The notes under the pieces are model-generated. The model saw only the letters and a program-made list of their open reading frames with translations. It did no database searches and was not told the origin of the DNA. From NCBI GenBank assembly GCA_016900015.1, contig JACJJM010000002.1, positions 1 through 64,000 on the forward strand: 64,000 nt of DNA, written 5' to 3'. The translations under genes were made by a program, and so were the position numbers. Positions 1-64,000 of this stretch are shown piece by piece. The stretch's first letter is position 1. Each line of letters starts with the position of its first letter. This stretch comes from Phocaeicola coprophilus (GTDB lineage: Bacteria; Bacteroidota; Bacteroidia; Bacteroidales; Bacteroidaceae).

Positions 1-1295
1 ACTATATACAACCACATCTTTCTAATGGCGGTCATTAGAAATAGTGCTAACTCCGTCTCTAATGACCGATTTGGGTTGAAGTTGTATGCCGCCGCAGCCA
101 GAAGGGCATTCACGGCATCTCCGAACACCCCTTTATAGAAGTTGCGTCCTAAACGGAAGTCTGATTTCATGTGTGCGATAGTAGGTTCGATTCCTGCACG
201 CTTGCAGAAGAGCCTGTGTTTCTTTCTTCGTGTGTGGTAACTGTCTTTTTTATGGGGAGCATCCGGTATCAGTATTTGCGTCCCGTTGACTTCTTTCTTT
301 CCCCTGTATCCCCTGTCTCCAGCCAGCCTCCCGACCTTTTTCCCGGTAATGCGTTCCACCTGCAAAAGCGACTCTTCAATGGTATGCCCGTCATATTCGT
401 TCCGAAAGGACCTGGCCCCCAGGATTATCCCGGTAATCGAGCGGATGATTGAGACCTTGTTCCCGAACTCGTACTTCTTGTGCTCCTTGCCCTTGCTGAT
501 GCACTGTACCTCCGGTTCATGCAGGGAATAGATCTTCTTCCGGGAACAGCGTTTCTGTGAAAGCACCCGTTCAAAGAGGCTGAGCAGGGAGTCGTAGTCA
601 TGGTTCCCCGCCAGGTTGCGTTTCAATTCCCTGACAAGCCTTCCCGCAATGGTGCGCAGCCGCCTGTCCGCCTTCAAGGCCTTGGCGCGGTTCTTCGGAT
701 GGTTGCGGAAGTGTTGGTCCCGGTAAATCCTCTTGAGGACGAAAGTGTAGCTCTGGCGCAAGGGAAGACCCAGGGTTTTCACGATGGACAACACTTTGCG
801 GACAATCTTTTTATGCAACTTCTCGTCCGTGGGGTAAGTCACGTTCTTTTCCTGCACGGTGGAGTCGATGAAGGCCATCCCGTGATGGTCACGGTCATCA
901 TCTTCCTGGTTGACACGGATGCTTTCCGACAAAATCAGTTCCATGCCTTTCTCGCCGATACGCTTGCGGAAATGCACCAGTTCGCTCGCATTGCAGGGAA
1001 AGGATGGCGTGAACTCAAACATCCCGCAAAAATACTGGTAATAAGCGTTCTCGCTCCATTGCTCCACCACCGATTCATCCGACAGGTTGCGCACGTGCTT
1101 AAGAATCAGAAGGCCGCACATCAAACGTATCGGCTTTGCAGGACGTCCGTTGTCCGCACTGTATAACGGAGAAAAGGAGGCTTCAAAACGCTGCCAGTCA
1201 ATCTTGTCGGCGAGCAGATACAAGGGATGTTTGGGGTTCAGTTGGTCTGCCAACGAACTGAACAATGAGGGCTGGGGACAGGTCTTGTTTATCAT
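1..1295 (-). CDS. IS5-type DDE transposase, C-terminus cut by window edge
   Basis: The reverse strand stays open from an ATG at 1295-1293 to the window edge, giving over 430 codons without a stop. The protein has the layout of IS5/IS1182-type transposases: an N-terminal helical region, then FIDSTVQEKN (first catalytic Asp), a Lys/Arg-rich middle part, AGDRGYRGKKE (second Asp) and GIEPTIAHMKSDFRLGRNF (catalytic Glu). It would cut and rejoin the ends of the insertion sequence. The reading frame looks intact, so the copy may be active. A perfect inverted repeat sits 3 bases before the start codon. The distal end of the element lies outside the window, so terminal repeats and target duplication cannot be checked here. 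Confidence 0.88.
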   Translation of the reverse strand, partial: MINKTCPQPSLFSSLADQLNPKHPLYLLADKIDWQRFEASFSPLYSADNGRPAKPIRLMCGLLILKHVRNLSDESVVEQWSENAYYQYFCGMFEFTPSFPCNASELVHFRKRIGEKGMELILSESIRVNQEDDDRDHHGMAFIDSTVQEKNVTYPTDEKLHKKIVRKVLSIVKTLGLPLRQSYTFVLKRIYRDQHFRNHPKNRAKALKADRRLRTIAGRLVRELKRNLAGNHDYDSLLSLFERVLSQKRCSRKKIYSLHEPEVQCISKGKEHKKYEFGNKVSIIRSITGIILGARSFRNEYDGHTIEESLLQVERITGKKVGRLAGDRGYRGKKEVNGTQILIPDAPHKKDSYHTRRKKHRLFCKRAGIEPTIAHMKSDFRLGRNFYKGVFGDAVNALLAAAAYNFNPNRSLETELALFLMTAIRKMWLYI

Positions 1296-1298
1296 ATA

Positions 1299-1340
1299 AT
1301 CTGCAAGTTTTCAACCGTAAAGGTACAAAAACTTGCAGAT
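1299..1340. repeat. 13-bp perfect inverted repeat before the transposase start
   Basis: ATCTGCAAGTTTT (1299-1311) is the exact reverse complement of 1328-1340, with a 16-base spacer. On the transposase strand it forms a hairpin that ends 3 bases before the start codon. It could be part of the element's end or an RNA fold that limits transposase translation from outside promoters; both readings are inference. Confidence 0.7.
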
Positions 1341-1407
1341 ATCTCAAAGTAAATCATATATTAATCTGTTGATTATTAATTAGTAACGCATCTTTTAAGG
1401 GACGACT

Positions 1408-1445
1408 AACTACTATGATTAGTTTATAAACTATAAAATATAGTT
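1408..1445. promoter_or_regulatory. Twin 17-bp palindromic operators for the BlaI-like repressor
   Basis: Two 17-bp dyads share the form AACTA-N7-TAGTT: 1408-1424 and 1429-1445. The second is the better palindrome (AACTATA/TATAGTT arms). Their centres (1416 and 1437) are 21 bp apart, two helical turns, so dimers would bind on the same face. They lie 25-62 bases before the blaI-like start. BlaI/MecI repressors bind short dyads of this kind and autoregulate; binding here is inferred. Confidence 0.6.
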
Positions 1446-1469
1446 CTTTGTAGAAAACAATGCACAATT

Positions 1470-1832
1470 ATGAAAGGATTGACCGCAAAAGAAGAAGAGG
1501 TGATGGGCTATTTCTGGGAGAAAGGCCCGTTGTTTGTGAAGCAGTTGCTGGAGTTTTATGAGGCGCCGCGTCCTCATTTCAATACGCTTTCCACTATCGT
1601 GCGCGGCTTGGAGGAGAAGGGATACCTCGCCCATACGGCATACGGTAACACCTACCAATATTATGCCATCGTCTCGGCTGATGATTTTAAGCGGCGGACA
1701 CTGAAAGGCATTATCAGCAAGTATTTCAACAATTCCTATCTGAGTGTCGTCTCTTCGCTGGTGAAGGAGGAGAAAATATCAGTCGAAGAGCTGAAACGAC
1801 TGATAGAAGAAGTCGAGAAGTCCAATCGTTAA
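1470..1832 (+). CDS. BlaI/MecI-family transcriptional repressor
   Basis: A 120-residue protein of typical BlaI/MecI length. Residues 1-75 form the winged helix (MKGLTAKEEEVMGYFWEKG..., recognition-helix region around NTLSTIVRGLEEKGYL), and the rest is the helical dimerisation tail. Such repressors dimerise on palindromic operators and are released when a partner M56 membrane protease signals cleavage. That partner is the next gene, 11 bases downstream. Two matching dyads lie just upstream, so autoregulation of the pair is likely. The inducing signal is unknown: no beta-lactamase gene is adjacent, and in Bacteroidetes such pairs often control genes other than resistance. Confidence 0.9.
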   Translation: MKGLTAKEEEVMGYFWEKGPLFVKQLLEFYEAPRPHFNTLSTIVRGLEEKGYLAHTAYGNTYQYYAIVSADDFKRRTLKGIISKYFNNSYLSVVSSLVKEEKISVEELKRLIEEVEKSNR

Positions 1833-1843
1833 CCTCTGTACTT

Positions 1844-3610
1844 ATGGGAGCATTTTTAGCTTATGTCATTCAGTCGTCTCTATGCTTGGCATTGCTGTTT
1901 GTCGGCTATCGTCTGCTGCGTATAAAACGGGAGACATTTTATCGTTTTAATCGCGTTCTGTTGTTGGGCATTTGTGTGTTGTCCTTTTTGCTTCCTTGGT
2001 GGAGCGATATGTGGACGGAGTCTGTATCCACGGTACAGCCATCATCCGGAGAGGGGGATATGTGGCTCGTTTATGCCACCGAAAGTGATGCACCCGGCAT
2101 CCCATCGGCTTCGGCGTTTCCGGCGTGGCAGATGGCAGTCCTTGTCCTCTATGTGCTTGGATGCTGCGTGTTGTTGGTCAAGGATGTTGTCGCTCTGTGG
2201 CAGTTGGGAAAAGTCGTCAGGGGAGGGCGGTATGCTGGACTGGATGAAAAAAGGCGTCTGGTGCTTTATCGGGAGGATATAGCCCCGTTCAGTTGGATGG
2301 GCCATGTGGTGATGTCTGAAGCTGACTGGGAGGCGCACGGTAAATTGATTCTGGCTCATGAGTTGGGGCACATCCGAAGCCGACATTCCTGGGATATGGT
2401 TTTTATCAGCCTTTGTGTGCTGGTGCTGTGGTTCAATCCCTTTATCTGGTTGTTGAAGCGCGAATTGCAGGAGACACACGAGTATGAGGCGGACGAGGCT
2501 GCCTTGCAACAGGGTGTCAAAGAGAAGCAATATCAGTTGTTATTAATAGAAAAAGCTGTCGGCACAAGGCGCTACTCTATGGCCAACAGCTTTAATCACA
2601 GTTCACTAAAAAAACGTATCACTATGATGAAAAAGAAAAAGTCAAGTTCATGGGCCTACGCGAAGTATCTCTACGTGCTTCCGCTGGCTGCTTGTGCGAT
2701 GGCAGCTTTTGCCCGTCCCGAAGTATCGGCTCCATTGGAGCAGATTTCGAATGCCAAAATTACGGACTTTGCCGCAATTTTGGAAATACGAGGTGCAGAA
2801 AAGTCGGACAATCTGGTGGCCATTGACACGGTATCTCCCGCCTCGACACAGGAAGGAGTGTTTGACGTTGTGGAGCAGATGCCCCAATTTCCCGGAGGAA
2901 ATGAGGCCATGATGAAGTTTGTGACACAAAACCTGAAGTACCCCACCGAAGCACATCAGAAGGGTATCCGGGGAAATGTCATCGTGCGCTTCGTCGTGCG
3001 GGAGGACGGGACGGTGACCGACGCGGAAGTCGTGCGCCACGCTGACCCGTTGCTGGAGGCCGAAGCCTTGCGTGTGGTCAGCCTGATGCCCCGCTGGAAG
3101 CCGGGACGGCAGAACGGCAAGGTCGTGCCTGTCCGTTCGTCGCTACCCGTTGTCTTCAGGCTTGACGGAGATTCGACCTCTAAAAGTGTGATGGAGAATG
3201 CTTTTGTCGCCACTGCACAGGCCGTCAAGTCAGAGTCATCCCCATTGTTCGTCATTGACGGGCGCGAAGCCGCGGACGATGCGCTTTCCAAGCTGGCTCC
3301 TGCCGACATCGAGTCCATCAGCATACTGAAGGGCCAGACGGCCAGGGAATTCTACGGCGACCGGGGCGCGGACGGCGTGGTCTTGTTGACGACCAAGCGG
3401 CATGCCGGCACGGGCAAGGGGATGGACAAGGACAAAGCCCTGATACTCTGCGACGGGCAGCCCATCACGGGCGACATGCTTGAAGCCCTGTCGCCGGAAC
3501 GCATCGAGTGCATCGAAGTCATCAAGGATTCGGTCGGACGGGCACGCTATGGTGCGTTCGACCGCGAGGGAGTCATCCTGGTCACACTTAAGAAGAATCC
3601 GGCTGACTGA
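1844..3610 (+). CDS. BlaR1/MecR1-like M56 metallopeptidase fused to TonB-C and two plug-like repeats
   Basis: A 588-residue membrane protein, partner of the BlaI-like repressor. The N-terminal ~300 residues contain about four membrane segments and the M56 zinc motif HELGH at residues 172-176, followed by a further hydrophobic segment near residue 275. Residues ~345-440 are a TonB C-terminal domain (start near MPQFPGGNEAMMKFV, with VIVRFVVREDGTVTDAEV). After it come two similar ~50-residue modules with the signatures DIESISILKGQTAREFYGDR and RIECIEVIKDSVGRARYGA, which resemble the plug segment of SusC-type TonB receptors (consensus ...IESIEVLKDAsAtAIYGsrgAnGVIlItTK). The sensor domain thus seems built from envelope-transport parts rather than a penicillin-binding module. 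GC content rises toward the 3' end. Confidence 0.85.
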   Translation: MGAFLAYVIQSSLCLALLFVGYRLLRIKRETFYRFNRVLLLGICVLSFLLPWWSDMWTESVSTVQPSSGEGDMWLVYATESDAPGIPSASAFPAWQMAVLVLYVLGCCVLLVKDVVALWQLGKVVRGGRYAGLDEKRRLVLYREDIAPFSWMGHVVMSEADWEAHGKLILAHELGHIRSRHSWDMVFISLCVLVLWFNPFIWLLKRELQETHEYEADEAALQQGVKEKQYQLLLIEKAVGTRRYSMANSFNHSSLKKRITMMKKKKSSSWAYAKYLYVLPLAACAMAAFARPEVSAPLEQISNAKITDFAAILEIRGAEKSDNLVAIDTVSPASTQEGVFDVVEQMPQFPGGNEAMMKFVTQNLKYPTEAHQKGIRGNVIVRFVVREDGTVTDAEVVRHADPLLEAEALRVVSLMPRWKPGRQNGKVVPVRSSLPVVFRLDGDSTSKSVMENAFVATAQAVKSESSPLFVIDGREAADDALSKLAPADIESISILKGQTAREFYGDRGADGVVLLTTKRHAGTGKGMDKDKALILCDGQPITGDMLEALSPERIECIEVIKDSVGRARYGAFDREGVILVTLKKNPAD

Positions 3611-3648
3611 AGTCTGTACATACAGCGTTTTAGCCGACAATCATGTAG

Positions 3649-3678
3649 CGGGAGGCAGGTTATTGCCTCCCGTCTTTT
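3649..3678 (+). terminator. Rho-independent terminator after the sensor gene
   Basis: A 9-bp perfect stem (3649-3657 with 3664-3672, CGGGAGGCA/TGCCTCCCG) with a 6-base loop, followed by TCTTTT. It closes the blaI-blaR1-like operon 38 bases after the stop. Confidence 0.85.
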
Positions 3679-3984
3679 GACATTATTTTATAAATCAACG
3701 TATGGTAAGTGAAAGATTCCTTTTGTGGATTATACAAGGTCTCTGTCTGGATTGATACCAATGAGTTATTGCATTATGGCTGTCATTTTTTGGGGAGTGG
3801 CATATAAAGCATCATCCATCTGGAATCGATAAGAATTTATCATGCTATATTCCAAGTATGGTTCTTTCATCTCTTGTCTTTTGGCCCGTCTCTAAGCAGG
3901 ATTGGAGGGCAGACATATGATTAATGAAATTTAAAGGGCGTGTATTTTCAAGGCTTTCATGGATGTCTTGTCGGAAGATTTGTC
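3679..3984. other. Gene-free region before fucI
   Basis: No credible coding frame, RNA gene or repeat was found. It separates the terminated repressor/sensor operon from fucI and probably holds the fucI control region; no regulator gene lies within it. Confidence 0.6.
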
Positions 3985-3992
3985 TACATTTG
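3985..3992 (+). promoter_or_regulatory. Candidate -7 box of fucI
   Basis: TACATTTG matches the Bacteroidetes TAnnTTTG box and lies 52 bases before the fucI start. No TTTG is found at the usual 19-21-base distance upstream, so the call is weak. Confidence 0.4.
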
Positions 3993-4044
3993 TCACGCTG
4001 TAGGCATTAAACTACGGTATTACGAACACTTTAAATATAATACA

Positions 4045-5820
4045 ATGAACAAGTATCCTAAAATCGGTATCCGCCCCGTTATTGATGCGCGCCAGGGCGG
4101 CATCCGTGAGAGTTTGGAAGAAAAGACTATGGCATTAGCCAAGGCCGTAGCGGAGTTAATCACCCGTAATCTGCGCAATGGCGACGGCTCGCCTGTGGAG
4201 TGTGTCATCGCCGATGGTACGATCGGACGTGTGGCCGAGACAGCCGCTTGTGCCGAGAAGTTTGAGCGTGAAGGTGTGGGCTCGAGCATCACTGTGACCT
4301 CCTGCTGGTGCTACGGCTCGGAAACGATGGACATGAATCCTTATTATCCGAAAGCCGTGTGGGGCTTTAACGGAACGGAGCGTCCGGGGGCAGTCTATCT
4401 GGCTGCTGTATTGGCTGCACATGCGCAAAAAGGATTACCCGCTTTTGGCATTTACGGACATGATGTGCAGGATTTGCCTGACAACACAATCCCGGCTGAC
4501 GTTGCTGAGAAAATCCTCCGCTTTGCACGTGCTGCGCAAGCCGTAGCCACCATGCGCGGAAAGTCCTACTTGTCAATGGGTAGCGTGGCAATGGGTATTG
4601 CCGGTTCGATTGTGAATCCCGATTTCTTGCAGGAATATCTGGGTATCCGTGCCGAGTCGGTTGACTTGACTGAAATTCTCCGCCGTATCGACGAGGGCAT
4701 TTATGACAAGGATGAGTTTGCCAAGGCAATGGCTTGGACAGAAAAATATTGTAAACCCAATGAAGGTGAAGACATCGGCAACCGCTCGGAGAAGAAGAAA
4801 GACCGTGCAGGTAAAGATGCCGACTGGGAGTTTGTTGTGAAGATGACCATCATCATGCGTGACTTGATGCGGGGCAATCCGCGTCTGCGTGAGGCTGGTT
4901 TCAAGGAAGAGGCGTTGGGACACAATGCTATCGCCGCCGGATTCCAGGGACAACGCCAATGGACGGACTTTAAGCCGAACGGCGACTTTTCGGAAGCACT
5001 TCTCAACACATCGTTTGACTGGAACGGCATTCGTGAAGCTTTCGTCGTGGCTACGGAAAATGATTGCTGCAACGGTATCGCCATGCTTTTCGGTCATCTG
5101 TTGACCAATAGGGGACAAATCTTCTCCGATGTGCGTACGTATTGGAGTCCTGAAGCTGTGAAGCGTGTGACCGGTAAGGAGTTGACAGGACGTGCAGCCG
5201 GTGGTATTATCCATTTGATTAATTCCGGAGCGACAACGTTGGATGGTACAGGACGTGCTTGTGATGCAGAGGGCAATCCTGTGATGAAGCAACCGTGGGA
5301 CTTGACGGAAAAAGATGTGGAGGACTGTCTGGCTGCTACGACTTGGTATCCGGCCAACCGTGATTATTTCCGCGGTGGAGGTTTCTCTTCGAACTTCCTC
5401 ACTCGTGGAGGTATGCCGGTGACGATGAGCCGTGTGAATCTGATTAAAGGTCTGGGTCCTGTACTCCAGATTGCAGAAGGATGGACGGTTGACATTGATC
5501 CGGAAATTCACAAGGTGCTTAATATGCGTACCGACCCGACATGGCCGACGACATGGTTTGTTCCTCGTCTATGTGACAAACCTGCATTCCGTGATGTTTA
5601 TTCCGTCATGAACAATTGGGGTGCCAACCACGGAGCTATCAGTTATGGTCATATCGGTCAAGACCTGATTACATTGGCTTCCATGCTGCGTATTCCTGTC
5701 TGCATGCATAATGTGGAGGAGGACAAGATCTTCCGTCCTGCGGCTTGGAATGCATTCGGTATGGACAAAGAGGGTGCTGATTATCGTGCATGTGCCGCTT
5801 ACGGCCCGTTATATAAATGA
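4045..5820 (+). CDS. fucI: L-fucose isomerase
   Basis: Converts L-fucose to L-fuculose (and D-arabinose to D-ribulose) in the cytoplasm, the first step of fucose use. Starting at the ATG at 4045 gives 591 residues, the length of the E. coli enzyme; an in-frame upstream start at 3940 would add a tail that does not look like the family. The manganese ligands are in place: Glu338 in [10 protein letters not shown], Asp362 in [12 protein letters not shown] and His529 in [13 protein letters not shown]. The stop codon overlaps the start of the fucose permease gene by 4 bases, so uptake and isomerisation are co-expressed. The kinase (fucK), aldolase (fucA) and regulator (fucR) are not in this window. 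Confidence 0.96.
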
Positions 5821-7139
5821 TTCTTATGAAGTCCTCTGAAAAGACTTCCATATTACATAAGGATGGGGTGAGCTTCGTGCTCCCCTTCATCCTTATCACT
5901 TCTTGTTTCGCATTGTGGGGATTTGCCAATGACATCACCAATCCGATGGTCAAGGCCTTCTCCAAGATCTTCCGTATGAGTGTGACTGATGGTGCGCTGG
6001 TGCAGGTAGCTTTTTATGGTGGTTATTTTGCCATGGCTTTTCCGGCTGCCATTTTTATTCGTCGTTACTCCTACAAAGCCGGCATCTTGTTGGGGCTGGG
6101 ACTTTATGCCATTGGGGCGTTTCTCTTCTTTCCTGCCAAAGTGATAGGTGAGTATGGCTATTTCCTGTTGGCTTATTTCATTTTGACCTGTGGCTTGTCT
6201 TTCTTGGAGACCAGTGCCAATCCTTACATTCTTTCCATGGGGACGGAGGAGACGGCCACTCGCAGGCTCAATCTGGCACAGTCATTCAATCCGATGGGTT
6301 CACTGCTGGGCATGTATGTGGCAATGAATTTCATCCAGGCGAAGCTCAATCCGATGGACAGCGAAGCTCGTGCCCTGCTTGACGATGCGGAATTCAATGC
6401 CTTGAAGGATGCTGATCTTTCCACGCTTATCGCTCCCTATCTGGCTATCGGCGTGGTGATAGCTGTCATGTTTTGTATCATTCTGTTTGCCAAGATGCCG
6501 AAGAACGGCGACCAGTCGCATGGCATTAACTTCGGCCCGACGATGAGACGTCTCATTCATTTGAAAAACTATCGGGAAGGGGTAGTGGCACAGTTTTTCT
6601 ATGTAGGAGCACAAATCATGTGCTGGACTTTCATCATCCAATATGGCACGCACTATTTCATGCTGGAAGGTATGGATGAACGTTCGGCTGAGGTACTCTC
6701 GCAGCAATATAACATTTATGCAATGATTTTGTTTTGTTGCAGTCGTTTCATTTGCACGTTCCTGTTGCGCTACCTGAATCCGGGACAGTTGCTCATGGTG
6801 TTGGCCGTGTGTGCAGGATTGCTTACGTTAGGTGTCATCGGTTTGCAAAATCGTTATGGGGTCTATTGCTTGGTGGGTGTGTCGGGATGCATGTCGCTAA
6901 TGTTCCCGACCATTTATGGTATAGCCTTGCGAGGGTTGGGCGACGATGCCAAGTTCGGTGCTGCCGGACTGATTATGGCGATTCTGGGCGGTTCGGTGCT
7001 TCCGCCAGTCCAGGCATCCATCATTGACATGGGGCAAGTAGCCGGTTTCCCGGCAGTCAATCTCTCGTTTGTCTTGCCGCTGATATGTTTTGTAGTGGTG
7101 GCTGTCTATGGTTATCGTACTTACAGGCTGAAAGTTTAG
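5817..7139 (+). CDS. fucP: L-fucose:H+ symporter, MFS superfamily
   Basis: A 440-residue inner-membrane carrier with about 12 hydrophobic segments, belonging to the FHS/FucP branch of the major facilitator superfamily. Recognisable stretches include [19 protein letters not shown] near the N-terminus and [20 protein letters not shown] after the second helix, and the late [20 protein letters not shown] segment. It is predicted to import L-fucose with protons. The start ATG (5817) overlaps the fucI stop (ATGA); a second ATG at 5826 would also fit. Direct coupling to fucI supports fucose as substrate. Confidence 0.93.
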
Positions 7140-7169
7140 TCCGAGAAACAGTATATTCGGTAATGGTGG

Positions 7170-7208
7170 CAAAGCCTTCGCACATGTTCTTCATGAGCGG
7201 AGGCTTTG
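7170..7208 (+). terminator. Long hairpin after fucP
   Basis: A 17-bp stem with one mismatch (7170-7186 with 7192-7208) and a 5-base loop starts 31 bases after the fucP stop. There is no clear T-run, so it may terminate inefficiently or protect the 3' end of the transcript. Confidence 0.65.
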
Positions 7209-7289
7209 TCATATTGTAAGGTGTGGATTATGTATAATGTATTACAAAGGTGGATCGATGTCTTTTTGTTATAAAAATATGGGCTTATG

Positions 7290-7321
7290 TTTGGTTGATG
7301 TGGGGAGTTTGCTTACATTTG
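7290..7321 (+). promoter_or_regulatory. Promoter of the glutamine synthetase gene
   Basis: TTTG at 7290-7293, a 20-base spacer, and TACATTTG at 7314-7321: a full match to the Bacteroidetes -33/-7 consensus. Transcription would start near 7328, about 32 bases before the ATG. Confidence 0.75.
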
Positions 7322-7359
7322 CCTCGTCAGACATCAATATCATAAAAAGCACCTAAACT

Positions 7360-8871
7360 ATGAACAAAGAAATCGAGATGAACGCCAATCCCCTCGTGGT
7401 GTTCTTGCAGAAGCCGGCCGCAGAGTTTACCAAAGCCGACATTCTGAACTATATCCAGGAAAAAGAAATCCGCATGGTGAACTTCATGTATCCGGCAGAA
7501 GACGGACGCATGAAAACGCTGAATTTCATGATTAACAATCGTGAGTATTTGGAAACTATCTTGACGACAGGCGAACGGGTAGACGGTTCGAGCCTGTTCC
7601 CCTCTTTCATTGAGGCTGGCAACAGCGACCTGTATGTTATCCCGCGTTTTTGTACGGCCTTTGTCGATCCGTTCGCCGAGATTCCCACGCTGTGCATGCT
7701 TTGCGACTATTTCGATAAGGAAGGCCGTTTCCTCGACTGTTCGCCCCAGCAGACCTTGCGCCGTGCAGCCCATGCATTTACGGAAGCCACAGGCATGACG
7801 TTTGAGGCGATGGGCGAGTTGGAATACTATGTCATCGCGGAGGATGACGGACTGTTCCCGGCTACAGACCAACGTGGCTATCATGAATCAGGCCCGTATG
7901 CCAAGTTCAATGAGTTCCGCAAGAAATGTATGTCCTACATCGCCCAGACCGGTGGGCAAATCAAGTATGGACACAGCGAAGTGGGTAACTTCACGCTCGA
8001 TGGAAAGGTTTATGAGCAGAACGAAATAGAGTTTCTCCCTAATCCTGTGGAATCGGCTGCCAATCAGCTGATGCTTGCCAAGTGGGTCATTCGTAATCTG
8101 GCCAATCAATACGGACTTGATGTCACTTTCGCTCCGAAGATTACGACGGGAAAAGCCGGTTCGGGACTGCACATCCACATGCGCATGATGAAGGACGGTC
8201 ACAACTGTATGCTCCGCGACGGCGTGCTTTCCGAGGAAGCTCGTCGTGCCATCGCCGGCATGATGGTGCTTGCACCCTCCATCACGGCATTTGGTAACAA
8301 GAATCCCATGTCATACTTCCGCCTGGTGCCCCATCAGGAAGCGCCTACCAACGTCTGCTGGGGAGACCGCAACCGTTCCGTGCTCGTACGCGTGCCGTTG
8401 GGATGGACTGCCGGGGTGGATATGAGTGCTCAGGCCAATCCGTTGGAAATGCCGCATCACTATGACACTACGCAGAAACAGACCGTCGAGATGCGTTCAC
8501 CCGATGGTTCGGCTGACATCTACCAACTGATGGCCGGACTCTGTGTCGCTTGCCGATATGGCTTGGAACTCCCCAAAGAGGAGGCATTGCGTATCGCCGA
8601 AGACAAATATGTCAATGTGGATATACATAAGGAAGAGAATAAGGCCAAGCTTGAAGCTTTGGAGCAACTGCCTGTCTGCTGCGCCGATTCGGCTGCTTGC
8701 CTCGAACGTCAACGCGCTTTCTACGAGCAGGCTGGTGTGTTCAGTCCCCGCATGCTCGACGGCATTATCCGTGCCTTGCGTGCCTTTGACGACCGCGATC
8801 TGCATGCCGCGGCCAGCCGGGACAACAATCAGATGCTGACGCTCGTGCGCCGCTTCTTCCACTGTGGATAA
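7360..8871 (+). CDS. GSI-like glutamine synthetase
   Basis: Predicted to make glutamine from glutamate, ammonia and ATP. It is 503 residues long, slightly longer than enterobacterial GSI (469) and far shorter than the GSIII of Bacteroides (about 730). Family landmarks are visible: an N-terminal beta-grasp part with GERVDGSSLF, the first metal-site motif GELEYYVI, GSGLHIHMRM (ATP/metal site) and NRSVLVRVP (substrate arginine). The usual NLYxLPPEE adenylylation loop with its Tyr is not evident near the C-terminus, so control by adenylylation is doubtful. It has its own promoter and terminator, so it is monocistronic. Some GSI-like proteins act on other amines; activity on ammonia is inferred. 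Confidence 0.88.
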   Translation: MNKEIEMNANPLVVFLQKPAAEFTKADILNYIQEKEIRMVNFMYPAEDGRMKTLNFMINNREYLETILTTGERVDGSSLFPSFIEAGNSDLYVIPRFCTAFVDPFAEIPTLCMLCDYFDKEGRFLDCSPQQTLRRAAHAFTEATGMTFEAMGELEYYVIAEDDGLFPATDQRGYHESGPYAKFNEFRKKCMSYIAQTGGQIKYGHSEVGNFTLDGKVYEQNEIEFLPNPVESAANQLMLAKWVIRNLANQYGLDVTFAPKITTGKAGSGLHIHMRMMKDGHNCMLRDGVLSEEARRAIAGMMVLAPSITAFGNKNPMSYFRLVPHQEAPTNVCWGDRNRSVLVRVPLGWTAGVDMSAQANPLEMPHHYDTTQKQTVEMRSPDGSADIYQLMAGLCVACRYGLELPKEEALRIAEDKYVNVDIHKEENKAKLEALEQLPVCCADSAACLERQRAFYEQAGVFSPRMLDGIIRALRAFDDRDLHAAASRDNNQMLTLVRRFFHCG

Positions 8872-8900
8872 TTGGAATTTCCGGTAAGTATAGACAACAC

Positions 8901-8948
8901 AATCCCTGCAAGGACGTGACTGTACGTCGGCCTTGCAGGGATTTTTTT
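8901..8948 (+). terminator. Terminator after glutamine synthetase
   Basis: A 13-bp perfect stem (8901-8913 with 8931-8943) followed by a run of T. It lies between convergent genes and may also serve the recombinase gene on the other strand. Confidence 0.85.
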
Positions 8949-8972
8949 CGCTCCTGTCGGGGGAGAGGCGGC

Positions 8973-9971
8973 TCAGATGTCCCTCTTGGGGAAGACGAGG
9001 TCCATGATTTGGCGGTTGGCCTGTTCGAGCGCATCGTCTTTGAGTTCGCGGATATAGATGAGTGTCGTTTGCGTGGTCGCATGCCCGAGCGCCTTTGAGA
9101 TGACGGGCAGCATGACGTTGCTCTCATAAGCCAGACTTGCCCAAGAGTGGCGCGACGCATACGAGGTCAGTTTCTCCGTGAAGCCGCATCGGTGGGCAAG
9201 TTGCCTCAGCAGCCGGTTGTAATAGCCTATGCCTGTACGGTAGTGGCGGTAGGCCGTGTCGGGGTCGGCAGAGCGTATGATGGGGAACACGTAGGGGGAG
9301 AATGAGATGCTTTCATAACGCTTGATGATTTGCATCATGCGTTCTTCCAGTCGGATGGTGACGAGTCGTCCCGTTTTGTGCCGGTGGTAGGACAGGTAGC
9401 CGTCGTTGATTTGCACCCGGGTGAGATAAGCCATGTCGACAAACGGCATTCCGCATGCTTGTAGGCTGAAGAGGAAGAGGTCGCGGGCGACGGCGTGCGG
9501 CGACCCTTCCTTCAGGCGTAATTGCTGGAGGCAATGCAGGCTGTCGGTCGCGAGGCTGCGTTTGGCCGTGTGTTCGACTCCGGTGTAGACGTGCCGGAAT
9601 GGCTGACTGTCGCTTGTGAGACCTTGTTCGACGGCCTTGTTGTAGACAGCACGCAGGGAACGCATGTAGCAGGAGGCGGTGTTCAGGCAAATGCCTTCCT
9701 GCTTGAGCCACAGTTCGTAGGCCGCAGCCATGCGTGGCGTGAAGTCCTGAAACCGCAAGTCTTTCTTCTGGCAGAAGCGGCGGAGCGAGTTCAGGGCCGT
9801 GCGATAGTTGCGTGACGTACTGCGTTGCCCATCGGCAGATGCCCGCTCGATTTCCTGCTCGATGAAGCGGAAGAACGATGCCTTCCGGGAAGATGGTTTT
9901 GGGGAAACGGACACTGATTTTTCGCGTTGCACATGGACATGGAGATGTACTTTCACTTTTAGTCTTTTCAT
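8973..9971 (-). CDS. Tyrosine recombinase/integrase with a substituted first catalytic arginine
   Basis: 332 residues with a Bacteroidetes-type layout: an N-terminal SAM-like core-binding domain (from about 40 to 140) and a C-terminal phage-integrase catalytic domain. Present are the beta-strand Lys (YHRHKTGRL), the second Arg (SYASRHSW), the His of LGHATTQTTLIYI and the Tyr nucleophile just after it. In relatives the first Arg sits in FSFYTRGMSFVDMAYL; here the stretch reads FSLQACGMPFVDMAYL, so Arg is Cys173 (codon 9453-9455). One base change (CGC to TGC) would account for it. The protein may bind DNA without recombining it. No clear element ends were seen around it, but a 22-bp repeat array lies about 480 bases upstream of its start. 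Confidence 0.88.
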   Translation of the reverse strand: MKRLKVKVHLHVHVQREKSVSVSPKPSSRKASFFRFIEQEIERASADGQRSTSRNYRTALNSLRRFCQKKDLRFQDFTPRMAAAYELWLKQEGICLNTASCYMRSLRAVYNKAVEQGLTSDSQPFRHVYTGVEHTAKRSLATDSLHCLQQLRLKEGSPHAVARDLFLFSLQACGMPFVDMAYLTRVQINDGYLSYHRHKTGRLVTIRLEERMMQIIKRYESISFSPYVFPIIRSADPDTAYRHYRTGIGYYNRLLRQLAHRCGFTEKLTSYASRHSWASLAYESNVMLPVISKALGHATTQTTLIYIRELKDDALEQANRQIMDLVFPKRDI

Positions 9972-10290
9972 AATTAGTTGTATTAATAAATGAATATAAG
10001 ATTGGAAAATAGTCTCATGTCAATGCGGCAAATGACGGCAGAGGGTTGAGGGACTGTGCCGGGAGCGCCTGTACAGACACCTGCGCAGGCAGGGATTGGG
10101 CATGCCCTGAAATCTGCCAGCTTGAATGGGGCTGTACACGGGATTCTAAGGATGGGTCGGTGGATAAATGGGCGATGGCTGGTGTGGAAGGCTGTGCCCT
10201 GGCAGCCCATTGCAGGCACGGATGGTGCGGATAGTGTGGATGGATAGTGTGTGTATACGCCTTGTCCGTGTCATCCGTGTCCAAGGGACG

Positions 10291-10321
10291 AGGCTAACGC
10301 CTGACGGGCATAGCCTTTTTT
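10291..10321 (+). terminator. Orphan terminator-like hairpin
   Basis: AGGCTA (10291-10296) pairs with TAGCCT (10311-10316) and is followed by TTTTT. No plus-strand gene precedes it, which raises the possibility of a short non-coding transcript from about 10.02 kb onward. Confidence 0.45.
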
Positions 10322-10448
10322 CCCGGAGGGGAATTCCATTTCCGTCCCGAGGGGATGGCCGGGGAGGACGGATGGATATATGAAATGGATATTGTTATTT
10401 ATAATTACAAAAAGGAATGATTTTATAAAATGGCCGCAGAGGCCGGCA

Positions 10449-10535
10449 GAACCGTCCCATACCCTTCCGGGAATGGTTAGGAACGATTCCTGGAATGGTA
10501 CGGAAGGATTCCCGGAATGGTACGGAACGATTCTT
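10449..10535. repeat. 22-bp tandem repeat array with one inverted unit
   Basis: Three head-to-tail 22-bp units start at 10470, 10492 and 10514; the core of each is close to GGAATGGTACGGAACGATTC. Immediately upstream, 10449-10468 read on the other strand matches the same core at 16 of 20 positions, so it is an inverted fourth unit. The 22-bp period is about two helical turns, as expected for a row of protein-binding sites. Confidence 0.75.
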
Positions 10536-10650
10536 TTTGCCCGTCAAGAGGCCTCCTGCGGTGCATTTTTTCCCTTTGCACTATGCTGCGGAATGATTTT
10601 GAAAAATTCACACGACTGTGTCATGCAGCCTTCCCCTCGTCAGGCTCTTG

Positions 10651-13530
10651 TCACTCGGCCAGATAGCGAAGTATGCCGGCCATGATGCGGGCCCGGCTGC
10701 GTTCGTCCGTGATGCTCTCGAAGGGGAATCCGAGGATGAACGTACGGTAGTCCGCGCCGCGGTAGGCAGTGCCCGCACCCCGGCTCCCGTCGGTGTAGAC
10801 GAAGCATTGGATGGCACCGCCCGCAGGCTCGATGCACGAGGGCGCGGGGACGGCATAGCTCTGCGTGTTGGCTTCGCGGAAGATGTGGAAACGTATGCCC
10901 GTGCCGTAGATTTCCGACGAGGGAGAATAACGCATGTTGTCCACAGGCCGGAATTTCAGCAGGTCGGTGAAGGCCGTGTCGCGCTCTTTGTCGAGGCTGG
11001 CGCCGCTGATGAGGATGCGTCCCCCGCGTCGGCAATAGTCCGTGACGGCTTGTTTCAGGGGAGAGGAGAGGGGCATTGCTTCCGCGCCGAGGATGATGTC
11101 GGCCATGTCGTAGTCTGACAGTCTGACAAGCCCGTCTTCCACAGCTTCGTCGCTGCATGAGGCGAAGGAGTAGGGGCCGGCCGACTGGATGGCCTTGCCG
11201 TGGAGGAAGGGGTAGTCAAATGTGTTTCCGGCGATGAGCCGTCCCTCGAGGTTGCTGTCGCTGAACCCCAGTCCGTCGGGAGTCTCCCGCCCGGCACCGT
11301 CCTTGTCGAAGCAGAGCTGCGTGCCGCAGAATGCAGGGCTATATATATAAGGTATACCCGGGTCGGTGCGGAGGTCGAAGCCTTGGAGGTTGGTTGTTTC
11401 GATGGTGGCCGGCCCGCTCAGGCGGTCGAATGCGTTCACGATAAGTACGTTCTGCCGGCTTCCCCGGGCGACGTAGGCTGAGAGCGTCTCAGAAGGGAAA
11501 CTCTCACCCCCGCGGTTGACGGCTGTGACGCGAAAGCTGTAGACGAGTCCCGGTTCGAGGCGTCGGGTCGTCGACGTGCCGCGGACGACTTCCCCGTTGT
11601 CGAATCCTCCGAATCCGATGCGTGTGTAGACCACATATTCGCGGGGCGTGGCCGTTGGTTCGAGAGGGTCATCCACGGGAGTCCATGACAGGCGGACGGT
11701 GTGCTTCTTGCCCGTAAACGTCACGGCAAAGTGGTCGACCGGCAATGGTTGCACTTCATAGTCTTCGCCGTGCATGGTCGCTTCGTATCTCAACAGTGAT
11801 TTGTAGACGGAGCGTGCGACGGCAAACTTGAATCGTGGGTCGTGTCCCAGCCGCATGTCGGCAAAGTTCTGGTGGGAAAGTAGTTCCAGTATCATGGAGG
11901 GTACGGCTGGCAGCCGTGTTTCGCTGTAATTGCGGTTCCACATGGCGCGTCGTGCCCATTCGATGTCGAACGTCGCACTGATGTCACGTTTCAGTCCCGT
12001 AAGTACGATGTCTGCCAGGTCGCGTGAAGCATATCGGGAAATGCCGGCGGAGAGCAGCCCGTCGTTGAATCCGGTGGTGTAGATGCCCAGTGAGCCGATA
12101 AGTTCATCTTCCGTGGAGTATCCGGCGTCGCTGTGCAGGGCCAGGCAGAGGTCGATGGGCACTCCCAGGCCTTTCTGTCCGGGGTTGTAGGGGGAACCTC
12201 CTGAAAGGTAGTTGACCATGTTGGAACGTGTGTTGATGTCGTCGGGATAGTCGTTAGTCCCTTTTCGTCCGGCATACACGTCGTATGGCATTCCGCTCCA
12301 TTGGGCCTGGTAGCGTGCGCCCTCCAGATAGCGTGGAAGTCCGCTCACGCGGGCTGTCTCGGGAGAGTTTCCGCGGGCGATGTTGCCCATGCCTCCTCCG
12401 AAACGCACGGCGTCAGCGCAGACCACACCCTTTTCCCGGCTTTCATTGCTGAGGACGACCATGCCATAGTCATTGTTCCCCTTGTCGAATTCGAATGTGC
12501 CCAGATAGACCCATGTCCCTCCGCCCATCTGCTGATTGACGGAGAATTCGGTGACGCCTCCTTTGTGGAACACCAGGTATTTGGCATCTGACACGCTGTT
12601 CGGATAGGTCTGGTAGGAGACATAGACGGCATATTTTCCAGTTTCGGGTATGTCGGGAATCCATTCTGCGAAGGTCTGTTCCTTTTTCTTCTGCGCCGTT
12701 GCGGCAACGCGCACCGTGCCGTCTTCGAATGGGTTTTGACCGTCGAGATAGACCGTGCGGAGGTGGGCGAAGCCTTTCCCTGTGCCTGTCTGCCAACGTC
12801 GTCTGCGGTTGCTGTCTTCATAGTAGATGGAGCCTTGGGGCGTGGCGTCGTTGTCTACGATGACCTCCCGTGCCTGCCAGTCGCGTTCGCGTGGGGTGAA
12901 GACGACAGCCCCTGCATTTTCCAGCATGGGCATCAGGTAGGGGACGACGAATGACTGTGTGAAGAGGTCTTCCGTCGTGCAAAAGAGTCGGGGGCGTTGC
13001 CAGCTCCATTCATTCTTGTCGTTCTTGAAATACTTTCCGTGGCTTTGCCAGAGCGCGATATGCCTTCCTTTGAGTCCTCGTTCGATGTTGTATGGGCGTG
13101 ACATGTTTGTCACCCATGGAGATGTCGTCTCCTGTATGTCTTTCCACAGGCGGTCTTTTTCCTGTTCCCTGCGCTTACGCAAGTAGTTGGGGACAAGTTC
13201 TTCGATAGGACGTCCATCGGCATATACTTTGATTTTGTAATAGTTGACGGGGCCTGGGAGTGATTGTTTGATAGTGCGGTAGATGGCTTTGACATTTTCG
13301 TCCGTGAATGGCTGGTAGCCGAAATTCACGTTGGGGTATATATCCAGTGTGCGTTTCTGATTGTCCAGTTTAAATGACTTCAGAGAAGTCTCTCCGATGT
13401 TTGCTTGTGAGGTGGAATAGTTATTGAAGAATGCTTTAAGCCTATCTTGGACAGTGGCTTCCAGCCCTTGTGCTCCGGCCTGTTGGATAAAGCACAACGA
13501 GGCGAACAGGAGGCAATAGATAAGTTTCAT
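10651..13530 (-). CDS. Secreted N-acetylmuramoyl-L-alanine amidase-like protein with inserted golvesin-like module and FN3 domain
   Basis: 959 residues from the ATG at 13530, where a signal peptide begins (MKLIYCLLFASLCFIQQAGA); a longer frame upstream would run through the preceding gene. The zinc-site pattern of Amidase_3 enzymes is split over the chain: His164 in ALWQSHGKYF, a Glu around residues 204-214, His466 in CLALHSDAG and Glu549 in SMILELLSHQNF. Between the first and second half lies an inserted ~150-residue beta-rich module (residues ~235-380, EWIPDIPETGKYAVYVSYQT) like the golvesin C-terminal domain. An FN3 domain follows (~600-690). The C-terminal ~250 residues resemble no family I know. 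Homologues in Bacteroides are often named xanthan lyase; the residues favour a peptidoglycan amidase. It is the last gene of a three-gene operon. Confidence 0.8.
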   Translation of the reverse strand: MKLIYCLLFASLCFIQQAGAQGLEATVQDRLKAFFNNYSTSQANIGETSLKSFKLDNQKRTLDIYPNVNFGYQPFTDENVKAIYRTIKQSLPGPVNYYKIKVYADGRPIEELVPNYLRKRREQEKDRLWKDIQETTSPWVTNMSRPYNIERGLKGRHIALWQSHGKYFKNDKNEWSWQRPRLFCTTEDLFTQSFVVPYLMPMLENAGAVVFTPRERDWQAREVIVDNDATPQGSIYYEDSNRRRRWQTGTGKGFAHLRTVYLDGQNPFEDGTVRVAATAQKKKEQTFAEWIPDIPETGKYAVYVSYQTYPNSVSDAKYLVFHKGGVTEFSVNQQMGGGTWVYLGTFEFDKGNNDYGMVVLSNESREKGVVCADAVRFGGGMGNIARGNSPETARVSGLPRYLEGARYQAQWSGMPYDVYAGRKGTNDYPDDINTRSNMVNYLSGGSPYNPGQKGLGVPIDLCLALHSDAGYSTEDELIGSLGIYTTGFNDGLLSAGISRYASRDLADIVLTGLKRDISATFDIEWARRAMWNRNYSETRLPAVPSMILELLSHQNFADMRLGHDPRFKFAVARSVYKSLLRYEATMHGEDYEVQPLPVDHFAVTFTGKKHTVRLSWTPVDDPLEPTATPREYVVYTRIGFGGFDNGEVVRGTSTTRRLEPGLVYSFRVTAVNRGGESFPSETLSAYVARGSRQNVLIVNAFDRLSGPATIETTNLQGFDLRTDPGIPYIYSPAFCGTQLCFDKDGAGRETPDGLGFSDSNLEGRLIAGNTFDYPFLHGKAIQSAGPYSFASCSDEAVEDGLVRLSDYDMADIILGAEAMPLSSPLKQAVTDYCRRGGRILISGASLDKERDTAFTDLLKFRPVDNMRYSPSSEIYGTGIRFHIFREANTQSYAVPAPSCIEPAGGAIQCFVYTDGSRGAGTAYRGADYRTFILGFPFESITDERSRARIMAGILRYLAE

Positions 13531-13537
13531 TGTCTGT

Positions 13538-14092
13538 TTAAATATCTCCGATGGTGAATTTCTCAGGATGTTTGCCTTGGAATCCTTTGAAATAAAGTTT
13601 GATAGTGTGTAGGTCCTCTTCGATGTTGCCCGAGGGGAAAACTTCTTTTTCGATGGTGATGCATTTATTGGCGTAGTCGATGCCTGCGAGGACGATGGGA
13701 ATTTGTGCATTGAGGGCTATATAATAGAAACCTTTCTTCCATTCGCTGTTGGCCGACCGTGTTCCTTCCGGTGTGATGGCCAGATGGAATATGGAGCGGG
13801 ATTTGGCTTGTTCCACCATTTGGTCCACGAGCGAGTGTTTTTGGCTGCGGTCGACAGGAATTCCTCCGATGAATCGGAAAAAAGTGCCTAACGGTTCGAA
13901 AAACCACTCTTTTTTCATCATGAAAAGAGTCCGGCGTCCGATGGCGCCATAGAAAAGTTTACCGATGATTAAGTCCCAGTTGGATGTATGTGGAGCTGCA
14001 CAGATAACATATTTGTCATAATCTGGGATGGAAACCTTGTGTTTCCACCCCAGTATCTTATGATAAATGAAGCTGCAGATTGCTTTTCTCAT
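13538..14092 (-). CDS. Lysophospholipid acyltransferase family protein (PlsC-like)
   Basis: 184 residues with the acyltransferase HX4D box as HTSNWD near residue 35 and the glycerophosphate-binding box PEGTRS near residue 109. Such enzymes transfer an acyl chain onto lysophosphatidic acid or related lipids at the inner membrane. It is shorter than typical PlsC (about 240) and lacks an obvious long N-terminal membrane anchor. Its start overlaps the preceding gene's stop by 4 bases, and the amidase-like gene starts 7 bases after its stop. Substrate is not predictable. Confidence 0.85.
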   Translation of the reverse strand: MRKAICSFIYHKILGWKHKVSIPDYDKYVICAAPHTSNWDLIIGKLFYGAIGRRTLFMMKKEWFFEPLGTFFRFIGGIPVDRSQKHSLVDQMVEQAKSRSIFHLAITPEGTRSANSEWKKGFYYIALNAQIPIVLAGIDYANKCITIEKEVFPSGNIEEDLHTIKLYFKGFQGKHPEKFTIGDI

Positions 14093-14370
14093 GCTTTTTG
14101 CTCATGAAGATTCCCGATTTCATTGATGAGAAAGTCCAATTGTTCGTCGAAATCCTTACGTAGCTTCTTAAAATGTCCTTTGACGTTGCCGGGTTCCGGG
14201 TGATTGATGCGGCGAATGAATTCGTCTTGCATATACAATACTTTGGTCATCAATTCGTTGACTTTGTCTTCGTTGACATTGGGGATGAAGTTCTTCACTA
14301 CGATACATTCAGTAAAGAGTTCTCCGGCGATATAGTTTACACTCTTCTTTAATGTTCTTTTATTTGCCAT
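14089..14370 (-). CDS. Small conserved-type protein of unknown function
   Basis: 93 residues, helical and highly charged (MANKRTLKKSVNYIAGELFTEC at the start, ending in HEQKA). No family recognised. It is the first gene of the operon and overlaps the acyltransferase start by 4 bases (ATGA), which supports it being translated. No signal peptide or membrane segment is visible, so it is probably cytoplasmic. Confidence 0.75.
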   Translation of the reverse strand: MANKRTLKKSVNYIAGELFTECIVVKNFIPNVNEDKVNELMTKVLYMQDEFIRRINHPEPGNVKGHFKKLRKDFDEQLDFLINEIGNLHEQKA

Positions 14371-14454
14371 AATCGTAAAAATTTAAAGTTGGTTTCAAAT
14401 CTTTTTCGGTAAAGATATGGATTTTATTTTTATTATTCAGAAAAATCAACGAAA

Positions 14455-14487
14455 TTTGCTCACATATAAGGAAAGTTAATAGATTGA
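14455..14487 (+). promoter_or_regulatory. Candidate promoter of pfp
   Basis: TTTG (14455-14458), 21 bases, then TAGATTGA (14480-14487), which differs from TAnnTTTG at two positions. It lies 20 bases before the ATG. Confidence 0.4.
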
Positions 14488-14507
14488 CCTTTTAAAATGT
14501 AAAGACT

Positions 14508-16157
14508 ATGACTAAAACACAGAGTGCACTTCAACTTGCGAGAAAGGCGTATGAGCCTAAATTACCAAAGACTTTACGAGGAGCGATTGAAGTAGTGGAG
14601 GCCGGGGTGACAGAGCCGGTCGCAGACAAGGAGGAATTGAAGAAACTGTTCCCTCACACCTATGGTTTACCCATCTTACGTTTTGTGGAAGCGCAGGAGA
14701 AGAAAGATTATCCGGCAATTAATGTGGGCATCTTGTTGTCCGGTGGTCCGGCCCCTGGCGGACATAATGTGATTTCCGGTTTGTTTGATGGTTTGAAGAA
14801 GAATAATAAGGATAGCCGTTTGTTTGGCTTCATTCTGGGACCTGGCGGACTGGTCAATCATGAATATAAGGAGCTGACGGCAGAGATGATAGATGAATAT
14901 CGCAATACAGGCGGGTTTGACATCATCGGAACAGGCAGAACCAAGCTTGAGAAGGAAGAACAGTTTGAAAAAGGATTGGAAATCATGCGCGAACTGAATA
15001 TCAAAGCGCTGGTCATCGTGGGAGGTGACGACTCGAACACCAATGCTGCCGTATTGGCTGAATATTATAAGGCCAAGGATGCGGGCATTCAGGTGATAGG
15101 CTGTCCGAAGACGATTGATGGTGACTTGAAGAACGAGGTCGTAGAGACTTCTTTCGGATTTGACACTGCCTGCAAGATTTATTCTGAAATTATCGGTAAC
15201 ATCCAGCGCGACTGTAGTTCGGCATGCAAATATTGGCATTTCATCAAGCTTATGGGGCGTTCGGCCTCACACATCGCTTTGGAGTGCGCTTTGCAGACAC
15301 AGCCGAACATTTGTATTATTTCTGAAGAAGTCGCTGCCAGAAACATGACTTTGGATGATGTGGTGACATACATCGCCAGTGTCGTTGCCGAACGTGCAGC
15401 CAAAGGGCTGAATTTTGGCACGGTGCTCATACCGGAAGGACTGATCGAATTCATCCCGGCAATGAAAAAGCTGATTGCAGAATTGAATGAGCTTTTGGCA
15501 GACAGCACGGAACAACAGACGACAAAGTCGTCAGAGCAACGCAACTGGGTCATCTCAAAACTGTCGCCTGAAAATGCTTCAATTTTTGCCAGTCTGCCGG
15601 AGAGCGTGGCCAATCAGTTGACACTGGACCGCGACCCGCATGGCAATGTCTGTGTCTCACGCATTGAGACGGAAGTGCTTCTATCGTCTATGGTGGGTAC
15701 AAAATTGGCCCAATGGAAGGCTGAAGGCAAGTATGTCGGGAAGTTTGCCACGCAACATCATTTTCTCGGTTATGAGGGACGGTGCGGATTCCCTTCAAAC
15801 TATGATGCGGACTATTGTTACTCATTAGGATATGCTGCCGCCCAACTGATTGTGACCGGTAAATCCGGGTACATGGCTTCGGTGCGCAACACAGTCGCTC
15901 CGGCTGATGAATGGATAGCCGGCGGTGCCCCCTTGAGCATGATGCTGAACATGGAACGCCGTAGAGGAAAAAATCATCCGGTCATCAAGAAAGCGTTGGT
16001 CGATTTGGATGGAAAGCCCTTCAAGACATTTGCTGCACATCGTGACAAATGGGCTCGGGAGACAGCTTTTATCTATCCCGGTCCAATACAGTATTTCGGT
16101 CCGTCAGAACTGTGTGACAGACCGACTATAACCTTGCAGCTTGAAAAGGCTGATTGA
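14508..16157 (+). CDS. pfp: Pyrophosphate--fructose-6-phosphate 1-phosphotransferase
   Basis: 549 residues, the long PFP form, compared with about 320 for ATP-PFK. It interconverts fructose 6-phosphate and fructose 1,6-bisphosphate with pyrophosphate, reversibly, in glycolysis and gluconeogenesis. Landmarks are GILLSGGPAPGGHN (nucleotide/PPi site), GGDDSN with Asp174-Asp175 (an Asp where ATP enzymes have Gly), CPKTIDGDL with Lys201 (PPi-type Lys) and MGRSASHIALECALQTQPN (sugar-phosphate site). The gene is monocistronic, closed by a strong terminator, and is transcribed divergently from the amidase operon. Confidence 0.95.
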   Translation: MTKTQSALQLARKAYEPKLPKTLRGAIEVVEAGVTEPVADKEELKKLFPHTYGLPILRFVEAQEKKDYPAINVGILLSGGPAPGGHNVISGLFDGLKKNNKDSRLFGFILGPGGLVNHEYKELTAEMIDEYRNTGGFDIIGTGRTKLEKEEQFEKGLEIMRELNIKALVIVGGDDSNTNAAVLAEYYKAKDAGIQVIGCPKTIDGDLKNEVVETSFGFDTACKIYSEIIGNIQRDCSSACKYWHFIKLMGRSASHIALECALQTQPNICIISEEVAARNMTLDDVVTYIASVVAERAAKGLNFGTVLIPEGLIEFIPAMKKLIAELNELLADSTEQQTTKSSEQRNWVISKLSPENASIFASLPESVANQLTLDRDPHGNVCVSRIETEVLLSSMVGTKLAQWKAEGKYVGKFATQHHFLGYEGRCGFPSNYDADYCYSLGYAAAQLIVTGKSGYMASVRNTVAPADEWIAGGAPLSMMLNMERRRGKNHPVIKKALVDLDGKPFKTFAAHRDKWARETAFIYPGPIQYFGPSELCDRPTITLQLEKAD

Positions 16158-16180
16158 TGGAAGTTTTGGAATATGAAGAG

Positions 16181-16230
16181 AAAAGACGTGGATTTTCACT
16201 TCTCAAGAAGTGAAGGTCTGCGTCTTTTTT
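16181..16230 (+). terminator. Terminator after pfp
   Basis: A long stem (16181-16203 with 16207-16228, a few wobbles) ending in a T6 run, 24 bases after the pfp stop. Confidence 0.85.
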
Positions 16231-16254
16231 GAGTGAGACCCTGACAAGAAAAAT

Positions 16255-17175
16255 ATGGTAGTAAAGAAAACATTGGAAGCAGAAAACAAGCCGGAACGTA
16301 AACCTCGCAGACCCAAAAGCTCTGTGTCCGGACAAAGCAGGAAGCCCCGCCAAAAGGCGGCAGTCCGGCAAAAGAGAAACGTGGCGAAGAAGGCGCAGCC
16401 GAAGAAACGTCTGTGGGGAGAAACTCCGCGATGGCTCATTTGGGCTGTGACCGGAGTCGTGGCAATGGCTTATCTTTGTTTTGTCTATGTCTATTATCTG
16501 AAACCTTATTTTTATCGTTGGGATTTTGGTGACACCTATGCGGGGCGTCCGGTGGTGCACGGCATTGACATCTCGCACCATCAGGGAGAGATTGATTGGG
16601 AAAAACTGGCAAAAGCCGAACATACAGGTTCGGGCATTCACTTCGTGTTCATGAAAGCGACAGAAGGTTCGGACTGGGTGGACTCTGCATTCCAGCAAAA
16701 TTTTGCAAAAGCGCGTGAGAATGGATTCATACGGGGAGCGTATCATTTTTTCAGCAACACGTCTCCGGCTGAGAAGCAGGCTGACTTTTTTTGTGACCAT
16801 GTGGAGCTATTGGCTGACGACCTGCCTCCGGTGCTTGACGTGGAGACACGAGGTGATTATGGAGAAGACTCGTTACGTCTGGAGGTGAAGACGTGGTTGA
16901 AGCGGGTCGAGAAGCATTATGGCGTGAAGCCGATTATCTATGCGTCCCGTAAATTTAAGGAACGCTTCTTGAACGATGATTCGCTTGATGCTTATCCGTT
17001 TTGGATAGCTCATTATTATGTTGACTCCTTGACTTATCAGGGTGAGTGGGCTTTCTGGCAACATACGGACATGGGGCGTTTGCCCGGCATTCACGGCAGG
17101 GTGGACATGAATGTGTTCAATGGCGACTTGGAGGCATTAAGGCAGTTCACCATACGTCCGCAGGAGAAACCGTAA
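16255..17175 (+). CDS. Membrane-anchored GH25 lysozyme-like muramidase
   Basis: 306 residues. Residues 1-58 are a strongly basic cytoplasmic tail rich in Lys, Arg and Pro; residues ~60-82 form one membrane helix; the rest is a GH25 domain. Family marks are GIDISHHQG (Asp105), FVFMKATEGSDWVD, GAYHFF and the catalytic pair in LDVETRG (Asp195 and Glu197). GH25 enzymes cut the beta-1,4 bond between MurNAc and GlcNAc. The signal-anchor topology suggests a role in wall growth or turnover rather than defence. The long basic tail is unusual and might contact DNA, ribosomes or acidic lipids. Confidence 0.9.
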   Translation: MVVKKTLEAENKPERKPRRPKSSVSGQSRKPRQKAAVRQKRNVAKKAQPKKRLWGETPRWLIWAVTGVVAMAYLCFVYVYYLKPYFYRWDFGDTYAGRPVVHGIDISHHQGEIDWEKLAKAEHTGSGIHFVFMKATEGSDWVDSAFQQNFAKARENGFIRGAYHFFSNTSPAEKQADFFCDHVELLADDLPPVLDVETRGDYGEDSLRLEVKTWLKRVEKHYGVKPIIYASRKFKERFLNDDSLDAYPFWIAHYYVDSLTYQGEWAFWQHTDMGRLPGIHGRVDMNVFNGDLEALRQFTIRPQEKP

Positions 17176-17256
17176 TCAAGGTTAGTATATCCGTAATATA
17201 GTTATCTGCCAAGTGCTGTGAATATACTATTTTCGCAGTGTGAATAAATCGATGAA

Positions 17257-18339
17257 ATGAACAAAAAGAAACAATACATTATGACATGGCTATGTTGGAT
17301 TGCGGGGACAGTCGTCGTGCTGGCTGCAATCGTCATTGCTTTCATCAACCAACCGAGCTTCGGGCGTCTGCCTCGCGGAGAGCGGCTGGAGCGCATCAAG
17401 CGTTCGCCCAATTACAGGGACGGGGAGTTTAAGAATCTCCATCCCACGGTGTTGATGACTTCACAGACCAATCGCGTGCAGGCGATGTGGAGTTTCCTCT
17501 TTGGAGAAAAGACAGGCATTGTGCCTGAGAATCCTGTGCCGGCCATAAAGACTGACTTGAAAAATCTTCCGGAGGAAGACTGCATGGTGTGGTTCGGGCA
17601 TTCGTCCTATCTCTTGCAACTGAGCGGTAAGAAGATTTTGGTCGACCCGGTGTTCTACACGGGCTCTCCGCTGACGTTTGTCAATAAACCCTTTCCCGGG
17701 ACTGATATTTATAAACCTGAAGACATGCCCGACATCGACTACTTGATTATCTCGCATGACCATTGGGACCATCTGGACTATCGGACTGTCAAGCAATTAA
17801 GGTCTCGCATCGGACGGGTCATCTGCCCGCTGGGGGTGGGAGAGCATTTCGAGTACTGGGGTTTTGAGCCCGGCCGGCTGGTGGAGATGGATTGGGGAGA
17901 ATGCCGTCAGTTGACTGATGGATTCACGGTCAGTTGTTTCCCGTCACGCCACTTTTCCGGTCGCGGACTGACCGCCAACCAGACACTGTGGGCCTCATTT
18001 CTGCTCGATACGCCTTCTTCAAAAGTCTATATCGGCGGCGACGGAGGTTATGACGCGCATTTTGCTGACATAGGTAAGCTGCATCGAGACATCGACTTGG
18101 CTATATTGGAAAATGGGCAGTATAATGAAGCGTGGCGGTATATTCACACCATGCCCAGACAGCTGGAACAAGCAGTCCGAGATGTGGGAGCGCGAAAGAC
18201 CGTCACGGTGCACCATTCTAAATTCGCCTTGGCAAGGCATCCTTGGGACGAACCATTGCACAATGTGGAGAGGCTGATGCAGCATGATTCCCTGCATGTG
18301 GCATGCCCGGTCATCGGCGAAATCATTCCTTTGGACTGA
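17257..18339 (+). CDS. Membrane-anchored metallo-beta-lactamase-fold hydrolase, NAPE-PLD-like
   Basis: 360 residues. An N-terminal membrane helix (WLCWIAGTVVVLAAIVIAF) anchors an MBL-fold domain with the zinc motif HDHWDH at residues 167-172, VWFGHSSYLLQL before it, and IGGDGGYDAHF and TVHHSKFALARH after it. This arrangement is that of N-acyl-phosphatidylethanolamine phospholipase D and the related UlaG/RomA-type proteins, so a phosphodiester lipid is the likeliest substrate. A large terminator follows. Activity on NAPE itself is inferred from family resemblance only. Confidence 0.85.
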   Translation: MNKKKQYIMTWLCWIAGTVVVLAAIVIAFINQPSFGRLPRGERLERIKRSPNYRDGEFKNLHPTVLMTSQTNRVQAMWSFLFGEKTGIVPENPVPAIKTDLKNLPEEDCMVWFGHSSYLLQLSGKKILVDPVFYTGSPLTFVNKPFPGTDIYKPEDMPDIDYLIISHDHWDHLDYRTVKQLRSRIGRVICPLGVGEHFEYWGFEPGRLVEMDWGECRQLTDGFTVSCFPSRHFSGRGLTANQTLWASFLLDTPSSKVYIGGDGGYDAHFADIGKLHRDIDLAILENGQYNEAWRYIHTMPRQLEQAVRDVGARKTVTVHHSKFALARHPWDEPLHNVERLMQHDSLHVACPVIGEIIPLD

Positions 18340-18399
18340 ACATCCTGATACAAAGCGCATTTGTAGGCCGCTAAATGTGATGCCGGCTTACCCTTTACT

Positions 18400-18484
18400 C
18401 CGTCCGTGCTTATCCTCTATTCCGCCCGAGAGCGGACTCCTTTGCGTCCTCGGACGGAATAGAGGGTAGACACGGACGGTTTTT
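18400..18484 (+). terminator. Large two-part terminator hairpin
   Basis: Inner stem 18414-18430 with 18449-18465 (17 bp, one mismatch) and outer stem 18400-18408 with 18471-18479 (CCGTCCGTG/CACGGACGG), followed by TTTTT. It lies 60 bases after the hydrolase stop. Confidence 0.8.
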
Positions 18485-18624
18485 GTTGCCGTCTCCTGTA
18501 TGCAAGGCGATGGAGATGCAGACTGTCAAAATGCCATTGGAAGGTAATAAAACTGGTGTTTTGTTTGCCACATAAGTCCTCAGCCTATATCTTTGCAAGG
18601 CAATTTTATTAAGACACTTATTCT

Positions 18625-19824
18625 ATGCCACAAATATCAGTACGAGGGATGGAAATGCCCTCTTCCCCTATTCGGAAACTGGCCCCTTTGGCCGAAGCTG
18701 CCAAGCAGCGCGGAATCCATGTCTATCATTTGAACATCGGTCAGCCAGACTTGCCGACGCCTCAGGTCGCATTGGACGCGATTCGAAACATAGACCGTAA
18801 GATTTTGGAATACAGTCCCAGCCAGGGCTATCGCAGCTATCGTGAGAAGCTGACGGGCTATTACCGCCGCTTTGACATTCATCTGGATGCTGATGACATC
18901 ATCATCACTACGGGCGGTTCGGAGGCTGTCCTTTTCGCATTCCTTTCGTGTCTGAATCCGGGCGATGAAATCATTGTGCCCGAACCGGCGTATGCCAACT
19001 ACATGGCCTTTGCCATCTCGGCGGGTGCCGTCATCCGCACCATCACGACCACCATCGACGAAGGATTTTCATTGCCGAAGGTGGAAAAGTTTGAGGAACT
19101 TATCAATGAACGCACCAAAGCTATCCTGATATGCAATCCGAACAATCCGACGGGATATTTGTACACTCGTCGTGAGATGAACCAAATACGCGACTTGGTG
19201 AAGAAATATGATTTGTATCTTTTCTCCGATGAAGTCTATCGCGAGTTCATCTACACAGGCTCTCCTTACATCTCGGCATGCCATCTGGAAGGCATTGAAG
19301 ACAACGTCGTGTTGATAGATTCAGTGTCGAAACGTTATTCGGAATGCGGCATCCGCATCGGTGCTTTGATTACGAAGAACAAGGCTGTGCGTCAGGCAGT
19401 GATGAAGTTTTGCCAGGCTCGATTGAGCCCTCCCTTGATCGGTCAGATTGCGGCGGAGGCGTCGCTGGACACGCCGGATGAATATCTGCGCGATACGTAT
19501 GACGAATATGTGGAACGCCGCAAATGCTTGATAGATGGGCTGAACCGTATTCCGGGCGTCTATTCTCCCATTCCGATGGGAGCATTCTACACGGTTGCCC
19601 GCCTGCCGGTGGATGATAGTGAGAAGTTCTGTGCATGGTGTTTGTCCGAGTTTTCTTACGAGGACGAGACGGTGATGATGGCTCCGGCTTCTGGGTTTTA
19701 CACGACTCCGGGTGCAGGACGTGATGAGGTGCGCATAGCTTATGTGCTGAAAAAGGAAGATTTGGTGCGGGCCTTGTTTGTCTTGCGGAAGGCTTTGGAG
19801 GCTTATCCCGGAAGGACGTTTTGA
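18625..19824 (+). CDS. Class I/II PLP-dependent aminotransferase (AspC/AlaT-like)
   Basis: 399 residues of fold-type I aminotransferase. Visible are LNIGQPDLPTP near the N-terminus, the PLP ring-stacking region ITTGGSEAVLFAF, CNPNNPTGYLYTRREM, FSDEVYREF and the Schiff-base lysine in DSVSKRYSECGIRIG. The late arginine that holds the substrate carboxylate is probably in DEVRIAYVL. The amino donor cannot be told from sequence; aspartate or alanine specificity is usual in this branch. It is followed after 31 bases by an ABC permease gene with no obvious functional link. Confidence 0.9.
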   Translation: MPQISVRGMEMPSSPIRKLAPLAEAAKQRGIHVYHLNIGQPDLPTPQVALDAIRNIDRKILEYSPSQGYRSYREKLTGYYRRFDIHLDADDIIITTGGSEAVLFAFLSCLNPGDEIIVPEPAYANYMAFAISAGAVIRTITTTIDEGFSLPKVEKFEELINERTKAILICNPNNPTGYLYTRREMNQIRDLVKKYDLYLFSDEVYREFIYTGSPYISACHLEGIEDNVVLIDSVSKRYSECGIRIGALITKNKAVRQAVMKFCQARLSPPLIGQIAAEASLDTPDEYLRDTYDEYVERRKCLIDGLNRIPGVYSPIPMGAFYTVARLPVDDSEKFCAWCLSEFSYEDETVMMAPASGFYTTPGAGRDEVRIAYVLKKEDLVRALFVLRKALEAYPGRTF

Positions 19825-19855
19825 GTAATGACGAAATGACGGAAGAAAGGAGCTG

Positions 19856-21103
19856 ATGATGAACTATAAGTTTTTTCTGGCGCGCCGCATGTATGCGCAG
19901 GGTGAGGGCAAACGGCAGGTGGCCAAGCCGGCCATCAGCATCGCGATGGTGGGGATGGCTTTGGGGTTGGCCGTCATGCTTGTGTCGGTCTGTGTGCTCA
20001 TCGGCTTCAAAGATGAAGTGCGCTCGAAAGTCATCGGCTTCGGTTCACATCTTCAGGTGAGCAATTTTCGTGGTACGCAGTCGTATGAGACATTCCCCAT
20101 ATCGGCCAATGATACGCTGTTGACAGAGTTGCGGCATGTAGCCGGCGTGACCCACGTGCAGCGTTTTTCCACCAAGCCCGGCATCATCAAGACGGATAGC
20201 GACTATCAAGGCATGGTGCTGAAAGGAGTGGGGCCTGAGTATGATTTGGACTTTTTCCGTCAATATCTTGTGGCAGGGGACATTCCTGTGTTCTCCGACA
20301 CGGTGGCGTCCAGCCAGGTGCTCATCTCCCGCTTGTTGGCTGACAAGCTTCATTTGGAAGTGGGGGATGCCATTTATACATATTATATACAAGAAAATGT
20401 AAGGGCCCGTCGATTGAAGATTGCCGGCATTTACGAAACGAACTTTTCGGAATACGACAAGCTCTTTTTGATAGGCGACCTCTACACGGTGAATCGGCTG
20501 AATGGCTGGCAGCCGGACCAGGTGAGTGGGGTGGAGTTGTCCATCTCCGATTATGACCGTTTGGATGATATGCGTGATGCGGTGTCGGAGGTCGTCGACA
20601 CGCTGGTCGATTGCTATGGGAACACTTATTTTACGCAGACGATAGAAGACCTCAATCCGCAGTTGTTTGCGTGGCTTGGCGTGCTTGACATGACGGTGTG
20701 GGTCATTCTGGTGCTGATGTTGGGAGTGGCTGGCTTCACGATGATTTCCGGTCTGCTGATTATCATCCTGGAGCGCACCAATCTGATAGGCATCCTGAAA
20801 GCGCTGGGAGCAAGCAATCGTTCCATCCGTGAGATATTTCTGTATTTTTCAGTGTTTATTATCGGGAAAGGCATGTTGTGGGGTAATGTGCTGGCTCTTC
20901 TGTTTTGTCTGTCCCAGAAATACCTGCGTTGGGTGAAGTTGGACCCAGCCAGTTATTATTTGGATGCAATGCCTATCCATTTCAATGTCGGTCTATGGCT
21001 TTTGCTTAATGTTTGTACGCTGTTTCTTTCAGTCTTGATGTTGATAGGTCCTTCTTATTTGATTTCACGCATCCACCCGGCAAAATCTATCCGTTTCGAG
21101 TAA
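19856..21103 (+). CDS. LolC/LolE-like lipoprotein-release ABC transporter permease
   Basis: 415 residues: an N-terminal membrane helix (ISIAMVGMALGLAVMLVSVCVL), a ~230-residue periplasmic domain, and three C-terminal membrane helices of the FtsX type, with the coupling segment LKALGASNRSIREIFLY. These permeases, with the ATPase LolD, extract lipoproteins from the inner membrane for transport to the outer membrane. No LolD-like ATPase gene is adjacent. ATG codons at 19856 and 19859 are equivalent start choices. Confidence 0.88.
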   Translation: MMNYKFFLARRMYAQGEGKRQVAKPAISIAMVGMALGLAVMLVSVCVLIGFKDEVRSKVIGFGSHLQVSNFRGTQSYETFPISANDTLLTELRHVAGVTHVQRFSTKPGIIKTDSDYQGMVLKGVGPEYDLDFFRQYLVAGDIPVFSDTVASSQVLISRLLADKLHLEVGDAIYTYYIQENVRARRLKIAGIYETNFSEYDKLFLIGDLYTVNRLNGWQPDQVSGVELSISDYDRLDDMRDAVSEVVDTLVDCYGNTYFTQTIEDLNPQLFAWLGVLDMTVWVILVLMLGVAGFTMISGLLIIILERTNLIGILKALGASNRSIREIFLYFSVFIIGKGMLWGNVLALLFCLSQKYLRWVKLDPASYYLDAMPIHFNVGLWLLLNVCTLFLSVLMLIGPSYLISRIHPAKSIRFE

Positions 21104-21312
21104 GTGGAAAGCAGAGGGTAATTGTATATTATTTGTAAGCTGTGGATTCTTATGTGACTTGTCTCCGGTTTCCTTCTTACCTATTTATAGGTATATTGAA
21201 TTATTGATGTTAAAAAAGAATAACTGCTATTTCATTGTATCATTTTTTCGGCTATATTTACGCCAGAGATATGTTTAATGTTATATAAAGTCCTTGCAGA
21301 AAGGCAGCTACT

Positions 21313-21819
21313 ATGAAAATACAGTTTACAATTAGGGAGAGCTTAAATGATATTATAGATCAACTCTCCAATTCCGACTTTTGGGCAAGCCAGATTCAGT
21401 ACTTGCCCGGTAAAAAAATTATCAAAATCCGTGACCTTGCCTATGACTTAGAGGCAATAGCCGAGATTTTGCCGAAAGAAATCGTCATTCACACGGCCTG
21501 GTCGAACTTTACTTATCGTATTTTTCAATCAGGAGGGAAAGTTTGCTGTGAGTATGAAGGAGCTTTCAGGGGACTTTTGGAGCAGAAGTTGTTGCCCCAT
21601 CTCACTCCAGTAGGCAATTTATTGGACTATGAGGTCTTGGAAAGTTCGCTTTACAAGTCGGGCGAACGCAAGACTTTGCGTGAATATGCCCGAGATAACG
21701 AGAGTCAGCGTAGGTTGCGCGAACAGGGCAAAGTCTCTTCATCAGCCATAAATGATTTCTCGAAAAGGCATTCGTATGGTTTTGCCAGTTATGTGAAAGA
21801 AGATTCACCCTCGAATTGA
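21313..21819 (+). CDS. Protein of unknown function
   Basis: 168 residues, no signal peptide or membrane helix. The first ~120 residues look like a compact alpha/beta domain (MKIQFTIRESLNDIIDQLSN, IVIHTAWSNFTYRIF); the last 40 are charged and probably unstructured. Family not recognised. It stands alone with a 209-base upstream gap and shares a terminator with the convergent FBPase gene. Confidence 0.75.
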   Translation: MKIQFTIRESLNDIIDQLSNSDFWASQIQYLPGKKIIKIRDLAYDLEAIAEILPKEIVIHTAWSNFTYRIFQSGGKVCCEYEGAFRGLLEQKLLPHLTPVGNLLDYEVLESSLYKSGERKTLREYARDNESQRRLREQGKVSSSAINDFSKRHSYGFASYVKEDSPSN

Positions 21820-21849
21820 GCGATTCTGGAAGAGATATACAGAGCCAAT

Positions 21850-21897
21850 AAGCGTGTGCCGCGACAAGCTTGACAAGTCAGGTCGCGGCACACGCTT
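21850..21897. terminator. Bidirectional terminator between convergent genes
   Basis: A 16-bp perfect stem (21850-21865 with 21882-21897) with a T-rich 3' side on the plus strand. It serves the unknown gene on the plus strand and the FBPase gene on the minus strand. Confidence 0.85.
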
Positions 21898-21936
21898 GTT
21901 TTATGTTCGCAGGGAGAGCTAAGTGCAGTCGGGAGT

Positions 21937-23931
21937 TTATTGGCCTTTTTCTTTGACGATACCTTTACGATAGGCGGCCAGCAGCAGGACCAAGTCACTG
22001 ATTTGCTGTTCCAGTTCACGCCCTTTGTCTGTGTCGCGCACCATGACGCGCTGACTGCTCAGTTCCACCAGTTGTGTGGATGAGATGATGTCTTTTCCCT
22101 CGCGAATAGCCTCTTGGGTGGAAGTGAAAGGTTCGTGTTGGACGAGCTGAAGTCCACGTGAGTGATAGACCAGCGTATAGCCTGCAATGCCTGTTTCAGA
22201 TTGGTAGGCTTTGGAGAAACCACCGTCGATGACGATGAGTTTTCCGTTTGCTTTGACAGGTTTTTCACCTTTTTTGGTCTTCACGGGCACGTGCCCGGTA
22301 ATGAGGTGGCGGTGCTCTCCTTTCACGTTGAATTCATCCAGGAGCATATCGCACACTTGTTCATTGTCGCGCATGGTGTAGTAGGCTCCCTTCTCTTCTT
22401 TGTGCAGTTCTTTGTCTTTGACAAAGTAACGTTCGAAAGTTGCCATTTTGGCTTTGTCAAACAGTGGAGAGTCTTTGCCGCACCATAAGTACCAGATGTA
22501 GTCGATGGCGAACTGCTGTTCCGGCAACGGCTCGTCACTGAAGGCTGAGCGTACAAGGCTGTCTACTTTGTCAAGCAACTGTTTGCCTTTATAGGGTTTT
22601 CCTTGTATGCGGACTTCTTTCAATGAACCGTCTTCATTGAGTGGGACTGAGGCATGATAGAGGAGGTTGGAGTTGATGCTTAGATACATACTTCCACGTG
22701 TGAGCAGACAGTGGACATGCCGTTTCAGTTTCTCACTGCCGATAAATGAGCAGTGCAACTTCCGGATGACCTCTTCCTCTTCTTTTGTCAACTTATAAGG
22801 GTCTTTCGGGTCGACGGTGGGGAAGTTCATGTCGTTCATTTCATATTCTTTGCCTTCATACAGAAGTACACCTTTTTCCCTGTTGATAAGTCCTAGCAAG
22901 TTGCGTGACTCCATGTTGAATTCCGGATGCCGTTTGATGATGCCAGCTTCCAATTTGAACTGGATGATGCTGATGGCTTTGTGCATTTGTGCGATGAGGC
23001 GGCAGGTGCGCTCGTTGTGCGTCTTGTCTCCATCTTCTATCTTAGGACAGAAACTTCTGCATGGGTCATTGGCATACGTGTCCATGGCAAAAGTGGCTAA
23101 AGGCAGTAGGTTGATGCCATAGCCGTCTTCCAACGTCACGAGGTTGGCATAGCGTAAAGAGGTGCGCAACACGTTGGCTATGCAACATTCGTTGCCGGCG
23201 GCAGCACCCATCCACAAGATGTCATGGTTGCCCCACTGGATGTCCAGGTTGTGATAGTGGCATAGTGTGTCCATGATGAGATGAGCACCCGGGCCGCGGT
23301 CATAGATGTCGCCGATGATGTGGAGCGAGTCGATGACCAGCCGTTGGATGAGGTTGCAGAGAGCGATGATAAACTGGTCAGCACGATGCGTCTCGATGAT
23401 GGTGTTGATGATGACGTTGAAGTATTGGTGCTTGTTCGGTTCGTCTGACGATTCATGTAGCAGTTCCTGGATGATGTAGGCAAATTCAGGAGGCAGTGCT
23501 TTCTGTACCTTCGAACGTGTATATTTGGATGACACCGTCCGGCATACACGTACCAGTTGGTTGAGTGTGGTCAGATACCAGTCGCGCATATCAGTCTCGC
23601 AGGCTTTCACAAGTTGCAGCTTTTCTTTCGGATAGTAGATAAGCGTGCAGATTTCCTTTTTCTCGATTTCACGCAGTGTGTTGCCGAAGATTTCGTTCAC
23701 TTTTCGTTTGACGGCCCCCGAAGCATTCTTCAGCACATGCCGGAATGCTTCGTGTTCGCCGTGCACGTCGCTCAGAAAGTGTTCAGTCCCTTTCGGAAGG
23801 TTTAGGATAGCAGCCAGGTTGATGATTTCGGTGCTGGCTGCGGCAATCGTGGGAAAGCGGTTGCTGAGCAGTTGCAAATATTTGAGATGGCGCATCAGCT
23901 CTTCCACGCTTGGTGTTTTAGAAGTGTCCAT
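21937..23931 (-). CDS. fbp: Fructose-1,6-bisphosphatase class III
   Basis: 664 residues from the ATG at 23931; an upstream TTG frame is less likely. Removes the 1-phosphate of fructose 1,6-bisphosphate in gluconeogenesis. The metallophosphoesterase motifs are present in order: FLSDVHGEHEAF, GDIYDRGPG, QWGNHDILWMG, and TGHVPV near the end. Class III enzymes are typical of Firmicutes and Bacteroidetes. PPi-PFK, 6 kb away, is reversible, so this enzyme gives the cell an irreversible route in addition. It lies 46 bases downstream of prmA, in a likely two-gene operon. Confidence 0.95.
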   Translation of the reverse strand: MDTSKTPSVEELMRHLKYLQLLSNRFPTIAAASTEIINLAAILNLPKGTEHFLSDVHGEHEAFRHVLKNASGAVKRKVNEIFGNTLREIEKKEICTLIYYPKEKLQLVKACETDMRDWYLTTLNQLVRVCRTVSSKYTRSKVQKALPPEFAYIIQELLHESSDEPNKHQYFNVIINTIIETHRADQFIIALCNLIQRLVIDSLHIIGDIYDRGPGAHLIMDTLCHYHNLDIQWGNHDILWMGAAAGNECCIANVLRTSLRYANLVTLEDGYGINLLPLATFAMDTYANDPCRSFCPKIEDGDKTHNERTCRLIAQMHKAISIIQFKLEAGIIKRHPEFNMESRNLLGLINREKGVLLYEGKEYEMNDMNFPTVDPKDPYKLTKEEEEVIRKLHCSFIGSEKLKRHVHCLLTRGSMYLSINSNLLYHASVPLNEDGSLKEVRIQGKPYKGKQLLDKVDSLVRSAFSDEPLPEQQFAIDYIWYLWCGKDSPLFDKAKMATFERYFVKDKELHKEEKGAYYTMRDNEQVCDMLLDEFNVKGEHRHLITGHVPVKTKKGEKPVKANGKLIVIDGGFSKAYQSETGIAGYTLVYHSRGLQLVQHEPFTSTQEAIREGKDIISSTQLVELSSQRVMVRDTDKGRELEQQISDLVLLLAAYRKGIVKEKGQ

Positions 23932-23977
23932 GTCTGTTGGTATTATATTTATGGTGTTATGATGCAATCGCAGGATG

Positions 23978-24823
23978 TCATTTCATGCGTAGTTTCACTT
24001 CGGCCCAACGGTTCTTTTCTTTATGATGCAGGTATTCCATGCCTAAACGTTCACCTTCGGCACGGATGGCTGGGATGTCATCCACGTAGAATCCGCTCAT
24101 ATAGATTTCTGACCCCGGGTGCATACAGGCCGCATACTGTGCCATGTCGGCCAGCAGGATGTTTCGATTGATGTTGGCGATGATGATGTCAAAAGGTTGG
24201 CGTCCTTTCAGCTTGGAAGCGTCGCCCAGTTCCACGGTAATGCCTTCCACTTGATTCAGGGCGATGTTGTCACGGGAGTTGTTCACGCACCAATCATCGA
24301 TGTCGATGGCTGTCACAGGATAAGCTCCCCGCTTTGCGGCCAGGATGGCCAGGATGGAAGTGCCGCACCCCATGTCCAACACAGATTTGCCTGTCAGATC
24401 AGCATCGAGCAGCTCTTCCAGGATAAGGCTGGTCGTCTCGTGATGTCCTGTGCCGAAGGCCATTTGCGGATTGATGACGATGTCATACTCCGCCTGCGGC
24501 ACATCGTGGTGAAACGTGCTGTGGATGACGCAGCGGTCGCCGATGACGATGGGTTGGAAGAAGTTTTTCTCCCATTCCTCGTTCCAGTCTTTGTCTTCTG
24601 TTTCCTTTGTTTCAAAAACGATGTGTGTTCCTTCAAGCGGAAAGTCGGACAACATGTCTTCCACGGCCTTCCTGTCATACAGCGGGGTCTGGATATATGC
24701 CTGGATGCCTCCTTCGCATTCGACAAAGCTTTCAAAACCTATTTCGGCACAGAGAGCCGACAGCACGTCGTTCACCGTCTCGGTGCATGGCAGGGTATGG
24801 AATGTGACTTCTAAATATTTCAT
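23978..24823 (-). CDS. prmA: Ribosomal protein L11 methyltransferase
   Basis: 281 residues. An N-terminal ~100-residue substrate-recognition domain is followed by a Rossmann methyltransferase with NPQMAFGTGHHETT (family signature), VLDMGCGTSILAILAAKRGA (SAM motif I), AIDIDDWCVNNSRDN and IIANINRNIL (motif IV). It methylates ribosomal protein L11. A consensus promoter precedes it at 24869-24901. Confidence 0.95.
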   Translation of the reverse strand: MKYLEVTFHTLPCTETVNDVLSALCAEIGFESFVECEGGIQAYIQTPLYDRKAVEDMLSDFPLEGTHIVFETKETEDKDWNEEWEKNFFQPIVIGDRCVIHSTFHHDVPQAEYDIVINPQMAFGTGHHETTSLILEELLDADLTGKSVLDMGCGTSILAILAAKRGAYPVTAIDIDDWCVNNSRDNIALNQVEGITVELGDASKLKGRQPFDIIIANINRNILLADMAQYAACMHPGSEIYMSGFYVDDIPAIRAEGERLGMEYLHHKEKNRWAEVKLRMK

Positions 24824-24868
24824 GAGTGTTTGAATAATGCGTTACAGTTCTTGTAGTTTTGAGTTATG

Positions 24869-24901
24869 CAAAAATAAGTCTTTTTAAATGAAAGCATCAA
24901 G
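24869..24901 (-). promoter_or_regulatory. Promoter of prmA-fbp
   Basis: On the minus strand CTTG (24901-24898), 21 bases, TATTTTTG (24876-24869). The -7 box is a full match; the start codon is 46 bases downstream of it. Confidence 0.65.
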
Positions 24902-24985
24902 GAAGTTGCAGAAATAATCTGTCGGAAGTGGATGTGGACCATAAAAAGCGGGAATTCCCTACGCATAAATAGGGAAAATCCTCCG

Positions 24986-25013
24986 TTTGGCAATCGAATA
25001 CTTTTTATCTTTG
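24986..25013 (+). promoter_or_regulatory. Candidate promoter of the secreted aromatic-rich protein
   Basis: TTTG (24986-24989), 16 bases, TATCTTTG (25006-25013). The -7 box is a full match but the spacer is short. It implies a 5' leader of about 165 bases. Confidence 0.5.
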
Positions 25014-25054
25014 CATACGTCGAATTGGGCCGAATCATCCTCTCTATGAGGCGT

Positions 25055-25178
25055 GAGAGCGGAAAGGAGACCGTCCGACCACGGACTAGAGTCCGTCCGA
25101 GGACGGAAAGGAGACCGCTCTCGGGCCGAAAGGAAGGCTGCCCAAGAGACTGTTTTTTCAGCAGAACGAAAGGAGACT
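25055..25178 (+). promoter_or_regulatory. Structured leader with repeated GAAAGGAGAC
   Basis: GAAAGGAGAC occurs at about 25062, 25106 and 25168, with a degenerate copy near 25138. GAGAGCGG (from 25055) pairs with CCGCTCTC near 25115, enclosing smaller stems such as CGGACTAGAGTCCG. The last copy sits just before the ATG at 25186, where it would act as a Shine-Dalgarno site, rare in this group. Confidence 0.5.
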
Positions 25179-25185
25179 AGACGAT

Positions 25186-26376
25186 ATGAAAAAGATTGCA
25201 TTACTGGTAACGATGATGGCCCTGTTGCCGTGGGTGGTATCGGCACAGAGTCCGGGCGATGACATTTATTTCGTCCCGAAAAAGCAGAAGGAAGAAAAGA
25301 AAACCGAAAAAGTGGAAGCTAAGTCGGCCGGCGAAGTGCTGGGCAAAGCTCAGCAGGTGAACATCGGCAATGTCGGGACGGTCATCGTGCGTGACTATAC
25401 CGGACGTGAACGTGACATCGACGAATACAACCGTCGTGAATATGTGGCCGGAAAAAATGATTTTTCCATCGAAAATGATACCTTATATATAGACGAACAT
25501 CCTGACAGCGACCTGCCCGGCCATTGGGTGGGTGGCGAGTTTGAAGGTTCGCCCGATGACTACGAGTATGCCGTACGTCTCATCCGCTTCCAGAATCCGG
25601 CTTATGCCATTCCCGTGAGCAGCCCGCTCTATTGGGATGTGGTCTATGGCACGGCGCTCTTTCCGTCGTGGGACTGGAACGTGTATGACGATGGCATTTA
25701 TGCCTACGTGTTCCCCACCTTCTCCAATCCGCTGTGGTGGAGTTGGCGGTATGACCCGTGGTCTTCCTGGTATTGGAACCGCTGGTATTGGGGTGACCCT
25801 TACTATTACGCCTGGCATAGACCTTATTGGGATGCTCCCTACTGGGGATGGCATCATCCTCATCACTATTACCCGCACAGACCGGGTGGTTACGTGAGCT
25901 ATACTGACAGCCGTCGCGGGCAGGACTTCAACCGTCACGCATGGCGCGGGGCTGCATCGCGTCCGTCGGCGACGAGTGGTCGTCCGAGTGTCAGCAGTGT
26001 CCGCAGCGGACGTGTTAACGCACGTGCGCTGAGCGACCGTCAACGCAGTAACAGCGTGTTGCGTTCTTCAGCAACGGGGCGTGTGGTCCGTCCGTCTATG
26101 TCCGGTTCGCGTGTGAACAACGGTACGCGCGGCAATTCTTCCTACATGCGTCCGACGACCAATCGTCCGCGGAGCTTGGACTACACACGTCCGAGCAGTA
26201 CGCGGCGGAACAACAATGTCGAGCGCACCCGTTCGGTAGAGAACCGTTCGTCGTCGGAACGCAGCTCGTTCAACCGTAGTTCGTTCAATCGCAGCTCCTT
26301 CAATCGTAGCAACTTTGGCGGTGGCAGCCGTGGACGAGTGAATACGGGTGGAGGAGGTTCCCGTTCGCGCCGATGA
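25186..26376 (+). CDS. Secreted protein with W/Y/H-rich core and Arg/Ser/Asn-rich tail
   Basis: 396 residues, family not recognised. A signal peptide (MKKIALLVTMMALLPWVVSA) is followed by a Lys/Glu-rich stretch (~25-55), a beta-rich region (~60-140), a dense aromatic region (~150-230, WWSWRYDPWSSWYWNRWYWG and HHPHHYYPHR) and a basic, low-complexity tail (~240-396) containing SSFN-R repeats near the end and a Gly-rich terminus. The tail resembles sticky, disordered surface or RNA/polyanion-binding segments. It precedes a FadL-like porin by 53 bases on the same strand, so it probably works at the cell envelope. Confidence 0.8.
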   Translation: MKKIALLVTMMALLPWVVSAQSPGDDIYFVPKKQKEEKKTEKVEAKSAGEVLGKAQQVNIGNVGTVIVRDYTGRERDIDEYNRREYVAGKNDFSIENDTLYIDEHPDSDLPGHWVGGEFEGSPDDYEYAVRLIRFQNPAYAIPVSSPLYWDVVYGTALFPSWDWNVYDDGIYAYVFPTFSNPLWWSWRYDPWSSWYWNRWYWGDPYYYAWHRPYWDAPYWGWHHPHHYYPHRPGGYVSYTDSRRGQDFNRHAWRGAASRPSATSGRPSVSSVRSGRVNARALSDRQRSNSVLRSSATGRVVRPSMSGSRVNNGTRGNSSYMRPTTNRPRSLDYTRPSSTRRNNNVERTRSVENRSSSERSSFNRSSFNRSSFNRSNFGGGSRGRVNTGGGGSRSRR

Positions 26377-26429
26377 GACAGGCGACTGCAAGGAAACAAC
26401 ATTATGAATCTAAACAATGAGATAAAAGT

Positions 26430-27986
26430 ATGAAACAAAGATACAAACTCTATGCTTTGGCACTGATGGGAACCTTGGCGCTAACAGCCCAGGCACAGAC
26501 TTCCTACAATGCCGGAATCTTGATGGAAAACCAGCTCAACGGGACTGCCCGCTTCGTAGGCATGGGTGGTGCCATGAGCGCATTGGGCGGCGACCTTTCC
26601 ACCATGTCGACCAATCCGGCCGGCATCGGGCTTTATCGCAGCAGCGATGTGGCATTCACTGTGGGATGGTTCAATCCCTCGTCGGAATCCAGCTTCAACG
26701 GGGAAAGCCATAAGGACAATGTTTCAAAGTTTTCCTTTGACCAGATAGGTTTTGTCTATTCAAGCAAAATCGGTAATCGCACGGCTGTACGCTTTTTAAA
26801 TTTCGGCTTCAATTATCGGAAGGTGAACAATTTCAACAGCAAGTTTCAGATGGGAGGCCTTTCGCCCAACAATGAGTCTCTCTCTCGCAGCATGGTCGGC
26901 AGCCTGCTCGCCCTGGGAAATACGCCGGCTGATTTCAATACTGTGCTGGACGGGGACGATAATCCTTTCGGCAACTCCAACTACGGCTGGCTGAACGTCA
27001 TGGGAGGCATGACAGGCTTCGTGACCGGCGATGAGGCTTCCGGTGACTTTTATTATTGGAATGCCGACCGCATAGGTTTCCGCAGCGAAAATCGCGGAGG
27101 CATCAATGCCTACGACTTCAATGTTGCCTTAAATGTAAAGGACCGTGTCTATTTGGGCTTGACGATTGGTGTCTATGATGTAGACTATAGACGTTATTCC
27201 TCCTACTATGAAGATTTGACAGGTTCGGTCGACATGCCGACGATGAACTTGGAGAACTGGTATCGCTTGGAAGGTTCGGGTCTGGATGCTAAGTTTGGCA
27301 TCATCGTCCGCCCGTTTGAGTATTCGCCGTTGCGTATAGGCTTGGCCGTGCACACTCCGGTGTGGTATAATCTGAGTGATGTCTTTTCGTCGCGTATGAC
27401 GATGTTTGGGCTGGAAGGCCAGGATTGGTCTGTCGACACGGAAGGGTATGTCGATTGGTATGACTACAACTTGCGCACACCGTGGAAGTTCAATTTGAGC
27501 GCGGCTTATACGTTTGGGCAGAATGTGGCCTTAGATGCCGAGTATGAGTATGCCGATTACTCTTCGGCCAAGTTTCGTGACACAGGCGGGTATGACTTGG
27601 ATGGGGCCAATCAGACCATCAGTGAGGACCTCAAGGGCGTCAGCTCGTTCCGTATAGGTCTGGAAGCGCGTGTGCTGGACGACATGAGTTTGCGCGTGGG
27701 CTACAATTATATGGGGGCTCTTTATGATAAGAATGCCTTTAAGTTTAACGACCCTCAGGGAATCAATACAGACGTGGATTTCATGAACAATTTTGAAGCT
27801 CACAACTTGAGCTTCGGATTGGGATTCCGTTTTGGCGGATTCTATGCAGACATGGCTTATGTCTACACGCACCAGAAAGCTGATTTCCATCCGTACACGA
27901 ATTATGTCTTTGACGAGCCTGACCCGACAGCCAGTGTGACACACGCCAATAATCGTGCCGTCTTGACGCTGGGCTATCGTTTCTGA
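26430..27986 (+). CDS. FadL/OmpP1-like outer membrane channel
   Basis: 518 residues with signal peptide (LMGTLALTAQAQ). The N-terminal hatch region has the family motif STNPAGIGLYRSSDV, and the rest is a pattern of amphipathic beta strands ending in an aromatic residue (LTLGYRF), as expected for an outer-membrane barrel. FadL-type channels admit hydrophobic molecules such as fatty acids and aromatics. In Bacteroides such proteins are sometimes labelled hemin receptor without proof. The substrate is unknown. A terminator hairpin with a T-run follows 33 bases after the stop. Confidence 0.88.
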   Translation: MKQRYKLYALALMGTLALTAQAQTSYNAGILMENQLNGTARFVGMGGAMSALGGDLSTMSTNPAGIGLYRSSDVAFTVGWFNPSSESSFNGESHKDNVSKFSFDQIGFVYSSKIGNRTAVRFLNFGFNYRKVNNFNSKFQMGGLSPNNESLSRSMVGSLLALGNTPADFNTVLDGDDNPFGNSNYGWLNVMGGMTGFVTGDEASGDFYYWNADRIGFRSENRGGINAYDFNVALNVKDRVYLGLTIGVYDVDYRRYSSYYEDLTGSVDMPTMNLENWYRLEGSGLDAKFGIIVRPFEYSPLRIGLAVHTPVWYNLSDVFSSRMTMFGLEGQDWSVDTEGYVDWYDYNLRTPWKFNLSAAYTFGQNVALDAEYEYADYSSAKFRDTGGYDLDGANQTISEDLKGVSSFRIGLEARVLDDMSLRVGYNYMGALYDKNAFKFNDPQGINTDVDFMNNFEAHNLSFGLGFRFGGFYADMAYVYTHQKADFHPYTNYVFDEPDPTASVTHANNRAVLTLGYRF

Positions 27987-28018
27987 ACGGCGAGAAGTTG
28001 AGATATGATAGATTATAG

Positions 28019-28070
28019 ATGTCTAGATGTGCATCCGGGAAAATCCAGATGTACATCTAGACATTTTTTA
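28019..28070. terminator. Terminator between porin and tilS
   Basis: A 16-bp stem with one wobble (28019-28034 with 28049-28064), followed by a T-run on the plus strand; also positioned to end tilS transcripts from the other side. Confidence 0.85.
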
Positions 28071-28079
28071 CATGTGTTT

Positions 28080-29453
28080 CTAGGATTTTTCAGATACACA
28101 TGCGGGAAGCGGGCCGTTATCCTTAATTGTCATACGAAGCACCGTGCGCGTCTGTTCCGTCACACGATAACGCTCGTCGATGCGTTCGCCGACGACCCAG
28201 ACGATTTTTTCTCCGCAGCACACGACCCATTGCTGCTCTTTCTGCCGGAGTGAGAATTTGCGGTCGGTCATGTAGTCGCTCAGTAGTTTTTTCCCTTTCA
28301 TGCCGAAGGGGATGAACTTATCTCCTTGGGCTGCATGGCGGACTGTCAGCGGAAACGACAGTTTGCCGGCATCCAGGCAGGCGACGGCTTTCGAGCGTGA
28401 TAGTTCGAAACGTGTGATGTCAATCGTGTCCCATGCCAGCTGTCTTGCGTCTCCGGGCAATGTGCGGTAGCCGTCCTGTGTGTTGATTTCAAAAGATACG
28501 TTTTCCGGAGTGTCCAGCCGGTAGAGCAACCAGCAGCCGCGGTCGCTCAGCACTTCGTGTGTGGCAGATCGGAAGCGTCGTCCGGGTGTGTGTCTGGCTG
28601 AGAGGCAAATGTCATCGATTTGTGTCGAGCGAAATCCGTAGGGAGACAGCAGCTCGTAGAGTAAGCTCTTGGGCGTGTCGCTTGCTTGCCATTTTGTTTG
28701 GTCGATGCGCAGGGTGCCATCAGGCAGATGGGTGGATATGCATTGTGTCTCTGCTTTCATCACCTTATTATATAGGATGGCTACTTCGTTCAGTCTTGCG
28801 GCAGTTTCTGTCAAGCTGTCTTTGACCGAAGGATTTATTTGTTCCATCAGAGGGAGGATGTTTAAGCGGATTTTGTTGCGGGTATAGTCGTCGTGCAGAT
28901 TGGTGCTGTCGGTCACATGAGTTTGTCCGATGCGTTCCAGATAGTCCGTGATGTCTTGTCGCGACACCGCCAGCAGTGGGCGTATCACATAGCCATTTCT
29001 TGGCCGGATGCCTTTCAGCCCATTGATGCCAGTTCCGCGGATGAGGTTTAGCAGGAGTGTTTCCACACTGTCATCCCGGTGGTGGGCCACGGCGATGGCT
29101 TCCGCCTCTTGTTCTCTTCGCAGAGTCTCAAATGCCTCGTAACGGAGTTCACGTGCGGCCATTTCGATGGACATTTTGTGGCGGGTCGCATAGGCTATGG
29201 TATCGAAATGCACCACTTCCAGAGGTACATGCTCTTTTCTGCAAAGGTCACGCACGAAAGTTTCGTCGCGGTCAGATTCCGCGCCGCGCAGATGAAAGTT
29301 GCAATGCACGGCGGAAAGTGCATAACCCAGTTGCTTGAGTACGCAGAACAAAGCGACAGAGTCAGCGCCTCCACTCAGTGCGACTAATACCCGTGCGTCG
29401 TGTGATAACAATCGTTCGGATGCGATGAATTTGGCTATTTGTCTAGTAAACAT
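28080..29453 (-). CDS. tilS: tRNA(Ile)-lysidine synthase
   Basis: 457 residues from the ATG at 29453; the frame continues upstream without a start that fits the family. It joins lysine to C34 of the AUA-reading tRNA-Ile, an essential step. The PP-loop ATPase motif is VALSGGADSVAL near residue 25, followed by the HCNFHLRG and AVAHHRDDSVETLLLNLIRGTG motifs; a C-terminal TilS-specific domain (about 360-440) includes GDKFIPFGMKGKKLLSDYM. It is transcribed divergently from feoB. Confidence 0.94.
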   Translation of the reverse strand: MFTRQIAKFIASERLLSHDARVLVALSGGADSVALFCVLKQLGYALSAVHCNFHLRGAESDRDETFVRDLCRKEHVPLEVVHFDTIAYATRHKMSIEMAARELRYEAFETLRREQEAEAIAVAHHRDDSVETLLLNLIRGTGINGLKGIRPRNGYVIRPLLAVSRQDITDYLERIGQTHVTDSTNLHDDYTRNKIRLNILPLMEQINPSVKDSLTETAARLNEVAILYNKVMKAETQCISTHLPDGTLRIDQTKWQASDTPKSLLYELLSPYGFRSTQIDDICLSARHTPGRRFRSATHEVLSDRGCWLLYRLDTPENVSFEINTQDGYRTLPGDARQLAWDTIDITRFELSRSKAVACLDAGKLSFPLTVRHAAQGDKFIPFGMKGKKLLSDYMTDRKFSLRQKEQQWVVCCGEKIVWVVGERIDERYRVTEQTRTVLRMTIKDNGPLPACVSEKS

Positions 29454-29603
29454 GCTGCAAAAGTACACATTTATCTTAACCCAACTGTCGGCATGCAGAC
29501 TGTTTTTCTCTTTTTTCAGAGGCCCTCGTTTGCATGGCCGAGGAGGTGTAAATACCAAGAAGTAGGTATTGTGGAATGCTTATTTAAAAACGTTCTAAAT
29601 AGA

Positions 29604-29635
29604 TTTGCAGTGTAGCAAGAATAAAAATAACTTTG
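29604..29635 (+). promoter_or_regulatory. Promoter of feoB operon
   Basis: TTTG (29604-29607), 20 bases, TAACTTTG (29628-29635): full consensus. The start would lie near 29642, 23 bases before the chosen ATG, which rules out the upstream in-frame start at 29605. No clear Fur box was seen. Confidence 0.8.
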
Positions 29636-29664
29636 TGCGCGAAAAAAATAGTAAACCGATAAAT

Positions 29665-32154
29665 ATGCGATTGTCAGAACTGAAAACAGGAGAAAAAGGA
29701 GTTATTGTAAAGGTGCTTGGACATGGAGGCTTTCGCAAGCGCATTGTAGAGATGGGCTTCATTAAAGGCAATACAGTGGAAGTACTCTTGAATGCTCCTT
29801 TGAAAGACCCTATAAAATATCGAATTCTAGGTTATGAGGTCTCTTTGCGTCGCCAAGAGGCGTCTATGATTGAAATTATCAGTGAAAATGAAGCGAAAGA
29901 ACAAATCAATAACGAGTTTAGGAAGGGCATAGCTGAAGATGTTCCTTTAGAACAGGAATTGAAAGATATGGCCCGCGACAAACGGCGTACCATAAATGTC
30001 GCCTTGGTCGGAAATCCCAACTGTGGAAAGACGTCTTTGTTTAACATCGCATCTGGAGCACATGAACATGTGGGCAATTACAGCGGTGTGACGGTGGACG
30101 CCAAGGAAGGACATTTTGAATTTCAAGGTTACAAGTTTCGCATTGTGGATTTGCCGGGCACTTATTCTCTTTCTGCTTATACACCGGAGGAAGTTTATGT
30201 GCGCAGGCATATCATTGAAGAAACGCCGGACGTCATCATCAATGTCGTCGATGCCTCCAACTTGGAACGCAATCTGTATCTGACGACCCAGCTTATAGAC
30301 ATGAATGTGCGTATGGTCGTGGCGCTCAATATGTATGATGAGTTGGAAGCAAGTGGCAATAAGCTGGACTATCGTATGCTTGGAAAATTGCTGGGAGTGC
30401 CGATGGTCCCGACTGTATGCCGGACGAATAAGGGCATAGATCATTTGTTTCATGTGGTCATCAATATTTATGAAGGGGGCGACTTCCTGAACGATAAGGG
30501 GGAAATCAATCCGCAAATCCTGAAAGAACTGCAAGATTGGCATAAGAAAGACGTGCATGAAGCCGTGCATGAAGAGCATATGGCTGATTTCACTCATAAT
30601 TATGAAAACGGGAATCCCAAGGAACGCCATTCCTATCGCCATATTCACATCAATCACGGTCCGGAATTGGAAGCAGCCATAGAGGATGTGAAGAAGGTCA
30701 TCTGTAAAAACGAAGACATACGTTACAAATACTCTACACGATTTCTGGCTATTAAACTGTTGGAAAATGACAGTCAGATAGAAAACATTATCAGACAATT
30801 GCCCAATGGTGGGGAAATCCTGAATATACGTGATAAGGCTGCAAGACGCGTCAAGGAGACGCTCAACGAAGACAGTGAGTCGGCATTGACAGATGCCAAG
30901 TATGGCTTCATCGAAGGTGCTCTTCGGGAGACGTATGTGGACAATCACCAGCAAAAGGAACAGACTACAAAAATCATCGACTCCATTGTCACGCACCGTT
31001 TGTGGGGATTCCCGTTTTTCTTTTTCTTGCTCTATGTCATGTTTGAAGGCACTTATGTCTTGGGTGACTATCCGATGCAGGGCATTGAGTGGCTTGTGGA
31101 ACAACTCGGCAATCTGGTGCAAAGTTATATGCCGGAAGGCCCGCTGAAAGACATGGTGGTCGACGGCATCATCGGTGGTGTGGGCAGTGTCATTGTGTTT
31201 TTGCCCAACATCCTGATTCTCTATCTTTTCATATCTATTATGGAAGATTCGGGTTATATGGCACGTGCCGCCTTTATTATGGATAAACTTATGCATAAGA
31301 TGGGGTTGCATGGAAAGTCATTTATTCCCCTTATCATGGGATTTGGCTGTAATGTCCCCGCGATTATGGCTTCGCGTACGATTGAAAACCGCAAAGCCCG
31401 TCTGGTGACGATGCTCATCACGCCGTTGATGTCATGCAGTGCGCGTTTGCCCATCTATCTGGTGCTCATCGGTGCGTTTTTCCCGAATCATGCCAGCTTG
31501 GTGTTGTTCTCACTCTATGCCATTGGCATTATCTTAGCTATTCTGATGGCACGTTTGTTTAGTCGTTTTTTAGTGAAAGGCGATGATACACCTTTTGTCA
31601 TGGAGCTACCTCCTTATCGTATGCCGACGGCTAAATCAATATTGCGCCATACTTGGGAGAAAGGACGCCTGTATTTGAAGAAAATGGGAGGAATTATCAT
31701 GATAGCATCCATCATTATTTGGTTTTTGGGCTATTATCCCAATCATGATGCTTATCCCACCCAGGCTGTCCAACAGGAGAATTCCTACATCGGTATGATA
31801 GGTAAAGCGATTGAACCGGTTATGGAGCCATTAGGCTTTGACTGGAAGATGAGCATCGGCTTGCTCACAGGTACAGGAGCCAAAGAGTTGGTGGTTAGTA
31901 CACTGGGTGTTCTTTATGCCGACAACGGCAATGTTGATAGTGTACAGTTGGCACAACGGTTGGACATTACCCCTCTTGTGGCATTTTGTTATCTGCTCTT
32001 CACCCTTATTTATTTCCCTTGTATCGCGACTATTGCAGCCATCAAGGGTGAGACAGGGAAGTGGAAGTGGGCTTTGTTCACAGCAGGCTATACGACGATG
32101 CTGGCTTGGCTTGTATCGTTTGCAGTTTATCAGATAGGGTTGTTGTTCTTCTAA
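29665..32154 (+). CDS. feoB: Ferrous iron transporter, FeoA-FeoB fusion
   Basis: 829 residues from the ATG at 29665. Residues 1-75 are a FeoA SH3-like domain (MRLSELKTGEKGVIVKVLG). Then follow the G domain with GNPNCGKTSLFN (G1), VDLPGTYSLS (G3) and ALNMYDE (G4), a helical GDI-like region, and a polytopic membrane part with the two inverted Gate halves (IMGFGCNVPAIMASRTIENRKARL and LLTGTGAKELVVST). It imports Fe2+ across the inner membrane. The FeoA-FeoB fusion is the common form in Bacteroidetes. The small FeoB-associated gene follows 24 bases later. Confidence 0.96.
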   Translation: MRLSELKTGEKGVIVKVLGHGGFRKRIVEMGFIKGNTVEVLLNAPLKDPIKYRILGYEVSLRRQEASMIEIISENEAKEQINNEFRKGIAEDVPLEQELKDMARDKRRTINVALVGNPNCGKTSLFNIASGAHEHVGNYSGVTVDAKEGHFEFQGYKFRIVDLPGTYSLSAYTPEEVYVRRHIIEETPDVIINVVDASNLERNLYLTTQLIDMNVRMVVALNMYDELEASGNKLDYRMLGKLLGVPMVPTVCRTNKGIDHLFHVVINIYEGGDFLNDKGEINPQILKELQDWHKKDVHEAVHEEHMADFTHNYENGNPKERHSYRHIHINHGPELEAAIEDVKKVICKNEDIRYKYSTRFLAIKLLENDSQIENIIRQLPNGGEILNIRDKAARRVKETLNEDSESALTDAKYGFIEGALRETYVDNHQQKEQTTKIIDSIVTHRLWGFPFFFFLLYVMFEGTYVLGDYPMQGIEWLVEQLGNLVQSYMPEGPLKDMVVDGIIGGVGSVIVFLPNILILYLFISIMEDSGYMARAAFIMDKLMHKMGLHGKSFIPLIMGFGCNVPAIMASRTIENRKARLVTMLITPLMSCSARLPIYLVLIGAFFPNHASLVLFSLYAIGIILAILMARLFSRFLVKGDDTPFVMELPPYRMPTAKSILRHTWEKGRLYLKKMGGIIMIASIIIWFLGYYPNHDAYPTQAVQQENSYIGMIGKAIEPVMEPLGFDWKMSIGLLTGTGAKELVVSTLGVLYADNGNVDSVQLAQRLDITPLVAFCYLLFTLIYFPCIATIAAIKGETGKWKWALFTAGYTTMLAWLVSFAVYQIGLLFF

Positions 32155-32178
32155 CTATAGAAAGGAGTAAAAAAGCAA

Positions 32179-32391
32179 ATGGACTTCCAACAAATCATAG
32201 TCATTCTTATCGGTATCGGTTGTTTGGCATGGGTAGGAATTCGTATCTATCGGACATTCAACGGCATAAAGGATGGAAATGATCCTTGTGCCGGTTGCCC
32301 CACGGGCTGTGAGCTTCATCGGCAGCTGCGTGAAAAGCGCAGGCATTGTGAAAAAAGTAAGCCCAAAAGCAGAAAAAGTTGCTGTGGATAG
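32179..32391 (+). CDS. FeoB-associated Cys-rich membrane protein
   Basis: 70 residues: one N-terminal membrane helix (IIVILIGIGCLAWVGIRIY) followed by a short Cys-rich tail (DPCAGCPTGCELH, then CEK and CCG at the end). It matches the small FeoB-associated family that takes the place of FeoC in Bacteroidetes. The cysteines may bind iron or an Fe-S cluster. Co-transcribed with feoB; the promoter of the tRNA cluster overlaps its stop codon. Confidence 0.88.
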   Translation: MDFQQIIVILIGIGCLAWVGIRIYRTFNGIKDGNDPCAGCPTGCELHRQLREKRRHCEKSKPKSRKSCCG

Positions 32392-32421
32392 TTGGAGATA
32401 TGAAAAAATGTACTACCTTTG
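32392..32421 (+). promoter_or_regulatory. Promoter of the tRNA cluster
   Basis: TTG (32392-32394), 19 bases, TACCTTTG (32414-32421). Transcription would start near 32428 and run through three tRNAs to the terminator at 32755-32793. Confidence 0.7.
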
Positions 32422-32478
32422 CAACCGCAAAACCAAGGAAACAAGGTTTACAAAAACAGCAAAGACCTATAAAGTAAA

Positions 32479-32549
32479 GGTTCCTTGACCGAGTGGCTAG
32501 GTAGCGGTCTGCAAAACCGTCCACGGCGGTTCGAATCCGCCAGGAACCT
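32479..32549 (+). tRNA. tRNA-Cys (GCA)
   Basis: 71 bases. Acceptor arms GGTTCCT and AGGAACC, anticodon loop CTGCAAA (anticodon GCA), T arm GGCGGTTCGAATCCGCC, discriminator T as usual for tRNA-Cys. CCA is not encoded. Confidence 0.95.
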
Positions 32550-32571
32550 CTCTCTGAAAATGCGGAGGGAA

Positions 32572-32659
32572 GGAAGTTTGGGTGAGTGGCTGAAACCAGC
32601 AGTTTGCTAAACTGCCGTACGGATTTCCCGTACCGGGGGTTCGAATCCCCCAGCTTCCG
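32572..32659 (+). tRNA. tRNA-Ser (GCT)
   Basis: 88 bases, with the long variable arm of class II tRNAs (CCGTACGG...CCCGTACCG). Acceptor arms GGAAGTT and AGCTTCC, anticodon loop TTGCTAA (anticodon GCT), T arm GGGGGTTCGAATCCCCC, discriminator G. Confidence 0.95.
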
Positions 32660-32672
32660 CAACGTATAAGAA

Positions 32673-32744
32673 GGCGCTTTCGTCTAGCGGCTAGGACACA
32701 TGCCTCTCACGCATGGAACACGGGTTCGATTCCCGTAGGCGCTA
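32673..32744 (+). tRNA. tRNA-Glu (CTC)
   Basis: 72 bases. Acceptor arms GGCGCTT and AGGCGCT with a G-U first pair, anticodon loop CTCTCAC (anticodon CTC), T arm CGGGTTCGATTCCCG. Confidence 0.93.
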
Positions 32745-32754
32745 CAAGTTTGGA

Positions 32755-32793
32755 AGAAAGGAGCTATCTAATGTAAGATAGCTTCTTTTTTTA
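32755..32793 (+). terminator. Terminator of the tRNA cluster
   Basis: GCTATCT (32763-32769) pairs with AGATAGC (32776-32782), extended by GAAAGGA against TTCTTT, followed by a T7 run. Confidence 0.85.
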
Positions 32794-32889
32794 TTATATG
32801 ATTGTTGATGTTGACATTGATTTCAAAAAAGCTTTGCTTTGCAATATCTCATTTTATGACTTTTATTCGTTTATTCCGGAGAATTTGTG

Positions 32890-32897
32890 TAAGTTTG
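32890..32897 (+). promoter_or_regulatory. Candidate -7 box of the glycan locus
   Basis: TAAGTTTG matches TAnnTTTG and lies 42 bases before the first ATG of the locus; the expected upstream box is only TTCG. Confidence 0.5.
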
Positions 32898-32939
32898 CCT
32901 CCATCTAAAACTATGATGATGTAAAAAACACAATATGCG

Positions 32940-34793
32940 ATGAAGAAGTTGTTATATACGTTGGCTTTCTGTCTTTTAAGCCAGCCTTTAGCATGGGCTG
33001 GTGACATTTGGGTATCCCCGACAGGTAATGATAATAATAAAGGTGCGCGCGAGGCTCCTTTTCAGACCATAGAAAAAGCTGTAAAGCAAGCTCGTGAATG
33101 GCGGCGACTTCATAATCCTGAAGCAAATGGTGGTATATATATTCATTTGACTGAGGGTGTATACTTTCAGGAAAAAACTTTGTTTCTTCGTCCCGAAGAT
33201 AGTGGAACAGCTCAAAGTCCGACAGTGATAGAATCGGAGGGTAGAGCTGTGATTAGCGGTGGTTTGCAAGTTACAGGTTGGAAACCGCTTGCAGATGTTG
33301 ATTCTCGATTGGCGGATTCGGTGCGGAATAAAATCTGGATAGCTGAAGCTCCGCGCATTGGCAATCGTCATTTGGAATTTCGCCAGATGTGGGTGAATGG
33401 AAAGAAAGCTCAGCGGGCTTCTCAGTTTGCCGATGGTGTGATGGAACGTATGTTGAATTTTAACCCCCAAGAACAGACGATTACCATACCTACTCCAAAA
33501 GTGAAAGGACTGGAGGATGCCTCATCGTTGGAAATGATTGTTCATCAACGTTGGGCGATAGCGATTCTTCGAGTGAGGAGTATGGAGGCAAGAGGTGATT
33601 CGACGATTGTGCGTTTTCATGAACCTGAGAGCCATTTAGAGTTTGCTCATCCCTGGCCTCAGCCTGTGATTGGTGGGGAAAAAGGCAATTCTTCTTTTTG
33701 CTTGGTCAATGATCTTGCCCTGCTTGACGAACCGGGTGAATGGTATCAGGAATATCCTTCCGGGCGAATTTATTATTATCCTCGTGAGAATGAAGATATG
33801 AGTCAGGCTACGGTCATTGCCCCGGCGTTAGAAAAATTGGTAATGGTGGATGGTTCGTTGGAACGTCCAATACAACATATTCAGTTCCGGAATGTTCATT
33901 TTGAACATGCAGCATGGAATCGGCCATCTTATGAAGGGCATGTCACGTTACAGGGCGGTTTTCGTTTGTTGGATGCTTATAAACTTGCGATTCCCGGATT
34001 GCCGGAAAAGGCTTCTTTGGAAAACCAGGCATGGATAGCCCGTCCGGAGGCTGCAATCACGGTAAAAGGCTCCAATCATATAGATTTTGATGGTTGCGTG
34101 TTCCAACACATGGGTGCTACAGGACTCGATTATGAGTGGGCTGTAAGTGATTCGAAGGTGAGTTCATGTCGGTTTACGGATATCGGGGGTTCGGCGTTGC
34201 TTATCGGTGCCTTTCCTGATGGCGGATTTGAGACACATGTTCCTTTTAAGCCGGTTAACATGGAAGAGTTATGTTCAGATATTCAAATTCAAGACAATCT
34301 AATCACAGAAGTAACCAATGAAGATTGGGGATGCGTCGGCATAGGAGCGGGCTATGTGAAGGATATAACGATTTCTCATAATGAAGTTTCTTATGTGAAC
34401 TATTCGGGTATTTGTGTTGGTTGGGGTTGGACTCTTCTGGAGAGTGGCATGAGAAACAATCGCATAGAAGCTAACTATGTACATCATTTTGCGCAACGTC
34501 TGTATGATGCCGGAGGCTTGTACACATTATCTTATCAGCCGGGGTCAGTGATGTGTAATAACCGTATTGAACATTTGGTGGATGCACCTTATGCGACGAA
34601 TGACCGCGCATTCTATATCTATTTTGATGAAGCAACGGATGGTTATACAGTAGAGAATAATTGGTGTCCTGAAGAACGGTTTGATTCAAATCAACCAGGC
34701 CCACATAATGTGTGGAAAGTGAATGGACCCAATGTAGACGAGGCTATTAAGATGCAAGCTGGTATAAGAAATCGTAACTCAAAACAATATTAA
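32940..34793 (+). CDS. Secreted right-handed beta-helix glycosidase/lyase-like protein (GH141/GH120-like)
   Basis: 617 residues with signal peptide (LAFCLLSQPLAWA). It opens with DIWVSPTGNDNNKGAREAPF and TIEKAVKQAR, the entry to parallel beta-helix enzymes such as GH141 (alpha-L-fucosidase/xylanase) and GH120 (beta-xylosidase). It continues with many short beta turns rich in Asn, Gly and His (SNHIDFDGCVFQHMGATGL, ISHNEVSYVNYSGICVGWG). I cannot choose between the families or name catalytic residues with certainty. It would act in the periplasm or at the surface on a plant or host glycan. An 18-base gap leads to a GH31 gene, so the two are probably co-transcribed. Codon use is more AT-rich than in the flanking housekeeping genes. 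Confidence 0.8.
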   Translation: MKKLLYTLAFCLLSQPLAWAGDIWVSPTGNDNNKGAREAPFQTIEKAVKQAREWRRLHNPEANGGIYIHLTEGVYFQEKTLFLRPEDSGTAQSPTVIESEGRAVISGGLQVTGWKPLADVDSRLADSVRNKIWIAEAPRIGNRHLEFRQMWVNGKKAQRASQFADGVMERMLNFNPQEQTITIPTPKVKGLEDASSLEMIVHQRWAIAILRVRSMEARGDSTIVRFHEPESHLEFAHPWPQPVIGGEKGNSSFCLVNDLALLDEPGEWYQEYPSGRIYYYPRENEDMSQATVIAPALEKLVMVDGSLERPIQHIQFRNVHFEHAAWNRPSYEGHVTLQGGFRLLDAYKLAIPGLPEKASLENQAWIARPEAAITVKGSNHIDFDGCVFQHMGATGLDYEWAVSDSKVSSCRFTDIGGSALLIGAFPDGGFETHVPFKPVNMEELCSDIQIQDNLITEVTNEDWGCVGIGAGYVKDITISHNEVSYVNYSGICVGWGWTLLESGMRNNRIEANYVHHFAQRLYDAGGLYTLSYQPGSVMCNNRIEHLVDAPYATNDRAFYIYFDEATDGYTVENNWCPEERFDSNQPGPHNVWKVNGPNVDEAIKMQAGIRNRNSKQY

Positions 34794-34811
34794 GCAACAA
34801 TTCATAAACGT

Positions 34812-37055
34812 ATGAGACCAACAAACTATCATTTATTTGACTTCATGGACTTTGACCTGGAGCTTTCGAAGAATGAATCTTTATGGAAAGCTTGCAAGCC
34901 AACGGCTGTGTATGAAAAGGATGGCGATGTATATATTACAGTTCCTTTTCAGAAGCAAGTCTTGTCCAATGACATGGCTGCCGACACTTCGGTTCCTCGT
35001 GAAGAATACACATTGATTCTTCGTCAATATAGCAACAAAATAATTCGTTTGTTTTGTGGTTTTGGAGATTGGGAGATGACAGACCAGTCTGAAATGCTTC
35101 AATTTAGTGAACGTGTACAAAAACTTCCTTTGCAGGTAAAGGCTGGTGATGGTGAATGGACTATATATTCGGCTGACGGTGTACGCCGTGCTTGGATTAA
35201 TGTGAAAGAACCTAAGTTGGACCATTGGAGCGATCTGTTGCCTGCTCCTCAGGAAACGTTGGATGTGGTGGTATATCCGGATGGTAAGCGCGAAATTCAT
35301 CTGGCTGCTTATGATCATTTTTCACCCCCACGTTATGATGGACTGCCTTTGGTCTATTGTGTTAAGGACGGGCATAAAGAGCGTGCAACGTTATCCTTTG
35401 AGTGTAAGGCTGATGAATGTTTTGCCGGCACAGGTGAACGCTTTACAAAAATGGATTTGAGTGGGCATACATTCTTCTTGAAGAATCAAGATGGGCAAGG
35501 TGTAAACAATCGCCGGACCTATAAAAATATACCATTCTATCTTTCTAGCCGTATGTATGGCACATTCTATCACACATGTGCTCACAGCAAACTTTCTTTG
35601 GCCCATGTGTCGACGCGCTCGGTCGAATTCTTAAGCGATCAGGCAATGATAGACGCTTTCATTATCGCCGGAGACACCGTTGAGGAAATTTTGCGTGGCT
35701 ATCGGGACTTGACCGGCTATCCTTCGATGCCTCCGCTTTGGAGTTTTGGCATTTGGATGAGCCGTATGACCTATTTTAGTGCAGACGAGGTGGATGAAAT
35801 CTGCAATCGTTTGCGTGCTGAACATTATCCTTGTGATGTGATTCACTTGGATACGGGATGGTTCCGTACAGACTGGTTGTGTGAGTGGAAGTTCAATGAA
35901 AAGCGTTTCCCTGATCCAAAAGGTTTTATCCATGGTCTGAAAGACAAAGGCTTCCGGGTGTCTCTTTGGCAGTTGCCTTATGTGGCTGAGGATGCAGAAC
36001 AGATTGATGAAGCTCGTAAGAATGATTATATTGCTCCTTTAACTAAGCAGCAAGCTTCTGAAGGTTCCAATTTTTCAGCTTTGGACTATGCAGGAACTAT
36101 AGACTTTACTTATCCTAAAGCTACGGAGTGGTATAAAGGGCTATTGAAAAATCTGCTCGATATGGGAGTAGTCTGTATAAAGACTGACTTTGGGGAAAAC
36201 ATTCACATGGATGCAAAGTACAAAGGCATGTCTCCTGAGTTGCTCAATAATCTTTATGCGTTGCTCTACCAAAAGGCCGCTTATGAGGTTACAAAAGAGG
36301 TGACAGGAGATGGCATCGTATGGGCGCGTGCGGCTTGGGCTGGTTGCCAGCGCTATCCGCTCCATTGGGGAGGTGATTCATGCAGTTCCTGGGATGGTAT
36401 GGCTGGCTCGCTGAAAGGTGGTTTGCATTTCGGATTGTCTGGCTTTGCTTTTTGGAGTCATGACGTACCCGGATTCCACACATTGCCCAATTTCATGAAT
36501 TCGATTGTTGATGATAAAGTCTACATGCGATGGACACAGTTTGGCGTCTTTTCATCGCATATGCGCTATCATGGGACTAATAAGCGCGAACCATGGTTCT
36601 ATCCGGCCATAGCTCCGATGGTGAAGAAATGGTGGAAGTTGCGTTATAAACTTCTGCCTTATATTTATGAACAAAGTAAAAAAGCCACTCATAGCGGATA
36701 TGCTGTGCTTCGTGCATTGATTTTCGAACATCCTGCAGACAAAATGTGTTGGCACATTGACGATGAATATTATTTCGGAGATGATTTCCTGGTGGCACCG
36801 GTGATGAACAGTGAGGACTGTCGTGATGTCTATTTGCCGGAAGGCGAGTGGGTGAACTTTTTCACGGGAGAGCACTTCCGAGGTGGACAATGGCTCAATG
36901 GCGTCAAAGTTCCTTTGGACGAAATGCCGGTTTATGTGCGTGAAGGCGCAGTGATTCCTGTTTATCCGGAAGACGTCGACTGCACAGACGAGATGGATTT
37001 GGACAAGAGCGTGGCATTGAAGATTGATGAACATTTCAGAGGTATCTGGAAATAG
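34812..37055 (+). CDS. GH31 alpha-glycosidase, alpha-xylosidase (YicI)-like
   Basis: 747 residues without a signal peptide, so cytoplasmic. The GH31 (beta/alpha)8 domain has the nucleophile Asp459 in CIKTDFGENIH and the acid/base Asp522 in HWGGDSCSSWDGM, spaced much as in E. coli YicI (416 and 482). KTDFGE is the form seen in alpha-xylosidases. YicI-type enzymes release alpha-linked xylose from the non-reducing end. In this locus it would act on an imported oligosaccharide downstream of the secreted beta-helix enzyme and next to a corrinoid methyltransferase, so methylated xylosides are possible substrates (inference). Confidence 0.88.
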   Translation: MRPTNYHLFDFMDFDLELSKNESLWKACKPTAVYEKDGDVYITVPFQKQVLSNDMAADTSVPREEYTLILRQYSNKIIRLFCGFGDWEMTDQSEMLQFSERVQKLPLQVKAGDGEWTIYSADGVRRAWINVKEPKLDHWSDLLPAPQETLDVVVYPDGKREIHLAAYDHFSPPRYDGLPLVYCVKDGHKERATLSFECKADECFAGTGERFTKMDLSGHTFFLKNQDGQGVNNRRTYKNIPFYLSSRMYGTFYHTCAHSKLSLAHVSTRSVEFLSDQAMIDAFIIAGDTVEEILRGYRDLTGYPSMPPLWSFGIWMSRMTYFSADEVDEICNRLRAEHYPCDVIHLDTGWFRTDWLCEWKFNEKRFPDPKGFIHGLKDKGFRVSLWQLPYVAEDAEQIDEARKNDYIAPLTKQQASEGSNFSALDYAGTIDFTYPKATEWYKGLLKNLLDMGVVCIKTDFGENIHMDAKYKGMSPELLNNLYALLYQKAAYEVTKEVTGDGIVWARAAWAGCQRYPLHWGGDSCSSWDGMAGSLKGGLHFGLSGFAFWSHDVPGFHTLPNFMNSIVDDKVYMRWTQFGVFSSHMRYHGTNKREPWFYPAIAPMVKKWWKLRYKLLPYIYEQSKKATHSGYAVLRALIFEHPADKMCWHIDDEYYFGDDFLVAPVMNSEDCRDVYLPEGEWVNFFTGEHFRGGQWLNGVKVPLDEMPVYVREGAVIPVYPEDVDCTDEMDLDKSVALKIDEHFRGIWK

Positions 37056-37124
37056 GAGTAGAATGGCAAAAGAAATATAATCGCGAAATAAAGAATCTAT
37101 TATAATTTTAAAAGGCAGAGTTTT

Positions 37125-38930
37125 ATGAATACATGGAAAAAAAATATGGAAGAAACCAAGCAACACTACATTGATTGGTGGAACCATAAAGGCATTGTGC
37201 TGAACATGTGGGAACATTTTCAGGAAGGAGTAACTCCTCATGCTGATGTTCCGGCACCGGCTCCTCCCAAGGATTTAAATCAAAAATGGTTTGATCCTGA
37301 ATGGCGCGCGGCTTATTTGGATTGGTATGTTGCGCATAGTTCGCTTTTGGCAGATATGTTGCCTGTGGCTAATACCCAACTTGGTCCAGGCTCGCTGGCT
37401 GCAATTCTAGGAGGTGTATTTGAAGGAGGAGAGGACACCATTTGGATTCATCCTAATCCGAATTATACAGATGACATCAAGTTTGACCCTGACAACAATG
37501 CGGCTTGGAAATTGCACAAGGATTTGCTGCGTGCATGTAAAGAGAAAGCGCAAGGGCATTATTATGTGGGTATGCCCGACTTGATGGAAGGGCTTGATGT
37601 GTTGGCTGCCATCAAAGGGACAGACAAGGTGTTGCTCGACACCGTGATGCAACCGGAGGTGCTCGAACACCAGATGCAGCAGATTAACGACATCTATTTC
37701 CAGGTGTTTGATGAATTGTATGACATCATACGCGAAGGTGACGAGATGGCTTTCTGTTATTTCTCATCTTGGGCTCCTGGAAAGATGACAAAAATCCAAA
37801 GTGACATATCGACCATGATTAGCGAAGAAGATTATCGTCGTTTTGTGCAACCTTTCATTCGTGAGCAATGCCAGAAGATCGACTATACACTCTATCATCT
37901 CGACGGAGTGGGTGCGATGCGTCACTTGCCGGCTCTGTTAGAGATTGAAGAATTGAATGCGATTCAGTGGACACCCGGTGTGGGCGAACCGCAAGGAGGC
38001 TCGCCGAAGTGGTATGATCTCTACAAACGTATCTTGGCAGGCGGTAAGAGTATCCTGGCTAGTTGGGTGACGGTGGATGAATTGAAACCATTGCTTGACA
38101 ATATCGGTGCTGACGGCGTGCATTTGGAAATGGATTTCCACAACGAGCGTGAGGTGGAACAAGCTATGCGTATCGTGGAAGAGTATAGAAGCTCATCTTC
38201 ATCAACAACATCAAAGACAAATACAGAACAAGTTAAAGAACAACAAACCATGCAGGACGAAACGATTCATGTACAGGCTTCTCAACAAGAGGACGAGGAG
38301 CTGAAACCTTTATTTGACGCGATTGTAGCCGGAAAATTGGAGCCGGCAGTAGAAGTGACTAAGAAAGCTATTGAAAAGGGTGTTCCCCCTCAAGTCATCA
38401 TCAATAATTACATGATTAAGGCGATGGGCGAAATCGGCCAACGTTTTCAGGATGGCAAGGCTTTCGTGCCCCAACTCTTGATGGCCGGACGGGCAATGAA
38501 GGGTGCATTGGAGCTGCTGAAGCCACTTTTGCAAGGGAATGCGTCAGCCACTATCGGCCGTGTAGTCATCGGGACAGTGAAAGGAGATTTGCATGACATT
38601 GGTAAGAATCTTGTGGCTTCCATGCTTGAAGGATGTGGATTTGAAGTAATCAACATAGGCATTGATGTACCTGCCGAGAAGTTTGTGCAGGCTGTGGAGG
38701 AAAATCATGCTGACATCCTCTGCATGAGTGCATTGCTGACGACGACAATGACCTACATGAAGGATGTGATTGACGCTGTGAAGGCAGCTGGCATTCGTGA
38801 CAAAGTGAAGATCATGGTTGGCGGTGCTCCTGTAAACCAGGCTTTCGCCGATGAGATTGGTGCTGATGGTTACAGCGACAATGCCAACTCAGCCGTACAG
38901 GTGGCCAAACATCTGATTGGAGCAGCATAA
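37125..38930 (+). CDS. UroD-fold methyltransferase fused to corrinoid-binding protein
   Basis: 601 residues in two parts joined by a Ser/Thr/Gln-rich linker (~352-388). Residues 1-350 are a uroporphyrinogen-decarboxylase-fold methyltransferase of the MtaA/CmuA kind. The position where thiol-directed members carry His-x-Cys zinc ligands reads YHLDGVGAMRH, so the zinc site is not evident. Residues ~388-475 are the helical cap (B12-binding-2), and ~478-600 the Rossmann domain with the cobalamin His in GDLHDIGKN (Asp488, His490, Gly493). The fusion can take a methyl group from a substrate to bound corrinoid in one chain. Neither a second methyltransferase to tetrahydrofolate nor a reductive activator is in the window. 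Its place beside glycosidases and a symporter suggests O-demethylation of a methylated sugar. Confidence 0.87.
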   Translation: MNTWKKNMEETKQHYIDWWNHKGIVLNMWEHFQEGVTPHADVPAPAPPKDLNQKWFDPEWRAAYLDWYVAHSSLLADMLPVANTQLGPGSLAAILGGVFEGGEDTIWIHPNPNYTDDIKFDPDNNAAWKLHKDLLRACKEKAQGHYYVGMPDLMEGLDVLAAIKGTDKVLLDTVMQPEVLEHQMQQINDIYFQVFDELYDIIREGDEMAFCYFSSWAPGKMTKIQSDISTMISEEDYRRFVQPFIREQCQKIDYTLYHLDGVGAMRHLPALLEIEELNAIQWTPGVGEPQGGSPKWYDLYKRILAGGKSILASWVTVDELKPLLDNIGADGVHLEMDFHNEREVEQAMRIVEEYRSSSSSTTSKTNTEQVKEQQTMQDETIHVQASQQEDEELKPLFDAIVAGKLEPAVEVTKKAIEKGVPPQVIINNYMIKAMGEIGQRFQDGKAFVPQLLMAGRAMKGALELLKPLLQGNASATIGRVVIGTVKGDLHDIGKNLVASMLEGCGFEVINIGIDVPAEKFVQAVEENHADILCMSALLTTTMTYMKDVIDAVKAAGIRDKVKIMVGGAPVNQAFADEIGADGYSDNANSAVQVAKHLIGAA

Positions 38931-38941
38931 AGATGAATCAT

Positions 38942-38990
38942 AGACATGGAAGCCAAGGACATATTCGGCTTTGGCTTCTGTGTCTTTTTT
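38942..38990 (+). terminator. Terminator after the methyltransferase
   Basis: GAAGCCAA (38949-38956) pairs with TTGGCTTC (38971-38978), extended by AGACA against TGTCT, then a T6 run. It ends the three-gene transcript before the symporter. Confidence 0.85.
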
Positions 38991-39104
38991 GTTTTCGGAG
39001 GATTCGTGTGCCGGCCGGCATGTATGGAAAATCCGGAATCAAAGCATGGCCGCGTGGGCACGTGGCTTCAATAAATGAGTCATAACCTTAATATCTGATA
39101 AAGT

Positions 39105-40673
39105 ATGAATGTGAAATTTTTGGAACCTCTTGACTGGGCCATTTTGGCTGCGTACTTCATCATTTTGATGGGCATCGGCATTTGGGCCAGTTTGAAACGT
39201 AAGAAAGGAAGTAGCCTGTTCATGGCCGAACACTCCTTAAGCTGGTATCACATCGGTTTCTCCATGTGGGGGACGAATGTTGGTCCGTCTATGCTGATAG
39301 CTTCGGCTAGTGCGGGATTCACGACGGGTGTGGTGTCGGGCAACTATGCTTGGTATGCGTTTGTCTTCATTTGCCTGTTGGCGTTTGTTTTTGCTCCGCG
39401 CTATTTGGGGGCAAAAGTCACGACGTTGCCGGAGTTTATGGGACGACGCTTCGGACAGTCGACTCGAAACATTCTGGCATGGTACACCATTGTGACCATC
39501 CTCATTTCCTGGCTCGCGCTGACGCTCTTTGCCGGAGGCATCTTGATACGCCAGATATTTGACATCCCCATGTGGCAGTCAGCCTTGATACTGTTGCTGG
39601 TATCGGCATTTTTCACCATAGCCGGAGGACTGAAGGCTGTGGCTTATACGAATGTCTACCAGATGGTGTTGCTCATTGTGGTGTCGGCAGCGCTGACCAT
39701 TGTCGGATTGGTCAAGGTGGGAGGAATTGATGGCCTGGTGGCTGCCGTTCCGTCTGATTATTGGAACATGTTCCGTCCGAATGATGACCCTGCTTTCCCG
39801 TGGTTGCCTATTCTTTTGGGCTACCCCATCATGGGTGTCTGGTTTTGGTGTACCGATCAGTCAATGGTGCAGCCGGTGTTGGCAGCCAAAAACTTGAAGC
39901 AAGGACAGTTGGGCGCGAATCTGACGGGTTGGTTAAAGATTCTCGATGTGCCTTTGTATATCGTTCCGGGCATCATCTGTTTTGCTCTTTTTCCCACACT
40001 TCAGAATCCTGATGAAGCCTACATGACATTGGTCACCAATCTTTTTCCTGTGGGCATGGTCGGCATGGTGATGGCCGTTTTGACGGCTGCATTGGTCAGC
40101 ACGGTAGGTTCGGCATTGAATGCGCTCAGCACGGTGTTTACCATTGACATTTACATGAAATATCGTCCGAAAGCTTCAGAAAAAGAGATGATTAGTGTCG
40201 GACGTCTGGTGACGGTGGTCGGTGCCATCATATCCATTGTGATTTGCATTGCCATCGATAGCATCAAAGGACTTGATTTGTTCAATGTCTTCCAGTCTGT
40301 ACTTGGATTCATAGCTCCTCCTATGGCAGCCGTGTTCTTGTTTGGCGTGTTCTGGAAGCGTGCGACGACGCGTGCTGCCAATTTCGCGCTGACTTTCGGA
40401 ACGGCTTTCAGCCTTCTGGTCGGTGTGCTTTATTTGTGGGTCTTTCCTTCAGAGGACTATCCCGGCGTATGGCCTCATTTCATGATGCTTTCGTTCGACC
40501 TCTTTGTGGCTATCAGTGTCGGCATGTTTATCATCAGCATGTTTGAGAAGAAGCCTCAAGGGAATGCTTTGGATTATGGCACGTTGCCCAAGCCTTCTTC
40601 TTCCGTTGTCGTGTTGTGGGTACTGCTGATTTTGGTGATGATAGCTCTCTATACGTTCTTCAACGGACATTAA
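39105..40673 (+). CDS. Sodium/solute symporter (SSS, SGLT-like)
   Basis: 522 residues with about 13-14 membrane helices. SSS-family landmarks include DWAILAAYFIILMGIGIWAS, the SSTADFFLAG-like region (KGSSLFMAEHSLSWYHIGFSMWGTNVGPS, given in part), TNVYQMVLLIVVS and the sodium-site region LTAALVSTVGSALNALSTVF. The branch is that of sugar transporters (SGLT, vSGLT). It is predicted to import a monosaccharide or small glycoside with Na+. It follows the corrinoid methyltransferase by 174 bases and a terminator, so it may have its own promoter. Confidence 0.9.
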   Translation: MNVKFLEPLDWAILAAYFIILMGIGIWASLKRKKGSSLFMAEHSLSWYHIGFSMWGTNVGPSMLIASASAGFTTGVVSGNYAWYAFVFICLLAFVFAPRYLGAKVTTLPEFMGRRFGQSTRNILAWYTIVTILISWLALTLFAGGILIRQIFDIPMWQSALILLLVSAFFTIAGGLKAVAYTNVYQMVLLIVVSAALTIVGLVKVGGIDGLVAAVPSDYWNMFRPNDDPAFPWLPILLGYPIMGVWFWCTDQSMVQPVLAAKNLKQGQLGANLTGWLKILDVPLYIVPGIICFALFPTLQNPDEAYMTLVTNLFPVGMVGMVMAVLTAALVSTVGSALNALSTVFTIDIYMKYRPKASEKEMISVGRLVTVVGAIISIVICIAIDSIKGLDLFNVFQSVLGFIAPPMAAVFLFGVFWKRATTRAANFALTFGTAFSLLVGVLYLWVFPSEDYPGVWPHFMMLSFDLFVAISVGMFIISMFEKKPQGNALDYGTLPKPSSSVVVLWVLLILVMIALYTFFNGH

Positions 40674-40698
40674 AGTGAGCATTGTCTGATAATTTCTG

Positions 40699-40760
40699 AG
40701 GGTGTGTTGAGAGTATAAGTTTCAATGAAAACTATCTCGGCACACCCTTAAACATTTTTT
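40699..40760 (+). terminator. Terminator after the symporter
   Basis: AGGGTGTG (40699-40706) pairs with CACACCCT (40741-40748), with GAGA/TCTC inside and a long loop, followed by AAACATTTTTT. Confidence 0.7.
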
Positions 40761-40762
40761 AT

Positions 40763-42046
40763 ATGTCGGCTATGAAATATTTCTTCATTTTATTCTTTTT
40801 TCTGTGCAGCCTCTTTTCCTACGGGCAATTGATACGTGTCGGGGAAGGATATAGCCAGACGTCGGTGAACACGGCGGTCTTTCGGAATGCATCGTTGGTG
40901 ACTGATGGCGGCACACAGTATGTTGCTTTTTACGACCCTGACGGTTACGTTGTGCTGGGCAAGAGGTCGCTGGATGATTCGGAGTGGACGCTGGAGCGTT
41001 CGCCCTATCAGGGACATGTTGCTGATGCGCATAATGTCATCAGTATGATGGTCGACGGAGATGGGTATGTCCATGTGGCCTTTGATCATCACGGCGGTCG
41101 GTTGAATTATTGTCGGAGTGTAGCTCCCGGCTCTTTGCGCTTAGGAGACAAAGAGCCGATGACGGGTGTCGACGAAGATGACGTGACTTATCCGGAGTTT
41201 TATCGCATGCCGGACGGAGGTTTGCTTTTTGCTTATCGTTCAGGAGCTTCAGGCAAGGGAAACTTGGTCATGAACCGTTATGACCTTCGCACCCGTCGCT
41301 GGGAGCGTGTGCAGGATGTGCTCATCGACGGCGAGGGACAGCGCAATGCCTATTGGCAACTCTTTGTGGATGGACGAGGTGTTATCCATGTCTCGTGGGT
41401 CTGGCGTGAGACGTGGATGGTGGAGACCAATCATGATTTGTGCTATGCTTGTTCGCCCGATGGCGGGAAGACTTGGTATAAATCGACAGGGGAGCCATAC
41501 ACCCTTCCCATTTGTAAGGACAATGCTGAATACGCCTGCCGCATACCTCAGGACAGTGAACTTATCAATCAGACCAGCATGTGCACGGATGCAGCAGGGC
41601 ATCCCTACATTGTGACTTATTGGCGGGATGCTGGGAGCGACGTCCCGCAGTATCGTCTGGTGTGGCATGACGGCCGGCAATGGAATGTGCGTCAAATCAT
41701 GCAGCGTCATCAGCCTTTCTCTCTGAAAGGCGGGGGTACGAAGATGATACCGATAGCCCGTCCGCGCATTGTGGTGGATGGTGACAGGGCCTATTTCATA
41801 TTCCGTGACGTTGAGCGGGGTAGTAAGGTTTCGATGGCCTATACGGATGATTTGAGACAAGGCCGTTGGGACGTGAAGGATTTGACTGACTTTTCCGTGG
41901 AAGCTTGGGAGCCGAGTCTCGACACAGAGTTGTGGAAGCAGCAGAAGCGCCTGCACATTTTTGTGCAGACCACTTATCAGGGTGACGGCGAACGCACGGT
42001 TGACCATGCGCCGACACCGGTCTATGTGCTACAGGTAGAGCTGTGA
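40763..42046 (+). CDS. Secreted BNR-4 repeat beta-propeller protein, probable polysaccharide lyase or glycosidase
   Basis: 427 residues with a signal peptide (MKYFFILFFFLCSLFSYGQ; starts at 40763 or 40772). The body has propeller-type repeats, among them DAHNVISMMVDGDGYVHVAFDHHG, RNAYWQLFVDGRGVIHVSWVW and HDLCYACSPDGGKTW, the last an Asp-box-like turn. This is the BNR_4 family, which includes seven-bladed ulvan and related uronate lyases. The DHHG stretch could hold a catalytic His, as in those lyases. Substrate unknown; its place at the end of the glycan locus suggests removal of a uronate or rhamnose-linked residue. Confidence 0.82.
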   Translation: MSAMKYFFILFFFLCSLFSYGQLIRVGEGYSQTSVNTAVFRNASLVTDGGTQYVAFYDPDGYVVLGKRSLDDSEWTLERSPYQGHVADAHNVISMMVDGDGYVHVAFDHHGGRLNYCRSVAPGSLRLGDKEPMTGVDEDDVTYPEFYRMPDGGLLFAYRSGASGKGNLVMNRYDLRTRRWERVQDVLIDGEGQRNAYWQLFVDGRGVIHVSWVWRETWMVETNHDLCYACSPDGGKTWYKSTGEPYTLPICKDNAEYACRIPQDSELINQTSMCTDAAGHPYIVTYWRDAGSDVPQYRLVWHDGRQWNVRQIMQRHQPFSLKGGGTKMIPIARPRIVVDGDRAYFIFRDVERGSKVSMAYTDDLRQGRWDVKDLTDFSVEAWEPSLDTELWKQQKRLHIFVQTTYQGDGERTVDHAPTPVYVLQVEL

Positions 42047-42153
42047 GATTCCCATAGATAGAAGGTAGCTGTGCCTGGTCGGGATAGGGACTTCGGAGGA
42101 TGTCTACATGCAGTGACATCTTCCCTGTTCGGAAGTCTTTGTTTTTCGGCTAT

Positions 42154-43038
42154 TTATCTCACTAAATTTTGTGGCAAGTCGGGCATGGCTCCGTGCTGGG
42201 TACACACGTATGCCGAGACCTCCACGGCCAGTTTGTGTGCCTCGTCGGTGGAAGCTCCCCGCAGGAGGGAAGCTGCGAATGTTGCTGTAAACGAATCGCC
42301 TGCTCCCACTGTGTCGGCTACGCTCACATGGGGAGTATGGATGAAGGAGACCCTTCCGGGAGTGAACACATAGCTGCCATCAGCTCCACATGTGAGGATG
42401 AGCGTCCGAAGGTTGTATTCCTCCAGCAAAGCCCGGCACTGTTCTTGCACGCTGAAGTCTGCAAGACCGAACATCCGGCTGACAGTCAATCGCTCTTCAT
42501 CATTAATTTTCAAAATGTTGCATCGGCGCATGGAGTCGCAGAGCACTTCCTCTGTGTAGAAGTGCTGGCGCAGGTTGATGTCAAATATCTTTAGTGTTTC
42601 CTCCATGTCGGGCATGGCGTCGAGGAATCGGCAGATGGTGTCACGTGACGCGACGTTTCGTTGGGCCAACGAACCGAAGCAGACAGCTTGTGTCCGCTGG
42701 GCCAAGGCTTCCAGTTCGGCTGTATAGGGGATGTTGTCCCAAGCCACGTTTTCCTTTATGTTGTAGCAAGGCACGCCTTTGGTGTCGAGTTCCACCTCGA
42801 CTGTGCCTGTCGGGTATGGTACGGTAGCGATGACGTGCTTCAGTCTTTTGTCGTGGTACTTCGCGATGATTTCTCGTCCCGGGTCATCGTCTCCCACGGC
42901 ACTGACTACGTAGCTGTCACATCCGAATTGCGATGCGTGGTAGGCGAAATTTGCCGGTGCTCCGCCCATTTGTTTTCCCTCAGGAAGCATGTCCCATAGT
43001 GCTTCCCCTATCCCTACGACTGTCGATTGCTTGCTCAT
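42154..43038 (-). CDS. PfkB-family sugar kinase, fructokinase-like
   Basis: 294 residues of the ribokinase fold. The N-terminal GIGEALWDMLPEGKQMGGAPANFAYH and C-terminal VADTVGAGDSFTATF (catalytic Asp in GAGD) signatures are clear. GEALWDMLP is typical of fructokinases in Bacteroidetes. It would phosphorylate a hexose or similar sugar with ATP in the cytoplasm. It is convergent with the BNR-4 gene and preceded by its own -7 box, so it is not obviously part of the glycan locus, although it could process a released sugar. Confidence 0.9.
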   Translation of the reverse strand: MSKQSTVVGIGEALWDMLPEGKQMGGAPANFAYHASQFGCDSYVVSAVGDDDPGREIIAKYHDKRLKHVIATVPYPTGTVEVELDTKGVPCYNIKENVAWDNIPYTAELEALAQRTQAVCFGSLAQRNVASRDTICRFLDAMPDMEETLKIFDINLRQHFYTEEVLCDSMRRCNILKINDEERLTVSRMFGLADFSVQEQCRALLEEYNLRTLILTCGADGSYVFTPGRVSFIHTPHVSVADTVGAGDSFTATFAASLLRGASTDEAHKLAVEVSAYVCTQHGAMPDLPQNLVR

Positions 43039-43124
43039 GGTGTTTGAATGTTTGATGTTGATGTCTGAAAACGAGCTGGGACTATGGCGTCTGCCGCGAG
43101 TAGTCGAAGCCCGTGAGTGTGCTG

Positions 43125-43132
43125 CAAATATA
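43125..43132 (-). promoter_or_regulatory. Candidate -7 box of the PfkB kinase
   Basis: TATATTTG on the minus strand, about 87 bases before the start codon. The upstream box is not clear. Confidence 0.45.
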
Positions 43133-43140
43133 CTTCATTC

Positions 43141-46100
43141 TCATGATAATCCCGTCTGTTTTTGCTCCGAGTCTGTTTGCTGGTAGGGAGTCAGTGTCGC
43201 CAGGAAGTCGCGGTAGATGTCATTGCGGGCGAGGAGCGCAGCATTTCCCGTGAGGAAAAATTGCTTTTTGGCCCGTGTGATGGCGACATTCAACTTACGG
43301 TCGACCCACAACGCTCCATCCTGTACAGGAACACTCAACAGGTCAAGTTGGTAGGGCTGGCTGATGGTGGTGGAGTAGATGATGATGTCGCGCTGGCTAC
43401 CTTGGTAGCGTTCCACAGTGTCGACGGTGATGTCGTCGGTCTCTGCGATGCCCAGTGCATGCAGTTCATGGTGGATAAGGGCGATTTGATTGCGGAATGG
43501 GACAATGATGCCGATGCGTTCGGCGGCTTGGAACGGCAGACGGTTCAGATGACATAGTTCATAGATGCCTGCCACGATTTGCGCTGTGATGCGTGCTTCT
43601 TCCCTGTTGATTTTGTTTGAGTCAGCAGCCGGGGGTGTATGTGAGGGGAAGAATCCCGTGCGGGTGTGGGCGAGGAAGTAGGGCCGGGGGGCTGCTGTGT
43701 GGTCGGGGTAGAGCGGGAAGTCCAGTTCGGCTGTCTGGTGGGGGACGGGGACGATGTCGAGCTTTCCGCCATAGAAACGCCGGTTGGCAAATTCGCTGAT
43801 GGCCGGGTGCATGCGTCCCTGATGGTCGAGCATGGCGACAGCTCCGGTTTGTGGATGTTGCCGGTGCAGGTGGTAGAGACGTTCGAAAAACGAGTTTCTG
43901 CAGTCGGTTAGTCCGATGGCTGTCAGGGCCGGGTCGGACACACGGGAATCTTTCTCTGTTTGCAGCACGACGGCCGGTAGCTGCTTGTGGTCGCCGATGA
44001 GGATGAATTTGTCGATGGCGCACTGACCGTTATTGTCATGGGCACAGAGTATGCCGATGATTTGCGGTTCGAGGATTTGTGAAGCTTCGTCGATGATGGC
44101 CACTTGGAAATGTTTCAGCCGGAACAAGTCCGCTTTGCCCATGACGGAAGCTGTCGTACCGACAAAGATGCGTATGTTACTGATGGCCTGCCGGATGGCA
44201 TTCCGGTTCGTGCAGGTGGCTATGACGTTTTGCATCAGTCGGGGCTGGAAACGTTTCTCGCATGAGAGGTGGCTGCCGATGCGCACGTAGTCCGGTCCGT
44301 AGGGGATGCTTTCCAGCATGCTGCATATCTCGTCCACGGCACGGTTGGTATAGGAGAGTAGCAGGATGTTGCACGTCGGGTCGGCATGAAATTCTTCCAC
44401 CATGCTTCGCAGGGCGATGGATGTCTTGCCTGTCCCCGGAGGCCCGAGGAGGAGGAAGTAGTCATCGGCTTGTTTGGCACGGAGCACGATGTCGTCGATT
44501 TGGGTGTTGAGGTAATGTCGGCTGAGTGTCCGTGTCGTGTCGGTGTGCGGTTCACGTAGACCCAGGATGAGCTGTTTGCGTGCTTCGGGAGCTGTCAGGA
44601 AGGTGTAGAGTCCTTGGTAGAGGTTGTTGTACGAGCTGTCCATGAAGTCATGTTCCAGTGCATAGTTGCCGTGGAGGTCGAACACTTGCCTGTTGCGTTG
44701 CTTATGTCGGAGTTTGAACACGATTTCATGGTCTGTGATGGACTCGATGTTGCCTCGGAACACTTGTCGGTTGGTTGCATTGTCATCGTCCGTGTTGCGT
44801 TCGTAGAGCAACACGATGTCCCCTTGGCGGAAGTTGGGCAGGAAGCCTTCGTCGTAGTCGGGGACGGAGAGGGTGAGGCTTTCGATACCGTCATTGTCGT
44901 CTATATAAATAATGTGCAGGTCTGTCAGGATGTTTCCGCTGGCTTGCTTGTCGGCGAGGTCGGCATTCCACAGGTCGGAGAAGCCGCGTGACGAGTCGGG
45001 ACGGGCATCACCCGTCTTGGAGAGAAACTGTTCTTTGGTGACAAACGTAAGGAAGTGGAGGTAGTAGGCCGCTTCGGTGTCGTTCATACGGCGGAAGGGA
45101 GCGAGCAGTTGTTCCAGTCGGGGGCGTTGCCATTGCGTCCAGAGTTTGGATGTATCGTCTCGCTCGTTCAGATTGTCTGGCGTGAGTTGGGCCATAACGT
45201 CTGCCGCATGTCCGTGTTTGATGAGCAGTTCGTTGCCCACGATACGGTTTCTGAGGTCGATGGCCCGTTGTATCTGTGCTTTCGAGCTGCGTTCGAGAAA
45301 CAGTTTCGGGTAGAGTGAATAGAAGAGGAAGGAGTGCACTTCTTCGCGTGGGACATCCAGGTTGTAGTGGAGCACTTCCTTGTAGAGTGCCATCTGCAGG
45401 GCGTGGCTCTCTTTGGAGCGTTGCTCTCCGCCCCATTCTTCAGCCTTGCCCGATTTCAGTTCGATGAGGTTTCGTCCGTCGCTTTGCAGCAGGTCCATGC
45501 GGCCTTGCAAGCCCAGGCATTCGCAGAGGAAGGACGGCTCGAGCACGGCGCGGTTTTTGTCGATGTGGCAATCGCGCGTGACGAATGACTGCTCCACCGT
45601 GCGGTGTATGTGGTTGAACTGCATGGTGGCGCGGGTGAAATAGTCCTGGTCGATGTCGGGGCAGGTGCAGTATTCCATGACGTTCAGGCGGAAAGCTTTT
45701 TGGATGGAGTTGGCGAAGGTGGCGGGCGTGTCGGGCCGCTCGTTCACGCAGTCGTCGAGAAACTGGTTGGCGGCGTTTCCCAGCAGTGTGTGGAAAGTCG
45801 TCTCGCGTGGCGTCAGCTTGTTGACGAGGTATTGCAGCGGGCTGTGGCCGTAGTTCGTGTAGCAGGCGGCAAGGGCACTGATGTCGACCAGGTAGTCCGG
45901 TTCGAACACGATGACTTCGGGCAGCAACACGCCGGCTTCGTCACTGCGCACGGAGAGGAGATTGAGCTGTGCGCCTTCCGACAGCAGGCTGCGGAGCGAG
46001 GCGAATTCTTCCGGACAAATGACCGGAAACGGTTCGTCGCTCGGATAGGCTTCGTCGTAGACGTAGATGAAGTCTGCGTCCCAGCGTGTGACGACGACGC

Positions 46101-46512
46101 GCATTCGCTTGCGCTCTTCACTCTGGTAGGAGGCTGTCGGGAGCGCGCGCCACTGTCGGGGCAGGTCACGGAGCAGGCGCGGCGGGATGGGAGAGGCCAG
46201 CAGGCGGCTTGCCGTCTCGCACAGAGCCTTCAGGTCGTAAGCATAATCTTCTGCCGTGAGAGGAAAAGGGCGGCGTTGCTGAGCCTGGCGACCGTGGATA
46301 CGGAACACTTCGATGGCCTTGGCCGGGATGTCCTGCCGACGGCACAGGAAGTGCAGGCGGGAGAAGAGGTTGGAGAAGTCGGCTGCCGAATCGGCCGTGA
46401 GCTGCTTGCACAGGCGGTCGAGCAGCGCATAGAGGCGGACATAGCGTTCGCGGATGGAGAGGTCGGATGTGTGGTAATAGATGATTTCTTCGAATAGTTC
46501 GTTTCCGTTCAT
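43141..46512 (-). CDS. Dna2-like protein: PD-(D/E)XK nuclease fused to SF1 helicase
   Basis: 1123 residues from the ATG at 46512, two bases after the mltF-like stop. An uncharacterised ~270-residue N-terminus is followed by a RecB/Cas4-type nuclease: LQGRMDLLQSDGRNLIELKSGK (Asp, then Glu351-x-Lys353) and the QMALYKEVL motif (QxxxY). The C-terminal half is an SF1B helicase of the Upf1/Dna2 kind: LLLGPPGTGKTS (Walker A, Lys near 697), IDEASQILEPQ (motif II, DEAS), LIGDHKQLPAV (III), VERYQGSQRD (V) and NVAITRAKKQF (VI). Dna2 trims and unwinds flaps and broken ends. A matching bacterial protein could work in repair or replication restart, or in defence. The paired Cys (EYCTCPD) before the nuclease may be part of an Fe-S site, but the full cysteine set is not evident. 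Confidence 0.87.
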   Translation of the reverse strand: MNGNELFEEIIYYHTSDLSIRERYVRLYALLDRLCKQLTADSAADFSNLFSRLHFLCRRQDIPAKAIEVFRIHGRQAQQRRPFPLTAEDYAYDLKALCETASRLLASPIPPRLLRDLPRQWRALPTASYQSEERKRMRVVVTRWDADFIYVYDEAYPSDEPFPVICPEEFASLRSLLSEGAQLNLLSVRSDEAGVLLPEVIVFEPDYLVDISALAACYTNYGHSPLQYLVNKLTPRETTFHTLLGNAANQFLDDCVNERPDTPATFANSIQKAFRLNVMEYCTCPDIDQDYFTRATMQFNHIHRTVEQSFVTRDCHIDKNRAVLEPSFLCECLGLQGRMDLLQSDGRNLIELKSGKAEEWGGEQRSKESHALQMALYKEVLHYNLDVPREEVHSFLFYSLYPKLFLERSSKAQIQRAIDLRNRIVGNELLIKHGHAADVMAQLTPDNLNERDDTSKLWTQWQRPRLEQLLAPFRRMNDTEAAYYLHFLTFVTKEQFLSKTGDARPDSSRGFSDLWNADLADKQASGNILTDLHIIYIDDNDGIESLTLSVPDYDEGFLPNFRQGDIVLLYERNTDDDNATNRQVFRGNIESITDHEIVFKLRHKQRNRQVFDLHGNYALEHDFMDSSYNNLYQGLYTFLTAPEARKQLILGLREPHTDTTRTLSRHYLNTQIDDIVLRAKQADDYFLLLGPPGTGKTSIALRSMVEEFHADPTCNILLLSYTNRAVDEICSMLESIPYGPDYVRIGSHLSCEKRFQPRLMQNVIATCTNRNAIRQAISNIRIFVGTTASVMGKADLFRLKHFQVAIIDEASQILEPQIIGILCAHDNNGQCAIDKFILIGDHKQLPAVVLQTEKDSRVSDPALTAIGLTDCRNSFFERLYHLHRQHPQTGAVAMLDHQGRMHPAISEFANRRFYGGKLDIVPVPHQTAELDFPLYPDHTAAPRPYFLAHTRTGFFPSHTPPAADSNKINREEARITAQIVAGIYELCHLNRLPFQAAERIGIIVPFRNQIALIHHELHALGIAETDDITVDTVERYQGSQRDIIIYSTTISQPYQLDLLSVPVQDGALWVDRKLNVAITRAKKQFFLTGNAALLARNDIYRDFLATLTPYQQTDSEQKQTGLS

Positions 46513-46514
46513 GT

Positions 46515-47900
46515 TTAGTGCTTGATTTTTTCTTTGTAAAAATGGTAGCGGCTGCGGATGTCGGCCACGAAGCTGCAAGTTTCTTCCCCGCGGAAATAGC
46601 CGTTGCGGCACACGGGGTCGTTGAAGTAACGTTCGTGGCTCTTCAGCTTCAGGTATTTTTCCACATTCCCTTTCCAGCGTGTGGGGTCGGCGCCATACTT
46701 GGCAGCGAGTGCGATGGCGTCCTTGACGTGGCCTTCGCCTGCATTGTAGGAAGCCAGGATGAAGTTGGCACGCTCCTCCGTGTCCGTGATGGAGGAAAAG
46801 CTCTTGTCGAGTCGCCCGATGTAGTTCACTGCTGCCTTGACGCTTTCCTCCGGGTCGTCTTCCTTGCCTTCAGGGACGCCCATCGCGCGGGCCGTGCGGG
46901 GCATGAGTTGCATCAGTCCGCGTGCGCCGGCCCAGGAGACCACTGTCGGGTCGAAGTTCGACTCGGCGTAGGCCAGCGAGGCCAGCAGCCGCCAGTCCCA
47001 CCCGATGTGTGCGGCATATTTGCGGAACAGGTCGTCGAAGCGTGAGATGCGTCCGTCCTTCACGGAGAGGATGGAAGCGTGGGCGACGCGTTTCGTCTGC
47101 TCGAAATAGCGTCGTGCGCTGGCTGCGTAGGCTTTGGATGTCTTGTTGCGCTTGAACCACTCCGTGGCGGCTTCGGCCAGCAGCGGTTCGTCGCGGCGCA
47201 CGGCCCATGAGGAACGTTGGGCGAAGCTGATGTTGACCCGTATGTCAAGGTTGTTGAAATAGGTCTTGTTCACCCGTGCCACTTCGTTGTCGCACACCGT
47301 GTAGTCGATTTCACCCCGTGCCACCTGCTCGATGAGGTCTTCCTCCGAGATGCTGTCGGCCTCGACGGCATGGATGCGTATGCCTCCTCCCAGCTCGTTG
47401 TTCAGATGAGTCAGCCGTTGAAGGTAGCGGTCGGGCTTAACATAGACGTCCTTGCCCGGCAGGTCGGTGACGTCTTTCAGCACGCCGCGTCCGGTCCGTT
47501 GCACGAGCACTTGGTGGCTGAGTGTCTCCTCGCCACAGAAAAGCAGGCTGTCGCGCCGCTGGTTCGTGACATTGAGATTGTAGGCGATGAGGTCACCTTC
47601 GCCGGCTTGCAGGCGGCGGATAAGTTCCTCCGGGCTGGCGGCCACTTTCATCACCAACTCCACGCCCAGCGAATCGGCAAACTGCCGGCATAGTTCATAC
47701 TGGAAGCCCATCGGCTCGCCGCGATAGAGAAAATAGGATGTTGAGCTGTAGAGCGTCAGGGCGACGAGCGTGTCGCGCTGGCAGATGGCCGGCAGGTCGG
47801 TCTCCGCTTGGGTGTCGGCCGTCGTGCGTCGGCCTGTGCAAGCTGTCAGGAGGACGAGCAGGAGGGTGCTGAGGGTGAGGAAGCGTGTGTGCATAGTCAT
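46515..47900 (-). CDS. Membrane-bound lytic murein transglycosylase, MltF-like lipoprotein
   Basis: About 461 residues. The lipobox LLTAC places the mature N-terminus on a lipidated Cys. Residues ~35-260 are a periplasmic solute-binding (SBP_bac_3) domain with MGFQYELCRQFADSLGVELV. The C-terminal SLT domain has the catalytic Glu in AYAESNFDPTVVSWAGARGLMQLMP and an ASYNAGEGHV loop. It cuts glycan strands with formation of anhydro-MurNAc. A -7 box at 47916-47923 means starts upstream of about 47910 are not transcribed, so the ATG at 47900 or 47894 is right. The nuclease-helicase gene begins two bases after the stop, so they are co-transcribed. Confidence 0.9.
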   Translation of the reverse strand: MTMHTRFLTLSTLLLVLLTACTGRRTTADTQAETDLPAICQRDTLVALTLYSSTSYFLYRGEPMGFQYELCRQFADSLGVELVMKVAASPEELIRRLQAGEGDLIAYNLNVTNQRRDSLLFCGEETLSHQVLVQRTGRGVLKDVTDLPGKDVYVKPDRYLQRLTHLNNELGGGIRIHAVEADSISEEDLIEQVARGEIDYTVCDNEVARVNKTYFNNLDIRVNISFAQRSSWAVRRDEPLLAEAATEWFKRNKTSKAYAASARRYFEQTKRVAHASILSVKDGRISRFDDLFRKYAAHIGWDWRLLASLAYAESNFDPTVVSWAGARGLMQLMPRTARAMGVPEGKEDDPEESVKAAVNYIGRLDKSFSSITDTEERANFILASYNAGEGHVKDAIALAAKYGADPTRWKGNVEKYLKLKSHERYFNDPVCRNGYFRGEETCSFVADIRSRYHFYKEKIKH

Positions 47901-47915
47901 AGGCTTATGTGGAGG

Positions 47916-47923
47916 CAAAGTTA
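47916..47923 (-). promoter_or_regulatory. -7 box of the mltF-like gene
   Basis: TAACTTTG on the minus strand, a full match to TAnnTTTG. It implies a very short 5' leader (about 10-15 bases) and decides the start codon. The upstream box is poor. Confidence 0.55.
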
Positions 47924-48048
47924 ATGTTTTTATGTCATATATCAGGACATTCGTGTGTCAAAGACCGTGCAGGCCGTCTGTGCTCCGGCAAGCTCTGTCC
48001 GGCAAGCCTTTGGCTTGGTCGCTGCCGTCGCAGCCCGGTCGCCTGATT

Positions 48049-48250
48049 TTGCAATAGCAATGCGGAGCCTTGCAGTCTGAATGCAAGGTCCTGCAGTCTG
48101 AATGCAAGTTTCTGCAATCTGAATGCAAAGTCTTGCAGTCTGAATGCAAAGCATTGCAATCAGTAATACAAAGCATTGCAATAGGTAATACAAAGTATTG
48201 TAATAGGTGATACAAAGTTTTGCATTCCATATTGCAATAGATTGCACAAG
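48049..48250. repeat. Array of 21/22-bp imperfect palindromic tandem repeats
   Basis: Units start at 48049, 48070, 48091, 48112, 48133, 48154, 48176 and 48198, with a degenerate end to about 48250. The first five are 21 bp and mostly carry TTGCA-N7-TGCAA (C for the first T in two of them, and a changed right arm in the first); the next three are 22 bp and have TACAA in place of TGCAA. The array lies between the mltF-like promoter and the 3' end of the next minus-strand gene. Because 21 is a multiple of 3, each frame reads as a heptapeptide repeat, but no start codon or codon bias supports a protein. Confidence 0.8.
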
Positions 48251-48340
48251 CAGATGCAGTTCTCGTGCAACGGAACAGTCTGTCCTTTAAACCCAAAGCG
48301 GCCAAAGAGCTTGAACAAACGTGCAAATGACTGATTGGGG

Positions 48341-48787
48341 TTAAATTCTCCAGTCGATTTGCTGCTCGTATCGGTCGAACTTTACGGGGGTTGGCGCGCC
48401 GTGTGCAGCCAGGATGTCGGCTATCTGTTTCTGTTTGTCGGGAAACATGGGCTTTTCACCCCGTCGGAGGAAGTAATACATGCGATCGCAGCCCAGTCGG
48501 CTGATGGTGGCACGTACGGAGGCTATTTGTCCCGAGGGAACCATTGACAGTGCGTGCATGAAGCCATAGGCGACGGACACCGTCTTGGCTTCTCGGAAGA
48601 AGGGGCACTTGCCACTCCCCGCCGGGTCAGCCAGTTTCGGATTGACGGCGCAGACGGTCGGGACGTCTTCGCCCAGGTCGTGTCCGGCCAGTGCGCGCAG
48701 GCACGTTGCGGCCGAGGTGCAGTCGGTCCGGAAGCAGTGTGCGTAGCCGGCCGGGGCATTTTTGTGGAAATTGTAAAGTTGTTCCAT
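48341..48787 (-). CDS. DUF6078-like Cys-containing protein
   Basis: 148 residues from the ATG at 48787, no signal peptide. Seven cysteines include the sets CFRTDC, CLRA and KCPFF in the first half (residues ~18-65), which could bind a metal. The C-terminal half is helical (SRLGCDRMYYFLRRGEKPMF). It resembles the DUF6078 family of Bacteroidetes, of unknown function; the family name is given from memory and with reserve. It is divergent from the thioesterase gene, and the two -7 boxes lie 22 bases apart. Confidence 0.72.
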   Translation of the reverse strand: MEQLYNFHKNAPAGYAHCFRTDCTSAATCLRALAGHDLGEDVPTVCAVNPKLADPAGSGKCPFFREAKTVSVAYGFMHALSMVPSGQIASVRATISRLGCDRMYYFLRRGEKPMFPDKQKQIADILAAHGAPTPVKFDRYEQQIDWRI

Positions 48788-48817
48788 CGTATTTGTTTCT
48801 TTAGAGATGTTAGCAGG

Positions 48818-48855
48818 CAAAGATACGAAGATATGCGATTAAGTTTTTAACTTTG
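48818..48855. promoter_or_regulatory. Divergent promoters between DUF6078-like gene and thioesterase
   Basis: Minus-strand TATCTTTG at 48825-48818 and plus-strand TAACTTTG at 48848-48855 both match the -7 consensus. The two promoters overlap, so their polymerases would compete. Confidence 0.55.
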
Positions 48856-48877
48856 TCGCAGCTAAATCTATACACGT

Positions 48878-49357
48878 ATGACTATGAAGAAGATTCAGAA
48901 TCCCTGGTTGCACAAGGCCGGATACAAGTGTTTCGGATGTGCACCGGACAATGCATCCGGTTTGCGGATGGAGTTTTATGAAGACGGCGACGAGGTGATG
49001 AGCATCTGGCATCCGCAGCCGCAATTCCAAGGATGGATAGACATGCTCCACGGCGGCATACAGGCCGTCCTGCTCGACGAGATATGCGGCTGGACGGTGT
49101 TCCGCAAGCTTCAGACGACGGGCGTCACGTCGAAGATGGAGACGCGCTACCTGAAGCCTGTGTCGACCAACGACAGCCATCTCACGTTGCGTGCCCGTGT
49201 CCGGGAAGTGAGGCGCAACCTCGTGACGCTGGAGGCCGGGTTGTACAGCGAAGCCGGCGTGCTCTGCACGCAAGCCGTCTGCACCTATTTCACGTTTCCC
49301 AAGGAGAAGGCGGCAGAGATGGGCTTTCATGCGTGCCGGCTTGAAGGGGAGGAATGA
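48878..49357 (+). CDS. PaaI-like hotdog-fold acyl-CoA thioesterase
   Basis: 159 residues with a single hotdog domain. The segment MLHGGIQAVLLDEICGW has the HGG turn and the Asp/Glu on the central helix used for catalysis in PaaI-type enzymes. Two N-terminal cysteines (KCFGCAP) are typical of this subgroup. It hydrolyses an acyl-CoA of unknown chain. Starts at 48878 and 48884 are both possible. The his operon leader begins about 60 bases after its stop. Confidence 0.88.
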   Translation: MTMKKIQNPWLHKAGYKCFGCAPDNASGLRMEFYEDGDEVMSIWHPQPQFQGWIDMLHGGIQAVLLDEICGWTVFRKLQTTGVTSKMETRYLKPVSTNDSHLTLRARVREVRRNLVTLEAGLYSEAGVLCTQAVCTYFTFPKEKAAEMGFHACRLEGEE

Positions 49358-49419
49358 ACGCATTGTGCCTGCATATCTATCCAAAACATGCCTTGTAAGT
49401 AAGATTTTTGTGGAAAATT

Positions 49420-49451
49420 CTTGCATGTATGAAGTGAATGCGCTACATTAG
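49420..49451 (+). promoter_or_regulatory. Promoter of the his operon
   Basis: CTTG (49420-49423), 20 bases, TACATTAG (49444-49451), one mismatch to each box. Transcription would start near 49458, 21 bases before the leader peptide. Confidence 0.6.
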
Positions 49452-49478
49452 CGGCCATAACGGAATTTTAGATTAAAC

Positions 49479-49535
49479 ATGATACAATTTATGGCATACC
49501 ATCATCATCATAGTCCTGACGAGTCAATTCGGTAG
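49479..49535 (+). CDS. hisL: Histidine leader peptide
   Basis: An 18-codon frame reads MIQFMAYHHHHSPDESIR and stops at TAG (49533-49535). Four His codons in a row sit in the middle, the hallmark of a ribosome-sensing attenuator: when charged tRNA-His is scarce, the ribosome stalls there. A terminator hairpin follows 45 bases later and hisG 116 bases later. Position, composition and the downstream genes all agree. Confidence 0.85.
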   Translation: MIQFMAYHHHHSPDESIR

Positions 49536-49580
49536 GCTGTGATGCTATGCGTGATACAAGATTGTACTTATACATGGTAG

Positions 49581-49616
49581 AAGGAGGCTTGCCGGGAGGC
49601 AGGCCTCCTTTGTTAT
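49581..49616 (+). terminator. Attenuator terminator of the his operon
   Basis: A 13-bp stem with one wobble (49581-49593 with 49598-49610) and a 4-base loop, followed by TGTTATT. The T-run is weak, as for an attenuator. The competing antiterminator could not be assigned by eye; a small dyad TACAAGATTGTA lies just upstream. Confidence 0.75.
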
Positions 49617-49651
49617 TGTCAAAAATGTAAAGAACTCTAACAGAAAAGAAT

Positions 49652-50509
49652 ATGTTACGCATTGCAATTCAATCGAAAGGCCGTCTGTTTGACGACACGA
49701 TGTCCCTGCTCCAGGAAGCAGGCATCAGACTGAGTACATCTAAACGAACCCTTCTCGTGCAGGCCACCGGCTTCCCTGTGGAAGTCCTTTTCCTGCGCGA
49801 CGATGACATCCCGCAGACCGTGGCCAGCGGCGTCGCCGATGCGGGCATTGTGGGAGAAAATGAGTTTATGGAGCGTCGCGAGGAGGCTGACGTCGTGCGG
49901 CGGCTGGGTTTCAGCAAGTGTCGCCTGTCGTTGGCCATTCCCAAGGAATGTGAAGACGATTACACGGGTGTGTCGTGGTTTGACGGCAAGCGCATTGCGA
50001 CGTCTTATCCCCGCATCTTGTCCGACTTCATGGAGCGCAACGGCGTGCAGGCCGACATCCATGTCATCAACGGTTCGGTGGAGATTGCCCCGGGCATCGG
50101 GCTGGCACAAGCCATCTTCGACATCGTCAGCTCCGGTTCGACGCTGATAAGCAACAATCTGAAGGAAGTGGAGACCGTGATGCAGTCGGAAGCCCTGCTC
50201 ATCGCCCACCGCGGACTGAGCGAGGAGAAGCAGGACATCCTGCGCCAGCTTCTCTTCCGCATTGAGGCCGTGAAGAGCGCGGAGGACAAACGCTATGTGC
50301 TGATGAACGCGCCCAACGAACGCCTGCAAGACATCGTCGCTGTGCTTCCCGGCATGAAAAGTCCGACGGTGATGCCACTGGCGCAGGAGGGATGGAGCTC
50401 TGTCCACACGGTGCTTGATGAACGTTGTTTCTGGGAGATTATCGGGAAGTTGAAGTCGCTTGGCGCGGAAGGCATCCTGGTGCTCCCCATTGAGAAAATG
50501 ATATTGTGA
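49652..50509 (+). CDS. hisG: ATP phosphoribosyltransferase, long form
   Basis: 285 residues, the long HisG type with a C-terminal ACT-like regulatory domain (from about 215) for histidine feedback. It joins ATP and PRPP in the first step of histidine synthesis. N-terminal LRIAIQSKGRLFDDTMSLL and the PRPP loop EIAPGIGLAQAIFDIVSSGSTL are clear. First gene of the operon; its stop overlaps the start region of hisD by 4 bases. Confidence 0.96.
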   Translation: MLRIAIQSKGRLFDDTMSLLQEAGIRLSTSKRTLLVQATGFPVEVLFLRDDDIPQTVASGVADAGIVGENEFMERREEADVVRRLGFSKCRLSLAIPKECEDDYTGVSWFDGKRIATSYPRILSDFMERNGVQADIHVINGSVEIAPGIGLAQAIFDIVSSGSTLISNNLKEVETVMQSEALLIAHRGLSEEKQDILRQLLFRIEAVKSAEDKRYVLMNAPNERLQDIVAVLPGMKSPTVMPLAQEGWSSVHTVLDERCFWEIIGKLKSLGAEGILVLPIEKMIL

Positions 50510-51810
50510 AGCCTATGAAAGTGATTCGTTATCCCGAACGTGCGGAGTGGAGCGTCCTGTTGGAACGTCCGCACGCTGACTTGACCGCCTTGCAGTCGGC
50601 AGTCAATGAAATCCTCTCTTGTGTGAAAGCCCGCGGCGATGCTGCCGTGTTGGAGTTTGAAAAGCGTTTTGACCACGTGAGCCTGTCTTCGTTGCAGGTC
50701 TCTTCCGAGGAGATGGACGAAGCGGAAGCGTTGGTGCCCGAAGCCTTGAAGGAAGCCCTAAGCCTGGCCGAGCGCAACATCGCCACTTTCCACGCTTCCC
50801 AGCGTTTTGAAGGCCGGCGGGTGCAAACGTCGCCCGGTGTCGTCTGCTGGCAGAAGGCTGTGCCCATCGAGCGGGTGGGGCTGTATGTTCCGGGCGGGAC
50901 GGCGCCCTTGTTTTCCACCGTCCTGATGTTGGCCGTTCCTGCACGCCTGGCAGGTTGCCGCGAAGTGGTGCTCTGCACGCCGCCCGACAAGCAAGGTAAG
51001 GTGCATCCTGCCATCCTCTATGCCGCTCGGCTGGCCGGTGTCAGCCGAGTGTATAAGGCCGGAGGCGTACAAGCCATCGGTGCGATGGCCTACGGCACGG
51101 AGACTGTCCCCCGTGTCTACAAGATATTTGGTCCGGGCAATCAGTATGTCATGGCGGCCAAACAGCAGGTGTCGCTCCACAATGTAGCCATCGACATGCC
51201 CGCAGGTCCGTCGGAAGTGGCCGTGCTGGCCGACGAGTGGGCTGACCCCGCTTTTGTCGCTGCCGACCTCCTGTCGCAGGCCGAACACGGGGCTGACAGC
51301 CAGGTGTTGCTGGTCACCACCTCCGCGACGCTGGTGGAGCGTGTGCAAGCCGAAGTGGAACGTCAACTGGCATTGCTTCCCCGTCGGGAATTGGCTGCCA
51401 GCTCGTTGTCACACAGCAAACTGATATTGCTGCACACGATGGACGAAGCAGTCGACCTGGTCAACGACTATGCTCCCGAACATCTCATCATTGAGACACG
51501 CGACTATGCGACGCTGGCCGACCGCGTGGTCAATGCAGGGTCTGTCTTTCTGGGAGCATATACGCCTGAGAGTGCCGGGGATTATGCTTCAGGCACGAAC
51601 CATACTCTGCCCACGAGCGGTTATGCCCGGGCTTACAGCGGTGTGAACCTGGACAGCTTCGTGCGTAAGATTACTTTTCAGGAGATTGCCCCCGAGGGCA
51701 TACGCCACATCGGTCCGGCCATCGAACAGTTGGCTTCCGGCGAACGACTTGATGCACACCGTAACGCCGTCACCTTGCGGCTTAATTCACTAAAACAGGA
51801 CAGGCAATGA
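50506..51810 (+). CDS. hisD: Histidinol dehydrogenase
   Basis: 434 residues if begun at the GTG overlapping the hisG stop, or 431 from the ATG at 50515. It oxidises histidinol to histidine in two NAD-dependent steps, the end of the pathway. Family landmarks are [49 protein letters not shown] and the zinc ligands in [12 protein letters not shown] and APEHL. The stop overlaps the hisC start by 4 bases. Confidence 0.96.
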
Positions 51811-52847
51811 GAACACTTGACGAACTGACACGCCCGAACATCCTGCGGCTGAAGCCTTATTCCTCGGCGCGTGATGAATACAAAGGAAAGCAGGCATCAG
51901 TCTTTCTCGATGCCAATGAAAATCCTTACAACCATCCTTACAACCGCTATCCTGATCCGCTTCAGACAGAACTGAAAGCACGCTTGGCGGAGGTGAAGGG
52001 AGTCTCCCCCGAATGTATCTTCCTGGGCAACGGCAGCGATGAAGCCATCGATCTGGTCTATCGTGCTTTCTGCGAGCCTCGTGTGGATAATGTCGTGGCC
52101 ATCGAACCGACGTATGGCATGTACGAGGTCTGTGCCGACATGAATGGGGTGGATTACCGTAAAGTGCGCCTCGACGATGCTTACGACTTCCGCGCGGACG
52201 ACATGCTGCGTGCGGCTGACGGACGGACGAAGGCGATGTTTCTCTGCTCGCCAAACAATCCTACGGGAAACAGTCTCCGGCGGGAGGAAATCGAGACACT
52301 CCTCTGTCGCTTCGACGGGCTGGTCATCGTCGATGAGGCCTATATCGACTTTTCTTCCCGTCCGTCCTTGTTGGGCGAGCTGGCGGCTTATCCCCGTCTC
52401 ATCGTCCTACAGACCTTCTCCAAGGCGTGGGGATGTGCCGGTATCCGACTGGGCATGGCTTTTGCCGCGCCGGACATTATCCGCATATTCAACAAAATCA
52501 AATACCCTTACAATGTCAATCTGCTCACCCAGCGCGAGGCCCTCGACATGCTCCGGCGTTCGGCGGCTGACGTGGAGCAGTGGGTCTCCATCCTGCTGGC
52601 TGAGCGTGGGCGCGTGATGGATGCGTTTCGGGCGTTGCCTTGTTGCCGGGAAGTCTTTCCGACGGATGCCAATTTCTTCCTGGCGCGCATGACTGATGCT
52701 GATGGCATATACGCCGCGTTGGTCAGCCAGGGCATCATCGTGCGCAACCGTTCGCATGTCGCGCTATGCGACGGCTGCCTGCGCGTCACCATCGGCACGC
52801 CTGAGGAGAACGACGCGCTGCTGGATGCATTGAGAAAAATGGACTAA
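51807..52847 (+). CDS. hisC: Histidinol-phosphate aminotransferase
   Basis: 346 residues, a PLP enzyme of fold-type I that makes histidinol phosphate from imidazole-acetol phosphate. Visible are [53 protein letters not shown] and the Schiff-base Lys in [14 protein letters not shown]. Translationally coupled to hisD by a 4-base overlap. Confidence 0.96.
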
Positions 52848-52862
52848 AACTAAAGAAAGACG

Positions 52863-53984
52863 ATGAAGAAAAAGAAAGTATTGTTTATCGACCGTGACGG
52901 CACGTTGGTCATCGAGCCACCTGTGGATTACCAGCTTGATGCGTTTGAGAAGCTGGAGTTCTATCCCGGTGTCATGCGTAACCTCGCTTTCATCCGCCGC
53001 AAGCTCGACTTCGAGTTTGTCATGGTGACCAATCAGGACGGTCTTGGTACGTCCGCATTTCCGGAGGACACTTTTTGGCCCGTACATGATTTCGTGATGA
53101 AGACGTTGGCCGGTGAGGGAATCACTTTCGACCGTGTATTTATTGACCGCAGCTATCCGGAAGACAACTTGCCGACACGCAAACCCGGCACGGCGATGCT
53201 TACAGACTATTTGACGGGCGACTATGACCTGTCGGGTAGCTTCGTCATCGGCGACCGCATAACTGATGTCGAGCTGGCTGCTAATCTCGGTTGCCGCGCC
53301 ATTTGGCTTCACGACGGTTGCGAGGGCCTTTCGCCCGAACTGGACGGAGTCTGCGCATTAGCCACGACCGACTGGGACCGCATAGCAGACTTCCTTTTCG
53401 CCGGTGAGCGTAAGGCTATCGTCCACCGCGTGACGAAGGAGACCGATGTGTATATTTCGCTCAACGTCGACGGCCGTGGGCTGTGCGACATTGATACCGG
53501 GCTGGGCTTTTTTGACCACATGCTGGAGCAAATCGGGAAACATGGAAGCATGGACCTGACCATCAAGGTGAAAGGTGATCTGCATGTCGACGAACACCAC
53601 ACCGTGGAGGACACTGCGCTGGCTTTGGGCGAGTGTCTGCTGGAGGCTTTGGGCGACAAGCGCGGTATCGAACGCTACGGCTACTGTCTGCCGATGGACG
53701 ACTGCTTGTGCCAGGTCGCGCTCGACTTCGGAGGCCGCCCGTGGCTCGTGTGGAACGCCACGTTCCGTCGTGAGCGCATCGGCGACGTGCCGACGGAGAT
53801 GTTTTTCCACTTTTTTAAGTCGCTCAGCGACGCTGCACGCATGAACCTGAACATCCGCGCCGAGGGCGACAACGAGCACCACAAAATCGAAGGCGTTTTC
53901 AAGGCACTGGCACGCGCACTGAAGATGGCTGTCCGTCGCGACATCTACAATTACACCCTTCCGTCGACGAAAGGGTGTTTGTAA
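52863..53984 (+). CDS. hisB: Bifunctional histidinol-phosphatase / imidazoleglycerol-phosphate dehydratase
   Basis: 373 residues in two domains. Residues 1-165 are a HAD-type phosphatase ([13 protein letters not shown] with the nucleophile Asp, [12 protein letters not shown], and [10 protein letters not shown]). Residues ~180-373 are the dehydratase with metal-binding [27 protein letters not shown] and [20 protein letters not shown]. It covers two separate steps of the pathway, the gammaproteobacterial-type fusion also found in Bacteroidetes. hisH, hisA, hisF and hisI are not in this window. Its last codons lie inside a terminator stem. Confidence 0.96.
53953..53982 (+). terminator. Terminator overlapping the end of hisB
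   Basis: ACACCCTT (53953-53960) pairs with AAGGGTGT (53971-53978), with CGTCGACG inside, followed by TTGTAATT. The stem lies within the last codons of hisB. Confidence 0.65.
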
Positions 53985-54013
53985 TTAGGGGCAACGATCG
54001 TTGGCGGCATGCT

Positions 54014-54130
54014 GACGGCCCTCGAAATGCTGCCAACGATCATTTTCATCATTCCGACGGCCCTCGAAATGCTGCCAACGATCGTTTTCATCATTCCGAG
54101 GGGCCTCGAAGTGCTGTCAACGATCGTAGG
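54014..54130. repeat. 42-bp tandem repeats with the palindrome AACGATCGTT
   Basis: Two nearly identical 42-bp units (54014-54055, 54056-54097) and a third, diverged and partial one (from 54098). Each holds GGCCCTCGAAATGCTG or a variant, then CAACGATCRT; the full palindrome AACGATCGTT occurs also at 53993-54002, before the first unit. The repeats stand between hisB and the AT-rich region. Confidence 0.75.
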
Positions 54131-54252
54131 TGGTCTGAAGTACCGAATCGGTGGTTTACGAAAGTAAGTTAGGATAGTAGACCGCCTCTGTTGGGTGTTG
54201 AGGATTTATGTTAAAGCCAAAAATAAAGTCTTTGTTTTTACATTGAACTTTG

Positions 54253-54282
54253 TTTGTCTATCAAACATTCTTTGTACTTTTG
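54253..54282 (+). promoter_or_regulatory. Candidate promoter followed by a short hairpin
   Basis: TTTG (54253-54256), 18 bases, TACTTTTG (54275-54282). Right after it CGGATTG (54286-54292) pairs with CAGTCCG (54305-54311), followed by TTTTT, so transcripts may stop at once or need antitermination. Confidence 0.45.
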
Positions 54283-54650
54283 TTTCGGATTGGAGCAGAG
54301 GCTTCAGTCCGACTGTTTTTATTAGATAATTGAAGAAGCGTTATGCTTGTCTTGTAAAGTTGAAACCTGAGAAATTTAATATACAACTATTTAACCATTT
54401 GCAAATGAGTAGTTTATAAATTTTGTTTCTGAAACAAGAAACAAATCAGGAACAAAAATGGTTTTTTAGGTAAATCCTCGTTTTTTTGTTTGCATTACTT
54501 TTCATTCCTTTCACTTGCTTGCAATCAAAGCACCAATCCAAGCTATTACTATGCTTTCTCATCCTGATTCAATATATGTTTTTTCATATATCCAGGAATT
54601 CGCAGCGAAAAGAGAAAAGTATTGTTTTCAATGATCGATATCAATATGTG

Positions 54651-54682
54651 CAAAGTTAAAAATAATCATCCAAGCAATCAAA
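54651..54682 (-). promoter_or_regulatory. Promoter inside the candidate invertible segment, pointing left
   Basis: Minus strand: TTTG (54682-54679), 20 bases, TAACTTTG (54658-54651), a full consensus. In the present orientation it reads away from the 55.1-kb genes; inversion of 54602-54826 would turn it toward them. Confidence 0.7.
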
Positions 54683-54704
54683 TATTTGTCTATTTTTAGT
54701 TTAC

Positions 54705-54749
54705 TTTAGTTTAGCATATATATAGGCTAATGGACTAAACTAAACTGTT
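54705..54749. terminator. AT-rich hairpin inside the candidate invertible segment
   Basis: TTTAGTTTAG (54705-54714) pairs with CTAAACTAAA (54735-54744), followed by CTGTTTTT. It may insulate the promoter from reading through toward the right. Confidence 0.5.
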
Positions 54750-55101
54750 TTTGCTCACTCTGCCACTCCCTTTTTAGACAGCAGAAAGTGGACTCCCTTT
54801 GACTCCGTCCTTTCTCTTTTCGCTGCAATATATTCCTTTATAAGTTTACGAGTAAATATTTGTCCCTATAAGCATTCGACTTCGGGCTATTTGATGAATT
54901 GTGCCGCAAAGGTATTTGTCATGTCTTTCTTGTATGCAAGGTATCCTTGAGGTTCACAACAAAATCTCCACCTTAGCGGTAGTATTTGGTCGTGAAACCT
55001 TGCATAAAGAGCCATGACACCTTATGAAGCGACATAATTAATCAAGCCTGAAGTAGTAAATGCTACATGAGGGAAAAAAAGAAAACTTAAAATAGAATTA
55101 T

Positions 55102-55395
55102 ATGGCAAATTATGCGACAAACATTTTCTACGCAAGTACGGAAAACCAAAATGACCTCAATAAGATAGAGGCTTTCTTGGATGACAATTTCAGTTGTTAT
55201 GCAAACAAGTATGGCAATTCTGTTGATGCAGAATTTCCTTCCCGGTGGGAATATCCAGAAAAAGAAATGGACCAATTGGTTGCCTCACTGGAAGCAAAAG
55301 ATAAAGTCTATATTAAAATTCTAACTTATGAATTTGAAAATGAATATGTGAGTTTTAGAATCTTCTCTCAAGGCAAGTGGGAAATAAAAATATAA
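55102..55395 (+). CDS. Small element-type protein of unknown function
   Basis: 97 residues, acidic, no signal peptide. MANYATNIFYASTENQNDL is followed by a region with AEFPSRWEYPEKEM that looks like a small ferredoxin-like fold seen in mobile-element proteins; no firm family. First of five small genes on the same strand (55102-56477), which resemble the early or leading region of a conjugative element. Confidence 0.7.
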   Translation: MANYATNIFYASTENQNDLNKIEAFLDDNFSCYANKYGNSVDAEFPSRWEYPEKEMDQLVASLEAKDKVYIKILTYEFENEYVSFRIFSQGKWEIKI

Positions 55396-55400
55396 TAGTG

Positions 55401-55583
55401 ATGAGCAACAGAACATTTGATAACGAAAGCGATATTATAGGTTTATCCTGTACTTTATCCACGGCTTATAAAGGCTACACGGAAGGTGTAATTGTGGACG
55501 ACTATGGCACTACCATAGTTGTCCGCCTTGAAAGCGGCAAAGAGATTTCAGTATTCCGAGATGAAATTATTATTCATGATTAA
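55401..55583 (+). CDS. Small protein of unknown function
   Basis: 60 residues from the ATG at 55401. Beta-rich (GLSCTLSTAYKGYTEGVIVDD, in part; then TTIVVRLESGKEISVF), perhaps an SH3-like barrel. It begins 5 bases after the previous stop and ends 5 bases before the next start, so it belongs to the same transcript. Function unknown. Confidence 0.65.
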   Translation: MSNRTFDNESDIIGLSCTLSTAYKGYTEGVIVDDYGTTIVVRLESGKEISVFRDEIIIHD

Positions 55584-55588
55584 GCAAT

Positions 55589-55921
55589 ATGGCACAGATA
55601 GCAACAAAATTCGTTCAATGGGATGTTCCGGAGCTGGCAACATTACAAGGCAGCCGAGTGTATAAGTTGCGGGAACATCTGAATAATGGCGGCAAACTCA
55701 ATAGAGAAGACAAGAATTGGATTACTCGCAACGTGAGCGAAAGCACCTATTTCAAACGGGGGATTGCCTTGAGCGGTTATCATTTTGATTTTTCCGATGT
55801 TCTCAAGCGGTATTTCGTCAAACAATACGGGCATATCCAAGAATATTATGCCATAGACAAAACCGCATTACGCTCAATACTGTATGGCAGGATTGAGGAT
55901 ATAGTTGAAGTAGTACGTTAG
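55589..55921 (+). CDS. Element-type protein of unknown function
   Basis: 110 residues, basic, mostly helical (VYKLREHLNNGGKLNREDKN, ISRNV-like and FDFSDVLKRYFVKQYGHIQEYY). Similar small proteins are common in Bacteroides conjugative transposons, usually near the regulatory end. No domain assigned. Confidence 0.7.
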   Translation: MAQIATKFVQWDVPELATLQGSRVYKLREHLNNGGKLNREDKNWITRNVSESTYFKRGIALSGYHFDFSDVLKRYFVKQYGHIQEYYAIDKTALRSILYGRIEDIVEVVR

Positions 55922-55933
55922 AAGACATGGCTT

Positions 55934-56236
55934 ATGGGAAAATTTGAATTTTATCAAGACTGTAAAGTCACAAGTTGGGAAAGAGACTATTTCACTGTGG
56001 AAGCCAACAGTTATGAGGAAGCAGAGGCAATCGTCCGGTCCTGGCGTTGCAAAGATGTTTCGAATATCATTGACAGCCGTCTTTCTCATGGAAGAAGTGA
56101 GGCTTTGCGTGATACTTCCGAGCTTTTGTTTCCCGAAGAAAACGATGGTTACTCGACTATTGAGATTTTCAACCAGGAAGGAGAATCTATCATGACTAAT
56201 GCACTAAACGAAGACAATTATGAACGTAACGATTGA
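55934..56236 (+). CDS. Small acidic protein of unknown function
   Basis: 100 residues. Opens with MGKFEFYQDCKVTSWERDYF and VEANSYEEAEAIVRSW, which suggests a small alpha/beta domain, and ends in an acidic tail. It overlaps the next gene by 17 bases. The acidic nature would fit a DNA-mimic anti-restriction protein, but no family resemblance supports this. Confidence 0.68.
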   Translation: MGKFEFYQDCKVTSWERDYFTVEANSYEEAEAIVRSWRCKDVSNIIDSRLSHGRSEALRDTSELLFPEENDGYSTIEIFNQEGESIMTNALNEDNYERND

Positions 56237-56477
56237 ACACCCTTTTTGCCCTTACTGCAGCGAAGTGACAAATCTATATTTCAGAATTATTAACACGCTT
56301 CTTTTTTCAAAAGACGAAAACGAACTTCGCACAAGCATGGAGAGTCTAAAGAAAGAGATCCGGCTTGACGAGTATTTCACGTTCGGCTATGGGGCACACC
56401 ATCTTTGGATATGCCAACGAAAACCGAGCGACAAAAACAAAATCTTTCCACACCGCATCATGATGATCCAATTCTGA
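56220..56477 (+). CDS. Small protein with an N-terminal CPYC motif
   Basis: 85 residues, MNVTIEHPFCPYCSEVTNLYF at the start. The CPYC pair might bind a metal or be redox-active. It overlaps the previous gene by 17 bases, which argues for translational coupling. Last gene of the five-gene cluster; function unknown. Confidence 0.62.
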   Translation: MNVTIEHPFCPYCSEVTNLYFRIINTLLFSKDENELRTSMESLKKEIRLDEYFTFGYGAHHLWICQRKPSDKNKIFPHRIMMIQF

Positions 56478-57193
56478 CATGGAGCCTCTGTACTATACGG
56501 ACTGGAGTTGAATATTCAGTTTCAGCCCGTAACTTCATTTACCGCAATAACCTTTTATATCCAAAACTTCATTGAGACGCAGATGGCCATTGGCCGGACA
56601 ATGATTTTTGCCGGATTATCCATTTATATTCTCTTTTGGCTGCGCCATATCCCTTTATAAAATAGAAGCTGAAACTCGCATAACGCGCCCGTTCCGCTTT
56701 GTCTCCCAATCGGGCTTCAGCCCTTTTTTCATTTTGCCTTCTTTTCCCTCATTTCTCTTGCCGGATAAAGGCTGCAACACCGATACGCCAGCACCCCTTT
56801 GCCAATTCTTCGTCTTACGGCCTTTCCCACGCCGCAGCTTATACGCTTACTGCCAGTACGGCATATCATCCTTGCCGCTTCAAATCATGAGACATGGTGC
56901 TGTTTCCCGCCAGAAGCTCTTCTTCCTATGCCAGCCGAGAGTTGAAACCAATTCGTGCCCATTGACAGCACCGTCCGTCTTTATTATTCCTTTAACCAGT
57001 TGCCAATTGTTTTTCCTCTTCTTTTTCGTGACTGCTTTCTATTGAAGTCGCCATATCGTTTTTCGTTGCAAAGTTAGTATGCAGCCGGGCGCGACCCATG
57101 GTCTTGACCAATGGCGTAACAGTACAAATCTTCCTTTATCAAGCCTCCGGTTTGGGAGAACCCCAAAATAAAGAGTATTTATACGTTATCCTT
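56478..57193. other. Gene-free region between the small-gene cluster and ssb
   Basis: About 700 bases. The longest open frame (56608-57045) has a Phe/Ser/Pro-rich composition without codon structure and is not accepted. No repeat or RNA gene was recognised; it may contain element control sequences. Confidence 0.5.
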
Positions 57194-57222
57194 GGTGCAT
57201 CCCTTTACTGCACCTACTTTTT
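57194..57222 (+). terminator. Hairpin before ssb
   Basis: GGTGCA (57194-57199) pairs with TGCACC (57209-57214), followed by TACTTTTT. It would stop upstream transcripts 44 bases before ssb. Confidence 0.5.
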
Positions 57223-57265
57223 ATGCACCGTAAAACTGATTTATTAACTTCAAAAAGCAATCGAA

Positions 57266-57649
57266 ATGAAAAAGTACGAGAACAATTTCGCAGTAACCGG
57301 TTATGTCGCAAAAGACGCCGAGGTTTATCAATTCACCAACACAAGTGTTGCACGTTTCCCTCTGGCTGTTGCCCGCCAGGAGAAGATCGGCGAAGAAACC
57401 AAGCGCATATCCGCTTTCATGAACATTGAAGCGTGGCGCAAGAATGAAAATTCCGGGTCGTTTGACCAGCTTACCAAAGGTACGCTGCTGACCGTGGAAG
57501 GCTACTTCAAGCCTGAAGAATGGACTGACAAAGATGGAGTGCAGCACAACCGCATCGTGACGGTTGCAGTCAAATTCTATCCGGCTGTCGAGAAGGAGGA
57601 AGAAGTTCCTTCGAAACCGGCAAAAGAAGCGAAAAAGGGCAAGAAGTAA
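57266..57649 (+). CDS. ssb: Single-stranded DNA-binding protein
   Basis: 127 residues with one OB-fold: NNFAVTGYVAKDAEVYQFTN, VARFPLAVARQEK, and FMNIEAWRKN and TVEGYFKPEEWTDKDG, which fit the SSB strand pattern. The tail is Lys/Glu-rich (PSKPAKEAKKGKK) and lacks the acidic DDDIPF-type end that binds partner proteins in chromosomal SSB. This is typical of element-borne SSBs, which protect incoming single strands during conjugation. A terminator follows directly. Confidence 0.92.
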   Translation: MKKYENNFAVTGYVAKDAEVYQFTNTSVARFPLAVARQEKIGEETKRISAFMNIEAWRKNENSGSFDQLTKGTLLTVEGYFKPEEWTDKDGVQHNRIVTVAVKFYPAVEKEEEVPSKPAKEAKKGKK

Positions 57650-57665
57650 TCCCTGTTTTCCTGAC

Positions 57666-57690
57666 AAAGCGGCTTTCGGGCCGCTTTTGT
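57666..57690 (+). terminator. Terminator after ssb
   Basis: AAGCGGC (57667-57673) pairs with GCCGCTT (57680-57686), followed by TTGTTTT. Confidence 0.8.
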
Positions 57691-57866
57691 TTTGCTCGAA
57701 GCCTTCCGTAATATAGCCTTTTGTATTTCACGTTTTCCCCTTTTATTGCAATGCCTGAAATTCCCTACACGCCTATTTCGAAAGCCCGGTTATTTATTCT
57801 GCAAAGTTTGATTGCCGGTTGTTTGTCCTGTCAAGGAACGCTTATGCTTGCTGCTGAAAAATCTTC

Positions 57867-57886
57867 CTTTCCGACATGTCGGAAAG
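57867..57886. repeat. 20-bp perfect palindrome
   Basis: CTTTCCGACATGTCGGAAAG is its own reverse complement with no spacer. It lies alone in the 350-base gap between ssb and the next gene, about 120 bases before that start. A dimeric regulator's operator is the simplest reading. Confidence 0.7.
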
Positions 57887-58005
57887 AGTATTTTTCGCAT
57901 CCTCCTTGCCTGACAGACCGCCAATCTTGTGGGCAGAAAAATAATCAACCTTCCGATACAGGATGTATCAGAGGGAAATAAAAAACAACTAAAAATTTTA
58001 ATGAT

Positions 58006-58320
58006 ATGACATTCAGAGCATTTATGGCAGAGAACGGGTATAACGTACAGACTACTTTTTGGGAAGATTTTTCAGCGGCCGACATTTTCGGGTTATCGGC
58101 TATTCAGGACACTTTCAACCGGGCCTTTGAAGAGTGGAAAGGCAACTGCAAGTACCTTACGGAATTGGTGTTGGTATTGAATCACAAGATATGGCAGCAC
58201 TATAAAACGAAACCGAATGTGGCGGCGTTGTATGATGCACTCTGGAGACAGGCAGACCAGTATGCGGTTGAGAATCTGAAGGACGAAGAGTTAAGCTATT
58301 ATTATGACGTAACGGACTGA
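58006..58320 (+). CDS. Element-type protein of unknown function
   Basis: 104 residues, helical and acidic. MTFRAFMAENGYNVQTTFWED and SAIQDTFNRAFEEWKGNCKYLTEL (in part), then LNHKIWQHYKTKPNVAALYDALW, have the look of a conserved hypothetical of Bacteroides conjugative elements that often sits beside LPD11 proteins and ssb. Function unknown. Confidence 0.75.
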   Translation: MTFRAFMAENGYNVQTTFWEDFSAADIFGLSAIQDTFNRAFEEWKGNCKYLTELVLVLNHKIWQHYKTKPNVAALYDALWRQADQYAVENLKDEELSYYYDVTD

Positions 58321-58348
58321 TTGTATAACAAGTTAATGTAAATTGAGT

Positions 58349-58639
58349 ATGAACACGAATAACAAGCCAAGCACAGCAGGAAGGACAACGGCTGATGATA
58401 TATTGCAACGAGACGCACGGTTCAGATATATGCTGTTAGCCAGGATGCAGTCAGATTGTGAGTATTATTTGGATTACGGAGGCAGAGACCCCAAACGCCT
58501 GTGGGCAGGTGATGAAGAACGGCAAATCGATTTAATGATAAAGTTGCACGACAGCTTCAAGGAAGGAGAAAAGCCGCAGTGGCTGACAATGGACAAGATT
58601 TTGGAATACAAAAAGGAAATGATGGTGATGGTTGAGTAA
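58349..58639 (+). CDS. LPD11-domain protein
   Basis: 96 residues from the ATG at 58349. The stretch RFRYMLLARMQSDCEYYLDY, then LWAGDEERQIDLMIKLHDSF and PQWLTMDKILEYK, matches the large-polyvalent-protein-associated domain LPD11 found in conjugative elements. LPD domains accompany polyvalent proteins that enter the recipient with the DNA; this stand-alone form is common in Bacteroides elements. Confidence 0.82.
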   Translation: MNTNNKPSTAGRTTADDILQRDARFRYMLLARMQSDCEYYLDYGGRDPKRLWAGDEERQIDLMIKLHDSFKEGEKPQWLTMDKILEYKKEMMVMVE

Positions 58640-58668
58640 TTTGCGATATTTTACTTATTGTTATCATT

Positions 58669-58692
58669 TGAGAGCAAATTACTTTGCTCTCA
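58669..58692. terminator. Hairpin between convergent genes
   Basis: A 10-bp perfect stem (58669-58678 with 58683-58692), suited to end both the LPD11 gene and the convergent HXXEE gene. Confidence 0.65.
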
Positions 58693-58750
58693 TTCTATTT
58701 GCCCCCATTTTAGCATTATGACACCTCAGAATAATTATTTACTTGCTTGA

Positions 58751-59257
58751 TTATTGTCCTTTTTTATACCAATTGAATGCAAATCTATGCATAACCAAAA
58801 GATTTACAGCACCGATTATAATGCCTACAACAGCATAGATGAATAATTCCTTAAATGTTAAAATATAACTGGCTTTTTCAATTGCAAATATGCAATAAGG
58901 GATACACAGAATGGTCGTTATAATTGCCGGTATGTATTTTTTCCAAATTACAAATTGAAGAAAATGTATGATAAGATGAATGCTAAATGCAGTCAAAATA
59001 CAGTACCAATAAATAATATTATTGGTCAACACACTTGTTATGGTCAGTATCGACACAATAAAAAACTCTTCTGCAACAATGATAGAAAAATTCCGTGTGT
59101 CAATATCCATAAATTTATTCATACGTTGTGCTATCCTTGGAAATCGCCTATCAAAATCGGAACGGTTCTTATTCATCCATTTCTCAATCATGATTATTTC
59201 TTCAAATTCATGTATCATGAAAATGATGGGAAAAAGAAGTAGTATAAATTTATCCAT
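58751..59257 (-). CDS. HXXEE-domain membrane protein
   Basis: 168 residues. The motif HEFEE at residues 16-20 gives the family its name; it lies at the end of the first hydrophobic stretch. Four further hydrophobic segments follow (FFIVSILTITSVL, IYWYCILTAFSIHLIIHFLQ, IPAIITTILCIPYCIFAI, LFIYAVVGIIIGAVNLLVM). The His and Glu residues could bind a metal, and a membrane-bound hydrolase role has been suggested for such patterns, but function is unknown. Very AT-rich, on the opposite strand to its neighbours: probable cargo of the element. Confidence 0.8.
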   Translation of the reverse strand: MDKFILLLFPIIFMIHEFEEIIMIEKWMNKNRSDFDRRFPRIAQRMNKFMDIDTRNFSIIVAEEFFIVSILTITSVLTNNIIYWYCILTAFSIHLIIHFLQFVIWKKYIPAIITTILCIPYCIFAIEKASYILTFKELFIYAVVGIIIGAVNLLVMHRFAFNWYKKGQ

Positions 59258-59358
59258 AACATAATTTATCCATCACGAAATAGTCCATTATTTTTAGGAC
59301 CATATCCAGTTTTCATACTTTTTTACTGTTCCCATGCGTGAACAGTTGGCTGCAATGA

Positions 59359-59550
59359 TTATTTATCATGACGGAAGCTGCTTTTGCTGAATCCGCCGAA
59401 TATGCCCTTCACGATTTTGCAAAAGACATAAAGTACCAATACTACGACTATAATTTCTCCCATATCCTTTTTTATATTTAGCGTTACAAATTTCCAATAA
59501 GGGTCAGAGGCTTCCCTAAATATACTTAAACTGACAGGCAAATCCGTCAC
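59359..59550 (-). CDS. Possible small membrane protein
   Basis: 63 residues if begun at the GTG at 59550, or 34 from an internal ATG at 59463. One membrane helix (EIIVVVLVLYVFCKIVKGIF) and a basic tail. It lies between the HXXEE gene and the serine recombinase-like gene on the same strand. No family; may be spurious. Confidence 0.4.
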   Translation of the reverse strand: MTDLPVSLSIFREASDPYWKFVTLNIKKDMGEIIVVVLVLYVFCKIVKGIFGGFSKSSFRHDK

Positions 59551-59577
59551 TAATATGGTATCGGTTGCCTTGACTTC

Positions 59578-60192
59578 CTATTTCCGATTTCCAGGTACGC
59601 GGCCAGGTTTCCTGCTGAGTGCCACATTGTACTTGCCTAAAATTTGGTACACAGTACTTTTGCTCTTGACATTGCAATGCGCCATGATTTCATTGACTGA
59701 ATACCCGTTGTTGTACATGTCCACAGCTATTTTATCCCGCTCGGTCTTGCTCAACATTTTGCTCGTCTTCACCGGTACACTGATACTCTGTTGCAGGCGT
59801 ATCACCCGGTCAGATGACTTGCGTAATACAGCCACTTCTTCCGGAAGAGATCCGAACATGGTCAGCACCTCCGCCGCCGTCGTGTCCGGAAACAATTCAC
59901 CACGGGAGTCAATCTTGTCATGGATGGAAATAATGCGGACCACTTTGATCCGGCATAACTCTATCAATGCGGCCAACTCCCTCAAACCGCGCACGGCGTT
60001 ACTGAATTTCGAGACAACCAGTTCGTCCCCTCTCTCAAGATTTGTCATGAGCTGTTTCCAGCGAGGTCTGAGCGTCTCGTGCTGGACTGATTCCTCTATC
60101 ACTTGTACACAACCGTACTGGCACATCCATTCCTTGTCCGCATCATATTCATCATACGAATTTGCCTTAAATATATAACCAACTTTTGCCAT
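59578..60192 (-). CDS. Degenerate serine recombinase (resolvase/invertase fold) with HTH
   Basis: 204 residues from the ATG at 60192, a start fixed by a consensus promoter just upstream. The resolvase layout is clear: AKVGYIFKANSYDEYDADKE at the start, RPRWKQLMTNLERGDELVVSKF in the middle and a C-terminal helix-turn-helix (YSVNEIMAHCNVKSKSTVYQIL). But the catalytic YARVS stretch reads YIFKANS, so the Ser is missing or shifted, and the DRLGRS arginine motif reads SNAVRG. It probably binds DNA but does not cut it, or uses an altered active site. A regulatory role in the element is possible. Confidence 0.8.
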   Translation of the reverse strand: MAKVGYIFKANSYDEYDADKEWMCQYGCVQVIEESVQHETLRPRWKQLMTNLERGDELVVSKFSNAVRGLRELAALIELCRIKVVRIISIHDKIDSRGELFPDTTAAEVLTMFGSLPEEVAVLRKSSDRVIRLQQSISVPVKTSKMLSKTERDKIAVDMYNNGYSVNEIMAHCNVKSKSTVYQILGKYNVALSRKPGRVPGNRK

Positions 60193-60222
60193 GTCAATAT
60201 CCAATACAAATGATAACAAGTG

Positions 60223-60253
60223 CAAATATACAAGTTTTATTTGAGTGGCCAAA
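60223..60253 (-). promoter_or_regulatory. Promoter of the serine recombinase-like gene
   Basis: Minus strand: TTTG (60253-60250), 19 bases, TATATTTG (60230-60223), a full consensus. The predicted start near 60216 excludes the longer frame beginning at 60252. Confidence 0.72.
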
Positions 60254-60396
60254 TCAAACCATTATAAAAATCGAACTATTTATTTTTTCGTCCTTTTTCC
60301 TTTCACTTGTTTTCATTGATAATCATACTATTAAGTACGATATTGAAAAATGCACAAAATACAGTTCCAATGGTGTTAAGTATAGAAAATTATATA

Positions 60397-60404
60397 TAGT
60401 TTTG
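60397..60404 (+). promoter_or_regulatory. Candidate -7 box of the lipoprotein gene
   Basis: TAGTTTTG fits TAnnTTTG, 26 bases before the ATG; no convincing upstream box. Confidence 0.4.
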
Positions 60405-60430
60405 CGTGAAATAGTACGAAAACATATAGT

Positions 60431-61471
60431 ATGAAAATTCAAAAAACGAACCTTAAAGCATCAAGTTTTTTACACATGATAGCTGCCGCTTCAATCACGG
60501 TATGCATGTTCACATCATGTAATGGCGGATTGACTGAACAGTCCGAAAGCGATCCTGCCGGTACATACAGAAATTATCTGCTCGAAGTAAGGAAGATGAA
60601 ATCTGTTTCATTTGAAGAGCTGTCAGAAAACCTTTGCCAATGGCAAGCCATAAGAGATTCCGTTTTTAACCATGTCCGGCAGGACACGGTTGGGATCCAT
60701 GGTCAAGACCTTCGTAAGACATGCGAAGGCATACATGATTCCCTACGCCTGGAGTTCTCGCGTCTGGCTTTGTCAAGGCCACGTTCCTATCAGGAGTTAT
60801 TCCTATTGAAAAGAAAACTTTCATCTAATGACAAAGACAATGGATTAATCCGGACCGTGGAAAAGATCCGTCCATTCTTTGAGTCATTAGATAAACGCCC
60901 AATCCATAAGGGAGACAGGAAGCAAATCATTTCGGATTATCGTACTTTGCTGGCCAACACTCTCCGAAATGGCATACACGGGACAGATGACATGACAGAG
61001 TTCATCGGAAAAGAGGATGCTATTTTTCGGGCGTTCTTGCCATATCTGTGCAGCATTGGTGATGAAGACATTTCCGATATAACGCGTGATACGGAAAGAT
61101 GCTGTTTGCAGATTTTGTTTGCCGCCGAACGTAAAGAGATACCTCACCAGGATGCCCTCGTTTACCTGGCCATGCGAACCAATCGCAGACTGATACTTAA
61201 TACCGGAACCTGCATCAATGACATTCATAATCAAAAGGTCCAAACAAAAGCACAAGCCTACGCATATATCTGGATGCTTATGCGCCCATACGTTTCTATG
61301 GACAGTTTCCACCTGTCGATGCTTTCTTCCAAAGACCAGGAACAGCTTGAACGGTTTGCCGTACAGACTCCGGCCATATTTGAGACTTTGTGCCGAATCT
61401 TGAACTCGGGAGACAACCGCCTGGATGAATTACCCGGAATGCTTATGGAGATTTACATTCACACGCTATAA
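60431..61471 (+). CDS. Putative lipoprotein of unknown function
   Basis: 346 residues. The signal peptide ends in a lipobox (CMFTSC), followed by a mostly helical, charged body. No domain recognised. It starts a compact run of five plus-strand genes (to 63767) whose order resembles unknown accessory genes ahead of the mobilisation genes in Bacteroides conjugative elements. It may act in the envelope during mating or exclusion, which is inference. Confidence 0.72.
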   Translation: MKIQKTNLKASSFLHMIAAASITVCMFTSCNGGLTEQSESDPAGTYRNYLLEVRKMKSVSFEELSENLCQWQAIRDSVFNHVRQDTVGIHGQDLRKTCEGIHDSLRLEFSRLALSRPRSYQELFLLKRKLSSNDKDNGLIRTVEKIRPFFESLDKRPIHKGDRKQIISDYRTLLANTLRNGIHGTDDMTEFIGKEDAIFRAFLPYLCSIGDEDISDITRDTERCCLQILFAAERKEIPHQDALVYLAMRTNRRLILNTGTCINDIHNQKVQTKAQAYAYIWMLMRPYVSMDSFHLSMLSSKDQEQLERFAVQTPAIFETLCRILNSGDNRLDELPGMLMEIYIHTL

Positions 61472-61483
61472 ACATAAAATCAA

Positions 61484-61936
61484 ATGAATATGCTACGACA
61501 CTTTCTGAAAGACTTTATGACGTTTGTCCCCCTTCAGTTGCCACAGCTGCTCGATGTAACCACTATGGAGGAGCCGCAGTTTTACGGGGACTATGTCCTG
61601 CTGACTTTTCCATTGCATGATCCTTATGACCTGGAAGAAGTGATGGATATGCTGGAGGATGATATGGAACTGATTGTGCTTTATCATCACATTCCTATGC
61701 AAGACGAACCGTTCGGCCATAGTACATGCGCTTACTCCAATCCATCTTTCGGCCAAATGTTCAAGGTGAACGCAAAGACTGATTCCGATGGCAAGGTCCA
61801 TACCGTCCTTGTAACCATATATGATTCACTTGAACAAATGTACGGGGATCTCTGCCTTGACTTGCAACTCCATTCTAAAAGCGGAAAGCTGAAATACCAG
61901 AAGAACAAGGAGGACATACTTATTGACTTTTTATAA
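61484..61936 (+). CDS. Protein of unknown function
   Basis: 150 residues, acidic, no signal peptide. Contains DPYDLEEVMDMLEDDMELIV and a central His/Pro-rich stretch (YHHIPMQDEPFGHS). 12 bases after the lipoprotein gene. No family recognised. Confidence 0.68.
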   Translation: MNMLRHFLKDFMTFVPLQLPQLLDVTTMEEPQFYGDYVLLTFPLHDPYDLEEVMDMLEDDMELIVLYHHIPMQDEPFGHSTCAYSNPSFGQMFKVNAKTDSDGKVHTVLVTIYDSLEQMYGDLCLDLQLHSKSGKLKYQKNKEDILIDFL

Positions 61937-61949
61937 AAACAACAACATC

Positions 61950-62351
61950 ATGAGAAATACATTATACAGGCAGATGGTCTATTGGATCAATGCCCACCGA
62001 ACATGGATAGAGGTCGCAGACGACAACCTCTATAAAGAACATATCATCTCAAGAAGTGACAGGACGGACTACCTTGTCTCCCGAACTTTGGTCCTGCGGG
62101 CGTTCAAGACAAACGGAACACACCTCGAAGGTACCACATGGGCCATCCCTGAACATGAACTGAACAAAGCTTTGGCTATCTATCGCAAACAGGACCGGTC
62201 ATTCAAGCAGCGAATCAAAAAAGCTGCAATGAACCTCACGGCCGTGGATGCCGAAACCATTATCCGCTTGGCAACTTATGATATTGTCCACTTGGAACTC
62301 AGAGCAACACCTATACACGTACCCGAAAAACCATATTACTTATGTTACTGA
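61950..62351 (+). CDS. Protein of unknown function
   Basis: 133 residues from the ATG at 61950 (an upstream TTG in frame is less likely). Basic; MRNTLYRQMVYWINAHRTWIE at the start (in part), RSDRTDYLVSRTLVLRAF in the middle. It overlaps the following membrane protein gene by 10 bases. No family recognised. Confidence 0.68.
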   Translation: MRNTLYRQMVYWINAHRTWIEVADDNLYKEHIISRSDRTDYLVSRTLVLRAFKTNGTHLEGTTWAIPEHELNKALAIYRKQDRSFKQRIKKAAMNLTAVDAETIIRLATYDIVHLELRATPIHVPEKPYYLCY

Positions 62352-62920
62352 AAATATTGCAACTCATCTTTTGCGTGACCCCTCTTGTACTGTCATTGAT
62401 ATTGTACAAAAAGCCATACCGGTTTATGGCAAAGTTTCACGCTTCCATGAAACAAAACATCAGAGCCCGCAAACTTTATACACGGGTGATTCTGTTCCTG
62501 CTACTGCTTTTCCACTATGTCTATGCAAGTGGACATGCTGGTGAATTCGGCATCCTGGTATCAACCGTTATCTGTGCCGCTATGTTCTCGTTCAAGCTGG
62601 CGGACAGGTGTCTGAGCCGTTTGCATGATTCCATGGGTCTGTTTGCCGGCATCAGTGCTATAACATTGGTCAGCTGCTTTGAACCGTATCTGTACACTAC
62701 TACCGTAACTGCGTACTATATTCTTTTGGCAGCCCTGTTCTATCCCTCTGCTCCGGTCACAGCCGAATGCGATGATGAAGAAAAGGCTGAAGGAACGACA
62801 ACGCATCCTGAAACGATATCCGAAAAGAAACACGATAATCATCACGCGATGGTGTCTTTGAAGCGGACAAAGGCAGCATTTCAGAAACTCCGCACTGTAA
62901 TAATCATTAAAACAAAGTAA
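62342..62920 (+). CDS. Membrane protein of unknown function
   Basis: 192 residues with about five hydrophobic segments (LLKILQLIFCVTPLVLSLIL, VILFLLLLFHYVYA, FGILVSTVICAAMFSF, MGLFAGISAITLVSCF, VTAYYILLAALFYPS) and a charged C-terminal tail of ~60 residues. Overlaps the previous gene, and the next starts one base after its stop. Function unknown. Confidence 0.7.
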   Translation: MLLKILQLIFCVTPLVLSLILYKKPYRFMAKFHASMKQNIRARKLYTRVILFLLLLFHYVYASGHAGEFGILVSTVICAAMFSFKLADRCLSRLHDSMGLFAGISAITLVSCFEPYLYTTTVTAYYILLAALFYPSAPVTAECDDEEKAEGTTTHPETISEKKHDNHHAMVSLKRTKAAFQKLRTVIIIKTK

Positions 62921-62921
62921 A

Positions 62922-63767
62922 ATGGAAAATAGTCAAGAGAATACGACCTTTATATTGGCAGATGTCAAGGTGTTCGATTTCCTGAAGGAGAAAGCCGGAG
63001 ACCGTAAAACGAAGACGGAAGCGTATTGGGACTTGCTGGACAGATCAATGGCAGGTTTTGTTTCTCCATTTGTAAGAAAAGTGGAGCGAAAACTTCTTCC
63101 CAACCAATGTCATGTGACAATCTCCGATCTTGTGGAATTCTGGCATTGGCATCGTGCCACTGTCCGAACCTTTCTGGATGCTCTGGAATCTTTCGGGCTA
63201 CTTGAACGCACAAAACTTAATAAAAGCGTCATTATCACCATGACCGTGCAGTCTGGAAAAAATGCAATAGCCGGAACTGAACAGGAAGAGCCGGACTTTG
63301 CCACACGAATCGGCAGTATATTGTCCGAATGGGTCATCGGCAAGAAGACATCGGAGGATGCCGGTCATTCATGTGGTCAGGCTCTTTGCCAGGCATTAGC
63401 CGCCATTGCCGGTAAAGATAATTCTCAGGCTTCCGGCAATGGCACCGATACGGTATCGGCAGAAGTCGTCAGACAGGAAGAAAAACTAAGGGAAACAATA
63501 TTAGAGTGTATTGCCAATGCCGCTCTCCAGCGTGTGTTGCGTAAGTCAAGATTCGATAACAGTTCACAACTGTCGCAGTTCTTCACCCTTGACCTCGGCG
63601 GTGAATGGGGCGCGTTTATCGAGACCGCCAAAGAGCTTGCGGAGCTTGTATTTAATCCCGAAACATCCGGCGCAGGTGTTGATATGGACAGGAACAAAGA
63701 ACTCCTTAAATCGTTCCGTATTCCCTTTTTATCGCTTGCGGCAAAAGCCCAGACATTGTCGGACTGA
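62922..63767 (+). CDS. Predicted DNA-binding protein with a winged helix
   Basis: 281 residues. Residues ~60-108 look like a winged helix (CHVTISDLVEFWHWHRATVR, then TFLDALESFGLLERTKLNKS) of the kind found in replication or mobilisation accessory proteins. The rest is helical with no known domain. It is the last gene before the oriT-like dyads, so a role in relaxosome control or replication is plausible but unproven. Confidence 0.7.
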   Translation: MENSQENTTFILADVKVFDFLKEKAGDRKTKTEAYWDLLDRSMAGFVSPFVRKVERKLLPNQCHVTISDLVEFWHWHRATVRTFLDALESFGLLERTKLNKSVIITMTVQSGKNAIAGTEQEEPDFATRIGSILSEWVIGKKTSEDAGHSCGQALCQALAAIAGKDNSQASGNGTDTVSAEVVRQEEKLRETILECIANAALQRVLRKSRFDNSSQLSQFFTLDLGGEWGAFIETAKELAELVFNPETSGAGVDMDRNKELLKSFRIPFLSLAAKAQTLSD

Positions 63768-63850
63768 ACCGGGAAACGAAAATGAATTGTATAACCAGGA
63801 ACAATCCATCCCTATCTCAGTCCTGACATCCTTCCAGTTTTATGAGGCAA

Positions 63851-63922
63851 GTGGGCTTGCCCACATGCCACGAAACAGAGGGAGTGGGTAGCCTAATACC
63901 CCTGCCGACTAACGTCGCAGGG
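63851..63922. other. oriT-like cluster of nested dyads
   Basis: Three dyads lie within 72 bases: GTGGGC/GCCCAC (63851-63864), GGGTA/TACCC (63886-63901) and CCCTGC/GCAGGG (63900-63922, with GAC/GTC inside). They occupy the gap between a DNA-binding protein gene and the next start at 63987, where mobilisation regions of Bacteroides elements keep their transfer origin. Confidence 0.45.
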
Positions 63923-63986
63923 AGGCATGTCCGAACAAGCAGCAAGCTGGGACATGATGGATTGTACAAAACAAAACGGAAACAAT

Positions 63987-64000
63987 ATGGCAAATGCAAA
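63987..64000 (+). CDS. Start of the next gene, cut by window edge
   Basis: ATGGCAAATGCAAA would begin a protein MANAK.... Only five codons are visible, so no product can be named; the position after the oriT-like dyads suggests a mobilisation protein. Confidence 0.35.

What the first reader, a model, noticed from the sequence alone, without database searches (positions are those of the whole stretch)
37125..38930. One-chain UroD-fold methyltransferase plus corrinoid protein without the HxC zinc site
The two components that are normally separate proteins (substrate methyltransferase and corrinoid protein) are joined by a Ser/Thr/Gln linker. The corrinoid half keeps the cobalamin His (GDLHDIGKN), so it should bind B12. 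The methyltransferase half reads YHLDGVGAMRH where thiol-directed relatives have zinc ligands, so it probably works on a different, non-thiol methyl group. The second methyltransferase and the reductive activator needed for turnover are not nearby, so partner proteins must be encoded elsewhere.
Basis: partly seen in the sequence, partly recalled or inferred. Interest (0 to 1): 0.7.

Follow-up and report, generated by a model that had tools for sequence, protein, structure and literature searches.

The report
B12 enzyme stripping methyls from sugars
A gut bacterium carries a vitamin-B12-dependent enzyme, inside a pectin-digestion operon, that probably pulls the methyl group off a methylated plant sugar and hands it on to make methionine, which would explain how anaerobes use sugars that were thought to be left over.

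Summary
ORF 37125-38930 (601 aa) is a UroD-fold barrel (AlphaFold2; Z about 20 to HemE and MtaA) joined by a disordered linker to a corrinoid domain. The MtaA-type HxC zinc motif is replaced by an invariant His258-x-Asp260. The gene lies between GH141, GH31 alpha-xylosidase-like and Na+ symporter genes, an order kept in dozens of Bacteroidales. BT1002, the founding GH141, releases 2-O-methyl-xylose-alpha-1,3-fucose from rhamnogalacturonan-II (RG-II). All 16 genomes with the gene in two samples (8 of 295 and 8 of 150) also carry the RG-II marker BT_1020. In Prevotella a MetH homocysteine-methyltransferase domain sits between the two halves; elsewhere the modules are separate genes. A dedicated MetH-type reactivator and a second UroD protein that keeps the zinc motif occur in 15/16 genomes with the gene and 0/15 without; in this genome they are together on another contig. 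RACE activators are absent. Best explanation: a corrinoid O-demethylase for RG-II methyl sugars, most likely 2-O-methyl-xylose, delivering the methyl to a thiol, probably homocysteine. Main evidence against: B. thetaiotaomicron appears to carry the operon yet accumulates the disaccharide in culture. Nothing was tested biochemically.

The parts
37125..38189 (+). UroD-fold methyltransferase half (residues 1-355), proposed methyl-sugar:corrinoid methyltransferase (MT1)
   Evidence: AF2 model pLDDT 86 and UroD-fold matches Z about 20 over residues 1-359; no Pfam or PDB sequence hit
37893..37907 (+). Y257-H258-L259-D260-G261: H-x-D where MtaA-type enzymes have the H-x-C zinc motif
   Evidence: HLDG in 78/78 near-full-length homologues and in a 26%-identical relative; equivalence to MtaA's HxC rests on the motif and fold, not on a residue-level structural alignment
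38190..38297 (+). Disordered Ser/Thr/Gln linker (about residues 356-391), the site where Prevotella homologues carry a MetH-type homocysteine methyltransferase domain
   Evidence: pLDDT < 50 at 359-388; Pfam S-methyl_trans at 406-701 of L049, E 3e-82
38298..38927 (+). Corrinoid-binding half (residues 392-601), cap plus Rossmann domain
   Evidence: PF02607 E 3e-21, PF02310 E 5e-30; phmmer to 1y80 E 3e-57
38592..38594 (+). Codon of His490, predicted lower cobalt ligand in GDLHDIGKN
   Evidence: sequence; DLHDIGKN in 76/78 homologues
32940..34793 (+). GH141 enzyme with predicted signal peptide, relative of BT1002, proposed to release 2-O-Me-Xyl-alpha-1,3-Fuc
   Evidence: GH141_M E 3e-67; 5MQP (BT_1002) 589 bits over residues 17-610; signal peptide by eye only
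34812..37055 (+). GH31 glycosidase without apparent signal peptide, YicI/alpha-xylosidase-like
   Evidence: alpha-xylosidase model 478 bits, below its cut-off of 606; 5F7C 1514 bits
39105..40673 (+). Na+/solute symporter (SSS), proposed importer of the methylated sugar or disaccharide
   Evidence: PF00474 E 2e-56; TIGR00813 above cut-off; SSS relative in 50/81 locus sets
40763..42046 (+). BT3686-type alpha-L-rhamnosidase (BNR_4), neighbour that does not recur in the other loci
   Evidence: NF052497 776 bits, above cut-off 700; unclustered

Best explanation
The protein is the first methyltransferase plus corrinoid carrier of a B12-dependent O-demethylase for a methyl-ether sugar of the pectin RG-II, most likely 2-O-methyl-D-xylose. 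Proposed course (inferred): the GH141 enzyme releases 2-O-Me-Xyl-alpha-1,3-Fuc outside the cytoplasm, the SSS symporter imports it, and the cytoplasmic GH31 splits it. The UroD half then positions the methyl ether, perhaps with His258/Asp260 helping the oxygen to leave, and its methyl goes to Co(I) on the corrinoid half. A second methyltransferase moves the methyl to a thiol, probably homocysteine, giving methionine. In Prevotella that step is most likely done by the MetH-type domain built into the chain; here by the separate HxC...C UroD protein on contig C199 or by MetH in trans. Oxidised cobalt would be restored by the dedicated MetH-activation-like protein next to that second UroD gene, not by a RACE protein. 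Shown: gene structure, folds, motifs, operon order, domain fusions, co-occurrence. Not shown: substrate, acceptor, any catalysis.
For: Fold and domains. Operon order GH141-GH31-MT-SSS recurs in dozens of loci; of 81 locus sets 57 have GH31, 55 GH141, 50 SSS, 48 the short Act, 46 the thiol-type UroD. BT1002 releases 2-O-Me-Xyl-alpha-1,3-Fuc from RG-II chain A (PMC10154630); the window GH141 matches it end to end. RG-II marker PF24067 is in 8/8 MT genomes among 295 Bacteroidales with 15 marker genomes (hypergeometric 5e-12) and in 8/8 among 150 Bacteroidaceae with 18 (8e-9); neither figure is corrected for shared ancestry. In L049 a BT_1020-like gene and GH78 lie just upstream; L048 carries fucose isomerase; in G064 the RG-II cluster L110 is contiguous with L102. 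The window's genome has a BT_1020/GH78/GH95/GH43 cluster on C81. Homocysteine: MetH-type domain in at least 60 of 78 homologues with the GGCCGT and G-x-NC motifs; in the L049 model it matches human MTR (4ccz) Z 35.6, 39% identity; a stand-alone S-methyl_trans gene sits in the same cluster in L102. Separate MT and corrinoid genes close together in L100 and L101. Dedicated short reactivator and thiol-type UroD: each 15/16 vs 0/15, Fisher 6e-8.
Against: B. thetaiotaomicron has adjacent genes described as GH141 (BT_0338), alpha-xylosidase (BT_0339) and corrinoid protein (BT_0340), which looks like this operon. Yet it accumulates 2-O-Me-Xyl-alpha-1,3-Fuc and is reported unable to cleave that linkage (PMC7939467). 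Either the operon is silent in those cultures, or the substrate differs. BT_0340 was also not captured by a B12 probe. The GH31 scores below the alpha-xylosidase cut-off. No cobalamin riboswitch or other Rfam match besides tRNAs was found in the window. The window protein lacks the homocysteine domain, so its acceptor is inferred from relatives. The two B12-partner genes co-occur with the gene but their reactions are untested.
Confidence: 0.6

Rival explanations
1. Same B12 O-demethylase logic, but the sugar is another methyl ether of RG-II, chiefly 2-O-methyl-L-fucose, or the intact disaccharide before GH31 acts.
For: RG-II also holds 2-O-Me-fucose. Fucose isomerase occurs in some loci (L048), and a sugar-dehydrogenase/amidohydrolase set (a weak L-fuconolactonase match) recurs near Prevotella loci.
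Against: The conserved operon carries GH31 and GH141, which fit the Xyl-Fuc disaccharide; the 2-O-Me-fucosidase family GH139 was not seen in it.
Confidence: 0.2
2. Methanol (or another small methyl donor) demethylase: it uses methanol released by pectin methylesterases, as the 'Mta' annotation suggests.
For: B. theta BT_0340 is annotated as a methylamine/methanol-type corrinoid protein, and pectin breakdown releases methanol.
Against: The corrinoid half scores below the MtaC, MtbC and MtgC cut-offs. The barrel is of UroD fold, not the MtaB family (MtaB: own knowledge). Operon partners are glycosidases and a symporter, and the link is to RG-II.
Confidence: 0.07
3. O-demethylase for methoxylated aromatics attached to or accompanying cell-wall polymers.
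For: Known UroD-type MTI enzymes (MtvB, OdmB, VdmB, MtoB) act on methoxy-aromatics (PMC13222342), and the best PDB match of the corrinoid half is the Moorella corrinoid protein 1y80.
Against: No aromatic-pathway genes seen in the annotated loci; 16/16 association with an RG-II marker; GH31, GH141 and sugar-pathway neighbours.
Confidence: 0.06
4. Not catabolic: a B12-dependent thiol methyltransferase or sensor that merely sits in the operon.
For: A thiol-type partner UroD protein exists.
Against: The window barrel itself lacks the HxC motif, and the corrinoid His and HLDG are kept across the family.
Confidence: 0.05

Closest known systems
Corrinoid O-demethylases of acetogens (MtvB/OdmB/VdmB-MtvC type) and CdmBC
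   Same: UroD-superfamily MTI plus a corrinoid protein, carboxylate or no metal ligand in place of Cys allowed, methyl ether or halide cleaved by Co(I) (PMC13222342; PMC10418091)
   Different: MTI and corrinoid are fused here; the predicted substrate is a sugar ether; the predicted acceptor is a thiol rather than tetrahydrofolate; the activator is MetH-type, not RACE
CmuA (chloromethane methyltransferase)
   Same: One chain serving as MTI and corrinoid protein
   Different: CmuA belongs to aerobic chloromethane users; no sequence comparison could be made here
MetH, cobalamin-dependent methionine synthase
   Same: Prevotella homologues have a MetH-type homocysteine domain followed by cap/cobalamin domains; a split-off PF02965 protein is the reactivator candidate
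   Different: The folate domain is missing and a UroD-fold barrel sits at the N-terminus; the window protein lacks the homocysteine domain
MtaA/MtbA methylcobalamin:thiol methyltransferases and Mlp proteins
   Same: Same fold (4ay7 Z 19.6)
   Different: HxC is replaced by HxD in the window protein; the classical motif is kept by the partner on C199 (E 3e-20 to 4ay7)
P450 demethylases of 6-O-methyl-galactose in marine Bacteroidota
   Same: Same task, freeing a methyl-ether sugar for catabolism (PMC8360166)
   Different: P450s are oxidative and yield formaldehyde; this would be O2-free and would keep the methyl group

Membership tests
UroD-superfamily corrinoid O-demethylase (MTI) | UroD TIM-barrel fold | tested here: met
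   Z 19.6-20.1 to MtaA and HemE over about 300 residues
UroD-superfamily corrinoid O-demethylase (MTI) | Works with a corrinoid carrier | tested here: met
   Fused carrier with the corrinoid His motif; separate nearby genes in L100 and L101
UroD-superfamily corrinoid O-demethylase (MTI) | Cys ligands of the S-methyltransferase zinc site replaced | tested here: met
   H258-x-D260, HLDG in 78/78; rule from PMC10418091
UroD-superfamily corrinoid O-demethylase (MTI) | ATP-dependent RACE-type activator | tested here: not met
   PF14574 absent from the genome
UroD-superfamily corrinoid O-demethylase (MTI) | Methyl ether cleaved to methyl-Co(III) | not testable with these tools
   needs biochemistry
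UroD-superfamily corrinoid O-demethylase (MTI) | Tetrahydrofolate-dependent MTII (MtrH/AcsE type) | not tested
   no search for PF00809 was made
MetH methionine synthase | Homocysteine-binding domain | tested here: not met
   absent from the window protein; present in at least 60/78 homologues
MetH methionine synthase | Folate (pterin-binding) domain | tested here: not met
   no pterin-binding domain reported in the window protein or L049
MtaA/MtbA thiol methyltransferase | HxC...C zinc site | tested here: not met
   HLDG; possible third position Cys or Ser
CmuA-type MTI-corrinoid fusion | UroD MTI N-terminal, corrinoid domain C-terminal in one chain | tested here: met
CmuA-type MTI-corrinoid fusion | Sequence kinship and chloromethane activity | not tested
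   no CmuA sequence was at hand

The most novel reading that the evidence does not exclude
An oxygen-free sugar-ether:homocysteine methyltransferase: a methionine synthase-like machine whose methyl donor is a methylated plant sugar instead of methyl-folate. It would be complete in one chain in Prevotella and complete the degradation of RG-II in the gut by consuming the 2-O-methyl-xylosyl-fucose that B. thetaiotaomicron leaves behind.
Probability: 0.45. Interest if true: 0.88.

Novelty: new variant of a known kind. Interest (0 to 1): 0.77.

Why it matters
RG-II is in most plant food, and B. thetaiotaomicron is reported to cleave 21 of its 22 linkages, all except 2-O-Me-Xyl-alpha-1,3-Fuc (PMC7939467). 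How anaerobes remove methyl ethers from sugars is, as far as the searched library shows, undescribed; the route found there uses P450s and oxygen. If right, plant methyl-sugars become a carbon source and a source of methionine methyl groups, and fibre use is tied to vitamin B12. The claim is directly testable with known sugars and culturable species such as Phocaeicola vulgatus.

Tried and rejected
RACE-type activator in the own genome: none (PF14574). The full-length PF02965 protein as dedicated partner: rejected, it is general (a full-length match in nearly all 31 genomes); only the short divergent class follows the methyltransferase. Profile comparison of the window barrel with the thiol-type UroD family: no useful alignment (hhalign probability 0.4), so the HxC/HxD equivalence rests on motif and fold. 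Profile of the barrel against PDB sequences: no hit. Search of 395 genomes across the phylum: only the own genome matched, so the family looks largely confined to Bacteroidales. Cobalamin riboswitch: none in the window or in seven loci. Order of gain and loss of the homocysteine domain: a quick, unfinished tree needs four changes for the long label, but strongly supported branches do not exclude one, so it is left open. No residue-level geometry or PAE could be read from the models.

Full report
What is there. The ORF at 37125-38930 is intact and encodes 601 residues. Residues 394-591 hold both B12-binding Pfam domains, with the corrinoid protein 1y80 as best PDB relative (E 3e-57). The N-terminal half has no Pfam hit and no PDB sequence hit even with a family profile. 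Its AlphaFold2 model (mean pLDDT 86) matches the UroD fold over residues 1-359: HemE 6w2o Z 20.1, MtaA 4ay7 Z 19.6. The linker 359-388 is disordered. A 26%-identical relative that lies next to a GH31-like gene keeps it too.

Gene context. Upstream are a GH141 relative of BT1002 (589 bits to 5MQP) and a GH31 of the YicI type; downstream is an SSS symporter. In 81 locus sets (80 relatives plus the window) 57 have GH31, 55 GH141 and 50 the symporter, mostly in the same order. GH31-to-MT gaps are usually short or overlapping. BT1002 is reported to release 2-O-methyl-D-xylose-alpha-1,3-L-fucose from RG-II chain A (PMC10154630). D-xylose in RG-II occurs, to my knowledge, only as this 2-O-methyl residue, so an alpha-xylosidase-like gene in an RG-II setting points to it.

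RG-II link. The BT_1020 propeller family PF24067 serves as RG-II marker. Among 295 Bacteroidales genomes 8 carry the methyltransferase at 59% identity or more (two further, weak matches were not counted) and 15 the marker; all 8 overlap. Among 150 Bacteroidaceae 8 carry it and 18 the marker; again all 8 overlap. Chance values are 5e-12 and 8e-9, not corrected for shared ancestry. In L049 the gene sits just downstream of a BT_1020-like gene and a GH78 gene; in G064 the cluster L110 holds BT_1020 and runs into L102, which holds the methyltransferase. The window's own genome has a BT_1020, GH78, GH95 and GH43 cluster on contig C81. Its only close GH141 is the one in the window.

Where the methyl goes. 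At least 60 of 78 homologues, mainly Prevotella, carry a MetH-type homocysteine methyltransferase domain between barrel and corrinoid half. The L049 model matches human MTR there with Z 35.6 and 39% identity. In G064 a separate homocysteine methyltransferase gene lies in the same cluster. In other Bacteroidales the barrel and the corrinoid protein are separate genes close together (L100, L101). The window protein has the barrel and corrinoid only; the one PF02574 domain in its genome is that of MetH. Homocysteine as acceptor is therefore inferred from fused relatives.

Partners. MetH of this genome lacks the activation domain, as described for B. theta (PMC7311316). PF02965 proteins fall into a full-length class, found in nearly all of 31 genomes, and a short divergent class. 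The short class is present in 15 of 16 genomes with the methyltransferase and 0 of 15 without. A UroD protein that keeps HxC...C, best PDB match MtaA 4ay7 (E 3e-20), shows the same 15/16 against 0/15 (Fisher 6e-8 for each). Nine of the 15 negatives carry the RG-II marker, so both follow the methyltransferase rather than RG-II use. In this genome both genes lie side by side on C199 after glyA. A RACE activator is absent.

Mechanism proposed. The methyl ether is demethylated by Co(I), the methyl passes to a thiol through a second methyltransferase, and oxidised cobalt is restored by the short activation protein. HxD instead of HxC agrees with the published rule for oxygen substrates (PMC10418091). 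Each catalytic step is inference.

Tension. B. theta has adjacent genes described as GH141 (BT_0338, PMC8264420), alpha-xylosidase (BT_0339, PMC10434189) and corrinoid protein (BT_0340, PMC8941943); 5F7C, near-identical to the B. faecis GH31, is to my recollection BT_0339. It nonetheless accumulates 2-O-Me-Xyl-alpha-1,3-Fuc and is said not to cleave that linkage (PMC7939467). The operon may be off in those cultures: BT0339 is listed with a change of about two-fold in an iron-availability experiment, though with a weak p-value, and BT_0338 rises with BT_1002 and BT_0984 in an Akkermansia co-culture. This is the main reason confidence is 0.6. The B. theta genome itself was not examined.

Novelty. 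Each module is known; the combination, the predicted sugar-ether substrate and the predicted homocysteine acceptor are not described in the papers searched, which hold open-licence papers only.

Noticed in passing
L109 7605-8666 and 8691-9815 (G000:C176): A second pair of adjacent UroD-like genes in the own genome, near a DapA-family aldolase and an SSS symporter whose relatives flank the methyltransferase in some Prevotella loci; a 59% homologue of the first lies near the methyltransferase in L104. Possibly a second demethylase.
   Followed up: partly
L083 1411-3109 (G000:C199): Thiol-type UroD gene and short activation-domain gene directly after glyA, linking them to one-carbon metabolism.
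   Followed up: yes
window 32479-32744: Three tRNA genes just upstream of the GH141 gene.
   Followed up: no
window 40763-42046: BT3686-type alpha-L-rhamnosidase that does not recur in the other loci.
   Followed up: no
L101 7613-8674 and L102 10630-11676: A Gfo/Idh/MocA oxidoreductase (Pfam for L102; L101 similar by eye) next to the separate methyltransferase, perhaps for the freed sugar.
   Followed up: no
L068: A contig labelled Paenibacillus carries a typical Bacteroidales locus like that of L055; probably a mis-binned MAG.
   Followed up: no
L042 1793-3756, L046, L060: Aldo/keto reductase, amidohydrolase and Zn-dehydrogenase genes near several Prevotella loci, reminiscent of oxidative fucose breakdown.
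   Followed up: partly
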